A DNA stretch of 64,000 bases, taken from positions 1-64,000 of the forward strand of contig JANBVI010000008.1 of the NCBI GenBank assembly GCA_024239075.1. The letters run 5' to 3'. The notes beneath the pieces are model-generated. The model saw only the letters and a list, made by a program, of their open reading frames with translations, made no database searches and was not told the DNA's origin. This DNA is from Fischerella sp. CENA71 (GTDB taxonomy: Bacteria > Cyanobacteriota > Cyanobacteriia > Cyanobacteriales > Nostocaceae). Below are positions 1 to 64,000 of the stretch, piece after piece. Both the position numbers and the translations under genes were made by a program. Numbering within the stretch: position 1 is the stretch's first letter; each line of letters begins with the position of its first letter.

Positions 1-120
1 TCAAAGAAAGAGGGTTTATTTCTCTGATGAAGAACATCTAAAACCTTAATTTTTATGCAAATTTAACTTTGATTATATTCTATCAGTTGTTTGTGTAATT
101 AATTCTGCTTAGTTACTTAA
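1..120 (+). repeat. Inverted-repeat copy of an insertion-sequence end (left copy)
   Basis: This stretch is the exact reverse complement of 14206-14325. On this strand it carries the last codons of a transposase-like frame (KERGFISLMKNI, then TAA at 39-41) followed by about 80 bp of non-coding end sequence that stops at TTACTTAA. Similarity ends at 120, which marks one terminus of the element. The element may continue off the left edge of the window, so it is not known whether this copy is complete. The insertion-sequence reading rests on the better-preserved copy at 14 kb. Confidence 0.8.
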
Positions 121-244
121 TTCATCCTGATTAACAATAGTCAAGAAAGAAGCAATCAGAAAACAAAAAGATCATAACCAAAGATAGATGATGAATTGAA
201 TTTTGATTGTTCTGTTTTTATAAATTAAATTAGTTAGTTTTAAG

Positions 245-1450
245 TTATACCTTCTTTTTCTGAGCTTGGACAGTAAAAGGCAAAATTACCGTAAATGTAG
301 ATCCATCACCAACCTGAGAAGCAAGATAGATTCTACCCTGCAACAAGTTCACCAATCTTTCTACAATTGCCAAACCTAACCCCGTGCTATCTGGTGGACG
401 CTTCCCATTAAAGGTTGTGGCGCGTTCAAAAGGTTGAAAAAGTCTTAATTGATCTTCAGGGGAAATACCAATTCCTGTATCCTTAACTATTATTGACCAC
501 TCTTGATCAGAAATAGATAGACATTCGATGATTATACTACCTGTTTCGGTATAACGAATAGCATTACTAACTAAGTTTATTAAAATCTGATGCAATCGAG
601 AAGCATCTGTAATCACTTGATGAGGAGCTTGATTACAATTAACTATTAGTTGTAAGCCACGAGAATCAGCTAGTGGTTGCATCACCTCTACAACGCCATT
701 TAACACAGTGCGTGTATCTGTAGGTGCTAATTTCACCTCTAGTTTTCCTGCTTCATAGCAAGATAATTCTAGTGCATCATTTATGATAGTCAAAAGCCGA
801 CGACCACTAGATAATACACGCTCAATATGTTCTAAACTAGGCATTCCATCCCGCGTTTTAGACAGGCGAGATTGACGCAAGAATAAATCTGAGTAGCCTA
901 TTATTGATGTCAAAGGTGTTTTTAATTCGTGTGCAAGTTCAGACAGATTATCTTGACTAGCACGAACTAAACGCTTGAGTTGTTCAACAGTTAAACTTAA
1001 TTCGTTTTGTAACTGTTCCAGTTCCTGTAACCGCGCCTCAACATAACTTTTAAAACACTGGGCGATCACTGTATCTATCATTTGATTAATCAATGATATT
1101 GCCCGAAATGCTTCTTCGACGCTACCCTGCATCATACCTTCCTTCAGATTTTTGAGGATGATGGAGCGTAGTAAATGATATTCTCTTACTACTTCTTCTG
1201 GATTAAAGTTTTGTTCTGCTCTCAAAAAACCATGATGAATACTTGCTATAGTTAGAGTCTCAACATCATTTTCTTGATATTCAGCCAACACAGTTACTAA
1301 AGCGTTTATGACATCATTAATATGGTCTTTAATTTCTGCAATCGAGAGATGATCAGCGCTTTGAATTTCTTTATCTTTGATCACACTATCCAGCCATTGT
1401 TTTGTTATCTCATCAGTTTTATCGATAAGTAATTGACTGTAGTCTTGCAT
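245..1450 (-). CDS. Sensor histidine kinase with RsbRD-like N-terminal domain
   Basis: A 401-residue soluble histidine kinase. Residues 1 to about 140 are helical and resemble the RsbRD/RsbT-antagonist N-terminal sensor domain. A short coiled coil (about 140-165) leads to the dimerisation/phosphoacceptor domain with the H-box ELAHELKTPL (His174). The ATPase domain follows with an N-box (NAIRYTETG), G1 (DTGIGI) and G2 (GLGLAIV). No membrane segment or signal peptide is seen, so it should sense a cytoplasmic cue. No response regulator lies beside it, so it is an orphan kinase here. The ATG at 1450 gives the expected N-terminus. The ligand and partner are unknown. Confidence 0.9.
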   Translation of the reverse strand: MQDYSQLLIDKTDEITKQWLDSVIKDKEIQSADHLSIAEIKDHINDVINALVTVLAEYQENDVETLTIASIHHGFLRAEQNFNPEEVVREYHLLRSIILKNLKEGMMQGSVEEAFRAISLINQMIDTVIAQCFKSYVEARLQELEQLQNELSLTVEQLKRLVRASQDNLSELAHELKTPLTSIIGYSDLFLRQSRLSKTRDGMPSLEHIERVLSSGRRLLTIINDALELSCYEAGKLEVKLAPTDTRTVLNGVVEVMQPLADSRGLQLIVNCNQAPHQVITDASRLHQILINLVSNAIRYTETGSIIIECLSISDQEWSIIVKDTGIGISPEDQLRLFQPFERATTFNGKRPPDSTGLGLAIVERLVNLLQGRIYLASQVGDGSTFTVILPFTVQAQKKKV

Positions 1451-1689
1451 GGAAACCCAAAAAATTCAACATTTTATTATCCCTTGCAAAAATTGGAGAT
1501 ATTACCTTACTCAAAGCAGAGATTGCTTTCACCTGAAGATATATTTGAATGGTGAAATAAGTACTTTTTCCTTACCTAAAACTCCACATTCTTACACACC
1601 TAGACCATCTCATTGAAAGTTGATAAACTTTTGCAGCAAACTCAGCTACAAAAAAGCGATCGCGTTGATAATAAATACTTAGACATTAA

Positions 1690-2739
1690 GTGGCAAGGAG
1701 CATGGAAGCTAACACCATTGACTCATACCGCGCTTTAGCACTGCAAGTAACATGTCATGCAGTTAACCAAACAAGCGATCGCCAAGCAGCTCGTTCTTTA
1801 ATGCAAAATACTATTGAGCGCTTAGGAAAGCAAATTGCTGCCAGCATCGCTTTTATTGGTTCCGACTGTCGTTTAATTGTCCTACCAGAGTACTTTCTCA
1901 CGGGTTTTCCTATGGGAGAGTCATTTGCTGTGTGGGCAGAAAAAGCTTGTTTAGAAATGAAAGGGGCAGAGTATGATTATCTCAGTAAAATTGCTCAGAA
2001 TCTAAAAATTTTTCTTGCTGGTAACGCCTACGAACTCGATCCTAATTTCCCAGACTTATACTTTCAGACATGCTTTGTTATCAACCCATCTGGTGAAATA
2101 GTTTTGCGCTATCGGCGTTTAAATTCCATGTTTGCACCGACACCCCATGATGTTTGGGATAAGTATCTTGATTGTTACGGTTTGGATGGTGTGTTTCCGG
2201 TAGCGAAAACAGAAATAGGTAATTTAGCAGCTTTAGCATCAGAAGAAATCTTATATCCAGAATTAGCCCGGTGTTTAGCAATGCGGGGTGCAGAGATTTT
2301 TCTGCACTCGACATCAGAAGTTTACGGTAAAGAGCGTGTCCCCAAAGAAGCTGCGAAAATTTCTCGTGCAGTCGAAAACATGGCATACGTAGTCTCGTCA
2401 AATACTGCGGGTATAATCAATTCTTCTATTCCGCAAGCTTCCACAGATGGTGGTTCTAAAATCATTGATTACCGAGGATTAGTGCTTGCTGAAACAGGAA
2501 CAGGAGAAAGCATGGCAGCTTTTGCAGAGATCAACCTAGCAGGCTTGCGGAGCGATCGCCACCGTCCAGGGTTAAATAATTTACTTTCCCGCCAACGCTT
2601 TGAACTATACGCAGACAGCTACAGCCAGTCAAAATTTTACCCACCAAACACTATGCTGAATAAAGAAGTAGATCGCCAACACTTCATCCAAACCCAGCAA
2701 CAAACTATCGAGCGTTTAGCCAGATTGGGAGTGATTTGA
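1690..2739 (+). CDS. Nitrilase-fold (C-N hydrolase) protein with substituted catalytic residues
   Basis: About 345-350 residues with the carbon-nitrogen hydrolase fold. The conserved Glu is present in VLPEYFLTGF (Glu67). The segment that normally carries the catalytic Lys (YRK-x-H) reads YRRLN (Arg143). The segment that normally carries the nucleophile (IC-x-D/E-xx-(F/Y)PE) reads ALASEEILYPE, with Ser184 in the Cys place. The usual Glu-Lys-Cys triad is therefore only partly present, and the protein may be inactive or have altered chemistry. Start: GTG at 1690 or ATG at 1702; the AAGGAG at 1694-1699 is too close to 1702 to decide. It lies 73 bp before an aldehyde dehydrogenase on the same strand, suggesting a shared amide/nitrile or aldehyde pathway, which is inference. 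Confidence 0.8.
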   Translation: MARSMEANTIDSYRALALQVTCHAVNQTSDRQAARSLMQNTIERLGKQIAASIAFIGSDCRLIVLPEYFLTGFPMGESFAVWAEKACLEMKGAEYDYLSKIAQNLKIFLAGNAYELDPNFPDLYFQTCFVINPSGEIVLRYRRLNSMFAPTPHDVWDKYLDCYGLDGVFPVAKTEIGNLAALASEEILYPELARCLAMRGAEIFLHSTSEVYGKERVPKEAAKISRAVENMAYVVSSNTAGIINSSIPQASTDGGSKIIDYRGLVLAETGTGESMAAFAEINLAGLRSDRHRPGLNNLLSRQRFELYADSYSQSKFYPPNTMLNKEVDRQHFIQTQQQTIERLARLGVI

Positions 2740-2812
2740 TCAGTTATCAGTTATCAAATAAAACTGGTCACTGTTAACTGATTTATGCCCAATAACAAAC
2801 GACAAACGACCC

Positions 2813-4228
2813 ATGACCAAACCAATAGATGTTCGTAATCCCCGTACGGGGAAATATGATTACGTAATTATACCGCCACCACCAAAGCTTTTAGCACAGC
2901 TATGCAATCGTTTGCGGAGGGCGCAAAAAGCTTGGCAAGAACTCGGTTTAGAAGGGCGAATTGCAGCTTTGCAACAGTGGAAGCAAGCCATTATTGCAGG
3001 ACGGGATAAACTTACTGAAGCTTTAGTTGCTGATACTGGGAGATTGTCAATTTCGGTACTAGAAATAGACTCGTTCCTCTCTAATATTGATAGATGGTGT
3101 AAATTAGCACCAGAATTACTAGCAGAAACAGAAAAACAAACAGCAGTACCATTTATCCAACTACAACAAACAGCAGTACCTTATCCTTTGGTGGGAGTAA
3201 TTAGTCCGTGGAATTTACCATTGTTGCTCTCAACTATTGATGTCATTCCAGCACTGCTTGCAGGTTGTGCTGTGGTTGTGAAACCGAGTGAAATCGCGCC
3301 CCGGTTTATGACACCACTGTTAAATGCGATTAATGCTGTTCCGCCATTGCGGGAAATATTTACTTTTGTAGAGGGAGCAGGTCAAACAGGCGCTCATCTG
3401 ATCGAAAATGTAGACTTGGTTTGTTTTACAGGAAGTGTAGCCACAGGGCGAAAAGTTGCAGAAGCCGCAGCTAGACGTTTTATTCCGGCTTTTTTGGAAT
3501 TGGGAGGTAAAGATGCAGCGATCGTTTTGGAATCGGCTGATTTAGAATTAACCACCTCAGCATTATTGTGGGGTTCAGTAGTCAATACAGGACAGTCGTG
3601 TCTTTCCATTGAACGCATCTATGTTGCTGAATCAATTTTTAAACAGTTTGTTGAACAACTTGTCACCAAAGCCGAACGCATACAATTAGCCTACCCTAAA
3701 CTTGAAAATGGCGAAATTGGCCCGATAATTGCCGAAAAACAAGCCGCAATTATTAGTGATCATTTATTAGAGGCGATAGAACAAGGAGCAGTTGTACACT
3801 GCGGGGGGAAAGTAGAAAACACTGGGGGAGGATGGTGGTGTCGTCCGACAGTTCTTACCCAAGTGAATCACAACATGAAGATCATGACTGAGGAGACATT
3901 TGGCCCTATTATGCCAGTCATGGCTTTTTCCAAGGTAGGGGAGGCAATTAACTTGGCAAATGATACTATCTATGGGCTGAGTGCAGCAGTTTTTGCAGAA
4001 GATGAAGCAGAGGCTTTAGCAGTTGCCCAATACATAGATGCAGGTGCTATTTGTATTAATGATGCAGGTTTGACTGCTCTGATCTACGAAGGAGAAAAAA
4101 ATTCTTTTAAATACTCCGGTTTAGGTGGTTCACGCATGGGGACAGCTGGATTAATGCGGTTTCTGCGGAAAAAAGCCCTCTTGATTAAAACAAATTCTGA
4201 GCGCGATCCTTGGTGGTTTGATGGTTAA
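2813..4228 (+). CDS. NAD(P)-dependent aldehyde dehydrogenase
   Basis: A 471-residue aldehyde dehydrogenase family enzyme that oxidises an aldehyde to the acid. The oxyanion Asn is in SPWNLPL (Asn134), the cofactor loop in FTGSVATG, the general base in LELGGKD (Glu229) and the nucleophile in NTGQSCLS (Cys263); all are intact. The C-terminal EETFGPIMPV motif is also present. The protein is slightly shorter than the 480-500 residues usual in the family and resembles the compact class-3-like members. Its 3' end overlaps the next gene by 11 bp, so the two are probably co-transcribed, and the nitrilase-fold gene is just upstream. The substrate cannot be read from the sequence. Confidence 0.9.
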   Translation: MTKPIDVRNPRTGKYDYVIIPPPPKLLAQLCNRLRRAQKAWQELGLEGRIAALQQWKQAIIAGRDKLTEALVADTGRLSISVLEIDSFLSNIDRWCKLAPELLAETEKQTAVPFIQLQQTAVPYPLVGVISPWNLPLLLSTIDVIPALLAGCAVVVKPSEIAPRFMTPLLNAINAVPPLREIFTFVEGAGQTGAHLIENVDLVCFTGSVATGRKVAEAAARRFIPAFLELGGKDAAIVLESADLELTTSALLWGSVVNTGQSCLSIERIYVAESIFKQFVEQLVTKAERIQLAYPKLENGEIGPIIAEKQAAIISDHLLEAIEQGAVVHCGGKVENTGGGWWCRPTVLTQVNHNMKIMTEETFGPIMPVMAFSKVGEAINLANDTIYGLSAAVFAEDEAEALAVAQYIDAGAICINDAGLTALIYEGEKNSFKYSGLGGSRMGTAGLMRFLRKKALLIKTNSERDPWWFDG

Positions 4229-4823
4229 AAAACGAAGACTATTGTTATCGTGGGTACTGGCTAATGCTGTTGGCGGTGCTGTAGTTGGCATTTTGGAAGA
4301 AGGTGGATTCCAGTTTTTCGCCACATTAATTTTAACTGGCCCTATTCTCGGAATTGCCCAATGGTTTGTTTTAAAGCGTTACCTCAGACAAGCAGGTTGG
4401 TGGGTATTAGCCAGTACTGTAGGGTGGTACTTGGGTATTCCGGTGACTCTCATGACAAGAGAAATTGTCAATCCCATTATTACAGAAATGCTATTGACAG
4501 TAAGCCAATCCTGGGAAGCGTTTTGGTTACATGTGATTAATCAGTCTGTCACCTTTGCTGTTTTGGGAGTAGCCCAATGGTTGGTTTTAAGCCGTCATTT
4601 CCAACAAGCATGGCGGTGGATTTTGGCTAGTAGCATCGCAGGATTGGTAAATGGGACGTTAGCAGCGATATTAACTTTGGGATTGCAAACTGGAGCAATC
4701 AAAATAAATGCTCAAATGCTGGGTGCGATCGCCTATAGTACTGGTTGGACTGGAAGTGGTTTAGTCACAGGTATCATGCTTGTATGGTTAATTAGCAAAT
4801 CGCTATCAATAAAAGGAGGGTAA
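4218..4823 (+). CDS. Hypothetical polytopic membrane protein
   Basis: A 201-residue protein with about five or six hydrophobic segments (for example LLLSWVLANAVGGAVVGIL near the N-terminus and the stretch before LVWLISKS at the C-terminus). The motif pair LGIAQWFVLKRYLRQAGWW and LGVAQWLVLSRHFQQAWRW is an internal duplication, suggesting two repeats of a helical hairpin. This AQW-x-VL-x-R signature is common in uncharacterised cyanobacterial membrane proteins. It overlaps the aldehyde dehydrogenase by 11 bp and is followed two bases later by the next gene. Function unknown. Confidence 0.75.
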   Translation: MMVKKRRLLLSWVLANAVGGAVVGILEEGGFQFFATLILTGPILGIAQWFVLKRYLRQAGWWVLASTVGWYLGIPVTLMTREIVNPIITEMLLTVSQSWEAFWLHVINQSVTFAVLGVAQWLVLSRHFQQAWRWILASSIAGLVNGTLAAILTLGLQTGAIKINAQMLGAIAYSTGWTGSGLVTGIMLVWLISKSLSIKGG

Positions 4824-4825
4824 TC

Positions 4826-5272
4826 ATGTCTTCCATTCGAGAAGAAATGCCCGTTTTAGTCCGTCATGAAGGAGATTGGGTAGGTACATATATATTAGTT
4901 GATACACAAGGAAAAATTCTCGACCAGCACCAATCTCACCTAAGTTGTGAATTTCCAGAAGATAGTGCTTATTCCTACTACCAGACTAATCGCTATAACT
5001 GGTCTGATGGTAGAAAAGAAGAGCATAGATTTCCTGCAACTTATCGAGATAAAGCAATTTTGTTTGATACAGAACGGATTGAAGGTAAAGGCTGGGAAAT
5101 AGACGATAACACAATTGTTTTTTGGTTTTCTTATAAAGGAATCCCAGGAACATATTTGTACGAAATGATACAAATTAGTCCCTGTAATAATTATCGCGCC
5201 CGCACTTGGCACTGGTTAAAAGATAATCGAATATTTCAACGCACCCTGATTCAAGAGGAACGGATGCGATAA
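4826..5272 (+). CDS. DUF3598-like small protein
   Basis: A 148-residue soluble protein, rich in aromatic residues and predicted mostly beta (repeated short strands such as EGDWVGTYILVD and NTIVFWFSYKG). It resembles the lipocalin-like DUF3598 proteins of cyanobacteria, but I recognise the family only by general character. A strong Shine-Dalgarno sequence (AAGGAGG at 4814-4820) sits correctly before the ATG at 4826. The gene follows the membrane-protein gene directly, so it probably belongs to the same transcript as the aldehyde dehydrogenase. Its ligand or role is unknown. Confidence 0.7.
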   Translation: MSSIREEMPVLVRHEGDWVGTYILVDTQGKILDQHQSHLSCEFPEDSAYSYYQTNRYNWSDGRKEEHRFPATYRDKAILFDTERIEGKGWEIDDNTIVFWFSYKGIPGTYLYEMIQISPCNNYRARTWHWLKDNRIFQRTLIQEERMR

Positions 5273-5378
5273 AGTAAGTGTTGATGTTATTGGTTAATAG
5301 TTATTAGTTGTTTGTAATTATCAACCATTAACCATCAACAAGCAACAACCAAAAATCAACAACCAACAATTCTAAAGA

Positions 5379-6767
5379 ATGGCAAAAAGCGAAAAAATTA
5401 ACTTTTCTACTCCTAGTGGTTTTCCGGAGTTCCTTCCTGGCGAAAAGCGCCTAGAAGTATATTTAATTGATACTATTCGTAAGGTTTTTGAAAGCTACGG
5501 ATTTACTCCTATTGAAACTCCCGCAGTCGAACGATTAGAAGTTCTGCAAGCTAAAGGTAATCAAGGCGACAATATTATTTATGGTATTGATCCAATTTTG
5601 CCTCCAAATCGCCAAGCAGAAAAGGATAAATCTGGCGAAAGTGGTTCAGAAGCACGAGCATTAAAATTTGACCAAACAGTTCCTCTAGCAGCATATATTG
5701 CTCGTCATCTTAATGATTTGAATTTTCCTTTTGCTCGTTATCAAATGGATGTGGTATTTCGGGGCGAACGAGCAAAAGATGGACGGTTTCGTCAGTTTCG
5801 CCAGTGTGATATTGATGTCGTCAGTCGTCGGGAATTGAGCTTACTTTATGATGCTCAAATGCCTGCTATTATTACGGAAATATTTACAGCTATTAATATT
5901 GGTGATTTTGTTATTCGCATCAATAATCGGAAAATCCTCACAGGTTTCTTTCAATCCGTAGGCATTGAGGAAAGCAAAATTAAATCCTGTATTGGCATTA
6001 TTGATAATCTGGAAAAAATTGGTGAAACCAAAGTTAAACAAGAGTTAGAAAAAGAAGGAATTTCACCAGAACAAACTCAGAAAATAATTGAGTTTGTGAA
6101 TATTAAAGGTACAGTGGATGATATGCTAGATAAGCTGAAGCATTTCGCTCAAACTATGCCAGAAGCCGAGCAATTTAATCTGGGAGTTACCGAACTAGAA
6201 ACAGTAATTGCAGGTGTTCGTAATTTGGGAGTTCCTGAGAATTGTTTCTGTATTGATTTATCAATTGCTCGTGGTTTGGATTACTACACTGGAACAGTTT
6301 ACGAAACAACTTTGCTAGGACACGAAGCTTTGGGAAGTATTTGTTCTGGTGGCAGATATGAAGAATTAGTGGGAGTATTTTTAGGCGAAAAAATGCCTGG
6401 TGTAGGTATTTCAATTGGTTTAACTCGCTTAATGAGTCGCTTAATTAAAGCTGGAATTTTAAATACTTTGGCTCCGACTCCAGCACAGGTAATGGTGGTA
6501 AATTTACAAGCAGATTTAATGCCACTTTACTTAAAAGTATCTCAAGATTTACGCAAAGCAGGAATTAATGTGATCACTAGCTTTGATAAACGGGGATTAG
6601 GTAAACAATTCCAGTTAGCTGATAAACAGGGAATACAATTTTGTGTGATTATTGGTGCTGATGAAGCAGCAGCACAAAAATCTTCACTCAAAGACTTAAA
6701 AACAGGGGAACAAGTGGAAATTTCACTAGCTAATTTAGCGGAAGAAGTAAAAAAGAGACTTAAATGA
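5379..6767 (+). CDS. hisS: Histidyl-tRNA synthetase
   Basis: A 462-residue class II aminoacyl-tRNA synthetase that charges tRNA-His. Motif 2 reads FRGERAKDGRFRQFRQCD, and the histidine-binding HisA motif is LDYYTGTVYE (normally LDYYT/N-x-TV-E). Motif 3 is the GVGISIGLTRL segment. The C-terminal anticodon-binding domain (PAQVMVVNL to GADEAA) is complete. The length fits the somewhat long HisS type that carries an insert in the catalytic domain. The gene stands alone, preceded by about 100 bp of low-complexity CAACAA-rich DNA. Confidence 0.93.
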   Translation: MAKSEKINFSTPSGFPEFLPGEKRLEVYLIDTIRKVFESYGFTPIETPAVERLEVLQAKGNQGDNIIYGIDPILPPNRQAEKDKSGESGSEARALKFDQTVPLAAYIARHLNDLNFPFARYQMDVVFRGERAKDGRFRQFRQCDIDVVSRRELSLLYDAQMPAIITEIFTAINIGDFVIRINNRKILTGFFQSVGIEESKIKSCIGIIDNLEKIGETKVKQELEKEGISPEQTQKIIEFVNIKGTVDDMLDKLKHFAQTMPEAEQFNLGVTELETVIAGVRNLGVPENCFCIDLSIARGLDYYTGTVYETTLLGHEALGSICSGGRYEELVGVFLGEKMPGVGISIGLTRLMSRLIKAGILNTLAPTPAQVMVVNLQADLMPLYLKVSQDLRKAGINVITSFDKRGLGKQFQLADKQGIQFCVIIGADEAAAQKSSLKDLKTGEQVEISLANLAEEVKKRLK

Positions 6768-6791
6768 TTTCAAAATAAACAAGTTTTAGCG

Positions 6792-6904
6792 GTAGTAGCG
6801 TATCAAGGCTAAAATGATGTAATAGAAAAAAGTTCGTAGTAGGCGCTTTAGTGCTGAAAAAACTAAAAATCCAATGCACTATTTTAGTCTTGGCACGCTA
6901 CTAC
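6792..6904. repeat. MITE-like palindromic element, copy 1
   Basis: The ends form a long imperfect inverted repeat: GTAGTAGCGTATCAAGGCTA at the left, and TAGTCTTGGCACGCTACTAC at the right, which is its near reverse complement. The inner arms AAAATGATGTAAT and ATGCACTATTTT continue the pairing. A second element with the same core arms and nearly the same length lies at 43279-43389. There is no coding capacity. The layout (about 112 bp, about 31-bp terminal repeats) fits a non-autonomous miniature element. It lies between hisS and the convergent Rieske gene and could fold as a transcript-end hairpin. Confidence 0.7.
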
Positions 6905-6917
6905 AAACTACAAACAA

Positions 6918-8276
6918 TTAAGAACGAGTATATAAACGCTCAAACTTTGTTTTCACTTTCTCAGCTAAAAATGCTAAAGCTACAGCTAATAAAGAACCCG
7001 AAACAGCAGCAGGAGAAATCCAGGAATTATCTACAAGTATCGCTAAAGCTGCGAGGGCGATCGCGATTCCAATTAAAGTTTGTTTGAGCAAATTTGTTAT
7101 TTGATAAGCTCGATTACAGGAACTACAGATTTGAGTATGGCGAGAAAATCGGTCTACGGAGACTGTATTTTCTGGAACATCACTAGTTTTTTCAGGTAGC
7201 TTTGATGTTTCATAACCTTGATAAAAAGGTAAAGAAGATCCAAATCTATCTAGCCATTTTCGATATTCAACTACTAATGTATCTGAAGTTTTAAGTGGCA
7301 AATAAACTTCTTTGAGGTTTTGTCCTAAACGATCAATTTCTTCCTGCGCTCCCTGAATTAGTAATAAATCTTCTTCTAATGTTCGATTGCGATAGAAATG
7401 AGCAAACCAACGGGGCTTGAGTTTGATTTTCCAAGTCGAAAAGTTCTGATAAAATCTTGCCATGACACGGCATCGACCCTTACCCAAAGGAATAGAATAA
7501 TGAGCTAATCCCAATTCATAACCTGGTTTGGGAAAGTCACACAATCGAAAGAGAACTAAATTTGGTGCGACAAAATCAAGGTCTAGCCAATTTGCATTTG
7601 CTATTCTTGTATTTCTAGATCGACCTCGAATTCTATTGATAGAAGTTTCTAAAACTTGAATTTCTAGAGGTTGAGCATTTTTTCGATGACCGTCAGAACC
7701 GTGGTGGCTAATAGGGATATGAGCCGGATCAAGAATATTTTCTATACAAAAAGTTTGGTCAAAAGGGCGGTCAGACATTAAATCCATAGTCACAAATTTT
7801 GGATCATCTAACTGCGGAATAGTTGGGATGAGTGTTTCATCAGCCGCTTCTGGTTTCCCAGCCCACATCCAAACAATTTCTTGACGTACTAAAACTAAAT
7901 AAGATTTTATACAGGAATTTATTGGTATTTTTGCTTCTTTTGGTAACTGAGGAATATGAAGACATTTACCATCAATACCAAATTGCCAGCCGTGATACAG
8001 ACACTCAATTTTCCCATCAATAATTTGTCCATCGGAAAGTCTAGCAGCACGATGGGAACAACGATCTGCTATGCACCCTAACTTGCCATCTTTGTTTTTA
8101 AATAATACCAACGGTTCATCATACAGAGAAAATTTGTAAGGTTTATCTTTTGGTAAATCTTGAAGAAAACTCACCGGATACCAACAATTTCTCCAATCAA
8201 ATTCTTGATCAGTTGCTGGTATGGGTGAACTATCAATAGCTAGTTCTATCTCTGGTTTATTAGGAGTAATTGTCAT
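6918..8276 (-). CDS. Rieske non-heme oxygenase of the pheophorbide a oxygenase/Tic55 type
   Basis: A 452-residue oxygenase. The Rieske cluster is bound by CxH (CSHRAARL, about residue 72) and CxxH (CLYHGWQFG). The mononuclear iron site is visible in NILDPAHIPISHHG (Asp, His, His). A CxxC (ICSSCNRAY) near residue 390 and a C-terminal hydrophobic hairpin (LIGIAIALAALAILV and SLLAVALAFLAE) are typical of the plant PaO/Tic55/Ptc52 group, which anchor to membranes and take electrons through this CxxC. Expected reaction: oxygenation of a chlorophyll breakdown product or related ring. The exact substrate is not shown. It is convergent with hisS. Confidence 0.88.
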   Translation of the reverse strand: MTITPNKPEIELAIDSSPIPATDQEFDWRNCWYPVSFLQDLPKDKPYKFSLYDEPLVLFKNKDGKLGCIADRCSHRAARLSDGQIIDGKIECLYHGWQFGIDGKCLHIPQLPKEAKIPINSCIKSYLVLVRQEIVWMWAGKPEAADETLIPTIPQLDDPKFVTMDLMSDRPFDQTFCIENILDPAHIPISHHGSDGHRKNAQPLEIQVLETSINRIRGRSRNTRIANANWLDLDFVAPNLVLFRLCDFPKPGYELGLAHYSIPLGKGRCRVMARFYQNFSTWKIKLKPRWFAHFYRNRTLEEDLLLIQGAQEEIDRLGQNLKEVYLPLKTSDTLVVEYRKWLDRFGSSLPFYQGYETSKLPEKTSDVPENTVSVDRFSRHTQICSSCNRAYQITNLLKQTLIGIAIALAALAILVDNSWISPAAVSGSLLAVALAFLAEKVKTKFERLYTRS

Positions 8277-8617
8277 ATTTTCCTCGTTATTTTGCTTGAG
8301 ACTTTCTATAACAAAATATTCTTCTAATTCACGAGATTACATTGAATATATTGCTTGTTTTCTGATGAGAACACGCCTACAGATTTTTGTAGGAGAACAC
8401 AGCTAGCTGTATACCCCTAGCATATCACCACACCCAAAGCTTTTGTTACCAACAATCCATTCATAGAGAACATTAAGGTATTTGTGATTAACGTCTTAAT
8501 GTTGTTTATTCATGGCAAGATATTTGTTATAAACATCACAAATTTTGTTTAACTGAAGTTGATTGTGTAGTCTGCTCGCTGATTTTGAATTAAGAGTGCG
8601 ATCGCTCAATACGATTG

Positions 8618-8872
8618 ATGTCAAGCAGAGAAGCAGAAAATTCCCACTTGAAACAAGAACATTCTCACTTGGAACAAGAACATTCTCACTTGGAACGAGA
8701 ACATTCTCACTTGAAACGAGAACATTCTCACTTGAAACGAGAACATTCTCACTTGGAACGAGAACATTCTCACTTGGAACGAGAACATTCCTACTTGAAA
8801 CGAGAAAATTCTCACTTAAAACGAGAAACTTTGAGTTCAAAGCTTCAACATCCTAGTTTAGAACTCCAATGA
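8618..8872 (+). CDS. Possible heptad-repeat small protein over a 21-bp minisatellite
   Basis: An open frame from ATG 8618 gives 84 residues made almost wholly of the unit HSHLERE/HSHLKRE, about nine times. The DNA repeat unit is 21 bp (ACATTCTCACTTGGAACGAGA), and changes between units are Gln/Arg and Glu/Lys swaps, so every unit stays polar with one Leu per seven residues, as in a weak coiled coil. No ribosome-binding site is seen. The opposite strand is also open across the repeats because of the 21-bp period, so coding is not proven. A related repeat with the same flanking sequence lies at 33280-33446. Confidence 0.35.
   Translation: MSSREAENSHLKQEHSHLEQEHSHLEREHSHLKREHSHLKREHSHLEREHSHLEREHSYLKRENSHLKRETLSSKLQHPSLELQ
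8634..8829. repeat. 21-bp minisatellite, about nine units
   Basis: A direct tandem array with period 21 bp (three-times-seven), with near-identical units in the middle and diverged ones at both edges. The units run straight on without unique spacers, so this is not a CRISPR array. The region 8830-8895 continues the same period in degenerate form. Confidence 0.9.
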
Positions 8873-8895
8873 TCAAGCTCAGAACTAGAAACTTC

Positions 8896-8929
8896 GCGAT
8901 CGCTCGTTTTGTAGTGAGAGTGCGATCGC
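8896..8929. repeat. 34-bp HIP1-ended repeat, copy 1
   Basis: The unit starts and ends with GCGATCGC and has the core TCGTTTTGTAGTGAGAGT. It lies just 3' of the doc gene. Further copies in the same orientation are at 9645 and 10234, so the copies bracket the two toxin-antitoxin pairs. Confidence 0.75.
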
Positions 8930-8995
8930 ATCCCAAATGTTCAAAAAACCCGCCTGCGATTGAAATTGCAGTCTCATAGCTGATCGTCTTTGTCT

Positions 8996-9394
8996 TTACT
9001 CCTGAAAACTCTGCTTGACTGCTATATGCTTGCGAAGCCATTCAATAAATTCTTCTCGTCCTAATTCACCTGATGCTACTTTTAAAATTACTTGTTCTTG
9101 TTCATCGACTGCTGCATTGATTTCCAAACCATTTAAAATCAAGAAAACTTCCATTGCAGCGTGACCGATGCGTTTATTACCATCTATAAAAGGATGATTG
9201 TTAATTAGCGAAAAACCAAGTGCTACAGCCTTTTCAACAATACTTGGGTAAAGTTCCTCTCCAGCAAATGTCATTTGTGGTTGAGCTATGGCTGACTCCA
9301 ATCCATTAAGATTGGAAATACCTGTCGAACCACCAGATTGCTCAATGATGCGTTGATAAAGTTCTAAAATTTCTTCTAAAGTCAGATAACGCAT
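8996..9394 (-). CDS. doc: Doc-type Fic toxin (death on curing)
   Basis: A 132-residue Fic-fold protein with the core motif HPFIDGNKRIGHAAM, the Doc version of the Fic signature (HxFx(D/E)GNxR). Doc proteins phosphorylate elongation factor Tu and halt translation; that is family knowledge. The ATG at 9394 overlaps the stop of the upstream antitoxin gene as TGATG, which points to translational coupling; a GTG at 9397 is an alternative start. All the residues needed for activity in the motif are present, so the toxin looks intact. Confidence 0.88.
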   Translation of the reverse strand: MRYLTLEEILELYQRIIEQSGGSTGISNLNGLESAIAQPQMTFAGEELYPSIVEKAVALGFSLINNHPFIDGNKRIGHAAMEVFLILNGLEINAAVDEQEQVILKVASGELGREEFIEWLRKHIAVKQSFQE

Positions 9395-9591
9395 CACCCC
9401 AAGCGTTTGTAAAGTTCACTATTTTTCTTGAGTACATAATCCATCGCATTTTGAAAGGATGTATCTGATTGTTTCAGCAACTTTTCAACACCCATTAGCA
9501 CTAATTCTTCTATCGATACACCAAGACGAGAGGCTGTTGCTTGCAGTTTTTCCAAGTCTTTATCGGGAATTTGAATAGTAATGCTGTTCAT
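9394..9591 (-). CDS. Antitoxin partner of Doc
   Basis: A 65-residue protein starting MNSITIQIPDKDLEKLQ. The N-terminal beta-strand with a following helix-turn-helix (LQATASRLGVSIEELVLMG) is a ribbon-helix-helix-like DNA-binding domain. The C-terminal part (NAMDYVLKKNSELYKRLG) is the segment that usually wraps the Fic toxin. It directly precedes and overlaps doc, as expected for an antitoxin-first operon. The ATG at 9591 was chosen because the longer upstream frame adds only unlikely residues. Confidence 0.85.
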   Translation of the reverse strand: MNSITIQIPDKDLEKLQATASRLGVSIEELVLMGVEKLLKQSDTSFQNAMDYVLKKNSELYKRLG

Positions 9592-9644
9592 AGTTAGAGC
9601 AAAGCATGAAGATAGAATCAATTTAGCATTGGAAGTATTGCAAT

Positions 9645-9700
9645 GCGATCGCTCGTTTTGTAGTGAGAGTGCGAGATGCCATCCGGCACGCTACGCGATC
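9645..9700. repeat. 34-bp HIP1-ended repeat, copy 2, split by a short insert
   Basis: It matches copy 1 from GCGATCGCTCGTTTTG through AGTGAGAGTGCGA, but the final HIP1 octamer is interrupted by about 24 bp (GATGCCATCCGGCACGCTAC and a few more) before it completes as GCGATCGC. The insert looks like another short repeat nested in the first. It lies between the doc operon and hicBA. Confidence 0.65.
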
Positions 9701-9763
9701 GCATCGTTACAGATATATAGTTAATTTGACTAAACTGTTCCTAGATCATTAAAACACTCTGTT

Positions 9764-10006
9764 ATGTTGACAAAATACATACAAGCTGCTTTGCACAAAG
9801 CCAAGTACAAAATATTATCAGACGATGACACATTTTACGGAGACATTCCCGGATTTGAGGGTGTTTGGGCTAATGCAGATACTTTAGAAACCTGTAGAGA
9901 AGAATTAGCGGAAGTTTTGGAAGAGTGGATTTTGTTGCGGGTTGCACGGAATCTGTCATTACCCGTAGTTGATGGGATTGAATTGTCAATAAAGGAAGTA
10001 GCATAA
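9764..10006 (+). CDS. hicB: HicB antitoxin
   Basis: An 80-residue HicB-family antitoxin. The partial RNase-H-like fold is recognisable from DDDTFYGDIPGFEGVWANADT, followed by ETCREELAEVLEEWILLR, a standard HicB helix. It has no separate C-terminal DNA-binding domain. The stop TAA shares its last base with the ATG of hicA (TAATG), so the genes are translationally coupled. The order antitoxin then toxin is one of the two arrangements known for this family. Confidence 0.9.
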   Translation: MLTKYIQAALHKAKYKILSDDDTFYGDIPGFEGVWANADTLETCREELAEVLEEWILLRVARNLSLPVVDGIELSIKEVA

Positions 10007-10224
10007 TGCCTAGTTTCGGGCCTGTCAAACGCTCTGATTTAATCCGCTATTTGAGACAATTAGGATTTGAGGGGCCTTATTCTGGTAGCAAGCATCAATT
10101 TATGGTCAAGGATGATGTCACCGTACGAATACCAAATCCTCACAAAGGTGATATCGGTAAAGGACTTTTGGCTGAGATATTGCGCCAAGCTGAGATTGAA
10201 AAAGATGAATGGGAACAGTTGTGA
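10006..10224 (+). CDS. hicA: HicA mRNA interferase toxin
   Basis: A 72-residue HicA toxin with the double-stranded-RNA-binding-like fold. The catalytic His lies in SGSKHQFMVK, within the usual GSHx(I/Y/F) context (here SKH), and IPNPHKGDIGKGLL is the conserved second half. HicA cleaves mRNA and tmRNA independently of the ribosome (family knowledge). It is coupled to hicB by a one-base overlap. It appears intact. Confidence 0.9.
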   Translation: MPSFGPVKRSDLIRYLRQLGFEGPYSGSKHQFMVKDDVTVRIPNPHKGDIGKGLLAEILRQAEIEKDEWEQL

Positions 10225-10233
10225 GATGAGAGT

Positions 10234-10267
10234 GCGATCGCTTGTTTTGTAGCGAGAATGCGATCAT
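10234..10267. repeat. 34-bp HIP1-ended repeat, copy 3
   Basis: GCGATCGCTTGTTTTGTAGC followed by GAGAATGCGATCAT: the same unit as at 8896 with four or five changes, in the same orientation, immediately 3' of hicA. Confidence 0.7.
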
Positions 10268-10279
10268 ATCTTTACATAC

Positions 10280-10389
10280 ACCCCCGCGTCTCCCCATCCC
10301 CGCGTCCCCGCGTCCCCGCGTCCCCACATCCCCGCGTCTCCCCATCCCCGCGTCCCCACATCCCCGCGTCTCCCCATCCCCGCGTCTCC
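10280..10389. repeat. GC-rich minisatellite (CCCCGCGTC/CCCCATC units)
   Basis: Short C-rich units (CCCCGCGT, CTCCCCAT, CCCCACAT) are repeated in tandem for about 110 bp, in strong contrast to the AT-rich surroundings. The array abuts the stop codon of the large AAA/WD40 gene on the other strand. The repeats are of the type often found between genes of heterocystous cyanobacteria. Confidence 0.85.
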
Positions 10390-13300
10390 TCACTCCGCCC
10401 CCAACTCCTTCAATACTTCCCACGTCAACGGATTCTTCCCAGCCTGCAAATCCTTCACCCAACCTTCCCGTTGTCTCTTCGCCCCATCATCCTTACTTGA
10501 TTTAATAAATACCTGAAAATCCTCAATCGCACCTGCATAATTACCAACTAGCGCCCTTGCCAAACCCCGACTATCGCGGATATCGCCATTTTCAGGAGCC
10601 AGTTTCACAGCTTTTTCACAAGCATCATTAACTACATTCTTCACATAACCTTGCAGGCTACCCTGCCTACATAGGCTGTTCCAAGCTTTAGCTAACACTT
10701 CTTTAGTCGGCTGTAGCTGTTCAATCTTTTGATAAACTGCAACAGCCTGGTTATATTCATCTTGCTTTAAATGTTCTTTGGCTTGGGAAACTAAATCTAA
10801 TACAAAAAAGTCTTTAGCAGCTTTTTCGGGATTATTTTGTACACCTTCAGTATCTGCATCAAAGTCAACTTTAGGGTCAATTTGCTGTGCTTGTTTAAAC
10901 TTGGCAACTGCTTCTGCAATATCCCCTTGTCTCGCTAGGGCTGTGGCTTGATCAATTAATCCTTTGCTGATGAGTTGTTTGGCAACTGTTTCTGAGTTAG
11001 TTTGGACACCTTCAGTATCTGTGTCGAGATCAACTTTGGGATTGAGTTTTTGTGCTTGTTTAAACTTAGCCACAACATCAGCAACATTGCCTTGTCTGGC
11101 TATGACTATGGCTTGATTCATTAAGCCTTTGCTGGCAAATTGTTTAGCAATTTGTTCTGAGTTAGTTTGTACACCATCATTATCTGTGTCGAGGTCAACT
11201 TTGGGATCAACTTTTTGTGCTTGTTGAAACTTAGCAACTGCACCTTTCAAATCGCCTTTGTCTGCTATTTCTCTGCCTTGCTTCACTAATGCTTGACTGA
11301 CAAATTGTTTGGCAACTTTTTCAGCATCATTCTGCACGCCATCGGTATCTGGATCAAGGTCAACTTTAGCATCTTGTTGCTTTGCTTGTTGAAACTTGGC
11401 AACTACACCATCAAAATCACCTTTGTCTGCTATTTCTCTACCTTTAAACGCCAAACGAAGAGATTCAACTTTTGCTTCTGGATTAATCTCTAACTTAGAG
11501 TCCCATGTTTTCGCTATTTTGAACTTAGCCAGCGCCTCGTCAAAATTACCTTGATTCGCTGCCTTTTCTGCTGCTGTCACCATTACTGGCGCTGCTGCTA
11601 ACAAAATATCTGGCTTTTGGCAAACTTCCAATTGTTCTAAAGCCTCTGGATGGGTAACTAAATAATTTTTCAGTCTTTGACAACCCCTTGCCAGTAAATC
11701 ATCCAAATCGAAGTACCAGATTTTGATTGTGTTGTCGTAACTAGCAGAAGCCAGGGTTTTGCCATCACTGCTAAATGCCACGCCACTGACATAAGATGAA
11801 TGTCCGGTGAGGGTGCGAATCACTTTACCCGTGCTGCTGTCCCAGATTTTGATTGTCTTGTCTCCACTAGCAGAAGCAAGGGTTTTGCCATCACTGCTAA
11901 ATGCCACGCCTAAGACAGCAGAGGAATGTCCTGTGAGGGTGCGAATCACTTTACCCGTGCTGCTGTCCCAGATTTTGATTGTCTTGTCTCCACTAGCAGA
12001 AGCGAGGGTTTTGCCATCACTGCTAAATGCCACGCCTCTGACATAATCGGAATGTCCTGTGAGGGTGCGAATCACCTTTCCCGTGCTGCTGTCCCAGATT
12101 TTGATTGTGTTGTCCGAACTAGCAGAAGCCAGGGTTTTGCCATCACTGCTAAATGCCACGCCTCTGACATAATCGGAATGTCCTTCCAAGGTATTTGTTT
12201 CTTGCATCTCTGGCAACATCTCTTGAATGCTGACTATAGGACTCAAAGCCGGGTAATCAACAATTGAAGCTTTTTCCTTAACTAACCCCTTAAGAGTTTG
12301 TCCCCCCTGCATCGCCATCACGAAACTTTCAACTTTTTCTGTTGGATTTGACTTAAATCGTTCCAGGGCATATTTTCCCTCTCTTTCTACTTCAGTAGCA
12401 GTAAAAGCCCTTTGTCTACCTTGTTCTACCATTACCGCTACTACCATCGCCCCCAGCAGCGACACTCCCAAAATCGCAGCGCCTATATAAGTTTGTCGGC
12501 GGGTTTTCTTTTTTGCTTGTCTCTCTTCTTCTAAAGCTACTTCTGCTTTCTTTTGCGCTGTTTCTACAATCTGCTTGGCTTCTCTCTCTGCTGCCAAAGC
12601 AGTTTGCATCTCTCGCTGATCCAATTCTTGGCTAGCCGCCAAAAACTGATAATCCACATCACTTAAACTTTTGCCCGTTGCCCAAGCTTGCACATCCCGC
12701 AACGCCTGTCCCCGCAAAAGCCAAGATTCTTCTTTGTTGCTACTCACCCATGCTTCCAATGCTTCGGCGTAGGGGCGTAAATCTGCTAAGGCTTTTGTCA
12801 CCCATTCCTGATTAAAAATAGCCTCGTAAACACGATTGTATACTTTTAACTTCCCCTCCCGTTCCACCACCAACCCCGTCAGCCGCAATTCTGTATGTTC
12901 AAGGCTATTATCAGCATCTATCCCCTCTGAGCCACCCTTTTCATCTAAGCCCCCCTTAAAAAGGGGGGTTTGGGGGGATCTCAAAATCTGCTGGTATAAT
13001 CCTAACCACCTGCTAGCCTTCTTCTCATTCCTGAGTATCCTGTCACGAATCGTCCGCAAATGCTCCGGTTCATCGCGAAATTCCCAATTTTCAATCACAC
13101 AGGACGTTACCAACTCTTCAATATACAACCCCTCTCCGCCTGCATCGCCCTTCTGTGATTCGGGAGCGGAATTGAGAGAAGAGTTAATCACCAGTTGACA
13201 CAACTTCTGCGTCAAAAACGGCTGTCCCCCAGTCCAACTTAAAATCTCTCGCATCACTGCTTGAGGATTAGTAACTTTTTCTACCAATCCTGCGGCAAGT

Positions 13301-13962
13301 GATTCAACTTCCTCTAACTGAAATCCTTGTAATTCAATTGCTCTGCCAATATTAAACGGTGTGCGCTTTTTATCTGCAATCAAATCTGAGGGAGTCGCCA
13401 CACCAATCAACGCAAAAGTCACGCGATTATATGCAGGCTGATCAGCACGCTGATTGTAACAATTACGAATCACAGCAAAAAAATCCTCAATCGGAAAACT
13501 CAAACTGAGGACACTATCAATTTCATCAACAAAAATTACTATCTGTTCCGTAATTTTGACTAATAAAACATCTTCGACAAACTTGCTGAATCGCTGCACA
13601 GGCGAAAGCAAATGATGCTCATACCACCAAGTTTCTAAATCAAAATCATCATATAAATTCAAACTTCCCACCAAACTATCAATTACCCCTGCATACCATT
13701 GTTCCGGGGTAATCTCCCAACTGCCAATTGCCGTAATATCAACCGCAGCACAAGCAATCCCCTCTGCTTGCAACCTCTGCATCGTCCTTACCCGCAGACT
13801 CGATTTACCCATCTGTCGCGAGTTCAGCACATAACAAAATTCTCCCGCCTTTAGCGCCGCATACAAATCTTGGTCTGCTTGCCGCGTCACATAGGTGAGA
13901 GAATCAGTTGGTAAGCTGCCCCCGACTTGGTATTTATAGCTCGAATTTGGCTGTGCGTTCAT
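10390..13962 (-). CDS. Large AAA-like ATPase/WD40/acidic-repeat protein
   Basis: 1190 residues in four parts. (1) An AAA-like (AAA_35) ATPase domain, residues about 1-400, with P-loop-like NSRQMGKSS and Walker [11 protein letters not shown]. (2) A coiled coil and one membrane segment (about 490-512, [19 protein letters not shown]). (3) Four nearly identical WD40 units (about 591-750; [20 protein letters not shown] type). (4) From about 795, five units of about 50 residues of TPR-like helices, four of them carrying an acidic loop such as [11 protein letters not shown]. The C-terminus ends in TPR-like helices. Such proteins are thought to be membrane-linked signalling or conflict ATPases (inference). 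Residues about 326-346 ([12 protein letters not shown] region) are encoded by a dispersed repeat inserted in frame. Confidence 0.85.
12935..12985. repeat. Palindromic C/G-run repeat inside a coding region
   Basis: CCCCCCTTAAAAAGGGGGG (12950-12968) plus the following TTTGGGGGGATCT is a dispersed cyanobacterial repeat. Here it lies inside the AAA/WD40 gene and keeps the frame open, adding residues like [10 protein letters not shown] between the ATPase domain and the coiled coil. Confidence 0.75.
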
Positions 13963-14084
13963 GGATTCCAGCTGGAATTGCTGAGACTGGCTATTTTAAT
14001 AGTAATTATTTATATCACTTGAGTAAAATCCAAATGCAAGTCGATGCATTAAAAAAAATTTAACCCGATAAGTGCGATCGCACA

Positions 14085-14109
14085 TAAAAAGCCACCTGGT
14101 GAGGCGGCT
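14085..14109 (-). terminator. Rho-independent terminator (minus strand)
   Basis: Read on the minus strand: AGCCGCCT, CACC loop, AGGTGGCT, then TTTTTA. An eight-base stem with one mismatch followed by a T run. Confidence 0.6.
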
Positions 14110-14205
14110 GATCATGTTAGGTATTCGCTGTTAAACTTTCCAACCTATATCAAATTGATATGACAATAGGTTGCTGGTGATGTGTCAATGTTGCGATCGC
14201 TCGTC

Positions 14206-14325
14206 TTAAGTAACTAAGCAGAATTAATTACACAAACAACTGATAGAATATAATCAAAGTTAAATTTGCATAAAAATTAAGGTTTTAGATGTTCTTCATC
14301 AGAGAAATAAACCCTCTTTCTTTGA
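14206..14325 (-). repeat. Inverted-repeat copy of an insertion-sequence end (right copy)
   Basis: Exact reverse complement of 1-120. The sequence begins at TTAAGTAACTAAGCAG, likely the element terminus, and continues into the transposase remnant ending at 14380. Confidence 0.85.
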
Positions 14326-14380
14326 AATCTTCAAACAACTTCCATTCCAGGTCGCTTAATCCTTCAAATCGCCCAGCCAT
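14285..14380 (-). pseudogene. Internally deleted transposase remnant (IS5-like, DUF4096 N-terminus)
   Basis: The frame reads MAGRFEGLSDLEWKLFED and then KERGFISLMKNI and a stop, 31 codons in all. The first 18 residues match the start typical of IS5-family DUF4096 transposases in cyanobacteria, which are about 120 or more residues long. The body of the gene is missing and the short tail joins directly to the 3' end of the element. No matching terminal repeat is seen upstream of 14380, so that side is lost as well. The family call is from memory of the N-terminal motif. Confidence 0.65.
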
Positions 14381-14442
14381 ACCCTAATACAACTTACCTT
14401 CATCAACAGCAGATTATCATATTTCTACTATTAGTGGGATAG

Positions 14443-14619
14443 ATTCATGATGGCAGTGTATCTTTAGCAGGTTTTTTCAACTACCTTAAATCTGTAGATG
14501 ACAAACTGATTATTATTACCGAAGGTCATTTGACAGGATTTGATTATGTGGTTGAAGTTGATGGTCAAAATCTAAAGTTAAATTACCAGCCTGAAGATTT
14601 GGTATTTATTGAAAAATAA
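14443..14619 (+). pseudogene. Gene remnant, unknown protein C-terminus
   Basis: An open frame follows a stop at 14440 and has no proper start codon. It encodes about 58 residues with protein-like composition (GSVSLAGFFNYLKSVDDKL, then EGHLTGFDYVVEVDG and ends DLVFIEK). It looks like the 3' end of a gene whose front was removed, possibly by the insertion-sequence events next to it. I do not recognise the family. Confidence 0.35.
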
Positions 14620-14909
14620 GTACTCAGCATAAACTGCCTATACCAAAAAATATGTAAACTCTTTGTGTCTTGGTGTCTTAGTGGTTAAAAATTTTTTACC
14701 ACCAAGGCACAAACTCACCAAGTATTTTCAAGATAGTTCGTGAGCAGTCAAATAACCATTAACTAATAACAAATTTAGAGATTTATCATGATACGTCTCC
14801 ACGGTCAATAATCACTAAGCACCAACTCATCCTTGATTTCTCCGACATCCTCTTGGGCAATAAGGTTTTTTGTGCTTACATATAAAGAGGTGAAGTTTTG
14901 TAAAGAACA

Positions 14910-15569
14910 TTGACTGCTACTTTTACACCGACAAACAACTTAACATTGCCAATGGGGTGGCATCGTCTCACTCCAATATGGCAAGGTGGGGAGGAAATTA
15001 TTCAACAAGGTTTGCCACATGCTCAACTAGCACCAGCTTGGCAATTGTTGCTTTTAGGTGACGGCTCCCCAACTAGACACTTACAATTGCTCACAGGTGA
15101 GCCAACAGAAGTGGATGTCATTGACATGTCATTGGTTGGCATGGATTTAGATAGCGCTCCTGATTTAATCAAAGCTGTACCAGGGCCACGGCTGCGACGC
15201 CAAGTATGGCTACGTACTGCTTCTGGGCAAAGGCTAGCGTATGCTACTTCATGGTGGGAAGCTTCTCATGTGGATGAATACTTACAAAATCGTTCACTAC
15301 CTATTTGGGCGAGTTTAGCTCGTCTTCGCACAGAATTGTATCGAGATATCCAAGGAATATACTACGGTTACTCAGATGCATTACAGTCTGGTTTTAATGA
15401 GGAAGGGCCATTTTGGGGGCGTCATTACTTGTTTTGGCATCATGGACAGCCGTTAACTTTAATTTATGAAGTATTCTCGCCCTATTTAACAAAATACCTC
15501 GGATCAACTCAGCTAGTGCTAAAAGAGAAAGAGCAGGAGACAAAAGAATTGTTAGTTAATGAACACTGA
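14910..15569 (+). CDS. Chorismate lyase, DUF98 type
   Basis: A 219-residue protein of the DUF98/chorismate lyase family, which in cyanobacteria splits chorismate to 4-hydroxybenzoate and pyruvate as the first step of plastoquinone ring synthesis. Supporting segments are GDGSPTRHLQLLTGEPTEV, VRRQVWLRT-like (LRRQVWLRTASGQRL), YATSWW and the C-terminal GRHYLFWHHGQPLTLIYEVF. The start is TTG at 14910, which gives the family-like MTATFTPTNN; a later ATG at 14952 is possible. It overlaps the methyltransferase gene by 11 bp, so the two are one operon. Confidence 0.85.
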   Translation: MTATFTPTNNLTLPMGWHRLTPIWQGGEEIIQQGLPHAQLAPAWQLLLLGDGSPTRHLQLLTGEPTEVDVIDMSLVGMDLDSAPDLIKAVPGPRLRRQVWLRTASGQRLAYATSWWEASHVDEYLQNRSLPIWASLARLRTELYRDIQGIYYGYSDALQSGFNEEGPFWGRHYLFWHHGQPLTLIYEVFSPYLTKYLGSTQLVLKEKEQETKELLVNEH

Positions 15570-16272
15570 CATTTTGGCAGAGCAAATCGAATACTACCGT
15601 CAACGTGCCTCAGAATACGATGAGTGGTTTTTGCGTCAGGGACGCTATGATCGCGGTGATCAGCATCGTCAGCAGTGGTTTTCTGAAGTTGCCGAAGTAG
15701 AAGCATCTCTTCATAATGCTGCACCATCGGGGGATATTTTAGAACTAGCTTGCGGGACTGGATTATGGACTCAACACTTAGTATCTTTTGGTACACACGT
15801 GACTGCGGTAGATGCTTCTTCTGAAGTCATTGCTTTGAATCAGCAACGTGTTGGTTCTGCCTCTGTAGAGTATATAGTTGCCGATTTGTTTGACTGGTTT
15901 CCTGCTCAACAGTTTGATTTTATATTCTTCGGATTTTGGCTATCACATGTCCCGATGGAAAGGTTTGTGGCTTTCTGGCAGATGGTTAAGGAGGCGCTGA
16001 AACCTAATGGTCGCGTTTTTTTTGTAGACAGCTTGCTTAACCAGGAATCAACAGCGCGAAATCATCCAACTTTACATCAACAAGGATATTCAGAGAGAAA
16101 GTTAAATGATGGGCGAACTTATCGTATTGTGAAGATTTTCCATGAACCACTTCAATTAGAGAAATCTTTGCAAAATTTAGGTTGGTCTGGTAACGTGAAC
16201 TACACTGCAAACTACTTTCTTTACAGTTTGGTTTATCCAGCAAAAATTATCAATCAGTCGGCATATATTTAG
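15559..16272 (+). CDS. Class I SAM-dependent methyltransferase
   Basis: 237 residues. Motif I for S-adenosylmethionine is ILELACGTGLWTQHL (about residue 57), the acidic end of strand 2 is TAVDASSEVI, and motif post-I/II lies at YIVADLFDWFP. A substrate-side region with YSERKLNDGRTYRIVK follows. The substrate is not known. The 11-bp overlap with the chorismate lyase gene makes a role in quinone or aromatic metabolism tempting, but this is only context. The start ATG at 15559 is within the 3' end of the previous gene. Confidence 0.88.
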   Translation: MNTDILAEQIEYYRQRASEYDEWFLRQGRYDRGDQHRQQWFSEVAEVEASLHNAAPSGDILELACGTGLWTQHLVSFGTHVTAVDASSEVIALNQQRVGSASVEYIVADLFDWFPAQQFDFIFFGFWLSHVPMERFVAFWQMVKEALKPNGRVFFVDSLLNQESTARNHPTLHQQGYSERKLNDGRTYRIVKIFHEPLQLEKSLQNLGWSGNVNYTANYFLYSLVYPAKIINQSAYI

Positions 16273-16614
16273 AGATGTGCCTCCGCGACAGCGCTATTAG
16301 CACTTCCTACTGGATGGTGTCATTTGTACTTTGTTATTTATCATTAGTTAAGTTTATTAATGCATTAGAGCCTCAAAACTAAATAAGCTCTGCTTTCTAG
16401 AAATATAAATTTTTTATAATCAAACTGACTAGCAAGTTTAGAAATCAAACCGAATTCTTATAGTTCATACAGCAATGGCAATTTGGGAAAAAAATGGTAA
16501 CTTATTACCGAAGTATATTGCACTGTCTATCGTACGAAACAAAGATCAGCAACCTTTTGGTTTACCTTGCCAACAAGCAAGTAGAGAGTTCCCTATAATG
16601 AGGTATTTGTTTCA
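16273..16614. other. Intergenic stretch, 342 bp
   Basis: AT-rich. I see no open frame of protein character, no clear hairpin terminator and no repeat shared with the rest of the window. The promoter of the next gene must lie here, but no convincing -35/-10 pair stands out. Confidence 0.4.
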
Positions 16615-18342
16615 ATGGCGCTGCCCGTCGTATCTGTTTCGATGAAGAAAAAAAAACCATCTCTGGTACTCACACTCTCGTCTGTTGGGATATTAATTGG
16701 TGGAGGTGTTGCCGCGTATTGGTTGTTAACTCAGGGACAATCATGGTCTAGAAATTTACCAGTAGGTGCAAATATCATTCCCCAAGATGCACTGTTTACA
16801 GTTTCCCTGACTACCGATCGCACTCAATGGCAGAAACTAAGAGAGTTTGGGACAAAAGAAACTCAAACCGAACTAGATAAGAATTTAGTACAGTTGCGCG
16901 ATCGCTTTCTGACTAATAATGGTTACGACTTTCAAAAAGATATTAGTCCTTGGGTTGGGGAACAAGTCACAATTGCTATTCTAAATCCAGAAACTACTAA
17001 ACCTACATCTAAACCTGTAGCCAGCGATAGTAATACTAGCACTAATCAAAAATCTACGGTGGTAGTTCTACCAATTAAAAATCCCGAACAGGCAAAGAAG
17101 ATTTTGGCACAACCAAGAAATCCAAAAGCGGATAAATGGATTAATCGTACCTATGAAGGAATTGCCATCAAAGAAACTAACTTACCATCGGGAGAAAGCT
17201 TATCAGCAGCAGTAATAGATCAGCACTTCTTGGTGATCACTGATAATCCTAAAAATACAGAACGTGCGATTCAAGCATATAAAAATAAAACTGCCCTAGC
17301 TACAAGTGCGGGGTTTACGGATAATTTTCCTAAAATTGCTACTTCTCAAGCCTTTGCTCAGTTCTATGTAAATATACCTTCCTCGGCGAAAATAGCTGCT
17401 GCGTCTGGTAATCGTCATTTACCTGCTCAAGTTCTAGCACAGTTACAAAATAACCAAGGTTTAGCCGGAAGTATTTCTTTAGAGTCACAAGGTATACGCA
17501 TTAAAGGCATTTCCTGGCTTAATCCCAACAGTCAACGCACACTCAGGGTAGAAAACAAAGCCGGAAAGATGCCGAGCCTCGTACCACCCGAAACATTAAT
17601 GATGCTTTCTGGCGGTAACTTACAGCAATTGTGGACAGACTACGTTTCCACATCACAAGGAAATCCTCTCTCACCCATTCCACCAGAACAGCTCAAAGCA
17701 GGTGTAAAATCTTTGACAAATCTTGATTTTGAGCAAGATTTATTGAGTTGGATGGGTGATGAATTTTCAGTTTCAGTCATTCCCAACCGTCCCAAGGACA
17801 CTTTATCAGATAATTTCCGTGCCTCTTTAGTATTCATGGTGCAAGCAAGCGATCGCACCCGCGCAGAAACATCTCTGATAAAACTCGATGAAGTAATGAA
17901 AACTCAATACCAATTCCAGATTCAACAGACAACAGTAGCAGGTAAACCCGTTGTTAACTGGATTGGACCTTTGGGAACCTTAACCGCTAGTCATGGTTGG
18001 TTAGACGGAGATGTTGCTTTTTTAGCACTTGGCGCTCCTGTTAGCGATAAGATTATTCCCAAACTCAACAATACCTTGGCTAACGCTACATTATTCCAAC
18101 AAACAGTACCTTCAGAACCCAATCCTACCAATGGTCAGTTTTTCCTAGATGTAGAACGCGCAACTCAAAACTTTCCGCTACCGACTTTACTACCAAATCA
18201 AAAAATATTTTTAAATGCAACACGCTCAATTGGTATCACATCGGCTATTGATGATAGTCGTAGTAATCGCTACGACATCTTTCTCGCACTTAAAAAAGCT
18301 GGAAATTTAGATCCTTTATCTAGTCAGGAAAGTCGGAAATAG
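16615..18342 (+). CDS. DUF3352 membrane-anchored protein
   Basis: 575 residues. A Lys-rich start is followed by one hydrophobic segment (residues about 16-40, LVLTLSSVGILIGGGVAAYW) that anchors the long remainder outside the cytoplasm. The rest is a DUF3352-type domain, recognisable from the opening LPVGANIIPQDALFTVSLTTD and the repeated forms of LVFMV-x-SDRTRAE/VVLPIKNPEQAKK. The family is widespread in cyanobacteria and of unknown function. ATG 16615 is preceded by GAGG at a workable distance; an internal ATG at 16642 is a second choice. Confidence 0.85.
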   Translation: MALPVVSVSMKKKKPSLVLTLSSVGILIGGGVAAYWLLTQGQSWSRNLPVGANIIPQDALFTVSLTTDRTQWQKLREFGTKETQTELDKNLVQLRDRFLTNNGYDFQKDISPWVGEQVTIAILNPETTKPTSKPVASDSNTSTNQKSTVVVLPIKNPEQAKKILAQPRNPKADKWINRTYEGIAIKETNLPSGESLSAAVIDQHFLVITDNPKNTERAIQAYKNKTALATSAGFTDNFPKIATSQAFAQFYVNIPSSAKIAAASGNRHLPAQVLAQLQNNQGLAGSISLESQGIRIKGISWLNPNSQRTLRVENKAGKMPSLVPPETLMMLSGGNLQQLWTDYVSTSQGNPLSPIPPEQLKAGVKSLTNLDFEQDLLSWMGDEFSVSVIPNRPKDTLSDNFRASLVFMVQASDRTRAETSLIKLDEVMKTQYQFQIQQTTVAGKPVVNWIGPLGTLTASHGWLDGDVAFLALGAPVSDKIIPKLNNTLANATLFQQTVPSEPNPTNGQFFLDVERATQNFPLPTLLPNQKIFLNATRSIGITSAIDDSRSNRYDIFLALKKAGNLDPLSSQESRK

Positions 18343-18432
18343 GGATCAGGGAACGGAAGGGAGACAAGGGAGGTGGGGACAGGTCGAATATTTTTGATAG
18401 ATTCTCCCTTGTTTTTTACTCTCCCCTGTCAG

Positions 18433-18518
18433 CGAGTATCAAAGACTCGTTGTCGAGTATCAAAGACTCGTCAGCGAAATACAAATATTTGTTTACGAAA
18501 GACGACTCTTAAAAACCA
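18433..18518. repeat. 21-bp-period repeat with hairpins
   Basis: Two nearly identical units CGAGTATCAAAGACTCGTTGT / CGAGTATCAAAGACTCGTCAG, then more diverged ones (CGAAATACAAATATTTGTTTA). Each of the first two folds as CGAGT-loop-ACTCG. Read on the minus strand the units would encode SLILDNE-like heptads. The period is the same as at 8.6 and 33.4 kb. Confidence 0.75.
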
Positions 18519-18618
18519 ATGACAAATGACCAATGACTAACCACTAATTACGCCGAAACAGCTAGGATCAATACTGTGAGAATCCATACCTCTAAGAATT
18601 AACAGGGGAAAACATTTT

Positions 18619-19686
18619 ATGAATTTGCTGCAACTCCAAAGTTGGCTAGATAATACTTCCTTTGCTGTCCTGTTTGCTACGATGCTGATTTATTGGAGTG
18701 GGGCGGCTTTTCCCAACTTGCCGTACTTACCAGCATTAGGAACAGCAGGGATGGCGATCGCGAATTTGTGTATTGCCACAATGTTAGGGGCGCGATGGCT
18801 AGAGGCTGGTTATTTTCCTCTCAGCAATTTGTATGAATCTTTGTTTTTCCTGGCTTGGGGGATCACTACTATCCATCTGATTGCAGAAAACAGCAGTCGC
18901 AGTCGTTTGGTGGGAGTTGCTACCGCCCCCGTCGCCATGAGTATTACCGCTTTTGCTACGCTCACACTACCATCCGAAATGCAAGTAGCAGAACCTTTAG
19001 TACCTGCATTGAAATCAAATTGGTTGATGATGCACGTTAGTGTCATGATGTTGAGTTACTCTGCTTTAATGGTTGGTTCACTTTTGGCGATCGCTTTTCT
19101 TGTTGTCACTCGTGGGCAAGATATCCAACTTCAAGGTAGTTCTGTCGGTACTGGTGGCTATCGCAGCAAGGACTACCGCTTACAAAAAGCAGGTGAATTA
19201 GTTTCTCCATCACAAGCAATGATTGCAGAGAATAATGGTAATGGAGTTGCCCGTTATGAATCTAACAACAATGGTAAAACTGCCGTATTAGATAGCGTAT
19301 TAGTACCTACAATCCAAAATCCAAAATCCGATATTCAAAATTCTCAACCCCTTTCTCCCCAACGCCTTAGCCTTGCTGAAACTCTAGATAATATTAGCTA
19401 TCGGATCATTGGACTCGGATTTCCTCTCTTAACAATTGGTATTATTGCTGGTGCAGTTTGGGCGAACGAAGCTTGGGGTTCTTACTGGAGCTGGGACCCA
19501 AAAGAAACTTGGGCGCTAATTACCTGGTTAGTATTTGCAGCATACCTCCACGCCCGTATCACTCGTGGTTGGCAAGGACGTCGGCCAGCTATTTTAGCTG
19601 CTAGTGGTTTTGTCGTTGTCTGGATTTGTTACTTGGGTGTGAATTTGTTAGGTAAGGGTTTACACTCCTACGGCTGGTTCTTTTAG
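18619..19686 (+). CDS. ccsA: Cytochrome c biogenesis protein CcsA (also named CcsB in databases)
   Basis: 355 residues, about eight membrane helices. The heme-handling WWD motif is [18 protein letters not shown] near residue 285, and conserved histidines lie in HVSVMMLSY (His near 136) and at the C-terminal [10 protein letters not shown]. With Ccs1 it forms the system II heme-delivery and ligation complex for c-type cytochromes at the lumenal face. A loop of about 80 residues between helices (about 170-255) is polar and varied, as usual in cyanobacteria. The gene stands alone here. Confidence 0.92.
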
Positions 19687-19779
19687 GATTCTGCTTACCC
19701 CACCCTGTTTGTCAGCAAAAAGAGGGGTATTAACAACAGTTTATTCTCTCTATTCTCTTGAGCCTACCTGCTGATTTTT

Positions 19780-21036
19780 ATGAGTGCAGAAATTATTTGT
19801 GTTGGTACTGAAATGCTGTTAGGAAATATCCTGAACAGCAATGCTCAATATTTAGCAATTCAATTAGCAAAATTAGGGATTCCTCACTACTATCAAACAG
19901 TCGTCGGCGATAATCCGCAAAGGCTCAAGGATGTTATTCAAATAGCTAGTCAAAGAGCAGAAATATTAATTTTTACAGGCGGTCTTGGCCCCACACCAGA
20001 TGATTTGACCTGTGAGACGATTGCTGATTTTTTTGACACTCCCTTGGTAGAACGCCCAGAGATTATCGAAGATATTACTCGCAAATACGCTCAACGTGGT
20101 CGGCAAATGTCGCCCAGCAATCGTAAGCAAGCTTTGATACCCAAAGGTGCAGAAATATTGCCTAATTCTACGGGTACAGCACCGGGTATAATCTGGCAAC
20201 CTCAACCAGGATTAACGATTTTTACTTTCCCTGGCGTACCGAGTGAAATGCAGCAGATGTGGGAAGAAACGGCAGTTCCCTATTTGCGAAAGCTTGGTTG
20301 GGGTCAGGAAATTATTTATAGTCGAATGTTGAAGTTTTGGGGAATTCCTGAATCTGCTTTAGCAGAAAAAGTTGCTGTTTATCTCAATTTAACCAATCCC
20401 ACAGTAGCACCCTACGCTAGCAAGGGAGAAGTCAAGCTGAGAGTTTCAGCAAAAGCTGTTTCGGAAGTTGAAGCACAGGAATTAATTGCACCTATACAGA
20501 AGCAAATTCAAGATATTGCAGGGCTGGATTATTACGGTACTGATGATGATACGCTGGCTTCGGTTGTTGGTGAGTTATTGCGTCATCGGAAAGAAACTCT
20601 CTCAGTGGCAGAATCCTGCACTGGCGGTGGATTAGGACAGATGCTGACGGAGATTTCTGGTAGTTCTGATTATTTTTGGGGTGGGGTAATTTCTTACGAT
20701 AACTCCGTTAAAGTTAATCTTCTAGGTGTCAATGGCTCAGATTTAGAAAAATTTGGTGCAGTCAGTGGTACTGTTGCAGAACAAATGGCCTTGGGAGTGC
20801 GATCGCGTCTGGGAACTAGTTGGGGACTAAGTATTACTGGTATTGCTGGCCCGACTGGTGGAACTGAAACAAAACCAGTTGGTTTAATTTACATCGGTTT
20901 AGCAAAACCAAACGGCGAAGTGGAAAGTTTTGAATATCGTTGGGGTGCAAGGCGGAGTCGATCTTTAATTCGTCACCTCAGTGCTTGTACTGCTTTAGAT
21001 CAACTACGAAGGAAGTTACTGACCAATGATCAATGA
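19780..21036 (+). CDS. cinA: CinA-like competence/damage-inducible protein, NMN amidase
   Basis: A full-length 418-residue CinA. The N-terminal molybdopterin-binding-like COG1058 domain (MSAEIICVGTEMLLG, GGLGPTPDDLT) is joined to the C-terminal PncC amidase domain (AESCTGGGLGQMLT, SGTVAEQMA, GIAGPTGGT). The amidase turns nicotinamide mononucleotide into nicotinate mononucleotide in pyridine salvage. The N-terminal domain has ADP-ribose pyrophosphatase activity in some bacteria. The key motif residues are present. Confidence 0.92.
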   Translation: MSAEIICVGTEMLLGNILNSNAQYLAIQLAKLGIPHYYQTVVGDNPQRLKDVIQIASQRAEILIFTGGLGPTPDDLTCETIADFFDTPLVERPEIIEDITRKYAQRGRQMSPSNRKQALIPKGAEILPNSTGTAPGIIWQPQPGLTIFTFPGVPSEMQQMWEETAVPYLRKLGWGQEIIYSRMLKFWGIPESALAEKVAVYLNLTNPTVAPYASKGEVKLRVSAKAVSEVEAQELIAPIQKQIQDIAGLDYYGTDDDTLASVVGELLRHRKETLSVAESCTGGGLGQMLTEISGSSDYFWGGVISYDNSVKVNLLGVNGSDLEKFGAVSGTVAEQMALGVRSRLGTSWGLSITGIAGPTGGTETKPVGLIYIGLAKPNGEVESFEYRWGARRSRSLIRHLSACTALDQLRRKLLTNDQ

Positions 21037-21142
21037 CCTATTAATTTACATAAATTCATAAAATTTTTTCGTAAAAGCCTCAGAAGAGCTTGATTAGTTA
21101 TATAGCAACTAATCAAGAATTCCTTAATTTAAAGAGGCAAAA

Positions 21143-21328
21143 ATGCATCTATCTTATCGTGGCGTTCGTTACCAATCTCAGGCTACTCAAATACCTACTT
21201 TAGATAATGCAATAAAAGGTTCTTATCGAGGAGCGCCTTACAGCATTAATCAAGTTAACAATACTACGAATCAACAATGTTTGCAACTCAAATATCGTGG
21301 TATTAATTATAATACTTGTCTAGCTTAA
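21143..21328 (+). CDS. DUF4278 small protein
   Basis: 61 residues built from three copies of a short Y-RG-xY motif: LSYRGVRYQS, GSYRGAPYSI and LKYRGINYNT. This is the signature of the DUF4278 proteins common in cyanobacteria, function unknown. An AAAGAGGCAAAA ribosome-binding region precedes the ATG. A run of bases giving a hairpin (GATGCGA ... TCGCATC, about 21399-21418) lies after it and may end the transcript. Confidence 0.85.
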   Translation: MHLSYRGVRYQSQATQIPTLDNAIKGSYRGAPYSINQVNNTTNQQCLQLKYRGINYNTCLA

Positions 21329-21457
21329 TTAGAGCTTTTTTAAAATTACATTTAAGTTTAGATTACAGTTATTACCTGATATATATTTCATTCTAGAGAT
21401 GCGAGTAAAATCGCATCTCTAAGCTTTTTGGAGTAAAATTTCTTCTCTTTCTACTCA

Positions 21458-22567
21458 CTAAGTCATAACTAAATTATCCCGATGGACTACAGTTTCTGCA
21501 CCTTCATATCCTAAAATTCCTGGAATTTCGCTGGAATGACGACCACAAATTTTTTGTAGGTCGGCTTTGCTATAGTTTACTAATCCTCTGGCGATTTCCT
21601 TACCCTTAGAATCGCACAGCAGCACAGCATCTTGTGTCTCAAAATCGCCTGCTAAAGCAGTAATCCCGGCGGCTAACAAAGATTTACCAGCTTGAGAAAT
21701 TGCGGCTACAGCTCCTTCATCTAGATATAGTTTTCCCACAGGAACTAAACCGTAGGCAATCCAGCGTTTACGAGCTGATGTTGGTTCTAGGTGGGGTTCA
21801 AAATGAGTTCCAATTGGTTCACCTTGGAGTATTTTTTCTATATTTTGAGAACGTTTACCTTCGGTAATTACGGTACGAACACCAGCAGCAGTAGCAATTC
21901 GGGCTGCGGAAATTTTCGTTACCATGCCACCTGTACCCCATTGGGAGCCTTGATTGCCTGTTTGCACCTGTAATTCTTCTAATTCTTTTATACTGCTAAC
22001 GAGTGCGATCGGCTGGGCATCAGGTACAAAACGAGGATCGGCAGAGTAAAGTCTATCTACATCAGTAAGCAAAAATAACCAATCTGCATGTACTAAGCTA
22101 GCAACTAGAGCAGAAAGAGTATCATTGTCACCAAATTTTAGTTCCTCTACTGCTACCGTGTCATTTTCGTTCACCACAGGAATTACACCTAGTTCCAGTA
22201 ATTCTTTAAAGGTGTTGTAGACGTTTAGATAGCGACTGCGCTGTACTAAGTCACTACGAGTTAGCAAGACTTGAGCAATTGGCTGTTGCAGGGTGGTAAA
22301 TAAATCATCATAGATACGCATTAACCGCCCTTGTCCAACTGCTGCTACCGCTTGTTTGAGGGCGATCGCTTTTGGTCTTTCTGTTAAACCCAAGCGCGCA
22401 CAACCCACTCCCACAGCACCAGAGGAAACCAAAATCACCCGATTTCCCTGTCGCCGCAAATACGACAGAGTTTCCGCTAAAGTTGCAATCGTAGAAATTG
22501 CTAACTGTCCAGTTTCTGGCTGCGTGAGACTAGAAGTACCGATTTTGACAACAATGGTTTTGGTCAT
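21458..22567 (-). CDS. proB: Glutamate 5-kinase
   Basis: 369 residues; phosphorylates glutamate in the first step of proline synthesis. The amino acid kinase domain starts [10 protein letters not shown] and has [20 protein letters not shown] and [12 protein letters not shown]. The C-terminal PUA domain (from about residue 275; [22 protein letters not shown]) is complete. It is not next to proA here. The upstream 110 bp hold only short dispersed repeats. Confidence 0.93.
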
Positions 22568-22679
22568 TTGTCATTTATTATTTGTCATTAGTAGAGACGC
22601 AATGTTCCCCGCGTCTGTACAATAGTCATTGGTCATTTGTGATCGGGTATTATTCTCCCCCATTCCCAATCCCCGATCC

Positions 22680-23309
22680 CTAATATTCAACTCCTGCCAA
22701 AATCAAATTAATTGCTTCTTGAGTATATTTTTCAATCATTTCTGGACTCAGCCTATCAACATCTGGGGTGAGATGTTTAAGATTCTCATGGGCATTAAAG
22801 TATAAAGTACAGATACCAACAATTTGTAAGCAAACTAGAAATGGATCTAGTTGGCGAAAATCTCCCTCCGCCATACCTCGTTCTAATGCTTTGATGAGAT
22901 GGGCAAAGTTTTTTTGCCAATTACCTAATTTAAAATATTTGCCTTGATTTTGATTGGCTTCTTGAAACCAAAGCATTCCCCGAAAAGGATGAGCAGCTTC
23001 GTAAGCGATCGCCATTCTGATGAAATTCTTCAGTGCTTCTGGGGGTGGTAATTTTTCAAGATCGAGTTGCTCAAGCATATCATGCATTTCCGTTGCCGGA
23101 CGTTGCAAGACTGTTTTATACAACCCTTCTTTGTTCTCAAAATAATAGTGGATCATCGCTGTAGTTACGCCTGCACCTTTGGCGATCGCTTCTATCCGCG
23201 CCCCACTCAACCCGTGTTTAGCAAATTCTGCTTCTGCTGCATCCAAAATTTGCTTTTTTGTCGCCTCCGGATCTCTAACTTGGCGACTTGTGTTAGACGA
23301 GCGTCTCAC
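22680..23309 (-). CDS. TetR/AcrR-family regulator
   Basis: About 210 residues. The N-terminal helix-turn-helix is clear (ATKKQILDAAEAEFAKHGLS, IEAIAKGAGVTTAMIHYYFE). The C-terminal ligand domain is of the CerR/YcdC-like type. No ATG exists near the front; GTG at 23309 gives MRRSSNTSRQVRDPE, and a TTG at 23348 would add 13 residues. It is divergent from the Rieske gene at 23476, and two identical 18-bp sites (23391-23408 and 23442-23459) lie between, so it probably represses both. The inducer is unknown. Confidence 0.88.
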   Translation of the reverse strand: MRRSSNTSRQVRDPEATKKQILDAAEAEFAKHGLSGARIEAIAKGAGVTTAMIHYYFENKEGLYKTVLQRPATEMHDMLEQLDLEKLPPPEALKNFIRMAIAYEAAHPFRGMLWFQEANQNQGKYFKLGNWQKNFAHLIKALERGMAEGDFRQLDPFLVCLQIVGICTLYFNAHENLKHLTPDVDRLSPEMIEKYTQEAINLILAGVEY

Positions 23310-23390
23310 TTTAGCTGAACGAACCACTATTGTCAAAATTCTCCACAAACATGTTTTTATAGCCTATCCTGATACATTGGCATTCTCATT

Positions 23391-23459
23391 TAATTAAAAA
23401 ATTAATTAATACTTGACAACATAATCAAGAGTAAATCATACTAATTAAAAAATTAATTA
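23391..23459 (+). promoter_or_regulatory. Promoter flanked by two identical TetR-operator-like sites
   Basis: TAATTAAAAAATTAATTA occurs twice, at 23391-23408 and 23442-23459. Between them is TTGACA (23413-23418) and, 18 bp later, CATACT (23437-23442) as a weak -10. The second site overlaps or directly follows the -10, and the first precedes the -35. The placing is right for repression of the Rieske gene by the divergent TetR protein. Confidence 0.6.
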
Positions 23460-23475
23460 ATTAAAGGACACTAAC

Positions 23476-24468
23476 ATGAAGTCTATGCTGGCTGGCGCTC
23501 CCTGGTTACTGGCACATAAATCCATGTTGGAAGTTAATAAACCCAAAAAATTTTCCATATACGGCTCAGACTATGTGTTATGGAAAGATACGACGGGTAA
23601 AATTAACGCCTTACCAAACGCCTGTCCCCACATGGGAGCAATGTTATCAGAAGGTTGGTGTGAACAAAAAAACGATAATAACAGTGTAGTAGTGTGTCCG
23701 TTTCACGCCTTAGAATTTGACAGTGAAGGTTGTACTATTTTGCCAGGTTCACAGAAGAAAACAATACCACAATTGCAACCGTTAGAGTTAATTATTCAAG
23801 GGGATTTTATTTGGTCTTATGGTGGACAAGAACCAAAAACGAAAATCCCTGAAATTTTAAATAAAATTGCTGCTGAGTATGACTTTATTGGTTATACAGC
23901 AGACACCAGCGTAGAGACAGATTTGCTTCCTATGCTGCTAAATATGCATGATTATAACCATCAAAACGGTACTCATCGCCCCCTATTTCGGATTACAGAA
24001 GTCAATTTCGGTAAATTTATTGACAATGGGCATGAATCTCATGCTTTTTATGATATGCCAACAGCACCTACATCTGTAGCTGAAAAAATCAAAAAACCTG
24101 ATTTGTTTTTAATAGCAAAAGAAATCAAAGCACATTTAGAAAATCACTTTCCTTCTTTAATCATTTTTCATGGAGAAACTGCGATTGGTAAAGTTGCTCA
24201 ATGCCATTTGTTTGTTCCAGAGTCGGAAACACGGACACGCACCTATGTATTAATGTTTGGTAAACCCAAGCATCCAGTATTTAAAATATTCAGTAAGAGT
24301 ATTCTGAACTTTGCCAAAGTAGTTGTAGAACAAGATACAGAGATTTTGCTGAAAATTTATTCAAATACACCTCAAAAAATCAAGCTCAATAACGAAGTTG
24401 GCATGGATTGGGTACGGCGAAATTTTGAAACTTGGCCTGAAATTTCAGAACCAAATTTTTCTAAGTAG
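23476..24468 (+). CDS. Rieske [2Fe-2S] oxygenase-like protein
   Basis: 330 residues. The Rieske ligands are CPHMGAML (about residue 50) and CPFHALEF. The second half includes NMHDYNHQNGTHRP, which offers the Asp/His residues for a mononuclear iron like that of ring-hydroxylating oxygenases, but the spacing differs from the PaO type at 6.9 kb. No C-terminal membrane segment is seen. The ATG follows AAAGGA. Expression is likely controlled by the divergent TetR. Substrate unknown. Confidence 0.82.
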   Translation: MKSMLAGAPWLLAHKSMLEVNKPKKFSIYGSDYVLWKDTTGKINALPNACPHMGAMLSEGWCEQKNDNNSVVVCPFHALEFDSEGCTILPGSQKKTIPQLQPLELIIQGDFIWSYGGQEPKTKIPEILNKIAAEYDFIGYTADTSVETDLLPMLLNMHDYNHQNGTHRPLFRITEVNFGKFIDNGHESHAFYDMPTAPTSVAEKIKKPDLFLIAKEIKAHLENHFPSLIIFHGETAIGKVAQCHLFVPESETRTRTYVLMFGKPKHPVFKIFSKSILNFAKVVVEQDTEILLKIYSNTPQKIKLNNEVGMDWVRRNFETWPEISEPNFSK

Positions 24469-25042
24469 TTTTCATATAAATATTGAAGTTATAGATACCC
24501 GACTTCTCTAAGAAGTCGGGTATCTGAATACTAGCAACTCAATGTGATCGCTCTATTTTGATTTAACTTGAATATTTTTGCAAATGTTCAAATTTACTTG
24601 ATTGTTTAGATATTTTTCTCAACCATAGAGCATTGCTCATATTTAATTTAATAAAACTTAAACGAATATTCAAATTTTTTGCAGAGAAAACTTAGTTATA
24701 AAAATTAACAATAATAGATTGATAAATATCAAAAACTAATGTACAACGTGATCGTAAGACCAGGGAAATTATCTCCTTTTATCTATCAGTCTCCTAAGTA
24801 GAGATTGTGAGTTTGAAGTGATGGTGTGAAAGAATCACGGCGATTTGCATTTAACAATAATACACTGTTTTATCTTCTCAAAATTACTAGTTACTAGTAA
24901 TTTTCGATTAATCCAAATGTAAACCGCTATTCAAGCAGATTTTAGTCTTGATTCAAGACATTTCAGTTATTAGCGAGAAAAGTTTCGTAAATAACCCTGA
25001 AAACAGCAAATTTCTCAATTTATAACATTGAGGAAGTTTGTA
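24469..25042. other. Intergenic stretch before psbA
   Basis: It holds a perfect 14-bp hairpin (24494-24524), then about 500 bp of AT-rich DNA with no gene-like frame. The long leader fits a light-regulated psbA, but no consensus promoter can be fixed by eye. Confidence 0.5.
24494..24524. terminator. Perfect inverted repeat, likely terminator
   Basis: GATACCCGACTTCT, CTA loop, AGAAGTCGGGTATC. A 14-bp perfect stem 26 bases after the Rieske gene; no long T run follows. It is of a repeat type common in cyanobacterial intergenic DNA. Confidence 0.6.
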
Positions 25043-25078
25043 ATGTCTACATTCATTTTTGCAAGAAAACAGTCATGA
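25043..25078 (+). CDS. Leader ORF overlapping the psbA start
   Basis: An 11-codon frame, [11 protein letters not shown], with a good ribosome-binding site (GAGGAAG at 25030-25036). Its TGA overlaps the psbA ATG as ATGA, and psbA itself has no ribosome-binding site of its own. This layout would make psbA translation depend on translation of the leader. It may also be chance; conservation in related psbA leaders would decide. Confidence 0.4.
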
Positions 25079-26157
25079 CCACAATTTTAACAAAAGGCGA
25101 AAGCGGTAGTCTGTGGGATAGATTCTGTCAATGGATTACTAGCACTGAGAACAGGCTTTACGTTGGCTGGTTCGGCGTATTGATGATTCCAACGCTATTA
25201 ACCGCAACCATTTGTTTTATTATTGCCTTCATTGCCGCACCACCTGTCGATATTGACGGTATTCGTGAACCTGTTTCTGGTTCTTTGTTATATGGCAACA
25301 ACATTATCACTGGTGCGATCGTACCCACATCCAATGCTATTGGATTGCACTTTTACCCAATTTGGGAAGCATCTTCTATCGATGAATGGCTCTACAATGG
25401 TGGGCCATACGAACTAATAGTCTTCCATTTTCTCATCGGTATCTTCTGTTGGATGGGACGACAATGGGAACTCAGCTATCGCTTGGGTATGCGTCCTTGG
25501 ATTTGCGTTGCTTATTCTGCTCCTGTCGCTGCTGCTACCTCGGTCTTTTTAATTTATCCAATTGGACAAGGTAGTTTCTCTGACGGAATGCCTTTAGGTA
25601 TCAGTGGTACATTTAACTTCATGCTTGTGTTCCAAGCAGAACATAATATCCTCATGCACCCCTTCCATCAACTTGGTGTAGCTGGGGTGTTTGGTGGTTC
25701 ATTGTTCTGTGCCATGCATGGTTCTTTGGTGACTTCTTCGTTGGTACGGGAAACCACAGAGAGTGAATCCCTGAACTATGGATACAAGTTTGGTCAAGAA
25801 CAGGAAACCTATAGTATCGTAGCTGCTCATGGTTATTTTGGACGTTTAATTTGGCAATACGCCAGCTTTAACAATTCTCGTTCTTTGCACTTTTTCTTAG
25901 CAGCTTGGCCCGTGGTTTGTATTTGGTTAACCGCTTTGGGTATCAGCACAATGGCGTTTAATTTGAATGGGTTCAACTTTAACCAATCAATTCTTGACTC
26001 TCAAGGTCGTACTGTTAATACCTGGGCAGATGTACTCAATCGTGCCAACCTGGGTATAGAAGTGATGCACGAGCGCAATGCTCACAACTTCCCATTAGAC
26101 TTGGCAAGTGGTGAAGCTGTACCTATAGCAATGAATGCTCCTGTAGTTCATGGATAG
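25075..26157 (+). CDS. psbA: Photosystem II D1 protein (divergent paralogue)
   Basis: 360 residues, colinear with standard D1. Residues for activity are kept: Tyr161 (YZ), His198 (P680), His215 and His272 (non-heme iron), Ser264, and the manganese ligands Asp170, Glu189, His332, Glu333, Asp342 and Ala344, followed by the usual 16-residue processed tail. It is therefore neither a sentinel (rogue) D1 nor ChlF. Gln130 is the residue of the low-light D1:1 form. Several positions differ from the common sequence: Trp126 (usually Tyr), Gln199 (Met), Cys212 (Ser), Trp260 (Phe) and Cys282 (Gly). It may be a specialised D1 isoform. Confidence 0.95.
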
Positions 26158-26180
26158 TTAGCTTTTCCTTAATAATAATA

Positions 26181-26209
26181 AAGCGCTCTCTAGATGAGGG
26201 CGCTTTTTT
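26181..26209 (+). terminator. Rho-independent terminator of psbA
   Basis: AAGCGCTCTCTAGATGAGGGCGCTTTTTT: a GC-rich stem (AAGCGC / GCGCTT) followed by T6, 24 bp after the psbA stop. Confidence 0.85.
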
Positions 26210-26315
26210 ACAGTTATTTAGAGTAGGTACAGTTTGATTTTACACAGTAATCTACCTAGTTTCATCACTAATTTCCGAATAGATTAAATTGCCATCATGA
26301 ACTGCGTACACCACA

Positions 26316-27179
26316 ATGAATGAAAAACCTTGTCAAACCACAACAGCAAACAAGAATTTTTGGCATGGAAATCTACACCTAGTTTACGCCAATCGCCAAA
26401 ACCAAACCCAGCTGATTTTCAATCAAAATCAAGCACCATTAAAAGTGCAACGTCCTTTTTATCCAGAAGGACAAAAAGTTTGTCATAGTGTAATTTTGCA
26501 TACAGCTGGGGGTATTGTTGGAGGCGATCGCCTCTCCTATAACTTTCACCTCCAACCCCATGCCCAAGCATTAATAACTACCGCAACGGCTGGTAAAATT
26601 TACCGTAGTAACGGCATGACTGCCAAACAAGTGATTGAGATTAAAGTTGACGATGGTGCTTGTTTAGAATGGTTACCGCAAGAAACAATTGTTTTTGATG
26701 GTGCATTATATCGACAGGATGTAAATGTAAAATTAGCGACAAAAGCTAGCTATATTGGCTGGGAAATTACTAGATTTGGTCGCAGTGCCAGAGGAGAAAA
26801 ATTTTTGCAAGGAGAATGGCGATCGCACACCGAAATTTGGCAGCAAGATAAACCCCTGTGGATAGATCGACAATGGCTACCAGGTAGCGAAGAAGTTTTT
26901 CACAGTCCTCACGGTTTGCTAGGACAACCAATTGTAGGTAGTCTAATTTACATGGGGCAAGAAATATCACCAGAAATAGTAAACCAAGCACGAAATCTCT
27001 GGAAACCCACCCTCACTCACTCTCAAGTAGGTGTGACTCGATTAGAACATGGACTTTTGTGTAGATATCGTGGATCTTCAACTACTGAGGTGAGAAACTG
27101 GTTTATCGGTGTTTGGCAGTTATTACGCATGTCTTTTTTGAGTCGTGGTAGCTGTGTGCCAAGAGTTTGGCAGATATGA
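26316..27179 (+). CDS. ureD: Urease accessory protein UreD
   Basis: 287 residues; with UreF and UreG it helps insert nickel in urease. Family marks are LHTAGGIVGGDRLSYNF, TTATAGKIYRSNG, WLPQETIVFDGALYRQ and the C-terminal GVTRLEHGLLCRYRG. It heads the cluster ureD-ureA-ureB-ureC on one strand. Genes for ureE, ureF and ureG do not follow ureC, so they must lie elsewhere. Confidence 0.93.
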   Translation: MNEKPCQTTTANKNFWHGNLHLVYANRQNQTQLIFNQNQAPLKVQRPFYPEGQKVCHSVILHTAGGIVGGDRLSYNFHLQPHAQALITTATAGKIYRSNGMTAKQVIEIKVDDGACLEWLPQETIVFDGALYRQDVNVKLATKASYIGWEITRFGRSARGEKFLQGEWRSHTEIWQQDKPLWIDRQWLPGSEEVFHSPHGLLGQPIVGSLIYMGQEISPEIVNQARNLWKPTLTHSQVGVTRLEHGLLCRYRGSSTTEVRNWFIGVWQLLRMSFLSRGSCVPRVWQI

Positions 27180-27215
27180 ACAAACCGCCAAGAACGCCAA
27201 CAAGGGAGTTAGAAA

Positions 27216-27518
27216 ATGCAACTGACGCCGCAGGAAAAAGACAAATTACTCATTTTTACTGCTGCATTACTCGCAGAAAGACGTAAAGACAGGGGTTTAA
27301 AGTTAAATTATCCAGAAGCTATTGCTTATATCTCTGCTGCAATTTTGGAAGGTGCAAGAGATGGTAGGACAGTTGCAGAGTTGATGAGTTATGGTACTAG
27401 CTTGTTGACGCGAGATGATGTCATGGAAGGAGTACCAGAAATGATTCATGAAGTGCAGGTGGAAGCGACTTTTCCAGATGGGACAAAGTTAGTAACAGTG
27501 CATAATCCCATCAGGTAA
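27216..27518 (+). CDS. ureA: Urease gamma subunit
   Basis: 100 residues, the full size for UreA. It starts [20 protein letters not shown] and has [20 protein letters not shown] and [12 protein letters not shown]. Structural subunit of the (alpha-beta-gamma)3 urease. It lies 36 bp after ureD in the operon. Confidence 0.96.
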
Positions 27519-27549
27519 AGAATTTTGGATTTTAGATTTTGGATTGAGT

Positions 27550-27858
27550 ATGATGATTCCCGGAGAAATAATTACACCACAAGGCGAAATAGAACTGAAC
27601 GCAGGACGCCCCACCATAAAATTACAAGTGGCAAATACAGGAGACAGACCAATTCAAGTTGGTTCCCACTTCCACTTTTTTGAAGTCAACGCCGCCTTAA
27701 ACTTTGATCGAGAACAAGCACGAGGAATGCGCCTCGATATTCCCGCCGGAACAGCAGTTAGATTTGAACCAGGCGATGAAAAAGAAGTCACCCTAGTCCC
27801 CCTTACTGGTACACGCCAAGTCTACGGATTCAACGGCAGAATCAACGGACAACTCTAA
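27550..27858 (+). CDS. ureB: Urease beta subunit
   Basis: 102 residues from ATG 27550 ([16 protein letters not shown] after an initial Met). It has the UreB marks [34 protein letters not shown] and [14 protein letters not shown] at 27544 is in frame but ATG is preferred. The spacer after ureA contains TTTTGGATTTTAGATTTTGG, a short repeat common between cyanobacterial genes. Confidence 0.95.
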
Positions 27859-27922
27859 CCTCTGCGTTTCTCTGCGCTTTCCTTTGCCTACCTTTGCGTT
27901 TCAACATTCCCCAGGAGTCACC

Positions 27923-29629
27923 ATGAGTTACAGAATGGATCGCCGCGCTTATGCGGAAACCTATGGCCCGACAGTAGGCGATCGCATCCGTCTAGCCGAC
28001 ACAGAACTATTTATCGAAGTCGAACAAGACTTCACCACCTACGGCGATGAAGTGAAATTTGGCGGTGGTAAAGTCATTCGCGATGGGATGGGACAGTCCC
28101 CCATCTCCAACGCCGATGGTGCTGTTGATATGGTAATCACCAATGCTTTGATTCTCGATTGGTGGGGTATCGTCAAAGCAGATATCGGCATTAAAGATGG
28201 CAAAATCTTCAAAATGGGTAAAGCCGGCAATCCCTATATTCAAGACAATATAGATATTATTATTGGCCCTGGTACAGAAGCCGTCGCTGGTGAAGGTATG
28301 ATTCTCACCGCTGGCGGTGTTGATTCCCACATCCACTTTATTTGTCCCCAACAAATCGAAGTGGCGATCGCATCCGGAATTACCACAATGATTGGGGGTG
28401 GTACTGGCCCAGCTACAGGCACAAATGCTACTACCTGCACACCAGGTCCTTGGAATATTTACCGAATGCTACAAGCCGCCGATGCCTTTCCTGTCAACCT
28501 GGGATTTTTGGGTAAAGGTAACACCAGTCAATCCCAAGGACTTGTAGAACAAATTTTAGCTGGTGCGATGGGGTTAAAACTCCACGAAGATTGGGGAACC
28601 ACACCAGCAACGATTGATACTTGCCTCAGCGTTGCTGATGAGTACGACGTACAAGTGGCAATTCATACTGACACTCTCAACGAAGCGGGATTTGTAGAAG
28701 ACACCATTGCTGCTTTTAAAAATCGTGTCATCCACACCTACCACACCGAAGGCGCAGGTGGGGGACATGCACCAGATATCATCAAAGTCTGCGGTGAGGC
28801 AAATGTTTTACCATCTTCCACCAACCCCACTCGTCCTTACACAGTTAACACCCTCGATGAACACTTGGATATGTTGATGGTTTGTCATCATCTTGATCCG
28901 GGAATTGCTGAAGATGTAGCGTTTGCTGAGTCGCGCATTCGTCGTGAAACCATCGCAGCAGAAGACATTTTGCACGATTTGGGTGCATTCAGCATGATTT
29001 CTTCTGACTCCCAAGCAATGGGAAGAGTCGGAGAAGTAATAATTCGTACTTGGCAGACAGCGCACAAAATGAAAGTGCAACGGGGAAGCCTTGGTAGAGA
29101 TAGTCTAGCTGATAATTTACGAGCCAGACGCTATGTTGCTAAGTATACTATTAATCCAGCGATTACTCATGGTATTTCTCAGTATGTGGGTTCCGTTGAA
29201 GAAGGTAAACTGGCAGATTTGTGTTTGTGGCGTCCGGCATTTTTTGGCGTGAAACCAGAGATAGTTATTAAAGGTGGAGCGATCGCATGGTCGCAAATGG
29301 GAGATGCTAATGCTAGTATTCCCACACCCCAACCTGTGCATATGCGTCCGATGTTTGGTAGTTTTGCAGGTGCGCGTCACGCGACATCCTTAACTTTCGT
29401 TTCGCAGATAGCATTAGAAAACCAGATTCCTAGTCAATTGAAGTTGCAAAAGCAAACAGTTGCAGTATCAGGAACACGCCAGTTAAGTAAGCAGGATATG
29501 AAGCTGAACGATGCACTACCGCAGATTGAAGTTGATGCAGAAACCTATGAAGTTAGGGCTGATGGAGAGTTGCTGATGTGTGAACCAGCAACGATTTTAC
29601 CAATGGCGCAACGTTATTTTTTGTTCTAA
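27923..29629 (+). CDS. ureC: Urease alpha (catalytic) subunit
   Basis: 568 residues from ATG 27923, which has AGGAG (27913-27917) at the correct distance; the frame is open upstream but unlikely to be used. It hydrolyses urea to ammonia and carbon dioxide. Nickel ligands are His136 and His138 (SHIHFICP), carbamylated Lys219 (LKLHEDWG), His248 (AIHTDTLNE), His274 ([10 protein letters not shown]) and Asp362 (ISSDSQAMG), each two residues beyond the Klebsiella numbering. The active-site flap with MVCHHL is present. All active-site residues are intact. Confidence 0.96.
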
Positions 29630-29643
29630 CTCCAAAATCTTTT

Positions 29644-29693
29644 AGTCCACTGAAGTGGACTTTTGCTGTTAGCCCGGAAATTTATTTCTGGGC
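29644..29693 (+). terminator. Double hairpin after ureC
   Basis: AGTCCACTGAAGTGGACT (29644-29661) followed by TTTTG, then GCCCGGAAATTTATTTCTGGGC (29672-29693). The first is a perfect eight-base inverted repeat with a T tail; together they match a repeat type widespread in cyanobacteria. It probably ends the urease transcript. Confidence 0.7.
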
Positions 29694-29962
29694 GGTTTAT
29701 GTCAATAGGGTTTTAGAATTTCCAGAAAAGTGTGCTTCTTTCATTTTTGCCAGCGGTAATTTTAAGAGCAAATTGAAGCCTTATATCAAGCAATTATCAG
29801 TTATAATCATTCACTAGTGGGCTTCTGTTTTCTAAATGACTAGGGTATTCATGCATTCAAGAAGCTAAAAGCGTGAGATTATTTTTGCTCTACCTACAAG
29901 TATCTCGCGTTCCTCACACCAAATTTATATTTTAATTTCAAAAGTCCAACAAAGTAGAGATC
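29694..29962. other. Intergenic stretch, AT-rich
   Basis: No gene-like frame and no repeat shared with other parts of the window. The AT content rises here and stays high through the next gene, which suits an acquired segment. Confidence 0.4.
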
Positions 29963-31525
29963 ATGCCAAAAGATAATCCAAAAGTTAGCCTAGATGCACT
30001 AATACCTAGAGAAGCATTTGAAGTTCAAGGGCAGCAAAGTCAAAACATAGGAAGAAATATTCCTATGATATCGGTTCGTGATTTAGAACCAAACTCTTTT
30101 TTCTATCCATTTCTACGTAAACCTGATTTTCAAAGAGAAACTAATGAGTGGGATGTTGGAAAAATTTGTGGGTTTATAGAAAGTTTTTTGGATGGAGATT
30201 TGATCCCAGCAGTTATTCTTTGGAGAAGTTCTAGTAGTTATTATTTTGTCATCGATGGCTCACATCGCCTTAGTTCTCTAATAGCCTGGATAAATGATGA
30301 CTATGGTGACGGCAAATTTTCTAAAGAATTTTATGATGGAGAGATCACAGAAGAACTGAAAAATGCTGCTCAAGAGACAAGAAAACTAATTAAATCAAAA
30401 ATCGGTTCTTACAAAGATTATCAATCATTAACACAGAAGCAAGGACAGATAGATCCAAAAATGCTTGAGAGAGCAAGAAATTTGGGTGCTTTAGGTGTCC
30501 AACTTCAGTGGCTTGAAGGCGATGCAGCCAAGGCAGAAGCCTCTTTTTTCAAGATAAACCAAAAAGCTACACCAATAGGTGAAACCGAGATACGTTTACT
30601 AGAAGCTCGAAAAACGCCTAATGGTATTGCTGCTCGTGCAATCATGAGAAGTGGTAGCGGTCATAAATATTGGTCAAATTTCTCCCAAGAAAAGCAGGAT
30701 GAAGTCGAAAAAATAGCTCAAGAAATACATCAACTTATTTTTGAACCAAAATTAAAAAATCCGATCAAAACTCTAGACGTTCCAATAGTAGGAAATTTAT
30801 CATCTTCAGAAAAACTTGAAGTTATTTTAGAGTTTGTAAATCTCGTTAATGGTATAGAAGAAGATAAAGAATTGGGAGAAGATTTCATAGGAGAAAAAAC
30901 AATACAATTACTAAAAAATTGTGTCAAGTTAGCTCGAAGAATAAACTCCAATGATCCTTCGTCTCTCGGTCTTCATCCAATTGTATATTTTTACACTGGT
31001 TTGGGCAAGTCTAAAATTGGCTCTTTTTATGGTGTAGTTACCTTAATATTACATTTGGATAGAACCAAATATTTTTCTAAATTCATACAAGTAAGGAAAG
31101 ATTTTGAATGGGTTATTTGGCAGGATGATATGATTCCTGAAATTGTCAGGAAGAGTAAAGCTGTAGAAGCAAATCAGAAAGTCAAAGATTTTTACTTAGA
31201 AATAATTCACAAATTATTGAATGGTGTAGATAGGAAAAATATCATTAAGGAAATAGTAGCTGAGAAAAAATTCGGTACATTAAAAACAAAAACTAAAGCT
31301 AATACAAGTGATTCCGAGGGTAAAAAGTTTTCAGGAGAGACAAAAACGGCAGCTTTTATCAGAGATGCTTTACCCAAAGTTCCACGATGTAAAATATGTG
31401 GTGGTTATCTCCACAGTCACTCTATTTCGATAGATCACATCCAAAGGAGAGCAGATGGCGGTAATGCTACTTTAGATAATGCACAATTGACCCACCCATA
31501 CTGCAATACAACATTTAAAAATTAA
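29963..31525 (+). CDS. DUF262/ParB-like plus HNH nuclease protein, candidate defence gene
   Basis: 520 residues. The N-terminus has RKPDFQRETNEW (52-63) and FVIDGSHRLSSLIAW (95-109), matching the R-x-P-x-(F/Y)QR and DGQ(Q/H)R motifs of DUF262/DndB-like nucleotide- or DNA-handling domains. A helical middle follows. The C-terminus is an HNH nuclease: Cys476-x2-Cys479, Asp491-His492, Asn506 and His511-x2-Cys514. This pair of domains is seen in restriction-type proteins such as the GmrSD group, where it cuts modified or foreign DNA. No partner methyltransferase or helicase lies next to it. The gene is AT-rich and isolated, which suits transfer. Activity is inferred. Confidence 0.78.
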   Translation: MPKDNPKVSLDALIPREAFEVQGQQSQNIGRNIPMISVRDLEPNSFFYPFLRKPDFQRETNEWDVGKICGFIESFLDGDLIPAVILWRSSSSYYFVIDGSHRLSSLIAWINDDYGDGKFSKEFYDGEITEELKNAAQETRKLIKSKIGSYKDYQSLTQKQGQIDPKMLERARNLGALGVQLQWLEGDAAKAEASFFKINQKATPIGETEIRLLEARKTPNGIAARAIMRSGSGHKYWSNFSQEKQDEVEKIAQEIHQLIFEPKLKNPIKTLDVPIVGNLSSSEKLEVILEFVNLVNGIEEDKELGEDFIGEKTIQLLKNCVKLARRINSNDPSSLGLHPIVYFYTGLGKSKIGSFYGVVTLILHLDRTKYFSKFIQVRKDFEWVIWQDDMIPEIVRKSKAVEANQKVKDFYLEIIHKLLNGVDRKNIIKEIVAEKKFGTLKTKTKANTSDSEGKKFSGETKTAAFIRDALPKVPRCKICGGYLHSHSISIDHIQRRADGGNATLDNAQLTHPYCNTTFKN

Positions 31526-31595
31526 AATTGCTAACAGAATCGGCTCTCTAGAAAAACCAAGAAGAATTTTGTAAATCAGATTGGGATTTTAATAC

Positions 31596-32771
31596 TTAGA
31601 CACAATTAATCACACACATTGTTTCCGTGTTCCCTGTTAAAACTTTTTCGTTTCCTATCTCCTTATTAACTAATAAATTTTGTATAAACAGGTCAATTTT
31701 TTGGGTAGAAATATGCTGCATGACGACGATGTGGGCAAGATTTTCCTCTGTGGCTAATTGCCATTTGCGGCACAGTTCGATTCCAGGCTTGTCAAAAACC
31801 ACTGTGGTTGAAAAATCATTAAGTAAAGGATGATAATTTACTTCTAAGAGGCGATCGCGCAGATAACGTGCATTTTGCAAGCAGCTTGCAACTTCCTTTT
31901 GGAAGTGATGACTTCTGGTTTGGATAGCATACCACAAAAGTAAAGCAGTGATTCCGCTACGTGAACCCAAAATAGTTGTATCTTGACTGCCAATATATTC
32001 AACACTTGTCTCAATTTTGTTTACATAAGGTTGACGAGTGAGAACAATTCCATAAGCAATAGGAGAACCAAAAAACTTGTGACCGCTAACAGAGATACTT
32101 CCAATGGGATAGTCCCGAAAACTAATTTTTGGTGCATCCTTGATAAAAGGAAGTAACATTCCTCCCAATGCGCCATCACAGTGAATGTAAAAGCGAACTC
32201 CTACCCTTTGTGCGATTTCAATAATTCGCTCTATATTATCTACTGCTCCTTTCATAGTAGTGCCTAAATTTATATTGATGATGGCACTTTGATGTTTTCG
32301 CTGTGATAGCTCATATTCTAAATGTTCATAGTTAATTTCACCATGAAATTGTGAACAGATAACAACATGAGGTATTTTCAATAAACGTGCGGCTTTGGCA
32401 ACTGAATAGTGAGTATCACGAGAAGAATAAAGAATCGCATCAGGGTTGAGTTCTCTACCCAAAAATATACCGTAGAGATTGCCTTCCGTACCACCACTGG
32501 TAAGATATCCCCAGTATTCTTCTAACTCATAAAGTTGAGCAAACCAGTTAATACATTGTCGTTCAAATTCTTTAGAATGAAGAGCAAAGTTGCCCTCGAT
32601 AAATGGATCACCCGCATTATTAAGATTATATTGAAAGAATGGCAGCAATAAAGCATAATCAAAGTCGAGATTAGCGGGATAGCCTATAGAAAGTTTTGTG
32701 CATTTAGCTATATGTTGCTGTAATCTTTTTAAACTTACTGAAGTATTTTTATCAACTAATCGGGGAAACAT
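31596..32771 (-). CDS. hdc: Histidine decarboxylase, PLP-dependent
   Basis: 391 residues of the group II PLP decarboxylase family, matching bacterial histidine decarboxylases. The PLP Lys is in SVSGHKFFGSP, the Asp that pairs with the pyridine nitrogen in IHCDGALGGM, and the substrate-side segment in YLTSGGTEGNLYG. It converts histidine to histamine; related enzymes decarboxylate serine or other amino acids, so specificity is probable rather than proven. It is convergent with the HNH gene. ATG 32771 is used; no operon partner is visible. Confidence 0.85.
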   Translation of the reverse strand: MFPRLVDKNTSVSLKRLQQHIAKCTKLSIGYPANLDFDYALLLPFFQYNLNNAGDPFIEGNFALHSKEFERQCINWFAQLYELEEYWGYLTSGGTEGNLYGIFLGRELNPDAILYSSRDTHYSVAKAARLLKIPHVVICSQFHGEINYEHLEYELSQRKHQSAIININLGTTMKGAVDNIERIIEIAQRVGVRFYIHCDGALGGMLLPFIKDAPKISFRDYPIGSISVSGHKFFGSPIAYGIVLTRQPYVNKIETSVEYIGSQDTTILGSRSGITALLLWYAIQTRSHHFQKEVASCLQNARYLRDRLLEVNYHPLLNDFSTTVVFDKPGIELCRKWQLATEENLAHIVVMQHISTQKIDLFIQNLLVNKEIGNEKVLTGNTETMCVINCV

Positions 32772-33674
32772 AAGTTTATTTTTCTACTTAACCTTGCTAA
32801 TTTTCTTATGCTTTCTCTGTTCTGGATTGATGGTAGGTAGTAGAGAACAGAAAAACGAAAAATTGGATTTAGGCTGAAATACTTACTACACGATCTTTTT
32901 ATGCGTGCTTTTTCTCGCCTTAATCACATGATTTTTGGGATTAAAATGTGAATTACAATAAATTTATCAGTTATCTTCTGTCTAGGTTGTAGCAAAACAT
33001 CTCTGTTTTGCAGCTATGTAATAAGTACTTAAAGATAAATGAACTTTCTTGAGTCGCGAGAGGTTTGAATAATATTAAATATTCATCTAGCAAGCTTATC
33101 AGCTAAACTCATCTCTACACTAATCGCATCATTTATTTATGTTTTTTTGCTCACTAAGTTGTTATAGCCACTAACAATTTCATTCTAGCTCTTTGCAAAG
33201 GGTTTAAGCTCTTTGCTAATAGCGCAAGTCGTCTTTATACGACTTCATAAAATCAAACAGTCTGCTTAAGCAGAGTTTAGCTATGAGACTACGATTTCAA
33301 TCGCAGGCGTTTTTTTGAACATTTGCGATGCTCTCTTTCTTGTTTCAACCTTGGAGTTTCATGTTCTGAACTCGAAGTTTCTCGTTTCAACCTAGAAGTT
33401 TCATGTTTCCAACGAAAAGTTTCACGTTTCAAGTCTGAATAGTCTCATTTTGATCTCGGAAGTTTTAAACATGATGCTCAATCATAGAGAACCTGAACAA
33501 ATTATCCCACTCAATACAGATAATTCTTATACAAAACTACTAATTTTTGGCTTGCATACTAAAAATTTTTAGTTTAACATGAAAGATATAGAGAAGGCGC
33601 TCCAGACTGACAACCTCAAGCGCCTCTCTATCCCAAAACAATCGTTTATCGTTTTGATATTCAAAATTGTAGCA
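32772..33674. other. Long intergenic stretch with heptad-repeat locus
   Basis: About 900 bp. From 33280 it contains the flank plus 21-bp repeats described separately. A direct repeat TTAGCTCTTTGCAAAGGGTTT / TAAGCTCTTTGCTAATAGCG lies near 33185-33225. An inverted repeat (AGAGAAGGCGCT ... AGCGCCTCTCT, 33590-33630) sits before the next gene and may be a terminator or operator. Otherwise no gene is seen. Confidence 0.5.
33280..33446 (-). repeat. Second 21-bp-period heptad-repeat locus with conserved flank
   Basis: Five units of 21 bp run from 33342 to 33446 (GTTTCAACCTTGGAGTTTCAT type), diverged from each other. The 50 bp before them (33280-33330, GCTATGAGACTACGATTTCA ...) match, in inverted orientation, the flank of the 8.6-kb array (8935-8990). 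On the minus strand the units read LKRETFRWKHETSRLKRET and so on, again one Leu or Trp per seven. No intact start codon is in frame (a TGA precedes the array), so it looks like a decayed copy. Confidence 0.75.
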
Positions 33675-33875
33675 ATGCCACAACCAATTTTTTGTCAAAC
33701 ACCTACTAGAGGCTTTGTAAATTTAGCTTACGCTCGTAAAGTGTGTTTTCGGAGGGTAAACTATAACATGGCTTGGCAATTTGCCTGCGTGATCATTTGG
33801 AGTAATGGCGAAAAGGAAAGTTTTTTTGGCAAAGACGCTAAAGTTATAGTCCAAACATTAGAAAAAATGAAATAA
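33675..33875 (+). CDS. Conserved-looking small hypothetical protein
   Basis: 66 residues starting MPQPIFCQTPTRGFVNLAYA. It has a basic middle and a C-terminal GEKESFFGKDAKVIVQTLEK. It is open further upstream to ATG 33579, but those 96 bases hold a strong inverted repeat and read poorly as protein, so the inner start is preferred. I believe related short proteins occur in other cyanobacteria, but I cannot name a function. No operon partner. Confidence 0.6.
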   Translation: MPQPIFCQTPTRGFVNLAYARKVCFRRVNYNMAWQFACVIIWSNGEKESFFGKDAKVIVQTLEKMK

Positions 33876-33965
33876 AAGTAAGATTGCGGGGGGAAACTCC
33901 CCTGCGATCGCTTTTTTAATTCGATGAGAGTGCGATGACAGCCAAGCTTAAATCAGAACAAGAAA

Positions 33966-34388
33966 TCACCGTAATAATTGAAACTCAACTCCCAAAATTC
34001 CTGCACTCGCAGCCAAAGCTTCATCCGCTGTTACCAACCGAATGTTATTTTGCGATGCAATAGCTAAATGCAAAGCATCAAGTGTACGCAATGGTGTTTC
34101 AAACCGACTAACCCACTCACGCGCCAAGTTATAGTGAATAGGCTCTACCGCAATACAAGTATAAAAACTACTATCTAAGTCAGCTTGAAATCTCTGTACT
34201 ATAGCTGTTGCGTCCTCTGGGGATATTTCTCGCATTCTCACCCGACGTGACAACGCCGAAAAAAGTTCAACTTCAACTAACTGACTTAAACCAAGCTCTG
34301 ATTCTACCAGTACTAGTTCTTCAACTATATCGCTCAATGCTTCCGCCCAGTATAAAGTAGCAAGAACACTTGTATCCAGATAAATCAA
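33966..34388 (-). CDS. vapC: VapC-type PIN-domain ribonuclease toxin
   Basis: 140 residues of the PIN fold. Acidic active-site residues: Asp5 (MIYLDTSVLATLY), Glu in VEVELFSALS, Asp in TLDALHLAIA and Asp in VTADEALA. PIN toxins cut RNA, often initiator tRNA or rRNA. It overlaps the upstream antitoxin by four bases (ATGA). It appears intact. Confidence 0.88.
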   Translation of the reverse strand: MIYLDTSVLATLYWAEALSDIVEELVLVESELGLSQLVEVELFSALSRRVRMREISPEDATAIVQRFQADLDSSFYTCIAVEPIHYNLAREWVSRFETPLRTLDALHLAIASQNNIRLVTADEALAASAGILGVEFQLLR

Positions 34389-34621
34389 TGGCGTTCCTCT
34401 TGGCGTGCATTAACTACAGTTGCACTCAAAGATTCTCCTGTGACTGTCAGTGCATCTCGAAATTGTTTCATACTTACTAAACGTTGTTCCTTTTCTTGTG
34501 GAGGAACCAAACGAGCTACAACTTTGTTTTGCTCCAGCAAAATTACTTCTTCTCCCTTAGCTACTTGCTCTAAGAGAGTTTTTAAGTTAGCGGCTGCTTC
34601 TTCAACACTTATTTTCAACAC
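34385..34621 (-). CDS. Phd/YefM-type antitoxin
   Basis: 78 residues: KISVEEAAANLKTLLEQVAK and GEEVILLEQNKVVARLVPP are the family signature of the N-terminal DNA-binding domain, and the charged tail binds the toxin. The start is GTG at 34621 (next TTG at 34618); no ATG is in place. The GTG overlaps the stop of the upstream DUF3368 remnant (TAGTG). Confidence 0.85.
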   Translation of the reverse strand: MLKISVEEAAANLKTLLEQVAKGEEVILLEQNKVVARLVPPQEKEQRLVSMKQFRDALTVTGESLSATVVNARQEERH

Positions 34622-34762
34622 TATGCTTCTCGAAAATCAAGATGTAGTAGGATTATAGCCGTTTGTTCAAGGGATTGGGATTCAAGCCGTGGTAACAGGT
34701 CTGATTGTTGACTTTTGAACAAAACAATTAGGGGAGAAGAATTGACAATAACGCGATTAAGT
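34621..34762 (-). pseudogene. Truncated DUF3368/PIN toxin remnant
   Basis: RVIVNSSPLIVLFKSQQSDL is the typical N-terminus of DUF3368 PIN-like toxins (about 150-160 residues). After about 35 residues the match ends in a stop, so most of the gene is missing. The 5' side is cut by the MITE-like element at 34756-34935, which separates it from its likely antitoxin gene. Confidence 0.65.
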
Positions 34763-34935
34763 AAGTTGGCGCTAATATTTATAGCTATGTTAAGAAATTT
34801 CAATGTAGGGTGCGTTATGCCGTAGGCTAACGCACGGTCAAGAATTCAAGGTGCGTTGCGCTGCGCGACAACGCACCCTACAGCTAATTTATATTTCTTC
34901 ATATACATTGAATTTTTCCCGCCGACTTACTTAAT
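34756..34935. repeat. MITE-like element (TTAAGTAAGT family), copy A
   Basis: The ends are ATTAAGTAAGTTGGCG and, inverted, ATTAAGTAAGTCGGCG. Inward, both arms continue with similar AT-rich sequence and GTAGGGTGCGTT. Inside lies a palindromic core of TAACGCAC/GTGCGTT motifs. The 180-bp element has no coding capacity and sits exactly between the two halves of a dead toxin-antitoxin pair. A related, partly different copy is at 43978. Confidence 0.75.
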
Positions 34936-35185
34936 CGACATTCGATAATTCCTGCGCTAATTCTTCAGCCGTATATTGCATAAAATCTACTCGATAACGA
35001 GACAGCGCATTGATAAACTCTGCACGGGTAACTGCTGCTATTTCTGCGGCTTTGCTTTGGGAAATTTCCCCTAGTTCATACCATTTAATCGCAGCAGCGA
35101 GGCACATTTATTGAACAAATTCATCAGGAGTCTTACGCAGTGCAGAAAAAGCGGTTTCCGGTAATTGAATAGATACAGTTTTCAT
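34931..35185 (-). pseudogene. UPF0175 antitoxin gene with an internal stop
   Basis: Reading from ATG 35185: MKTVSIQLPETAFSALRKTP, DEFVQ, stop (TAA at 35110-35108), then MCLAAAIKWYELGEISQSKA and on to LSNVD at 34931. The protein is a UPF0175 small antitoxin interrupted after 25 residues by a single nonsense codon where related proteins have Glu. An ATG follows the stop at once, so a restart from 35107 is possible. Its usual partner is a DUF3368 toxin, whose remnant lies downstream. Confidence 0.8.
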
Positions 35186-35345
35186 GCGATCGCAATCGTA
35201 TTGAGTTTCTTGATCTCAGGTTAACTTGTTTTCATATTTTCGTCAGACATTGCTCAATCATAGAGAATCAAAAAGCGCGATGTCTGACGACAAGCTACTG
35301 CGTGTCTACGCACCACCCCTGACACTCCTCACAGTTACCACCTAC

Positions 35346-35720
35346 TTACTGCTGATATTTTCTAATCAATTCCAACGCTTTTTGCAAATCAGCATTTCTT
35401 CCTTGTTGTCGAAACAATTCAGCAGCTTTTTGCAAATCAGCAATTCCACCTTGCTTATCTCCTGTTTCAGCACGAACTAAACCCCGGTTTCCGTAAGCTT
35501 TGGCATCGTTGGGATTAATTTTGATGGCAGAGGTGTAATCAGCTATAGCCCCTTTATGGTCTCCCAATTCACTGCGGGCTACACCCCGGTTGTAGTAGGC
35601 TTCGGCATCGTTAGGATTAATTTTGATGGCAAAGGTGTAATCAGCTATAGCCCCTTGATTAATTGTAGCCAGTGGTTTAGTGAAGCAGGCGATCGCTTGA
35701 CTTTCAAGACAGTTGCTACC
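35346..35720 (-). pseudogene. TPR protein, N-terminally truncated
   Basis: Two to three tetratricopeptide units (AIADYTFAIKINPNDAEAYY, NRGVARSELGDHKGAIADYT) and a C-terminal helix ending ALELIRKYQQ. The frame runs back to a stop near 35726 with no ATG or GTG; a TTG at 35567 is the only likely start and would leave just one and a half units. It is probably the 3' part of a longer TPR gene. It lies between the dead antitoxin and uvrA. Confidence 0.6.
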
Positions 35721-35734
35721 TACTACCTACTTAT

Positions 35735-38614
35735 CTAATTCGTCAAAGCTACTGGTGGATACTGCTGCAACACATGCTTCAAATACTGTCCAGTATACGA
35801 CTTGGGATTCTCTGCAACTTCTTCTGGCGTACCCTGAGCAATAATTTCTCCACCTTTATCACCACCTTCTGGCCCCAAATCTATCACCCAATCCGCACAA
35901 CGAATCACATCTAAGTTGTGTTCAATCACCAAAATCGAATTACCTTTATCTACTAATCTTTGCAACACATCTAATAACTTATGGACATCGTAAAAAGATA
36001 AACCTGTGGTTGGTTCATCAATTAAATAAAGTGTCTTACCTGTAGCGCGACGTGATAATTCTGTTGCTAACTTGACTCGCTGTGCTTCTCCACCAGATAA
36101 AGTTGTCGCAGGTTGTCCGAGTTGGATGTAACCCAAGCCAACATCTACTAAAGTTTGCAAGCGATTCACAGCTTTGGGAATATTCTGGAAAAACTCCAAA
36201 GCTTCCTCAACCGTCATCTTCAAAACATCAGCAATAGATTTATCTTTGTATTTGACCTGCAAGGTTTCGCGATTGTATCTTGCACCTTTGCAGACTTCAC
36301 ACTGCACATACACATCCGGGAGAAAATTCATCTCAATGACATTCACACCTTGTCCACTGCAAGCTTCGCAACGTCCACCTTTAACATTAAAAGAAAATTG
36401 TCCTGGTTTATAACCCCTCGCTTTCGCTTCAATAGTAGCTGAAAAGGCGTCACGAATGACATCAAAAATACCTGTGTAAGTCGCTGGGTTAGAACGGGGT
36501 GTCCTACCGATGGGTGATTGATCAATCACAATCGCTTTATCAATCGCACTCAATCCCTTAATTCCATCAATTTCTTTCGGTAAAGGAACCTTACGAAAAA
36601 GGTGATGTTGCAATGCTGGGTAAAGCAACTCATTAATTAAAGTGGACTTCCCAGAACCAGAAACACCCGTGACAGCAACAAGTTTACCGAGTGGAATCTC
36701 CACATCTATATTTCTGAGGTTGTTACGACGAGCATTTTTGATAATTAAACTTATCCCATTTCCTTCTCTTCTAGTTGCAGGAGTTTGAATTACTCGTCTT
36801 CCTGACAAATACGCACCTGTAAGAGAATTTTCTGCTGTTAATAAAGCTTTTAAATCACCTTCAGCAATAATATTACCACCGTGAATACCTGCACCCGGCC
36901 CAATATCAACTATATGATCAGCAGCCCGAATCGTGTCTTCGTCATGCTCAACGACAATTAATGTATTGCCCAAATCCCGCAACTTCGTTAAAGTTTGCAG
37001 TAACCTGCCGTTATCGCGTTGATGCAAACCAATACTTGGTTCATCTAAAACGTATAATACACCCGTCAACCCAGAACCAATCTGAGTTGCCAAACGAATG
37101 CGTTGCGCTTCTCCACCCGAAAGCGTCATCGCCGGACGATCTAGAGTTAAATAATCCAACCCCACATCCAACAAAAACTGCAACCTTGCCCGAATTTCTC
37201 GCAACACCAAATCTGCAATCTGCATTTGGCGATCGCTCAACTTTAATTGATCTACTCTGTGTTGACACTCACGAATCGACACCCCAGTCAAATCCAAAAC
37301 TCGGTACTGTCCCAACCGCACCGCCAAAGCTTCCGGTTTCAACCGCTTTCCCTGACATACTGCACAGGGTTGATCAATTAAATACTGTTCTAATTTTTGC
37401 TTAATTAACTCCGTACCTCCCTCATATTGACGCTGCAATATGGGAATTACACCTCTAAAACTCTTTTTCTCTGTACTTTCTTCTCCATATAAAATTATCT
37501 GTTGTTGTTCTTCAGTCAACTTTTGCCAGTGTGTCTGCAACTCGAACCCATGAGCTTGACTCAAACCATACAACAACTCTAAATAATAAGAATTATCCTT
37601 TTCCGACCAAGGAGCGATCGCAGCATATACAGGCGCTTCCGGATCAGGTACTACCAACTCCGGCGAAAATGTTTTTAAAGTACCAATTCCGTGACAATTA
37701 GGACAAGCACCGTAGGGCGAGTTAAACGAGAACAAACGCGGCGATAATTCCTCCATCACCGCACCGTGTTCTGGACAAGCAAAATTTTCGGAAAAAACTA
37801 ATTCTTCGTCCTTTGTGTCTTGAGTATTGTCAGAATTAGGAGTAAAAAGAATTACTGCTATACCTTCGGATAACTTTAAGCAAGTACTAAGCGAATCGAC
37901 CAAACGCTCTTGAATACCGTCTTTTTTCACCAAGCGATCGATCACAACTTCAATCGTATGTGTAAAATTTTTATCTAACTCAATCGCGTCTGAAAGTTCC
38001 CGCACTTCCCCATCGATCCGCACACGCACAAAACCTTGGGAAGCCAGACCAGATAACAGCTTTTTATGAGTACCTTTTTTACCCCGTACCACAGGCGCCA
38101 GAATTTGAAACCGGGTGCGATCGCTCAAATCCATAATCCGATCCACCATTTCATCAATGGTTTGGGGTGCAATACAGCGATCGCAAATCGGACAATGGGG
38201 TTCTCCCGCTCGTCCAAATAATAACCGCAGATAGTCGTAAATCTCTGTCACCGTTCCCACTGTCGAACGGGGGTTATGGGAAGTTGATTTTTGATCAATG
38301 GAAATCGCCGGACTCAACCCTTCAATTGACTCCACATCCGGCTTATCCATCTGTCCTAAAAATTGTCGCGCGTACGCACTCAGAGATTCCACATAGCGGC
38401 GCTGTCCTTCAGCAAAAATGGTATCGAATGCCAAAGAAGACTTACCAGAACCAGACACACCCGTAAAAACAATCAGGCGATCGCGTGGTAATTCTAAATC
38501 AATATTTTTCAGGTTATGCTGCCTAGCACCACGAATTCTAATAGTATTCAGGCTGTTGGGGTTGGGATGGGGAAGGTGTCCATTTAGGGATGCAGCAAAC
38601 TGAGTGTCTGACAT
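35735..38614 (-). CDS. uvrA: Excinuclease ABC subunit A
   Basis: 959 residues, full length. UvrA finds DNA damage and loads UvrB in nucleotide excision repair. Two ABC ATPase halves are seen: Walker [15 protein letters not shown] (near residue 55) and [14 protein letters not shown] (near 650), signature motifs [12 protein letters not shown] and [12 protein letters not shown]. Zinc modules are CPIC-x-RC (near 143), CPNCHGIG (near 307) and [15 protein letters not shown] (near 745). All are intact. The gene stands alone, with the unrelated TPR remnant downstream. Confidence 0.97.
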
Positions 38615-38734
38615 ATCAACAGGCTAATAAATAGGGGCAGCATGAAACAGTCCTTAATAATACTAGCGTTGACTTGCACAGAATAGAACAATCGTACTGT
38701 TTGATTCACGGGAAATCAGTTAACAGTTACCAGT

Positions 38735-38776
38735 TTAATTTGATAACTGATAACTGATAACTGATAACTGATTAGT
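38735..38776. repeat. Short tandem repeat GATAACTGATAACTG
   Basis: At least four copies of TGATAACTGA-type units with a nine- to ten-base period just 3' of the DUF2267 gene. It is a simple repeat of the kind common between cyanobacterial genes. Confidence 0.7.
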
Positions 38777-38777
38777 A

Positions 38778-39320
38778 CTACGCCTGTTCCCAAAGTTCGC
38801 GCACGTGACCGGGAAGCCAGCTAGCAATCTCTTGAATGCGCTCTTGGGAAAGTTCTTCTTTGGTAGCAGAAAATACAGCTTTTACGACTTGCTCACGATC
38901 AGCTGTGGGTGGTAATCCTCCCTCGTTAGCGACTCGGAAAAGGAAGCGATCGCTATCAATTTTGAAAATACCAGGGCCTTGCCAAGGTGGACGTACCCGG
39001 CTCAAAAAGCCGACAATCGGGTTAGTATCTCGCCAGAGTTCGGCTACTTCTAGCTTTTGAAGTTCCTTCTCTTCTGTGGTGTAGGCTGGTTCATGCAATT
39101 CGGCTTCGACATGATCGGCTGCTTCTGTAGTCATTAAGTCACGCATAACGCGAAATACAACTTCAGTTAAATCTCTGGCATCATAAGGATCAGCAAGTCC
39201 ACCTCTGACCATAACTTTGTCCAGAAACGATCTGTGTTCGTCTGCGATCGCAACTCTAGTATCTTCAATCTCAGTAGGATCAACTTCCGGTAAGTCTTTT
39301 CTTAAAGTTTCGTCCGGCAT
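38778..39320 (-). CDS. DUF2267 protein
   Basis: 180 residues, acidic and soluble. Segments [40 protein letters not shown] and [11 protein letters not shown] match DUF2267, which is usually made of helical repeats with alternating Rossmann-free helices and is seen in stress-linked contexts. The middle ([15 protein letters not shown]) is unique to the longer cyanobacterial form. Function is unknown. ATG 39320 is preceded by an AT-rich leader. Confidence 0.82.
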
Positions 39321-39675
39321 ATTTTTTCTCGTGTTTTCTAGTATTTAGCAATTATGCTCATTTACTAAATTGCACTAGTTAAAAATGCTTAACACCGTTC
39401 CAAAGTTGGAGAAGGTCGGTAGCCAAAAGTTAGAGATTATTCTAGTTCTTCCGATTTCCCAGTGAGATGAAGCTAAAAGCCTCCTGAATTTACTGGTTGC
39501 ATATAGTCTTGACAAATAACAGATACCAGATAATTTGTAGATGTAAACAATTTACTGAACAATTCATTTAAAAATAAACATTTTAGATTTATTTAATATC
39601 AAAATCTAGATTTTTATATAAATCAATTAAATTTGCATTAGTTATAAAGTAAGTTTAAATAAGCATTTTAACTTT
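39321..39675. other. Divergent intergenic stretch, 355 bp
   Basis: It lies between the DUF2267 gene and the peptide-export operon. It is very AT-rich toward the export operon. No small precursor ORF with a double-glycine motif and no shared repeat is seen. Promoters for both sides must be here but none stands out. Confidence 0.4.
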
Positions 39676-41826
39676 ATGAAATATGCTCACGTCTTACAAC
39701 ATAACAAAGAAGATTGTGGTGCCGCTTGTCTTGCTGCAATTACCAAATATTATGGACGTAATTTTACTCTCAACCACATTCGTGAAGTCGTAGGTACTGG
39801 ACAATTTGGAACAACATTGTTGGGGCTAAAACGAGGTGCTGAAAGACTTGGTTTTAATGCTCGTCCTGTTAAAAGTTCACCAGAAATTTTAAACCGAATC
39901 AATAAAGCACCTCTACCAGCAATTATTCATTGGCAAGGTCATCATTGGGTAGTTTTATATGGTAAAAAAGGCAAAAAATGCGTAATTGCTGATCCTGCTG
40001 TAGGAGTGCGGTATCTGTCTCCACAAGATTTAGCAGAAGGTTGGACAGATTGGTTAATGCTTTTACTACAGCCAGATCCAATCAGATTTTATGCTCACGA
40101 GAGCGATCGCATCGGTGGTTTTTGGCGTTTCTTCAAGCGCATCTGGAATTTTCGCACGATTCTAGCTCAAGCCTTACCCCTGAATCTGATTTTAGGATTG
40201 CTATCTTTAGCTTCTCCTTTTCTGTTACAAATTCTCACTGATGATGTGCTAGTTCGAGGTGATACAAAACTCCTCACTACCATGGCGATCGCTGTGGTAG
40301 CCATGAATGTTATTTCTAGCAGTCTATCTTGGGTACAGTCTAACTTAATTGCTCACTTCTCCCAACGTCTGCAATTGAGGCTAGTTCTGGAATTTGGGCG
40401 TCAAATTCTACAATTACCACTCTCGTATTATGAAGTTCGTCGGAGTGGAGAAATCGTCAGTCGCCTACAAGATATTAACCAAATTAATCAACTAGTTGCT
40501 CAAATTGTTGTGAGTCTGCCTAGTAAATTTTTTATTGGTATAATTTCTTTAGTAATTATGAATTATTATAGCTGGAAGCTAACGATTATAGCTCTTTTAG
40601 TTTCTATATTAATGGTCATATCTACAGTCATCTTCCAGCCCAAACTACAGCAAAAAACTCGTGAGATTTTAGTTACAGAAGCCGAAGCACAAGGTGTTTT
40701 AGTAGAAACTTTTAAAAGTGCGCTTCTTCTCAAAACTACTACAGCATCACCGCAATTTTGGGAAGAATTACAAAGTCGATTTGGGCAAATTTCTGCTTTG
40801 ACATTAAGCACAACGCAGATTAGTATAAACAATCATATATTCTCTACTTTAGTTTCTGGGATTGGTAGCGTTGCTTTACTTTGGTTTGGTGGAAGTTTAG
40901 TTATTAATTCAGATGAAAACCTCAGTATTGGGCAACTACTTGCATTTAACTCAATGAATGGTAATTTCGTCAGCTTAATTGCTACTAGTATTATTTTCAT
41001 AGATGAATTGACTAAAACAAAAATTGCCACACAACGCCTTGCAGAAGTCATAGATATTACTCCAGAAAATCAAGATGACGGTAAAAAGCAGTTTGCGACA
41101 ATTTCTGAAGATGCTGACTTGATTTGTAGTAATGTTAGCTTTCATTACCCTGGTCAAATTGAACTGCTCAACAACTTTGATTTAACAATTCCTGGCGGTA
41201 AAGTTATCGCCATTATTGGTAAATCTGGTTGTGGTAAAAGCACGCTCGCTAAAATTATGGCGGGTTTATATCCACTCAAATCTGGTAATATTCGCCTTGG
41301 AATTTATAACCTAGAAGACCTAAGTTTAGATTGTCTGCGTCAACAGGTAGTTTTAGTTCCCCAAGACGCTCAATTTTGGAGTCGTTCTATTATTGAAAAC
41401 TTTCGTTTGGGAGCGCCTGATCTTACATTTGAGCAGATTGTGAAAGCTTGTCAAATAACACAAGCAGATGATTTTATTAGTAAACTTCCTCATAAGTATC
41501 AAACCGTTTTAGGTGAGTTTGGAGCAAATATTTCTGGTGGACAACGCCAACGCCTAGCAATAGCAAGAGCCATTGTTACAAACCCACCAGTATTAATTTT
41601 GGATGAATCGACTAGCGGACTCGATCCAGTCAGTGAAACACAAGTTCTAGATCAGCTACTCACGCATCGTCATGGGAAAACTACGATTTTGATTACTCAC
41701 CGTCCCCAGGTAATTAATCGTGCTGAGTGGATTGTAGTACTAGATCAAGGAAAGTTAAAAACTCAAGGTTCTTTAACGCAATTACGCTGTCAATCTGGAG
41801 AACATTTGAAATTTTTAAATCCTTAA
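39676..41826 (+). CDS. Peptidase-containing ABC transporter (C39), peptide exporter
   Basis: 716 residues in the order peptidase, membrane, ATPase. The C39 peptidase has Gln8, Cys14 (KEDCGAACLA), His90 (QGHHWVVLYG) and Asp106 (VIADPAVG). The membrane domain (about 160-440) has six helices. The ATPase has Walker A IGKSGCGKST (near 515), signature SGGQRQRLAIARAI and Walker B VLILDEST. Such transporters cut a leader after a double glycine and export the core. The HlyD-type gene is 24 bp downstream and the precursor candidate further on, so the three form one locus. Confidence 0.93.
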   Translation: MKYAHVLQHNKEDCGAACLAAITKYYGRNFTLNHIREVVGTGQFGTTLLGLKRGAERLGFNARPVKSSPEILNRINKAPLPAIIHWQGHHWVVLYGKKGKKCVIADPAVGVRYLSPQDLAEGWTDWLMLLLQPDPIRFYAHESDRIGGFWRFFKRIWNFRTILAQALPLNLILGLLSLASPFLLQILTDDVLVRGDTKLLTTMAIAVVAMNVISSSLSWVQSNLIAHFSQRLQLRLVLEFGRQILQLPLSYYEVRRSGEIVSRLQDINQINQLVAQIVVSLPSKFFIGIISLVIMNYYSWKLTIIALLVSILMVISTVIFQPKLQQKTREILVTEAEAQGVLVETFKSALLLKTTTASPQFWEELQSRFGQISALTLSTTQISINNHIFSTLVSGIGSVALLWFGGSLVINSDENLSIGQLLAFNSMNGNFVSLIATSIIFIDELTKTKIATQRLAEVIDITPENQDDGKKQFATISEDADLICSNVSFHYPGQIELLNNFDLTIPGGKVIAIIGKSGCGKSTLAKIMAGLYPLKSGNIRLGIYNLEDLSLDCLRQQVVLVPQDAQFWSRSIIENFRLGAPDLTFEQIVKACQITQADDFISKLPHKYQTVLGEFGANISGGQRQRLAIARAIVTNPPVLILDESTSGLDPVSETQVLDQLLTHRHGKTTILITHRPQVINRAEWIVVLDQGKLKTQGSLTQLRCQSGEHLKFLNP

Positions 41827-41850
41827 TTATTCATACTTATTCGCGTAATT

Positions 41851-43263
41851 ATGCTCTACACTCATAATCAAAAAGTTTTGCTGTCAACACCAAGTGAAGA
41901 GTTTCTTCCGCCTGTTAATCGCTGGACATCTTTAGCAGGAATTTTTCTTGTCGGGAGTATTGTAACTACTATTACTTTATGTTCATTCATTAAATACAAT
42001 GTCACTGTAAAAGTTACTGGTATTGTGCGTCCTACAGGAGAAATTCGGTTAGTACAATCAAAAATTGAAGGAATTGTTAAAAGTATTTTGGTTAAAGAAG
42101 ATCAATTAGTTAAACAGGGAGAGGTGATCGCTTATCTTGAAGATAAACAATTACAAATTAAAAATAACCAACTGCAAGGGAATATCCAACAGGATAAATT
42201 ACAAATAATCCAAATCAATGCTCAAATTAAAGCCTTAGATTCCCAAATTCAGTCTGAAACAATAGTAGCAGAACGGACAGTAGCTTCTGCTAAAACAGAT
42301 TTGCAACGCAATCAACAGGAATATCAACAGCGACAAATTACCACGAATAGCGAATTACTTGCAACTCAAGCAAATTTGCAAAAAGCCCAAGCCAACTTGC
42401 AAAAAGCTCAAGCTGATTTAAGTTTTGCACAGATGGATCGCGATCGCTATCAGCATCTATCAGAAATTGGTGCTATTGGGAACCGGGAATTTGAGCAGAA
42501 AAAGCTAGTTGTGAAGCAAACTAAAGCCATGCTTGAAGCTGAAGAAAAAGCTGTTGATATCGCCAAAGCTCAAGTGCAATCAGCTAAAGCTGCTATTAAT
42601 CCTACCACTGCCACAGTGGCGATCGCTCAACAGCGCATTACCCAAGAAACTGCAAGAGGAAAAGCAACTATCGCTTCTTTAAAAAAAGAAAAACAAGCTT
42701 TAATTCAGCGTCGAGTTGAAGTAGAAAAGCAACTCGGACAATCTCAAAAAGAACTCCAACAAATAGCCAATCAGCTGCAAGATACTATTGTGCGAGCAAC
42801 TAGTGATGGTATCATCTTCCAGTTCAATTTACGAAACCCTGGTCAAGTACTAAGAGTTAGCGAAGCGATCGCTGAAATTGCTCCTAATCATGCTCCTGTT
42901 GTCATTAAAGCAATCATTCCCACTCACGATATCAAAAATGTTGCAGTTGGTCAAAAAGTACAATTGCGAATAGATGCTTGTCCTTATCCTGATTATGGAA
43001 CTCTTAAAGGAGTTGTTGAAGTTGTTTCTCCAGACACAATTACACCTACAAGCAATAATATAAATACAGCAAAATCAGAATCTACAACTTCTGCTGTTAG
43101 CTACTTTGCAGCAACTATTCGACCCCAAAGTCTAACATTTGGAAATGGTGAGCGCCAGTGTCATATCAAATCAGGGATGCAGGTAAAAGCTGACATTATT
43201 TCTAGAGAAGAGACAGCACTGCAATTTATGCTGAGAAAAGCCAGGTTAGCTACTGATTTATAG
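41851..43263 (+). CDS. HlyD-family membrane fusion protein
   Basis: 470 residues. One membrane anchor near the N-terminus (LAGIFLVGSIVTTITLCSFI), a biotinyl-lipoyl-like half (IEGIVKSILVKEDQLVKQGE), a long coiled coil (about 100-310; LQKAQANLQKAQADL is typical) and a beta-barrel end (VQLRIDACPYPDYGTLKGVV). It bridges the ABC exporter to an outer-membrane channel. No TolC-like gene is next to it, so that part must be shared from elsewhere. It is co-transcribed with the exporter, judging by the 24-bp gap. Confidence 0.9.
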   Translation: MLYTHNQKVLLSTPSEEFLPPVNRWTSLAGIFLVGSIVTTITLCSFIKYNVTVKVTGIVRPTGEIRLVQSKIEGIVKSILVKEDQLVKQGEVIAYLEDKQLQIKNNQLQGNIQQDKLQIIQINAQIKALDSQIQSETIVAERTVASAKTDLQRNQQEYQQRQITTNSELLATQANLQKAQANLQKAQADLSFAQMDRDRYQHLSEIGAIGNREFEQKKLVVKQTKAMLEAEEKAVDIAKAQVQSAKAAINPTTATVAIAQQRITQETARGKATIASLKKEKQALIQRRVEVEKQLGQSQKELQQIANQLQDTIVRATSDGIIFQFNLRNPGQVLRVSEAIAEIAPNHAPVVIKAIIPTHDIKNVAVGQKVQLRIDACPYPDYGTLKGVVEVVSPDTITPTSNNINTAKSESTTSAVSYFAATIRPQSLTFGNGERQCHIKSGMQVKADIISREETALQFMLRKARLATDL

Positions 43264-43278
43264 ATCACAACACAATAC

Positions 43279-43389
43279 GTACTGGCGTGGCAAGCTTAAA
43301 ATGGTGCATTAATAAACCGCAGAGGCACAGAGAACACAGAGATAGAATCAGAGATTTATTGCACTATTTTAGCCTTGCCATGCCAGTAC
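43279..43389. repeat. MITE-like palindromic element, copy 2
   Basis: The left arm GTACTGGCGTGGCAAGCTTA and the right arm TAGCCTTGCCATGCCAGTAC pair over about 34 bp with few mismatches. The inner part has AACCGCAGAGGCACAGAGAA, a string often found in cyanobacterial intergenic DNA. The element matches the one at 6792 in core arms and length. It lies between the HlyD gene and the precursor peptide gene and could act as a transcript-processing or termination hairpin. Confidence 0.75.
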
Positions 43390-43632
43390 AGGTAGTTAGC
43401 TAATAATCTAACTAGTGCATATGAACACATACAACAAAATCTTTTTATTTCCGCGATTTTCATGCTAATTATCTAGCAAATATTAGTGTCAAGATATTCA
43501 TTGATTTATATTATCGTTATTATATTAGAAATTTAATAATTTATGATTGCATGAAAGTCGTATATCAATTTAAAAAATTCTAACTTTATAGAATTATTAG
43601 TTAGAAGTTAAAGTGAGTTGGAGAAACAAATT
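43390..43632. other. Leader of the precursor peptide gene
   Basis: AT-rich, no open frame. A ribosome-binding site GGAG (43620-43623) lies nine bases before ATG 43633. The separate leader makes an own promoter for the peptide gene likely. Confidence 0.45.
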
Positions 43633-43830
43633 ATGCAATTTACAAAGCCAAAAAAACATGTTCAACCCACACAAGAGAACCATGAATTTGAACTTTTTGA
43701 AGACTTAACAGATGAAGAGATAGAGAAAGTATGTGGTGGTGTTACGAAATTAGACTTTGAAGAATTTAAAGCTGATTTCAAATTAGCCAAGATTGAGTTT
43801 ACAGCAGAATTTCTAACTTTGAAATTCTAA
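43633..43830 (+). CDS. Double-glycine precursor peptide, putative secreted peptide
   Basis: 65 residues from ATG 43633, with GGAG upstream. The leader ends in LFEDLTDEEIEKVCGG, which fits the ELSxEELExVxGG leader recognised by C39 transporters, so cleavage after Gly36 is expected. The core would be 29 residues (VTKLDFEEFKADFKLAKIEF then TAEFLTLKF), with Phe/Leu spaced every three to four residues (an amphipathic helix), no cysteine or serine, and about equal acidic and basic residues. No modification enzyme gene is next to it, so an unmodified bacteriocin or signal peptide is the simplest reading. The role is unknown. Confidence 0.8.
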   Translation: MQFTKPKKHVQPTQENHEFELFEDLTDEEIEKVCGGVTKLDFEEFKADFKLAKIEFTAEFLTLKF

Positions 43831-43916
43831 GACAATTGCTGGATTTATACAATAAGAGTGCTTAATTATTTATAGGATTTAAGCATAGGAAATATTTACT
43901 TTTTGCTTGATTTATC

Positions 43917-43945
43917 ACCAGAGAAGTTTCTTCTACTGGTGTTTT
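43917..43945 (+). terminator. Rho-independent terminator after the precursor gene
   Basis: ACCAGAGAAG, TTT loop, CTTCTACTGGT, then GTTTTA: a ten-base stem with one bulge followed by a short T run. It ends the peptide transcript 87 bp after the stop. Confidence 0.7.
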
Positions 43946-43977
43946 ACGTTAATGTGACTTCGACAAATATTATCAGA

Positions 43978-44190
43978 CTAAGTAAGTCGGCGTTAATATT
44001 TCAAACTATATTAATAAATTTAAAGTGGGGTGCGTTGCAATACGGTTCGGTTAAGAATTTTTCGTCATGCTTTGGGATGTAGAGACGTGCCATGGCACGT
44101 CTCTGGTGGGTTTAGATGTCTCATCGATTTGTCTTATCCGAACCGTATTGGGGTGCGTTGTCGCGCAGCGTAACGCACCTTCAAATAGAC
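43978..44190. repeat. MITE-like element (TTAAGTAAGT family), copy B, with a nested element
   Basis: The left end (CTAAGTAAGTCGGCGTTAAT) and next 40 bp match the left arm of the element at 34756. Inside it, 44038-44150 is a second element with 18-bp ends CAATACGGTTCGGTTAAG / CTTATCCGAACCGTATTG, flanked on both sides by GGGTGCGTTG as a probable target duplication. The right end of the outer element is degraded. Confidence 0.7.
44038..44150. mobile_element. Nested 113-bp miniature element with target duplication
   Basis: The terminal inverted repeats differ by one base over 18. A perfect 24-bp palindrome (44081-44104, AGAGACGTGCCA and its complement) lies in the middle. The ten-base GGGTGCGTTG on each side is present once in the related element at 34.8 kb, as expected for an insertion. 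It has no coding capacity, so it must be moved by a transposase from elsewhere. Confidence 0.7.
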
Positions 44191-44220
44191 GCACGAAATG
44201 CGACTTCTCAACAGAGTAAT

Positions 44221-45120
44221 CTAAAATCCAAAATGGTATAACCACTCTACAATCTGTGAATTCACCACATCCGGTACTTCATCATGAGGACAATGGCCAG
44301 CGCCAGGAATGGGAACAATTTTGATATTCTGACCATTCTCCCGCGCTTGTTCGTAAATCTTCGCACCAGCGATTGGTGTCCAAGGATCATCAGCACCCCA
44401 AATTACTAGCAGAGGATGTTGGACTTTCGGTAATAGCTCTTCAGGTCTGGGGCCTGGAGGTGCGGTAAGGATAGATGCGAAAACTTTTTGCGCTCCTGGA
44501 TCACACGATGGTGTATGAAGTATATCTACCAATTCATCAGTGACGGCTTGGCGATCGCGATAGACTTGGTAAAGAGTACGGCGAATTTGATGTTTTTGCC
44601 GAATGCGGTTAAATACGAATGTCCCCGTAATCGGATGACCAACCAGTTTATTAAAAGCAGACATCACAACTCGTAGCGGTGGGTTCAATTCGTGAGGACG
44701 ATGACTCAAACCCCCCGCAGAGTTAATCAACACCCCACCCGCAACAATTTCTGGATATTTGGCTAATACGATCAAACTTAAAAGTGCGCCGATAGAGTTA
44801 CCAATAAATACGGCTGGTTCGTTAATATGGGTTGTCCAAAAATCTTTAAGTAGTTCCACCCAAAGTTCTACTGTATAATCAATGGCTGCTTTTTCAGAAC
44901 CACCAAATCCCAGTAAATCAAGGGCAAATACTTGATAGCCAGCATCGGCTAAAACGGGGATATTTTTTCGCCAATGACCAATACAAGCACCAAAGCCGTG
45001 AACTAAAACTAAGGGTTTACCTGTTCCCACAACGGTGTATTGAATTTTATAGCCTTGCCAAGTCCAAAAGTATTTTTCAAAAGTGGCTATTGTCGGTAGC
45101 TGCTGGATATTTACAGTCAT
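44221..45120 (-). CDS. Alpha/beta hydrolase, pheophytinase-like
   Basis: 299 residues. HGF oxyanion (LVLVHGFGACIGHW), nucleophile Ser in FIGNSIGALL, acid in LVIWGADDPWTP, and His in GAGHCPHDE. The pattern HGFGA-x-IGHWRKN is typical of the plant and cyanobacterial group that includes pheophytinase-type esterases. The substrate is not shown. The 3' end lies just after the MITE-like elements. ATG 45120 gives the expected length. Confidence 0.88.
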   Translation of the reverse strand: MTVNIQQLPTIATFEKYFWTWQGYKIQYTVVGTGKPLVLVHGFGACIGHWRKNIPVLADAGYQVFALDLLGFGGSEKAAIDYTVELWVELLKDFWTTHINEPAVFIGNSIGALLSLIVLAKYPEIVAGGVLINSAGGLSHRPHELNPPLRVVMSAFNKLVGHPITGTFVFNRIRQKHQIRRTLYQVYRDRQAVTDELVDILHTPSCDPGAQKVFASILTAPPGPRPEELLPKVQHPLLVIWGADDPWTPIAGAKIYEQARENGQNIKIVPIPGAGHCPHDEVPDVVNSQIVEWLYHFGF

Positions 45121-45312
45121 TATTAAGATTAGTAAAGCTTTTTTTATATAATAATTTGTTCTGAGCGTCTAGATGTACGCAAAGTGAGTAATGAGAACTT
45201 TTGTCCTCTTTCATCGCTATTTTAAGGGCTTATGCGGAGAAGCACTAGGTTGCGATCGCCTTAATAAACACTTTAATACTTACCTAATTCTAGAAGTAGC
45301 TGATAGCTAAAA

Positions 45313-46230
45313 ATGGACTTACCCTTGGTTTATCACTCAGATTACGTTGCGCCATTACCTGAAGGACATCGTTTTCCCATGCCTAAATTTCAGCAACTCT
45401 ACGAACTATTGCTGGCTGATGGTGTGGCGTATCCCTCCCAATTTTATATACCCGAACGTCCTCCACAGGAATTAATAGAGTTAGTCCACACGCCAGAATA
45501 CGTTCAAGCTTACTGTGAAGGAACCCTGGACTCAAAAGCTCAACGGCGGATTGGATTACCTTGGAGTCCAGCGCTAGTCAATCGTACCTGTGTGGCGGTA
45601 GGTGGTACGATACTGACTGCGAAGTTAGCACTAGGTCACGGTTTAGCTTGCAATACTGCTGGCGGTACTCATCATGCTTTTCCTGGTTATGGTTCGGGTT
45701 TTTGCATTTTCAACGATTTAGCGATCGCCTCTCGTGTTATGCAAAAACTAGGACTAGTCCAAAAAATTTTGATTGTAGATTTGGATGTGCATCAAGGAGA
45801 TGGAACAGCATTTGTTTTCCAAGATGATGACAGTGTTTTTACCTTTTCCATGCACTGCGAGGTTAATTTTCCTAGTACTAAGCAAAAAAGCGATTTGGAT
45901 GTCCCGCTTCCCATTGGCATGGAAGATGATGAATATCTACAAACTTTAGCAGCATATTTACCAGACTTGTTGTCTCAAGTCAAGCCAGAGTTGATTTTCT
46001 ATGATGCAGGTGTAGATCCTCATGTAGGCGATCGCTTGGGAAAATTAGCCCTGACTGACACTGGTATTTATCGTCGGGAAATGCAAGTTTTAAGTACTTG
46101 TATTGCTGCTGGTTATCCTGTCGCTTGCGTCATTGGCGGTGGTTACGCCGATGATCTCAAATCTCTCGTCTATCGTCACTCCCTTGTGCATCGCGCTGCA
46201 AGTGAAGTCTATCGCCATTTTCACCTTTAG
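45313..46230 (+). CDS. Histone deacetylase/AcuC-family amidohydrolase
   Basis: 305 residues of the class IV-like bacterial histone deacetylase fold. Zinc and catalytic residues: tandem His in GGTHHAFPGYGSGFC, metal site LIVDLDVHQGDGT (Asp, His), FYDAGVDPH and the C-terminal GGGYADD (in place of the Tyr loop). Bacterial members remove acetyl groups from small polyamine-like molecules or proteins; the substrate here is unknown. It stands alone before gshA. Confidence 0.9.
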   Translation: MDLPLVYHSDYVAPLPEGHRFPMPKFQQLYELLLADGVAYPSQFYIPERPPQELIELVHTPEYVQAYCEGTLDSKAQRRIGLPWSPALVNRTCVAVGGTILTAKLALGHGLACNTAGGTHHAFPGYGSGFCIFNDLAIASRVMQKLGLVQKILIVDLDVHQGDGTAFVFQDDDSVFTFSMHCEVNFPSTKQKSDLDVPLPIGMEDDEYLQTLAAYLPDLLSQVKPELIFYDAGVDPHVGDRLGKLALTDTGIYRREMQVLSTCIAAGYPVACVIGGGYADDLKSLVYRHSLVHRAASEVYRHFHL

Positions 46231-46379
46231 GATCGGGGGAAGGGGACCAAGGAAGGGGGAGAATAAACACCAATAACATAACCATTGACCAATAACCAAC
46301 TCTTCCTGCGGGAACAATGCAGAAAATCGTCTCCTTGGATACAATTTAGAAGTAAGGAGAGCCGAGGAGAAAGATTAAG

Positions 46380-47516
46380 GTGCTATTAAAAGGCTTTGAA
46401 ATAGAGATGTACACTGGCACGGCTAGTGGTGAAATCGTCGGTCTCTCTGACAAAATCACTGCGTCTTTAGATGGATACGTGCGGGAGCCGGATAGCAGAA
46501 ATGTAGAGTATATTACTGCACCCAACCATAATTATGACCAGTTATTGTGCGCTATTTTACGTCCTCGATTGACACTGCGAGAGTATCTCCAGCAATTGGG
46601 CAATTATACTCTCATTCCAGGTAGCACTTTGTCTTTGGGTAGTAGCGATCGCTTTTTTCGTTCTGACCCTACAAATCCTTATCATACTTTTATCGAGCAA
46701 ACCTACGGCACAAAAGTCGTAACGGCTAGCGTCCATATTAATATTGGCATCGCTGACCCAGAACTACTTATGCGTGCTTGTCGGTTGATTCGGCTAGAAG
46801 CACCATTGTTTCTGGCTTTGAGCGCTTCTTCTCCTTTCTTAGATGGCAAAGCAACTGGTTATCATTCCACTCGTTGGGGCGTATTCCCACAAACGCCCGC
46901 CCATGTACCGCTCTTTACTAGTCACGCTGATCATATTCAGTGGGTAGAACAGCAACTGGCAGCCGGAACAATGCAAAATGTTCGTCATTTGTGGGCATCG
47001 GTACGACCAAATGGCGATCGCCGCCCTTATGATTTAAATCGGTTAGAATTGCGAATTTGCGATTTAGTTACAGATCCTATTTCCTTATTAGCGATTACCG
47101 CTTTGCTAGAAGCACGTCTGTTACAACTAATCGAAAATCCCCATCTTGATCCTTTAACTCAAAGTACTTTCTCGCCTGAGGAACTTGTCTCTTTAACTAC
47201 TACCAACGAAATAGCAGCAGCTACTTCCAGTCTTGATGCCCAACTGCTACATTGGCAAGATGGCAGAACTATCACTGCTAGAAATTGGATTGCTGAACTT
47301 TATCAACAAGTGTGGCCATTAGCTAAACAACATGGCTTCAGTTGCTTCCTTTCACCTTTACAGAAAATTCTCCGGGAAGGAAATGAAGCTCAACAGTGGT
47401 TGCAGCTTCATGCTGTTGGTTTTAGCACTAAAGCCACAATTGTTCAAGCTATTGGGGCGACACAAGAACGTGAAGCAGAACTAGAAGGTAAATTATGTGT
47501 CTCCTCAGTGACGTAA
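46380..47516 (+). CDS. gshA: Glutamate-cysteine ligase, cyanobacterial type
   Basis: 378 residues of the cyanobacterial gshA family; makes gamma-glutamylcysteine for glutathione. Marks are KGFEIEMYTG, VEYITAPNHNYDQLL, PGSTLSLGSSDRF, ASVHINIGIADP and RPNGDRRPYDLNRLELRICD. The start is GTG at 46380, which places the gene correctly for the family N-terminus; an ATG at 46407 would remove conserved residues. It is preceded by the deacetylase-fold gene on the same strand, 150 bp away. Confidence 0.9.
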   Translation: MLLKGFEIEMYTGTASGEIVGLSDKITASLDGYVREPDSRNVEYITAPNHNYDQLLCAILRPRLTLREYLQQLGNYTLIPGSTLSLGSSDRFFRSDPTNPYHTFIEQTYGTKVVTASVHINIGIADPELLMRACRLIRLEAPLFLALSASSPFLDGKATGYHSTRWGVFPQTPAHVPLFTSHADHIQWVEQQLAAGTMQNVRHLWASVRPNGDRRPYDLNRLELRICDLVTDPISLLAITALLEARLLQLIENPHLDPLTQSTFSPEELVSLTTTNEIAAATSSLDAQLLHWQDGRTITARNWIAELYQQVWPLAKQHGFSCFLSPLQKILREGNEAQQWLQLHAVGFSTKATIVQAIGATQEREAELEGKLCVSSVT

Positions 47517-47962
47517 CAAGTCATTGATTTGAGATTTTGAATTTTGGCTTATCAAGCCAAAATCATTCTTAATTTTGAAATTTGTACACCCTTGATCTTC
47601 CAGGTAGGGAATTTTGAATTTTTTTCTCCTCCTTGTTACCTTTATCTCCCTTCAAGACTTGTCGGAAAAAACCCAGAGTCGCTAAGAGGGGGTTGACACC
47701 TCATCCCTAATCTCTAAAAAATTGATAAGCTCCTCAGAGGTGTCATCATCTACCTTAGGGTATAAAAAGTCATCTTCTAGAAAAATAGTATTTTAACCAC
47801 TCTCAGAGAAAATTCTGAGAGATTTATTTGTTTTGTTTTAAATTTCTAATCAATTGTGATAGGTTGATATTTATTAACAAAAGCTATAAGAAGTCTATAT
47901 CAACAGATAGATTTGAAAATTTTGATACTTTACATTTAGAGATACTGTGAAGCTGGGAAAAA
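47517..47962. other. Intergenic stretch with hairpin
   Basis: About 450 bp, AT-rich. A hairpin CTCTCAGAGAAAATTCTGAGAG lies at 47800-47821, followed by a T-rich run (ATTTATTTGTTTTGTTTT), and may be a terminator. No gene-like frame. Confidence 0.5.
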
Positions 47963-48424
47963 ATGCCTCAGGTAGTTCTAGTTAATCCTCTTATACCGCC
48001 GAATACAGGTAATATTGCTCGTACTTGTGCTGCCACAGGTACAGAACTACACTTGGTTGGGCCTTTAGGATTTGAAATTAGCGATCGCTATCTTAAAAGA
48101 GCTGGTTTAGATTACTGGCCACATGTCAAGCTGCATTATCACGAGTCTTTAGAAGCCTTGAAAACCTTACATCAGCAAAGGGGAGGAAGATGGCTAGGAT
48201 TCAGTGTGCGCGGTAGTTCTAACTATGCCAAATTTCAATTTCAAGCAGATGACTGGCTGCTGTTTGGTAGTGAAACTACAGGTTTACCATCAGAAGTGAT
48301 TGAGATGTGTGATTCCACTCTCTACATTCCCATGAGTCAATCTCAAGTTCGCAGCTTGAATCTTTCTGTGAGTGTTGCTGTGGGCTTGTTTGAAGCGTAT
48401 CGCCAGTTGGGTTATTTAGAATGA
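47963..48424 (+). CDS. trmL: tRNA (cytidine(34)-2'-O)-methyltransferase
   Basis: 153 residues of the SPOUT family. VVLVNPLIPPNTGNIARTC is the N-terminal signature; motif 2 is LLFGSETTGLP and motif 3 (knot) YIPMSQSQVRSLNLSVSVAV. TrmL methylates the ribose at the wobble position of tRNA-Leu. The length matches the family. ATG 47963 is clear, though the ribosome-binding site (GGGAAA) is weak. Confidence 0.92.
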   Translation: MPQVVLVNPLIPPNTGNIARTCAATGTELHLVGPLGFEISDRYLKRAGLDYWPHVKLHYHESLEALKTLHQQRGGRWLGFSVRGSSNYAKFQFQADDWLLFGSETTGLPSEVIEMCDSTLYIPMSQSQVRSLNLSVSVAVGLFEAYRQLGYLE

Positions 48425-49194
48425 ATTGCACAATACTACGGGTGTATAAATTTACAAGTTAATTGAATATACTTTCAAGTTAATAAGCTCTTAATGTATC
48501 TATGTAGATATATAGATAAAATTATTCTGTTGTTTAGTTAAAGATAAGGTAAAATAATATACCTGATAAGTAAAACATCGTCTACTCTAGATAATAATAC
48601 TTAGAAACCTCTATAATCACTTATAAGAAATTTGTATATGGCAAAAGACAGAATTACTGAATCGAACGATAGATTTTTATGAACTAGTTTTTTTTGATCT
48701 AAAGGAACAAAAATCACAAAACTATGTCATATCAACCATTTGAGCGACTTTGTAAACTATGTCATTGGTTTGAGGAGAGTAAAGGAGCGTAAACATGCCT
48801 ATGAGTTGATACGGTTGTGTTTTGGGGAATAATCAACATACAGTCTCATGTTGAGATGATGGATTGAGCGAAAAACCTTTGAATATTCTTGATAAAGATA
48901 TCTAAAAGCGCCGATTTGCTCTTCCAAGCAGTCCTGATAGTAAGTTTTGAGACAACTACAAAGACCAAGACGTTGTAAGTTATGAGCAGTAACCAGACAA
49001 GCAAACAAAAAATAAATTTTTTACTAAATTTTAAAGATGTAAACTTGTCTAAACTGAAGAAGCAAGTTAATCTTGCCTAAGTATCTCTGTTCAGTGTGAT
49101 CTTGTTCTATTGTTTGATGTGATCTAAATCATTGACTAGTCCCCGACTCTAATGTCGAGGTCAGTTAAGCGCTAGTGTTCATAGGAGGTCGTCT
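48425..49194. other. Gene-poor stretch with a possible transposase remnant
   Basis: 770 bp. Apart from the remnant at 48799-49008, only AT-rich DNA is seen. A short hairpin (CCCCGAC ... GTCGAGG, about 49141-49160) precedes the next gene. Confidence 0.45.
48799..49008 (-). pseudogene. Possible transposase C-terminal remnant
   Basis: 69 codons read FACLVTAHNLQRLGLCSCLK, then TYYQDCLEEQIGAF and end KHNRINS. The TAHNLQRL phrase is reminiscent of the C-terminus of some transposases. Stops lie just upstream in frame, so no start is available. Family not recognised with confidence. Confidence 0.3.
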
Positions 49195-51525
49195 TTGAAA
49201 CGAGCATTGAAAAAGAGAGAGAAGGCTGTGTTAGAAAACACCCAAAGTGAGGAAGTACCGGTGGAACAGCAGAACCCAATTAATTCACGTATTCACCGTC
49301 TAGTACCAACAAAAGCCGCGATGATTGGCTTGGCAATCTCAATGGGAGCGACTAGCCTTTTGGTGACTCGACAAAGCGATCAAGCCCTAGCAGCAGAACC
49401 AGTTGGCAATCAAAATACAGCTTCAACTCTTCCTGCTACGGCCGATACAGAATTAAAAATTGCTCGTGTAAATACTTTCAAGTCCGAAACCGGATCATTG
49501 ATGAGTCAGCCTGAAAATGCTGTTTTAGTTGAACCAACAGCAATTTCACAGGTGCCTGGGCTAGGGGTAAAATGGCAGGTTGTCACAAATGGAATATCTG
49601 TGCCAGCTCATACGCCAGTTGCAGTACCAACCAACGCAAACAGTCTGCGTATTCCTAGTGCCAAAAACAATACACAAACAGCTACAAAGCAACTTGACAC
49701 TGTTGGAACATTATCTAATGGTTATGGAGTAATCCAAAATCAAACCACATCCTTATCCTTCGCTGCTCAACCGCAAACAGTGGTAGAAAACAATGCAATT
49801 AGCAGTGAAGTAAATGCCCAACTAAAAGCACAGCAAGAATTTGCACTCTATCGCTTACAGGAAAAATCAGATCGCCTAAGAGCCAGTCTGGCACAAATAA
49901 GGTCTGAGAGAACTACACAATTACCCAAGGTTGCTTTAAATCAAGCTCAATCAACGACAGCAGTTACTCAGCCATTTTCACAAGACACAAGCAACACTTT
50001 TACACTACAGTCCCAAACAAAAAGTGATGCAAGCCAAGCTAGCCTCGTAGCTAGATTGAAGCAACACAAAAATACGCTGAATACCGCGACAACGGCTGTC
50101 ACACCAACAGCTACCACGCCAGTTATCACACCTACCGTTACAGCAGCGAAAGTTGTTACTCCATCGACTAGCGCTAACTATGAAGTCAAGCCAGGAGATA
50201 CATTAGCAGCGATCGCCCGCGCCCATGGTACATCAGTATCAGAACTAGTTAAGGCAAATCGTCTTAATAATCCCAATCAACTACAAATTAATCAAAAGCT
50301 CAATATTCCTACCACTGAAGTCAGCAAAGCTACCACCCCAACACAAGTAGCGATTAACTCCAGTGCTTTGGAGTTGAGTCATAATTCCAAATTTACCAAT
50401 AGAAGCTCTAATTCAGAAATTGCTGATTCCAGTACTTCTGCAATTGAGTCGTTAACTTTAAACAATCAAACTTCAACCAATACATATAACACAGAATCTA
50501 GTTCTACTAATTCGACAGCAAATACAGCCACCACAGAAAATGCCTATGGTATGGGTGGTGATAGTCCCATACCAACTGCTTTTACCGAAATGCAATTGGC
50601 TAGAAGACAAGATACCACCAAATCAAAGAATGCCAAAAATCCTAATCCACGTCTAAACAGCTTAAAAGCGGAAATTGAGAGATTAAGAGCAAAATACCGC
50701 GCTCAACAGTCTGGTAGCACAGTTGTGGCAGAGGAAGTTAGCAATAGCAGTGAATCTGTAGAAATTCCCGTTGCTCAACCAAATAATTTTGCCATACCAA
50801 TTAAAGTTTCCAGACCTACTAGCAATGTAGTAGTACCTACATTAACCGTTAAGCCAAATGCGCTACCAGTGTCAATCCCAGTTCCCAAACCAAAGGGAGC
50901 AACTTACAATGTGCAGCTGAATAATCCCTCATTCCGCTCTCATAAACAGAATGATGAGTTAGTCAATCCAGAATTTGTTGCCAATCAAAGTAAAAAGGTA
51001 GCAACACCTGGTATGGGTGGAGATGTGCCTCAGTCTTTTAATGCAAAACGGGGAACTCAAGTTTCTCCAGAATTACCACCATTAGCGGCAGTTGATACAT
51101 ACTTGCCCAAACCAATTGAAGAAATCACCCCCACTTCCAAAGGCTATATTTGGCCCGCTAAAGGAGTCCTCACCTCTGGTTATGGTTGGCGTTGGGGGCG
51201 GATGCACAAAGGAATTGACATAGCTAACGGTACTGGTACACCGATTTATGCTTCCTCCGGTGGTGTTGTAGAAAAAGCTGGTTGGAATAACGGTGGTTAC
51301 GGTAATGTTGTCGATATCCGCCATTCTGATGGCAGTTTGACTCGTTATGGTCACAACAGCAAAGTTTTGGTACGGGTAGGTCAACAAGTAAACCAAGGTG
51401 AAATGATTGCTGAAATGGGTAGTACTGGCTTTAGCACAGGCCCACATAGCCACTTTGAAATCCATCCATCTGGCAAAGGTGCAGTCAATCCTATGGCCTT
51501 CTTGCCACCACAACAACGCATATAG
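49195..51525 (+). CDS. LysM/M23 peptidoglycan peptidase
   Basis: 776 residues. The start is TTG at 49195, supported by AGGAGG (49182-49187) seven bases upstream. One hydrophobic segment (about residues 43-62, AAMIGLAISMGATSLLV) leads to export. A LysM domain (VKPGDTLAAIARAHGTSVSE, about 330-372) binds peptidoglycan. The rest is long, low-complexity and Thr/Asn-rich. The M23 peptidase has HKGIDIANGTG (near 668), HSHFEIHPSG near the end and GYGNVVDIRH between; the zinc ligands are all there. It is probably an endopeptidase that shapes or divides the cell wall in the periplasm, as with the NlpD/EnvC group. Confidence 0.92.
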   Translation: MKRALKKREKAVLENTQSEEVPVEQQNPINSRIHRLVPTKAAMIGLAISMGATSLLVTRQSDQALAAEPVGNQNTASTLPATADTELKIARVNTFKSETGSLMSQPENAVLVEPTAISQVPGLGVKWQVVTNGISVPAHTPVAVPTNANSLRIPSAKNNTQTATKQLDTVGTLSNGYGVIQNQTTSLSFAAQPQTVVENNAISSEVNAQLKAQQEFALYRLQEKSDRLRASLAQIRSERTTQLPKVALNQAQSTTAVTQPFSQDTSNTFTLQSQTKSDASQASLVARLKQHKNTLNTATTAVTPTATTPVITPTVTAAKVVTPSTSANYEVKPGDTLAAIARAHGTSVSELVKANRLNNPNQLQINQKLNIPTTEVSKATTPTQVAINSSALELSHNSKFTNRSSNSEIADSSTSAIESLTLNNQTSTNTYNTESSSTNSTANTATTENAYGMGGDSPIPTAFTEMQLARRQDTTKSKNAKNPNPRLNSLKAEIERLRAKYRAQQSGSTVVAEEVSNSSESVEIPVAQPNNFAIPIKVSRPTSNVVVPTLTVKPNALPVSIPVPKPKGATYNVQLNNPSFRSHKQNDELVNPEFVANQSKKVATPGMGGDVPQSFNAKRGTQVSPELPPLAAVDTYLPKPIEEITPTSKGYIWPAKGVLTSGYGWRWGRMHKGIDIANGTGTPIYASSGGVVEKAGWNNGGYGNVVDIRHSDGSLTRYGHNSKVLVRVGQQVNQGEMIAEMGSTGFSTGPHSHFEIHPSGKGAVNPMAFLPPQQRI

Positions 51526-51688
51526 TTTGTCTGGAAGTAAATCACCCACACTTGTTTGGAGTCACAAGTACAAGTGTGGGCTTCCAAATTTTCACCATAA
51601 CCAACGAAAAAAAATTAAATTTCTAGATATATAGGACTAGCCATTACAAAACTAGTATGCTATATTTATAAATCAGTGAGAAAAGTTT

Positions 51689-51762
51689 GGCTCAGTAGCT
51701 CAGTCGGTTAGAGTGGGGGACTCATAAGCCCTAGGTCGTGTGTTCGAATCACACCTGAGCCA
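51689..51762 (+). tRNA. tRNA-Met (CAT)
   Basis: 74 bases that fold as a cloverleaf: acceptor GGCTCAG/CTGAGCC, D arm GCTC/GAGT, anticodon loop CTCATAA with anticodon CAT, T arm GTGTG-TTCGAAT-CACAC, discriminator A. This is elongator-like tRNA-Met rather than the initiator because the acceptor has the normal 1-72 G-C pair. The anticodon stem GGGGA/GCCCT has one A-G mismatch next to the loop (31/39) and one G-T pair. CCA is not encoded (the next bases are TCA). Confidence 0.92.
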
Positions 51763-51931
51763 TCAAAATAAACAACCTATCTGTGTGTATCTGTTTGCGT
51801 CAGTAGTCGATTTCTAAAACAAGTTGATTTCTAAAACAAAAAGTTTGTTGTGATTTCACCTCTCGTCAGTCGCAACTTTTAATTATGTGGACGCAAAGCG
51901 GCTTGGTGCAGGTATGCATGAATTTTGATTT

Positions 51932-54097
51932 TTAATTCCGAAGGTGGCGGAGTACCTCAGCGACAGACCAAGCTTGAGCGATCGCTCCTCTGGGTGTGTG
52001 AGGCGCATCCCCATCAAAAATTTCCGAAATTGATCCAAGACAGCTGTCAGTAAGAAAATGTTCTAGCAGAGGTTCCCACTCAAAAGGTAACGGTTCTGTG
52101 CCATAAAAACGTTTCCAAGCTCGAATAAAAGGGCCAATGAGCCAGCACCACACAGTACCTTGGTGGTAAGAGCGATCGCGCTGTTGTGGATGACCGACAT
52201 ATTTGCCAATATATTCCCGATCACCTGGATCAAGAGTACGAAGACCATAGGGTGTGAGTAAACGTTCAGTAGCCACCTGTAATATCTGACGCCCCTGTTG
52301 AATAGAAAACGCGCAGTGGTTGAGAGAAAGCGCAATCACAGCATTAGGGCGAATCTGAGAATTACGGCGATCATCTGGTTCTATGGTGTCGTATAAGTAG
52401 CCCAACGGAGAATTCCAGAACTGTTGGAGTGAGTCTTTGACTTGTTGGGCTTGTTGACTATAACGTCGAGCCTGTTTTGCAAAACGACTTGTTTCGGCGA
52501 CAGTTTCTTGCTCACTCAAAATTTCTGCCCACCGAGAAGCCCAACATAAAGCTGAGTACCACAAAGCATTGATTTCTACTGGCTTACCACAACGAGGTGT
52601 GACTGGTTGTCCATCAACTACTGCATCCATCCAAGTTAAGGCTACACCACGGGCATCCCAACCAATTAGTCCATCGGTAGCATCAACTTGAATGTTGTAG
52701 CGTGTACCACCAATAAAAGCTTTATAAATTTGCTGTACTACTGAGTATTGTTCTGCGAGAAACAACCAGTCCTGTGTTGCTTCTAAATATAGTCCTAAGC
52801 TTTCAATCCACCACAAAGCTGTATCAATACTATTGTAAACAGGTTCACTTTCCAGACTAGGAAACATATTGGGGATCAGACCGTGGCGACAATAATTTCC
52901 AAGACTCTGTATAAGTGCTTTTGCCAAGCCAAATCGCTGCGTCAGCAACGCTATACCTGGTAAAGCAATCAAGGTATCACGTCCGCGATCATTGAACCAA
53001 TGATAACCAGCTATAAAAGTAGGTTCACGATTAGAAGTTCGCAAAACAACAAACTGATCGCTTGCTTTTAGTAATTGCTGCCAAATAGGGGACTGAGTAC
53101 TAGAATAATTTTTCAAATTCACCAAGTCCCTAGTCCATAATCCCCAATCACAAGTCTCTTTTTCATCCCATCCAAATATCAAAGACAGACGTTCTTGTTC
53201 TGCCTCAACAACTTCTCCAAAGGTATCGTCATTCAGAGAACTTTGTAAAAGGTCGGGAAAACCCACCTTGGCTTCCAGAGTGACTACATCCCCCGGTGCA
53301 AGGTTAACTGTTAAATAACCAGGACTGTAGAGGTCTTCGCGATCGCTCAATCCTCGCCTTGTCTCCTCTGGTAAATGGTAATTCCAATACCAAAATCCAT
53401 CTGGTTGGTAACTGCCTTGTGTCCAGCGCAAGTGCCAAGGTGTGCCAAACTCTCCTGAGTTGATTCCTTGAAAACAGACTTGTCTTTGTCCTAGCAATTG
53501 CGAAAACTGTAACTGTGGAGTGGCTTTTTGGTGGTTGTGAAAATCGCGATCGCTGATCAATAGTCGTAACCTCAAAATTGCCTCATCCTTACCCTCATAG
53601 CGATATTGAATTAAAAGGCGATGACACAATTGACCTTGGGCATTTGCAGAAGACGCGGTGACGCTGAGAGTGGGAGACGCGGAGAGTGTTTCATCTGTAT
53701 TCTCCGTGTCATAGTGTCTCCGCGTCACCGCGTCAGAGTGTCTCCCCTTTCCCTCTCCCCATCCGTTGGGCATTACCAACTGCCTAGTTAACTGCCAGTC
53801 ATCTTGACCCCAAACCCATTTGGGAACTGGTTTAATATCAAAATGACGTAACAGTTCGTAACCTGTCGGATCAATCTGACCACTACCCCAAAAATTTGTC
53901 CCCAATGCTATAACTTGCTTTGGTAGTTCCAAACTAGCTTCTAGATGCGAAAACAGTAGGGTACGTCCAGAAGGCGAATTAGTCGCAGCAAATAACCAAC
54001 CATGATAAGTGCGAGTGCGGACATCAGAAACCGTACCACTGGCAAAACTTCCCAAGCCATTCGTGAGCAACCATTCTCTTGTATCTAAATCGACCAT
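51932..54097 (-). CDS. Amylo-alpha-1,6-glucosidase, glycogen debranching enzyme
   Basis: 721 residues. The N-terminal GDE domain starts REWLLTNGLGSFASGTVSD and the C-terminal (alpha/alpha)6 glucosidase domain has FIAGYHWFNDRGRDTLIALP, SEPVYNSIDTALWWIE and the end GSISEIFDGDAPHTPRGAI. It removes alpha-1,6 branches of glycogen. Residues about 114-152 are encoded by a repeat-like, low-complexity stretch (53640-53757, GCGTCACCGCGTC type) that keeps the frame but is not part of the family. It is convergent with the tRNA. Confidence 0.9.
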   Translation of the reverse strand: MVDLDTREWLLTNGLGSFASGTVSDVRTRTYHGWLFAATNSPSGRTLLFSHLEASLELPKQVIALGTNFWGSGQIDPTGYELLRHFDIKPVPKWVWGQDDWQLTRQLVMPNGWGEGKGRHSDAVTRRHYDTENTDETLSASPTLSVTASSANAQGQLCHRLLIQYRYEGKDEAILRLRLLISDRDFHNHQKATPQLQFSQLLGQRQVCFQGINSGEFGTPWHLRWTQGSYQPDGFWYWNYHLPEETRRGLSDREDLYSPGYLTVNLAPGDVVTLEAKVGFPDLLQSSLNDDTFGEVVEAEQERLSLIFGWDEKETCDWGLWTRDLVNLKNYSSTQSPIWQQLLKASDQFVVLRTSNREPTFIAGYHWFNDRGRDTLIALPGIALLTQRFGLAKALIQSLGNYCRHGLIPNMFPSLESEPVYNSIDTALWWIESLGLYLEATQDWLFLAEQYSVVQQIYKAFIGGTRYNIQVDATDGLIGWDARGVALTWMDAVVDGQPVTPRCGKPVEINALWYSALCWASRWAEILSEQETVAETSRFAKQARRYSQQAQQVKDSLQQFWNSPLGYLYDTIEPDDRRNSQIRPNAVIALSLNHCAFSIQQGRQILQVATERLLTPYGLRTLDPGDREYIGKYVGHPQQRDRSYHQGTVWCWLIGPFIRAWKRFYGTEPLPFEWEPLLEHFLTDSCLGSISEIFDGDAPHTPRGAIAQAWSVAEVLRHLRN
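53640..53757. repeat. GC-rich repeat inserted in the debranching enzyme gene
   Basis: Inverted and direct repeats of GACGCGGAGA/TCTCCGCGTC and GCGGTGACGC/GCGTCACCGC within a coding region. The peptide it encodes is Thr/Ser/Asp-rich (DAVTRRHYDTENTDETLSAS). The type resembles the GC-rich minisatellite at 10.3 kb. Confidence 0.7.
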
Positions 54098-54364
54098 TTG
54101 CTACTCAAAATCGTTATGAGTATGATATACTTGTAACAGTTCGTAATTAAGCTGTCAGGGCGTAAACAGGTAAGTATTACCTAATACACCCAAGATGAGC
54201 GGGCAGCTAGTACTTAGCCAACCCAAAATTGTAGGGTATTGGTTGGGAAAGAATTGTGTAGGTTAGAGGGTAAATTATGCCCCTGATACTAGGTTCTTTT
54301 CCAAACCGCCAAAGAAACTCTGGCGGACTACTAGACGAAAATAATTTCCAAGGAGAATTAGTAT
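54098..54364. other. Divergent promoter region
   Basis: 267 bp between the debranching enzyme and the peroxiredoxin. It contains no gene-like frame apart from chance ones and ends in AAGGAG, the ribosome-binding site of the next gene. Confidence 0.4.
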
Positions 54365-54964
54365 ATGTCTACAGAAGGATGCCTCCGTGTTGGTCAATCA
54401 GCTCCCGACTTTACAGCAACTGCTGTGGTAGATCAAGAATTCAAAACAATAAAGCTTTCCGATTATCGCGGTAAGTATGTTGTTCTGTTTTTCTATCCCT
54501 TAGACTTTACCTTTGTTTGTCCCACAGAAATCATCGCTTTTAGCGATCGCTACGAAGAATTTAAAAAGATTAACACAGAAATACTAGGTGTGTCCGTTGA
54601 TAGCGAATTTTCACACTTAGCATGGATTCAGACTGATCGCAAGTCTGGAGGTGTTGGTGATCTCAACTATCCCCTTGTGTCCGATATCAAGAAAGAGATT
54701 AGCAGCGCTTACAACGTACTTGACCCAGCAGCTGGCATAGCTTTGCGTGGTTTGTTCATCATCGACAAAGATGGTGTCATCCAACACGCGACCATTAATA
54801 ACCTCGCCTTTGGCCGTAATGTAGATGAAACTCTACGGACACTGCAAGCTATTCAGTACGTGCAGTCTCACCCCGATGAAGTTTGTCCTGCTGGTTGGCA
54901 ACCTGGTGACAAGACTATGGTTCCTGATCCTGTCAAGTCTAAAGTTTACTTCTCTGCTGTTTAA
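54365..54964 (+). CDS. Typical 2-Cys peroxiredoxin
   Basis: 199 residues. The peroxidatic Cys is in [15 protein letters not shown] and the resolving Cys in [23 protein letters not shown] and the C-terminal YF-type end (SKVYFSAV) make it a sensitive, decameric form. It reduces hydrogen peroxide with thioredoxin. AAGGAG (54350-54355) precedes the ATG. It is followed on the same strand by a second peroxiredoxin-like gene. Confidence 0.95.
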
Positions 54965-55185
54965 TCTCTACCTTGCCCAGAGGGCTTGTTGTATTACGAC
55001 TTAGATTGGTTTTAGGCTGATTGCCTAGCCAATCTAACTCACGCAAGATGTCAAATCTGTCTAATAAGATAAATTGACCACAGAGATACACATATGCACA
55101 CAGATATAAATTAATCGGTGGCATTTAGTATTTTGTCTGTGGTTTGTTTATGTAATAGTTTTAAGATTTTTCGTGAGGGTAAATA

Positions 55186-55725
55186 ATGTTAGTTTCAACT
55201 GATTTTAGTGGTTTATTTAATGAGCGTTTTTTTCATAATTTTTTACCAATTCCAGCTGCTAATGAAATACCATTAGGATTTTTAACACCAGATTTTCAAC
55301 TGCCAGATATCACGAACAATACTTTAATAAAATTATCAAATTACAGAAATCAGCAACCAGTATTACTTGCTTTTACTCGGATTTTTACAGAAAAACAATA
55401 TTGTCCCTTTTGCTATCCACACATCAAAACCTTAAATGAAAACTACGAGCAGTTTCAAGATCGGGGCATAGAAGTTTTGATGCTTACTAGTACTGACGAA
55501 CGACAAAGTCAAATAGTTGTGAAAGATTTAGGCTTAAAGATGCCGTTGCTGAGTGATCCTACCTGTCGAGTGTTTCGTACCTATAATGTTGGGCAAGCTT
55601 TGGGAGCACCTTTACCAGCACAATTTGTTTTAGATCAAGAAGGTAGACTTCGTTATAAGCATTTGTTTTCTTTCTTAGACCATAATGCGAGTATAGAAAC
55701 ATTGCTAAAGCAATATAATGGCTAA
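55186..55725 (+). CDS. AhpC/TSA-family redoxin, peroxiredoxin-like
   Basis: 179 residues. Thioredoxin fold with FQLPDITNNTLIKLSNY and the redox motif QYCPFCYPHIK, so there are two cysteines in a CxxC where peroxiredoxins have one Cys. VLMLTSTDERQSQIVVKDLG and PLLSDPTCRVFRTY are typical of the BCP/PrxQ-like group. It may be a peroxidase or a disulfide reductase. It is 221 bp after the 2-Cys gene and probably has its own promoter. Confidence 0.82.
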   Translation: MLVSTDFSGLFNERFFHNFLPIPAANEIPLGFLTPDFQLPDITNNTLIKLSNYRNQQPVLLAFTRIFTEKQYCPFCYPHIKTLNENYEQFQDRGIEVLMLTSTDERQSQIVVKDLGLKMPLLSDPTCRVFRTYNVGQALGAPLPAQFVLDQEGRLRYKHLFSFLDHNASIETLLKQYNG

Positions 55726-55728
55726 TCG

Positions 55729-57330
55729 TTAATGAGCCATTGGTACTTTTTTCCCACCTGCCCCTTTGCCCAAAAACAACAGCAATGGCAGTGAACACAA
55801 GAAAATTAGACCAACAATACGGAAGATATCAGCATAAGATAAAACCGCAACTTGGGTGTTGACAGTTTGTTCTAAGGTAGCAAGGGCTTGTTGATGGGCT
55901 GTTACTGCATCATAGCCACGACTCTGAAACAGATTGGTGAGCAAATCAAGTCTTTGATTAGTTTCAGGGTCATAGGGACTCAGTTTTGACAACAGTATTG
56001 CTCTGTGGAAAGCTTGTCTTTGTTCTAGCACTGTTGTAATAATGGCAATGCCAATACTGCTACCCAATTGACGAGTGAGATTGTAGAAGCCAGATCCAGC
56101 AGATACTACTTCTTTGGGTAATGAACCCAAGGTTGCTAAACTCAGTGGCAAGAACATCAGCACTGTCGCGACTCCGCGCCACAGCAAGGGCAGAAATAAA
56201 TCATCTGCTCCTGTCTGAGGTGTGATATTAGCTAGAGAAAACATGGTGAGAGTTGTTCCAATTGCCCCAGTAGCAATTAGCAATCGGGCATCAACTCGAG
56301 TTGATATTTTGCCCAATATAACCATTGTTACTGCTGATGCTAATGCTCCAGGAGCCAACAATAATCCTGTCTTAGTTGCCGAAAATCCTAATACACTTTG
56401 GGTAAATAGCGGTACAGCAAACAATGCGCCATAGAGTCCCATACCCAAAATACCAGAGTAAATACTACCAGCCGCAAGGGAACGGTAACGCAATACTCGT
56501 AACTCCACAGCCGGAGTCTTGGTTGTAAGTTCCCGCCAAATAAACAGAACTAGTCCAATCGCTCCCGTTGCTGCAAGAGTGACAATAAACTCAGATTCAA
56601 ACCAGCCGTCACTTTCGCCTTCTTCCAAAAATGTCTGTAAACTTCCAGCGGTAATAGTTAAAAGCAAGATACCTAACCAATCTACTCTCTGGCTGGTTTG
56701 CTTGCGTTTTGCTGGCTCGGCACGTAAAAATACTAATGCCATTGCTACTGCTAGGATGCCTACAGGTAAATTAATGAAGAAAATCCAGCGCCAGCCTAGA
56801 GTATCGGTCAAATAGCCACCTAGAGTAGGGCCGACTGCGGGCCCAGCAATTACACCAACGCCAAAGATTGACTGAGCAATACCTTGCTCTGCGGGTGGAA
56901 ATGTCTCAAATAGAATAGCTTGAGCTTTGGCAAGTAACCCACCACCACACAATCCCTGAAGAATACGAGCAATGACCAGCATTGGCAAGTTGACAGACAA
57001 ACCACACAAGACAGAGGCGAGGGTGAATCCTGCCATTGAGAAAACAAAATAGTTTTTCTTGCCAAAATAATCCCCTAACCAGGCAGACAGAGGAATCAGA
57101 ATTACGTTAGCGATGCCGTAACTAGTTACAACCCAACCGACTTCACTGACGGTTGCTCCTATAGTTGCCTGAATATCAGTTAAAGCAACGTTGACGATAC
57201 TAGTGTCAATGACTTCTAGAATAGCTCCGAGTGCGGCTGTCAGGGCGATCGCCCACTTCAAAGGTCCCTGTACATAGCCAGACTGGATATTAGATTTTGA
57301 CTCAGATAAACGATGAGAGTTTGTAGCCAT
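55729..57330 (-). CDS. DHA2-family multidrug exporter (MFS, 14 helices)
   Basis: 533 residues of the EmrB/QacA type. About 14 membrane helices, with motif D1-like LEVIDTSIVNVALTDIQA near the start, motif A LGDYFGKKNYFV and motif C GPAVGPTLGGYLTD. It exports drugs or metabolites by proton antiport. The gene follows the TetR gene on the same strand at a gap of 55 bp, so it is likely controlled by that regulator. The outer-membrane partner and EmrA-type adaptor are not adjacent. Confidence 0.92.
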   Translation of the reverse strand: MATNSHRLSESKSNIQSGYVQGPLKWAIALTAALGAILEVIDTSIVNVALTDIQATIGATVSEVGWVVTSYGIANVILIPLSAWLGDYFGKKNYFVFSMAGFTLASVLCGLSVNLPMLVIARILQGLCGGGLLAKAQAILFETFPPAEQGIAQSIFGVGVIAGPAVGPTLGGYLTDTLGWRWIFFINLPVGILAVAMALVFLRAEPAKRKQTSQRVDWLGILLLTITAGSLQTFLEEGESDGWFESEFIVTLAATGAIGLVLFIWRELTTKTPAVELRVLRYRSLAAGSIYSGILGMGLYGALFAVPLFTQSVLGFSATKTGLLLAPGALASAVTMVILGKISTRVDARLLIATGAIGTTLTMFSLANITPQTGADDLFLPLLWRGVATVLMFLPLSLATLGSLPKEVVSAGSGFYNLTRQLGSSIGIAIITTVLEQRQAFHRAILLSKLSPYDPETNQRLDLLTNLFQSRGYDAVTAHQQALATLEQTVNTQVAVLSYADIFRIVGLIFLCSLPLLLFLGKGAGGKKVPMAH

Positions 57331-57385
57331 TCCGATTTCATGATGGGCAGTAGAGAATTATCTGTTTTTGCGTTTGCCTTGCCCT

Positions 57386-58021
57386 TTATTGGGGTGTCAA
57401 AGGCGGATTTATATTGGCTGCCAATGGGCTAATGCCGCGAACAAACAAATCAACGCAACCTTCGATGTAGCGATCGCGGCTGTACCCTTGTGGGATGGGT
57501 GCAGCATGACGACGTAACATCCCCGAAAGCAGCATACCAGTGAATAGATCCACCGCTAGTGGTAAATCAACATCTGGGTGAACATCTCCTCGTCTCACGC
57601 CAGTTTGCAAATACACTACAAGTTTTTCACGTAGCGATAGAGCAGCTTGTTGAAAGACTCGCAGTGCCTCTTGCGGATGTCGTTGTGCCTCACCAATGAA
57701 CATCCGTACTAAGGCTTCATGCTCTTCCAACATATTGTTATAGAGCCATGCATAGTGCAGTAGGTCACATCGTAAATCTTGAGTCCACTCCTGTTGGTTG
57801 GCAAGCGCTTCTAATTGCAATGCTGTAACGTACTCAGCAACAGCACTGAGGAGCTGCTCTTTATTCTGAAAATGACGAAAGAGCGTGACTTCGCTTACCC
57901 CAGCAATATGAGCAATCTCACGGGTTGTGGCGCCGATGATTCCCTCAGTGGACATAACCGCAATTGCTGCTTTAATTAAGCGATCGCGTGTTTTTGCTAT
58001 TCTTGGTTTTGAATCATTCAT
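57386..58021 (-). CDS. TetR/AcrR-family regulator of the exporter
   Basis: 211 residues from ATG 58021 (MNDSKPRIAKTRDRLIKAAI). Helix-turn-helix: TTREIAHIAGVSEVTLFRHF. The C-terminal TetR domain ends with the segment RDRYIEGCVDLFVRGI. A longer frame upstream adds only hydrophobic non-family residues. A promoter (58047-58075) and a palindromic site at about 58031-58046 precede it, which suits self-repression. It is followed by the exporter gene. Confidence 0.88.
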   Translation of the reverse strand: MNDSKPRIAKTRDRLIKAAIAVMSTEGIIGATTREIAHIAGVSEVTLFRHFQNKEQLLSAVAEYVTALQLEALANQQEWTQDLRCDLLHYAWLYNNMLEEHEALVRMFIGEAQRHPQEALRVFQQAALSLREKLVVYLQTGVRRGDVHPDVDLPLAVDLFTGMLLSGMLRRHAAPIPQGYSRDRYIEGCVDLFVRGISPLAANINPPLTPQ

Positions 58022-58029
58022 TTTAATTA

Positions 58030-58075
58030 TGTAAGTACTTGCTAACATTATTATGAATATAAAAATTAGCGTCAA
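58030..58075 (-). promoter_or_regulatory. Promoter and candidate operator of the TetR-exporter operon
   Basis: On the minus strand: TTGACG (58075-58070), 17 bp, AATAAT (58052-58047). Just after the -10 comes GTTAGCAAGTACTTAC (58046-58031) with the palindrome AAGTACTT, at the expected transcription start. The placing is suited to a repressor site. Confidence 0.5.
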
Positions 58076-58193
58076 TACTTCTATCGTTTGAGGTGTCTTA
58101 TAACTTCTACCCTGTGAAGCAAAAATCCCATCCGCTTTTAGCAGTGGGATTAGTCAAACCAGTAATAGGTTTATTAGATATTGCTGTGGAGCA

Positions 58194-59201
58194 TCAAAGC
58201 CTGATATTTTGCAAATTACTGCGGGGGTTATAAGTACGAATAGTGCGGATTTTTTCATAATACTCCCGCTCTTGTTGACTAATGTCTCTGGGAGTGGCGA
58301 TCGCAATTTTCACCAATTGGTCACTACGTCCACTTTTGGGTTGCGGCCAGCCTTTACCACGCAGACGCAGGGATTGACCAGAACGTACTCCCGCAGGTAG
58401 CTTGACATTTACACTGCCATCAGGAGTAGGTACTTCTATAGAAGCTCCTAAAACCGCTTCATCTGGAGTAATTGGTACTTCGCATACTAAGTTATCACCT
58501 TCAAATTGGAAGAAGGGGTGAGACTGAAGCTCAACTTTTAGGTACAAATCACCTCGCTGTTGTGTCAGAGGACTGATTTGACCTTTACCACGCACCCGTA
58601 GGCGAGTACCAGGTTTTGCACCGGCGGGAATGCGGACATCAATAGTTTCGTTACCAAGATTAAAGCGCTTTTGTACACCATGAAACGCTTCGGAAAAAGT
58701 CAAAGAAATGATGGCTTCGCTGTCTTGAGGTGTGGCTGCACCAACATCTTGGAAACCAAAATCACCGTAACCACTATAACCAGCATAACCATTAGGTCCA
58801 GCACCAGTAGAAGTGCGGTAGCTATAGGATTGTCTGGTGCTGCGAGTACCACCTCCACCGAAGCGTCCTAATAATTCGTTGATGAAATCATCAAAACTAC
58901 CGTATTGGCTAAAGTCAAAGCCACCCATATCAACACCAGCACCCCCACCGGGGAAACCTTGACCAACTTGTTTCCAATATTGACCAAATTGATCATATTT
59001 TTGCCGTTTCTCTGAATCTGACAAAACCTCGTAAGCTTCATTAATTTCTTTGAAGCGTGCTTCTGCCTGTTTATTGCCAGGGTTAACGTCAGGATGATAT
59101 TTGCGGGCTAATTTCCGGAAAGCTTGTTTAATTTCATCTGCACTGGCAGTTTTATTAACTCCCAAAACTGCATAATAATCTTTAAAATCGGTTGTAGCCA
59201 T
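58194..59201 (-). CDS. DnaJ-like co-chaperone without zinc finger (CbpA type)
   Basis: 335 residues. J domain with HPD (His36-Pro37-Asp38), a Gly/Phe/Ser-rich linker (about 75-150) and the DnaJ C-terminal peptide-binding domains ([40 protein letters not shown]). The cysteine-rich zinc-finger region is missing, as in CbpA. It stimulates an Hsp70 ATPase. No dnaK is adjacent. Confidence 0.93.
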
Positions 59202-59606
59202 CTACAATACTCCTCTCGTATATAACTTTATGTTTTTTTGTAAAATAAAGGTTTCCATTTCCTACACTAGTAGTTTGTCAAGCTTAAATTAACGCTTTTT
59301 AGTCAGCGCCAAGTGTGCTTAACAAATAAGGACTGTACGCGCAGCCTTCCCGCAGGTTAGTCCTTACTATGAACATTCTGATCCATCAATTTAAACCTGA
59401 TCAATTTAAACCTGGCAGAGTAGTAGGTAGAACATTAAATATAGTGAGTCTAATTTTAAATTAACAAACCTTAAATAAATTCGAGTTCGGTTGTTGCTGA
59501 AAATGTGAGGGCAATTTCCGTACTTTTTAGGGAATAAGGAATAGGGGATCGGGAGAAGAAGATGCGGAGAGTGTATCCCCGTGTTTTCGCGTCTCCTTGT
59601 CCCCGA
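59202..59606. other. Intergenic stretch with short repeats
   Basis: 405 bp. A partly palindromic block (GGACTGTACGCGCAGCCTTC ... GGTTAGTCCTTAC, about 59330-59367) and a direct repeat (ATCAATTTAAACCTG, twice near 59385-59413) are seen. No gene. Confidence 0.55.
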
Positions 59607-60062
59607 TCAATAGCAAATCAAGTAATCTAATCCTTCTTCTAAACTGGGAGGGGCATCGCGTAATTGACGATACATCCGAAAAATTACCTCTTCTGGTACT
59701 TGACGTTTTCGTCTTTGATTGCGTGCTAAACAGAGCCACACAGGAGTTTTTACCCAAATCCCGGTAATGTGAGTAAAACCAATATGACGGGCTAAGGTAA
59801 TAACTTCACGGCGATGGCGTCGTTGAGCGTTAGTAGCATCATAAATTACTGTACTATCCGTAGCGATCGCCCTTTGAAATTGCTGCTTAGTTTCTTGCCA
59901 AATCAGCAGCCAAGATCCTTGGATAGATTCATCACCAAACAGTTGTCCCCGGATGGCATCGGTAGAAACCAGTTGCCTTTGGGGACATTGAGTCACTAAC
60001 TGCTTTGCCAAGGTTGACTTACCGCTACCAGGAAGACCAATTAGTAAGAAGAATTTAGTCAT
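59607..60062 (-). CDS. AAA_33-type P-loop kinase/ATPase
   Basis: 151 residues from ATG 60062 (MTKFFLLIGLPGSGKST). Walker A is GLPGSGKST and the Asp region VIYDATNAQRRHRR is typical of the polynucleotide-kinase-like AAA_33 family. These enzymes phosphorylate nucleic acid ends or small molecules; the substrate is unknown. An upstream ATG at 60083 is in repeat-like DNA (CTAGTCATTAG) and is less likely. It follows glgC on the same strand at 95 bp. Confidence 0.85.
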   Translation of the reverse strand: MTKFFLLIGLPGSGKSTLAKQLVTQCPQRQLVSTDAIRGQLFGDESIQGSWLLIWQETKQQFQRAIATDSTVIYDATNAQRRHRREVITLARHIGFTHITGIWVKTPVWLCLARNQRRKRQVPEEVIFRMYRQLRDAPPSLEEGLDYLICY

Positions 60063-60157
60063 TAGTTTTTTGTCCCTAGTCATTAGTCTTTTGTCCTTTG
60101 GCCAATGACTATATGTACAGACGCGATTTTCCTCACGTCTGTACTAATAACTAATCA

Positions 60158-61447
60158 CTAAATTATCGTTCCATCAGGAATGACGGCATTTTTTAGCACA
60201 ACGACAATCCCACTACGGATGTAGAAACCTTGACTTTCACGCTCGGCTTCTTGGACATTATCTTTGTTAATAATTTGTACATCACAACCGATGTGAGTAT
60301 TTTTGTCAATGATAGCCCGACGAATGATTGTGTTAGAACCGATACCTAAAGGTATGCTACGATGCTCACAATCAGACTGGCGTTCGGCAAATGGCTGATA
60401 CATGTCTGCACCCATAATCATAGAATCTTGAATGATGCAGCCCGATTCAATGCGCGATCGCACTCCTAACACCGAGTTTTCAACGCGGCAATTTTTGAGA
60501 ATACAACCTTCGCCAATGATTGATTGGGTGACGTGACAATCTAACAATTTGCTCGGAGGTAAATAACGAGCGCGAGTGTAAATCGGCGCTTGCTCATCGT
60601 AGAAACTAAATGGCGGACGGGGTTGCTGAGTTAAAGTCAGATTCGCATTATAAAATGCTTCAATTGTCCCAATGTCTTCCCAGTAATCATTGAATAGGTA
60701 AGCTTGAACGTTGTGATCGTTAGCTGCGTCAGGAATAATCTCTTTGCCAAAATCAGTCCTTTCGGAAGCTTCTTTCAACAACTTGATCAAAACATCTTTT
60801 TTAAAGATATAAATTCCCATCGAGGCGATATATGGTTGCTGTTCGGATTCTTCTTGGCTTAAGCCTAAAACAGTAGTGTCAACCTGCATTTTCTTTAAAG
60901 CTTCGCCTTTGGGCTTTTCGCTGAAGTCAACAACCCTACCAGATTGGTCAATTTTCATCAAACCAAAGTCTGAGGCACGACGTTCATCGATCGGTATAAC
61001 TGAAAGGGTAATATCAGCCCCAGTTTCCCGATGACGCTGGATAAAATGACGGTAATCCATGCGATACAAATGATCGCCTGACAGTATCAGATATTCATCT
61101 ACATCCCACTCTTCAAACAGCCATAGATATTGACGAACCGCATCGGCTGTACCTTGGAACCAACTTAGGTTTTCTGGTGTTTGTTGTGCAGCTAACACTT
61201 CAACAAATCCTTCAGTAAAACCAGCAAAGCTGTAGGTACGCGCAAGATGGCGATTCAGAGAAGCCGAGTTGAATTGTGTCAGGACGTATATTTTGAAAAT
61301 TTCAGAATTTATACAATTACTGACAGGGATATCGATCAAGCGATACTTACCTGCCAGTGGCACCGCTGGTTTAGCACGTAGTTTGGTGAGCGGATAAAGG
61401 CGGGTTCCTGCACCGCCACCGAGAATGATTGCTAAAACTTTTTTCAC
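60158..61447 (-). CDS. glgC: Glucose-1-phosphate adenylyltransferase
   Basis: 429 residues; makes ADP-glucose for glycogen. N-terminal [20 protein letters not shown], active-site [11 protein letters not shown] and the sugar site [10 protein letters not shown] are intact. The C-terminal left-handed beta-helix domain (repeats of the hexapeptide, for example [11 protein letters not shown], and NTHIGCDV) and the 3-phosphoglycerate activator sites ([16 protein letters not shown]-terminal [12 protein letters not shown]) match the plant/cyanobacterial form. With the debranching enzyme 7 kb away it belongs to glycogen metabolism. Confidence 0.96.
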
Positions 61448-61613
61448 AAGTTTGCTCCCGACTGCCTTTCAACTCTCAACTACAGTTTAGGACTGTATGC
61501 GGCAGCTGGTAAGGGGGGATCGAAAACAAAGTTTAGTTAAGTTTTCGGAATGCTGCCGAAGAAAAATGGTATTACCATCTGTTACAAAACGAAATTAGAT
61601 GTATCAATTAATA

Positions 61614-61925
61614 TTAATATTTGTTAACACTGATACTCTTCAGTCCCGTCTGTCCATCTACCAAACGCAATTTTTGCGATAGTTTCAGATACTGCACCCA
61701 AGGTTGTTCTGAAAGTTTAGCAATTTCATTGAGAGACAGAGTAGCTGAAAATACGTCTTTTATTTCGGTGATTCCACTTACTCCTAAATTTTTTAAGATA
61801 GCCACTGCATTAGAAGTATCTGTCCCTGCTTGGGTGTGAATAAAAACCACTAAACTACGTTCATCTGGATCTTGGACTTGATTGAGCGTCATCGCAAGGG
61901 CGGCGTCTAGCTTCTTATAATTCAT
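61614..61925 (-). CDS. Stand-alone subtilase prodomain-like protein
   Basis: 103 residues from ATG 61925 (MNYKKLDAALAMTLNQVQDP). Its centre (RSLVVFIHTQAG) and end (LSEQPWVQYLKLSQKLRLV) match the region just before the catalytic domain of the neighbouring subtilase (RSVVFIYCDE and LSEESAVQRIKPSRKLKL). It is thus a copy of a subtilase propeptide/inhibitor-type (I9-like) domain without the protease. It could inhibit or chaperone the neighbour, as free I9-like proteins do elsewhere, or be a relic of a tandem duplication. A longer frame to 62006 is less likely. No signal peptide is seen. Confidence 0.7.
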   Translation of the reverse strand: MNYKKLDAALAMTLNQVQDPDERSLVVFIHTQAGTDTSNAVAILKNLGVSGITEIKDVFSATLSLNEIAKLSEQPWVQYLKLSQKLRLVDGQTGLKSISVNKY

Positions 61926-62011
61926 TTGAAAATCCCCTATAAATATCCTATCTATGCTTTTTAGCCAGACAGATGGAAAGCGGGGTGAGATATTAGCGCC
62001 TTCCAAGGAAC

Positions 62012-62039
62012 AAAAGGCAAGCTAATCTTAGCCTGCCCT
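62012..62039 (-). terminator. Terminator between subtilase remnants
   Basis: Minus strand: GGCAGGCTAA, GA loop, TTAGCTTGCC, then TTTTG. A ten-base stem with one mismatch and a short T run. Confidence 0.6.
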
Positions 62040-62111
62040 AAAACCAAATTATCAAATTTATGGGTCTAAATTGCCTATCTTAGTGTAGACTTCACCTACA
62101 CTTGTCTACGA

Positions 62112-62150
62112 TTAATTCAGATTCACTGCTTTAATCAGTTTAAAACCACA
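62112..62150 (-). pseudogene. Remnant of a subtilase C-terminus
   Basis: The codons RECGFKLIKAVNLN and a stop align with the end of the intact neighbour, KWGYGLIDAENL and stop (six identities in eleven). It sits in the same strand and order. Confidence 0.55.
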
Positions 62151-62340
62151 TTCTCTAGTTCTTGAACAGGTTTTGCTGCGTTGCCTTGGTTTAAATATAT
62201 ATCTGACCGATATTTACGTTTGAACTAAGGGCAGGCTTTTTTGCCTACCTTATAATGATAAACCTATCAAATTTATAAGTCTGAATTGCCTACCCTTAAT
62301 GCAAACATAATATTTATGTGTTGTGTGTCTACCCGTCTAA

Positions 62341-64000
62341 TTACAGATTTTCCGCATCAATCAGTCCATAACCCCATTTGGGATCAAAAGTTCCTACATC
62401 TTCACCGGGAATAGAACTATTTTGACGTAGCAAATCTTTTACAGCCTCTGGAGTCAGGTTAGGGTCACGTTGCAAGAGCAATGCTACTAAGCCACTCACA
62501 AATGGTGTTGCCATACTCGTACCAGCCAATACCACAAACTTGGAATTTACCATCATTGAGCGATCAAAGTTTGCATTGGATGAAAGGGCTGAAACGATCA
62601 TTGCTCCAGGGGCTGCGACATCGGGTTTTAGGGCATCATTTCGCAGTGGACCTTCGCTACTGAACTCAGAAATATTATCTAGTTCAAAGCCTACTTTTCG
62701 CTGATTACCGTCAATGTCAGTATAGGTGACTTTAGTAGTATAAGAAGCAACCGTTACTGCATTGCTAGCGGCCCCAGGAGAACCAATTTTCATGGTGTCA
62801 GAGATGCTTTTACCTGTGAAGAATACTGATGAGGTGTCATCTAAAGTCCACACGTCTAGACGTACGTCATTACCAGAGGTGTTACGTACCCGCAACTGCC
62901 AAATTCCACCTGATACAGGTTGGTTAAACCTGTTGTTACCAATACCTCTAATTTGCACAAAGAAGTTGTAGTCACCGTTGGCTGGATCTTGACCTGGAGT
63001 CACAATCTGCACTCGTGCATCTGGCAAGTTATACTCTTTAGCAGGATTGCCGTCAGCAATAATTGGTTGGAAAGGGGTAACAAACCCATTGGGACTGCGT
63101 AGAGAGATTTCCAACTGACTATCACGGGAATACCAACCGTTTAACCAGACAATCCCCACTTGATTGTAGGGAACACTAAAACGCATAGTCCCTAAACGAT
63201 TACTGATAACAGTTGTTTGTCCGTGGATGTTGTCATTACCCTCATTACCCGCAGCACAGCAAACAATCCTTCCTGGTCCAGATTCAGCATCAATAATTTT
63301 GGATAAAGAGTCGCTACCATCATGGGCGTCAGCGTGTCCACCTAAGCTGAGATTCACGACTGCTGGACGTCCCATTTCACTTGCTATTCGGAAAATATAG
63401 CGAACACCATCAGCAATGTGGGCGTCTTGCAAGTCAGTTTTCACAATTACTAATTCTGCTTCTGATGCTACACCACCATAGGTATTATCTAATCCAGAGG
63501 CGATACCTGCAACGTGAGTACCATGACCATCTGTATCTTGAGAAATTGTCAGCTGTGTCCCCGTTAATTCGGCTCCATAACCGCCTTCTTTCACTCCTGG
63601 TCCTGATAGTGTTTGATCCCAAATTCTTAAGATACGTCCTGCAAAAGCGGGGTGTTTTGGATCAATACCACTGTCTACTACACCTATTACTACTCCTTTA
63701 CCAGTCAATCCAGTTTTATTCTTAAACTCTGGTAATTTGACTTTCTCTGGTGCTACATCCATCCGCAACTTTAATTTACGGGATGGCTTGATTCTTTGGA
63801 CGGCAGATTCTTCAGATAAAGCGTCTAAACTATCTATGGGTAAGTAAGCTGTCCTGACAGCACCTGTGTTTTGGTTGATTTCAATACCGTATTGTGATAA
63901 ATAACTCAGGTCTGCTTGTTCATCACAGTAGATAAAAACGACACTACGGGTAGGCTTAATACTTGTTTTTGGGGTGATTATACCAAGCGATCGCTTGTGT
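62341..64000 (-). CDS. Subtilisin-like S8 peptidase, cut by the window edge
   Basis: The frame is open from the stop at 62341 to the right edge, so the true start lies beyond 64000; the ATG at 63768 is internal. The part before it (RSVVFIYCDEQAD to SRKLKL) is an N-terminal prodomain. The catalytic triad is Asp in GVVDSGIDPKHPAF, His in DGHGTHVAGI and Ser in LAGTSMATPFVSG. An insertion between the His and Ser motifs (from about 200 to 350 after the Met) has a jelly-roll-like (PA-like) character. No signal peptide can be seen because the start is outside the window. It may be secreted or cytoplasmic. Confidence 0.9.
   Translation of the reverse strand, partial: HKRSLGIITPKTSIKPTRSVVFIYCDEQADLSYLSQYGIEINQNTGAVRTAYLPIDSLDALSEESAVQRIKPSRKLKLRMDVAPEKVKLPEFKNKTGLTGKGVVIGVVDSGIDPKHPAFAGRILRIWDQTLSGPGVKEGGYGAELTGTQLTISQDTDGHGTHVAGIASGLDNTYGGVASEAELVIVKTDLQDAHIADGVRYIFRIASEMGRPAVVNLSLGGHADAHDGSDSLSKIIDAESGPGRIVCCAAGNEGNDNIHGQTTVISNRLGTMRFSVPYNQVGIVWLNGWYSRDSQLEISLRSPNGFVTPFQPIIADGNPAKEYNLPDARVQIVTPGQDPANGDYNFFVQIRGIGNNRFNQPVSGGIWQLRVRNTSGNDVRLDVWTLDDTSSVFFTGKSISDTMKIGSPGAASNAVTVASYTTKVTYTDIDGNQRKVGFELDNISEFSSEGPLRNDALKPDVAAPGAMIVSALSSNANFDRSMMVNSKFVVLAGTSMATPFVSGLVALLLQRDPNLTPEAVKDLLRQNSSIPGEDVGTFDPKWGYGLIDAENL

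Follow-up and report, generated by a model that had tools for sequence, protein, structure and literature searches.

The window, by which we mean the whole 64,000-nucleotide stretch analyzed, carries three genes that together probably trim and export a peptide of 29 residues. This peptide represents a new small family, and the kind of cassette that encodes it is already known. We tentatively favor the reading that it is an unmodified extracellular peptide that associates with itself or with a surface, and that is trimmed and exported by its own cassette. The exporter, HlyD adaptor and precursor genes all lie on the forward strand at the positions given by the first-pass annotation, and its description of a compact secretion locus held up, since the three genes share one conserved block (Table 1). 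Among eight orthologous loci compared by blastn, this block occurs in one piece at two distinct genomic locations, and the comparison revealed no further conserved gene in it beyond those of the cassette. The absence of a nearby modifying enzyme was confirmed within the conserved block, and no LanM, S8, SurA or second ABC gene was seen in the cluster, whether in the block or, by eye, among the wider neighbors; the peptide is likely unmodified. The S8 protease of the window is located 18 kb away from the cluster. When each flank was searched by itself, a single repeat of at least 18 nt was found in all, and none longer than 12 nt was shared between the flanks.

Table 1. Features of the peptide-secretion cassette, in positions of the window.
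Feature	Position	Strand	Basis
Conserved block	39493..43945	+	blastn of 39301-44240 against 8 orthologous loci
C39 peptidase-containing ABC exporter (PCAT, short type)	39676..41826	+	Pfam; alignment to PCAT1 4ry2
HlyD-type membrane fusion protein	41851..43263	+	Pfam HlyD_3, Biotin_lipoyl_2
Conserved upstream element, 58 bp, likely promoter	43546..43603	+	Ungapped alignment of 12; model R1, family search
Shine-Dalgarno-like GGAG	43620..43623	+	Read directly
Precursor gene, 65 aa	43633..43830	+	ATG 43633, stop 43830; orthologue alignment
Leader, 36 aa, ends LTDEEIEKVCGG	43633..43740	+	Orthologue alignment
Predicted 29-aa mature core with a net charge of -1	43741..43827	+	Alignment, core tests, core model
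Inverted repeat TGCTTAA..TTAAGCA, possible terminator 3' of the gene	43858..43886	+	Sequence; shuffle test

Pfam matches substantiated both the C39-type exporter and the HlyD-type adaptor. The 716-aa exporter scored 122 bits for Peptidase_C39, 118 for ABC_membrane and 107 for ABC_tran, with the C39 domain at residues 3-130, the transmembrane domain at 169-428 and the ATPase at 498-647, and it is without an N-terminal CAP_ED extension. Alignment to PCAT1 (4ry2) showed that the catalytic residues Cys14, His90 and Asp106 are present. Against the NHLM exporter model TIGR03796 it scored 443 bits, below the threshold of 853. The adaptor (470 aa) matched HlyD_3 with 56 bits and TIGR01843 with 182 bits, the latter below the cut-off of 208.65. 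By analogy with known families, the C39 domain of the exporter would cut the precursor after the double glycine in the cytosol, and the peptide would leave through the exporter, the HlyD adaptor and a TolC-like channel encoded elsewhere; a TolC-like OEP gene is located elsewhere in the genome, as a 764-aa frame on contig C74. The tree of the exporter comprised 29 rows, all of them retrieved relatives.

Judged from alignment of its orthologues, which keep the double glycine and have a constrained core, the precursor is a real gene. Orthologues were found in all five genomes shown as belonging to the source genus and in all three of a second genus, giving eight species, and in six of these the precursor and its cognate exporter occur together, at two separate sites. 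The leader end VCGG, with its Cys at -3, is invariant in 8/8 orthologues, in agreement with the double-glycine leader described in the first-pass annotation. The core, VTKLDFEEFKADFKLAKIEFTAEFLTLKF, contains no Cys, as stated there, and has Phe at exactly the positions that had been listed (6, 9, 13, 20, 24 and 29). Its designation as Phe-rich applies to the window copy and is not strictly conserved, as orthologous cores contain four to seven Phe per 29 residues, and only F13 and F24 are invariant. What is retained is the pattern: across the eight orthologues, 13 core positions hold a hydrophobic residue and 14 a polar one without exception, two are mixed, and the net charge ranges from -2 to 0. 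Omega of the core was below 1 in 27 of 28 orthologue pairs; the remaining pair (G001-G003) had eight non-synonymous and no synonymous changes. Other orthologues have GGAG or GAGG as their Shine-Dalgarno-like motif. The inverted repeat downstream did not outdo shuffled sequences either here (z 0.13) or in G011 (z -0.88), and was strong in G001 (z -5.86); a terminator scan around the gene gave none on the forward strand and one on the reverse strand, compared to 0.4 expected.

The core is probably a helix, as suggested by an AlphaFold2 model of the core alone, built without a partner, in which residues 3-29 are helical (pLDDT 83.2, pTM 0.41). Short peptides are readily drawn as helices by AlphaFold2. 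The model of the whole precursor was too poor to use (pLDDT 54.5). An amphipathic helix had been predicted earlier, and the core-alone model supports the helical part of that prediction; its amphipathicity is another matter, as the one-faced hydrophobic moment at 100 degrees was at chance (p 0.575 and 0.802), as was a one-face test (p 0.69 and 0.91), and two opposite faces were found instead. The two-face test gave p 0.009 at 100 and p 0.0006 at 102.86 degrees per residue. At the former angle, 12 of the 13 hydrophobic positions and two of the 14 polar positions lay no more than 45 degrees away from the two-face axis, and at the latter 10/13 and 1/14. The candidate aromatic face consists of F6, F9, F13, A16, F20, F24 and L27, and the candidate aliphatic face of V1, L4, L15, I18, L25 and F29. 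The hydrophobicity spectrum peaked at 155 degrees (p(max) 0.0034 and 0.0036), which is where a two-faced helix shows up by aliasing. Control cores from double-glycine precursors on contig C63 of the same genome lacked the peak; three of the five were used (L033, L034 and the below-cut-off L037), with L035 and L036 excluded as near copies.

Other readings of this periodicity were considered. A beta-strand interpretation of the 155-degree period, favored earlier, was dropped on the strength of the helix model; a twisted strand would also fit a period of 155-160 degrees, and 160 degrees would be inseparable from two faces on a helix. Angles of a flat strand (170-180 degrees) gave no signal (whole-core p 0.67-0.96 at 170; 0.62 and 1.0 in a further test). 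A 7-residue repeat, which had looked plausible by eye, was rejected, since lag 7 was not significant once all lags were counted (BLOSUM p(max) 0.12) and lag 11 had the higher score (0.011). The maximum of an AGGRESCAN-like score did not separate the cassette cores from the C63 cores.

With two opposite hydrophobic faces and charged residues between them, the core would have something to bind on both sides, and for a slightly acidic peptide this would favor assembly into bundles, stacks or fibres over the lytic action of a one-faced, cationic helix. The faces hint at a peptide that adheres to copies of itself instead of merely resting in a membrane, and it is reasonable to suppose that, outside the cell, it would act by self-association or by binding a surface. 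There is a tested precedent for such use in the EbfG1-4/PteB system of Synechococcus elongatus, whose C39-exported double-glycine peptides are described as matrix peptides that build biofilm (PMC4997328; PMC9981879); in 2016, the functions of cyanobacterial double-glycine proteins were termed uninvestigated before EbfG (PMC4997328). The two systems are alike in leader and exporter type, with self-association of the cassette peptide being our proposal. They differ in that the mature EbfG forms are 6-7 kDa and form cross-beta amyloid, whereas the cassette core is about 3.4 kDa by estimate and probably helical. Because the EbfG1-3 amyloid is modelled as cross-beta, a helical core would make EbfG a precedent of use, not of structure. 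The two hydrophobic faces represent a sharp, testable design in a small peptide for which the locus gives no sign of modification and which is conserved in culturable Fischerella strains.

A somewhat unlikely alternative is that the peptide is an unmodified class II-like bacteriocin, of microcin type, that harms related cyanobacteria. Its leader and exporter are of the types found in bacteriocins, the leader has weak similarity to the CTB family bacteriocin (E 0.004) and ComC (E 0.026) models, and the core is helical in the model and evolves faster than the exporter, as a toxin would too: between orthologues, 19-24 of its 29 residues are identical, versus 84-89% for the exporter. However, no conserved immunity gene was seen by blastn across the eight loci, the block holding no further conserved stretch, although one could be located elsewhere; moreover, the neutral to slightly acidic charge, the lack of one-faced amphipathicity, and a hydrophobic/polar pattern held across two genera all speak against a bacteriocin. 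By layout, the cassette fits an ordinary group III bacteriocin cluster as described by Wang, Fewer and Sivonen 2011 (PMC3140520), with a short C39 exporter, an HlyD protein, a double-glycine precursor and no tailoring enzyme. That study reports 290 predicted precursors in 58 cyanobacterial genomes and an average of 3.89 precursors for group III, compared to one in the cassette; in the parts consulted, it sorts the groups by how their genes are arranged and not by demonstrated killing, a point against the toxin reading. In Subsection V, group III ranks second in abundance (PMC4558948). Cyanobacterial double-glycine peptides without modifying enzymes, treated as exceptional in the first-pass annotation, are therefore not so, while its statement that the leader is neither Nif11 nor nitrile hydratase-like was borne out: the precursor had no match to Nif11/NHLP models at E <= 1 in Pfam and NCBIfam, and these were absent among the families listed for 12 precursor-family members at E <= 0.1. 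Likeness to HetP/DUF37 was covered by the Pfam and NCBIfam scans alone.

It is unlikely, in our judgment, that the peptide is an extracellular signal which a conserved receptor senses, either inside filaments or from one relative to another. In favor of a signal are the constrained core, an upstream element of its own that putative small RNAs share, and a precursor that is intact without a cognate exporter in two of the eight species (G002 and G004), with an omega of 0.16 between them; in addition, HetC, a C39 exporter, is described in PMC10986499 as driving cell differentiation in Nostoc. However, no sensor or regulator gene was found in the conserved block by blastn against the eight loci, and the size of a 29-residue peptide and the stickiness of its 13 hydrophobic positions would ill suit a signal that has to diffuse. 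The full cassette is present in both Fischerella thermalis PCC 7521 and F. muscicola PCC 7414. The variants PCC 7521, with the exporter, and PCC 9431, without it, provide a natural test of matrix builder, toxin or signal.

The upstream element, which would serve the precursor separately, consists of a TTGCAT-N5-nGnAT direct repeat followed by hexamers that look promoter-like by eye, and it is common to double-glycine peptides of a third genus and to many putative small-RNA units. Rfam gave no matches at gathering scores on seven loci carrying it, a literature search with its 12-letter string found no related description, and a sigma-70 scan around the gene found three sites versus 4.0 expected. 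By eye, the element does not resemble heterocyst promoters (DIF+, TCCGGA at -35; PMC6133370 and PMC4734099). It is doubtful that genus-restricted, slightly acidic, two-faced helical peptides with a dedicated C39 exporter assemble extracellularly under a regulon shared with multi-copy small RNAs; if so, peptide and small RNAs would form one regulon of branching cyanobacteria. The shared element offers a handle on when the peptide is made.

The remaining alternative, that the peptide's partner is not, or not solely, the neighboring exporter and that a paralogous exporter of the CTB locus mainly serves the peptide, is very unlikely. In its favor, G002 and G004 have best exporter matches only 74-75% identical, and tblastn of 19-19.5 kb around the precursors of G086 and G087 found no C39 exporter, but precursor and cognate exporter stay together in most species, and G002, a draft of about 520 contigs, may hide an exporter in an assembly gap. 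The assembly of G004 has eight contigs and is 100% complete.

Other double-glycine precursors of the genome include five at the CTB family (NF038167) locus on contig C63, which resembles the cassette in having an exporter 74% identical, an HlyD gene and a similar leader end. It differs in that four C63 precursors score 65-74 bits, compared to 15.6-17.3 for the cassette precursor, in its longer cores, lacking the 155-degree pattern in the three tested, and in the extra genes beside it. In Nodularia, CTB genes are induced under limiting phosphate (PMC9846622). The window copy (17.3 bits, E 0.004) falls below the curated 32-bit cut-off, ruling out CTB membership; at E <= 0.1 the model matched five of the 12 precursor-family members (best E 0.0036). 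An order-wide search found the precursor in 2/388 genomes at E <= 1e-5, and since this draw sampled each genus sparsely and omitted genomes known to carry it, further members are possible. Precursors in the third genus (g17; G086 and G087) share the leader family and the 58-bp element with the cassette precursor, and differ in having only loosely similar cores (34 aa in G086, without the two-face pattern, and 19 aa in G087) and no exporter close by. The surroundings in G087 yielded nothing beyond a match of 31% with a transporter's ATPase half, and in G086 the related precursors stand in three tandem copies.

The peptide-secretion cassette is a sound observation: the locus belongs to a known kind, and its peptide family is new and small. 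Reading of the sequence bore out the three open reading frames at the positions proposed in the first-pass annotation, together with the leader end LTDEEIEKVCGG and the Phe positions of the core. The C39 triad of the exporter (Cys14, His90 and Asp106) lined up with PCAT1 (4ry2) on alignment. In the available text of Wang et al. 2011, group III clusters combine a short C39 exporter with HlyD and lack both LanM and an additional transporter (PMC3140520; the features are also listed in PMC4558948), and in a comparison by gene features the cassette showed every one tested. The precursor falls in none of the curated families scanned (Pfam, NCBIfam); it scored 17.3 bits for NF038167 (CTB; cut-off 32) and 14.8 bits for ComC (cut-off 20.4), and Nif11 and NHLP were absent from the family matches listed for it.

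Features of the cassette, its window and related loci
Feature	Position	Strand	Remarks
Exporter, 716 aa	39676-41826	+	C39, membrane and ATPase domains (Pfam)
Adaptor, 470 aa	41851-43263	+	HlyD-like (family profile scans)
Precursor	ATG 43633 to end 43830	+	GGAG at 43620, in front of start codon
Single conserved block	~39493-43945		blastn, region against 8 orthologous loci
19-nt inverted repeat	44038-44150		Directly past cassette; arms 95% complementary, 75-nt spacing; possible small mobile repeat
GmrSD_N + HNH protein	29963-31525	+	Possible modified-DNA restriction enzyme
1190-aa protein	10390-13962	-	AAA_35, WD40 and TPR repeats in one protein
CTB locus, same genome (L078)	G000:C63:8000-23000		C39 exporter, HlyD, then CTB precursors
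Three tandem GG precursors, third genus (G086)	L125 8768-10377
One GG precursor, third genus (G087)	L126 9305-9481
Copy of upstream element, same genome (L152)	G000:C64:117371-117427	-	Precedes putative small RNA

The Fischerella sp. CENA71 genome (7.47 Mb, 95 contigs) contains 11 C39 matches above the cut-off and a single CTB locus, where four CTB precursors exceed the cut-off and a fifth falls below it. Past these precursors lie response regulator-like and sensor kinase-like genes (by eye), and this gene order recurs in several other genera fetched. The exporter tree had 29 rows (another locus yielded none); in it, the six cognate exporters formed one clade (support 100/100), and CTB-locus exporters, such as that on contig C63, formed a separate clade.

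By analogy with established families, the C39 domain would cut the precursor after GG, and the peptide would exit through HlyD and a TolC-like channel, for which an OEP frame of 764 aa on contig C74 is a candidate. The exported product is probably unmodified, and may act outside the cell by self-association via two helix faces. The parts of this scheme that can be read from the DNA are the three genes, the active site, a constrained leader and core, and a separate upstream element of the precursor. The available text on EbfG1-4/PteB (PMC4997328, PMC9981879) describes C39-exported GG peptides that serve the biofilm matrix, as tested there. The cassette peptide is likened to these in use; because their assembly is amyloid, a shared structure need not follow. 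The rival readings are that the peptide is a bacteriocin, weighed below, or a signal. Points of interest are that the two-faced pattern is fixed, that the precursor persists where its cognate exporter is missing, and that its upstream element is shared.

Clear precursor orthologues were present in 6 of 60 relatives, own genome counted. Matches to the precursor alignment at E <= 0.01 occurred in 18/218 family genomes, and the 8 strong ones (E <= 4.4e-32) comprised 5/5 genomes shown as Fischerella sp. CENA71's genus and 3/3 of a second genus. When 84,980 species genomes were scanned by pattern, 71 candidate stretches yielded 6 precursor loci, in Pelatocladus maniniholoensis, Fischerella muscicola SAG 1427-1, Fischerella PCC 9431, Westiellopsis prolifica, F. 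thermalis PCC 7521 and F. muscicola PCC 7414; the named carriers (Pelatocladus, Fischerella, Westiellopsis) are all Hapalosiphonaceae, Nostocales. VCGG was kept in 8/8 orthologues. Omega of the core was below 1 in 27/28 orthologue pairs, the 28th (P. maniniholoensis and W. prolifica) having 8 non-synonymous and 0 synonymous changes, and median omega was 0.40 in the core and 0.53 across the final 20 codons of the leader, values that rest on few sites. The cores were identical to the window copy at 19-24/29 positions and the exporters were more similar (84-89%); this faster change of the core somewhat favors a bacteriocin.

The conserved block held no conserved gene besides the cassette's three and their flanks across the 8 loci, and the lack of a conserved immunity gene in it argues somewhat against a bacteriocin. 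The cassette is flanked by DUF2267/uvrA and a hydrolase in Fischerella sp. CENA71, P. maniniholoensis and W. prolifica, and adjoins a glucosidase-like gene in PCC 7521, PCC 7414 and G115, a further orthologue genome (names assigned by eye, DUF2267 excepted). In SAG 1427-1 (99% complete, 520 contigs) and PCC 9431 (100%, 8 contigs), the precursor and upstream element remain without the rest of the cassette. No matching exporter or HlyD pieces were found in the 20 kb around each of these two precursors, and the best exporter match in either genome was 74-75% identical, compared with 84-89% for cognate exporters. This agrees with the available text of Micallef et al. 2015 (PMC4558948), where PCC 7521 and PCC 7414 are each credited with two group III clusters, and PCC 9431 and SAG 1427-1 with one each. 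The core remains constrained between the two exporter-less species (omega 0.16).

Among the 29 core positions, 13 were always hydrophobic, 14 always polar and 2 mixed in 8/8 orthologues; 11 were invariant, and of the 4-7 Phe per core only F13 and F24 were. Mean hydrophobicity over the 8 cores peaked at 155 degrees per residue (maximum over angles, p 0.0034 on one scale and 0.0036 on another; the corresponding values for 100 degrees were 0.575 and 0.802). Single cores gave p 0.002-0.005, which are not independent tests as the cores share ancestry, compared with 0.11-0.96 in three of five control cores from C63, 0.75-0.79 in 2/3 G086 cores and 0.08 in the G087 core. Such a period is compatible with a twisted strand, or with a helix whose hydrophobic residues form two opposing faces. 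The two-faced helix was adopted in place of the strand because AlphaFold2 modeled the core alone as a helix (residues 3-29 of 30; pLDDT 83.2, pTM 0.41); the model of the whole precursor was poor (pLDDT 54.5), its core part also helical. The two-face test gave p 0.009 at 100 and 0.0006 at 102.86 degrees per residue, with 12/13 and 10/13 hydrophobic and 2/14 and 1/14 polar positions, respectively, <=45 degrees from the axis. The faces comprise F6, F9, F13, A16, F20, F24 and L27, and opposite them V1, L4, L15, I18, L25 and F29. Thus the amphipathic helix proposed earlier probably stands as a helix, and its one-faced amphipathicity does not (one-face test of hydrophobic positions, p 0.69 and 0.91). 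The slight acidity of the core (net charge -2 to 0 across orthologues) and the keeping of its pattern between genera each argue somewhat against a bacteriocin.

A 58-bp stretch, aligned without gaps, lies upstream of 8/8 orthologues and four third-genus GG precursors, three tandem in G086 and one in G087 (mean identity 85%, 12 sequences). The latter have leader family and element in common with the cassette precursor and adjoin epimerase-like and small secreted protein-like genes (by eye); on contig C64 of Fischerella sp. CENA71, similar-looking neighbors adjoin a small-RNA-like unit rather than GG precursors. A sequence model of the element found 41 places in 12/218 family genomes (E <= 0.001), at most 12 per genome (G086, GG genes counted). 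Twelve of the 41 were GG genes of the orthologue and third-genus sets, and most others were followed by a short unit closing in a hairpin and T-run, as at the putative small RNA in L152 and likewise in L147-L175. A rescan of fetched loci gave 47 elements differing in the first 140 nt, 11 of them preceding GG ORFs. Hairpins with a T-tail lay <=160 nt from 34/36 non-GG elements, a loose figure because some of the hairpins that passed the detector are unlikely (L152, L153 and L172, for example), compared with 83/300 random positions within these loci and 2/11 GG genes. Stems frequently read GCCAGTGG/CCACTGGC, and some had matching changes in both arms (GTCAGTGG/CCACTGAC, GCTAGTGG/CCACTAGC). Rfam gave 0 matches in seven element-bearing loci tried. 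We infer that the element is a promoter type common to GG peptides and putative small RNAs. Strong peptide-type elements (46-54 bits) also occur without a GG ORF behind them in W. prolifica (L147), P. maniniholoensis (L148) and SAG 1427-1 (L149), and are perhaps decayed genes or RNAs.
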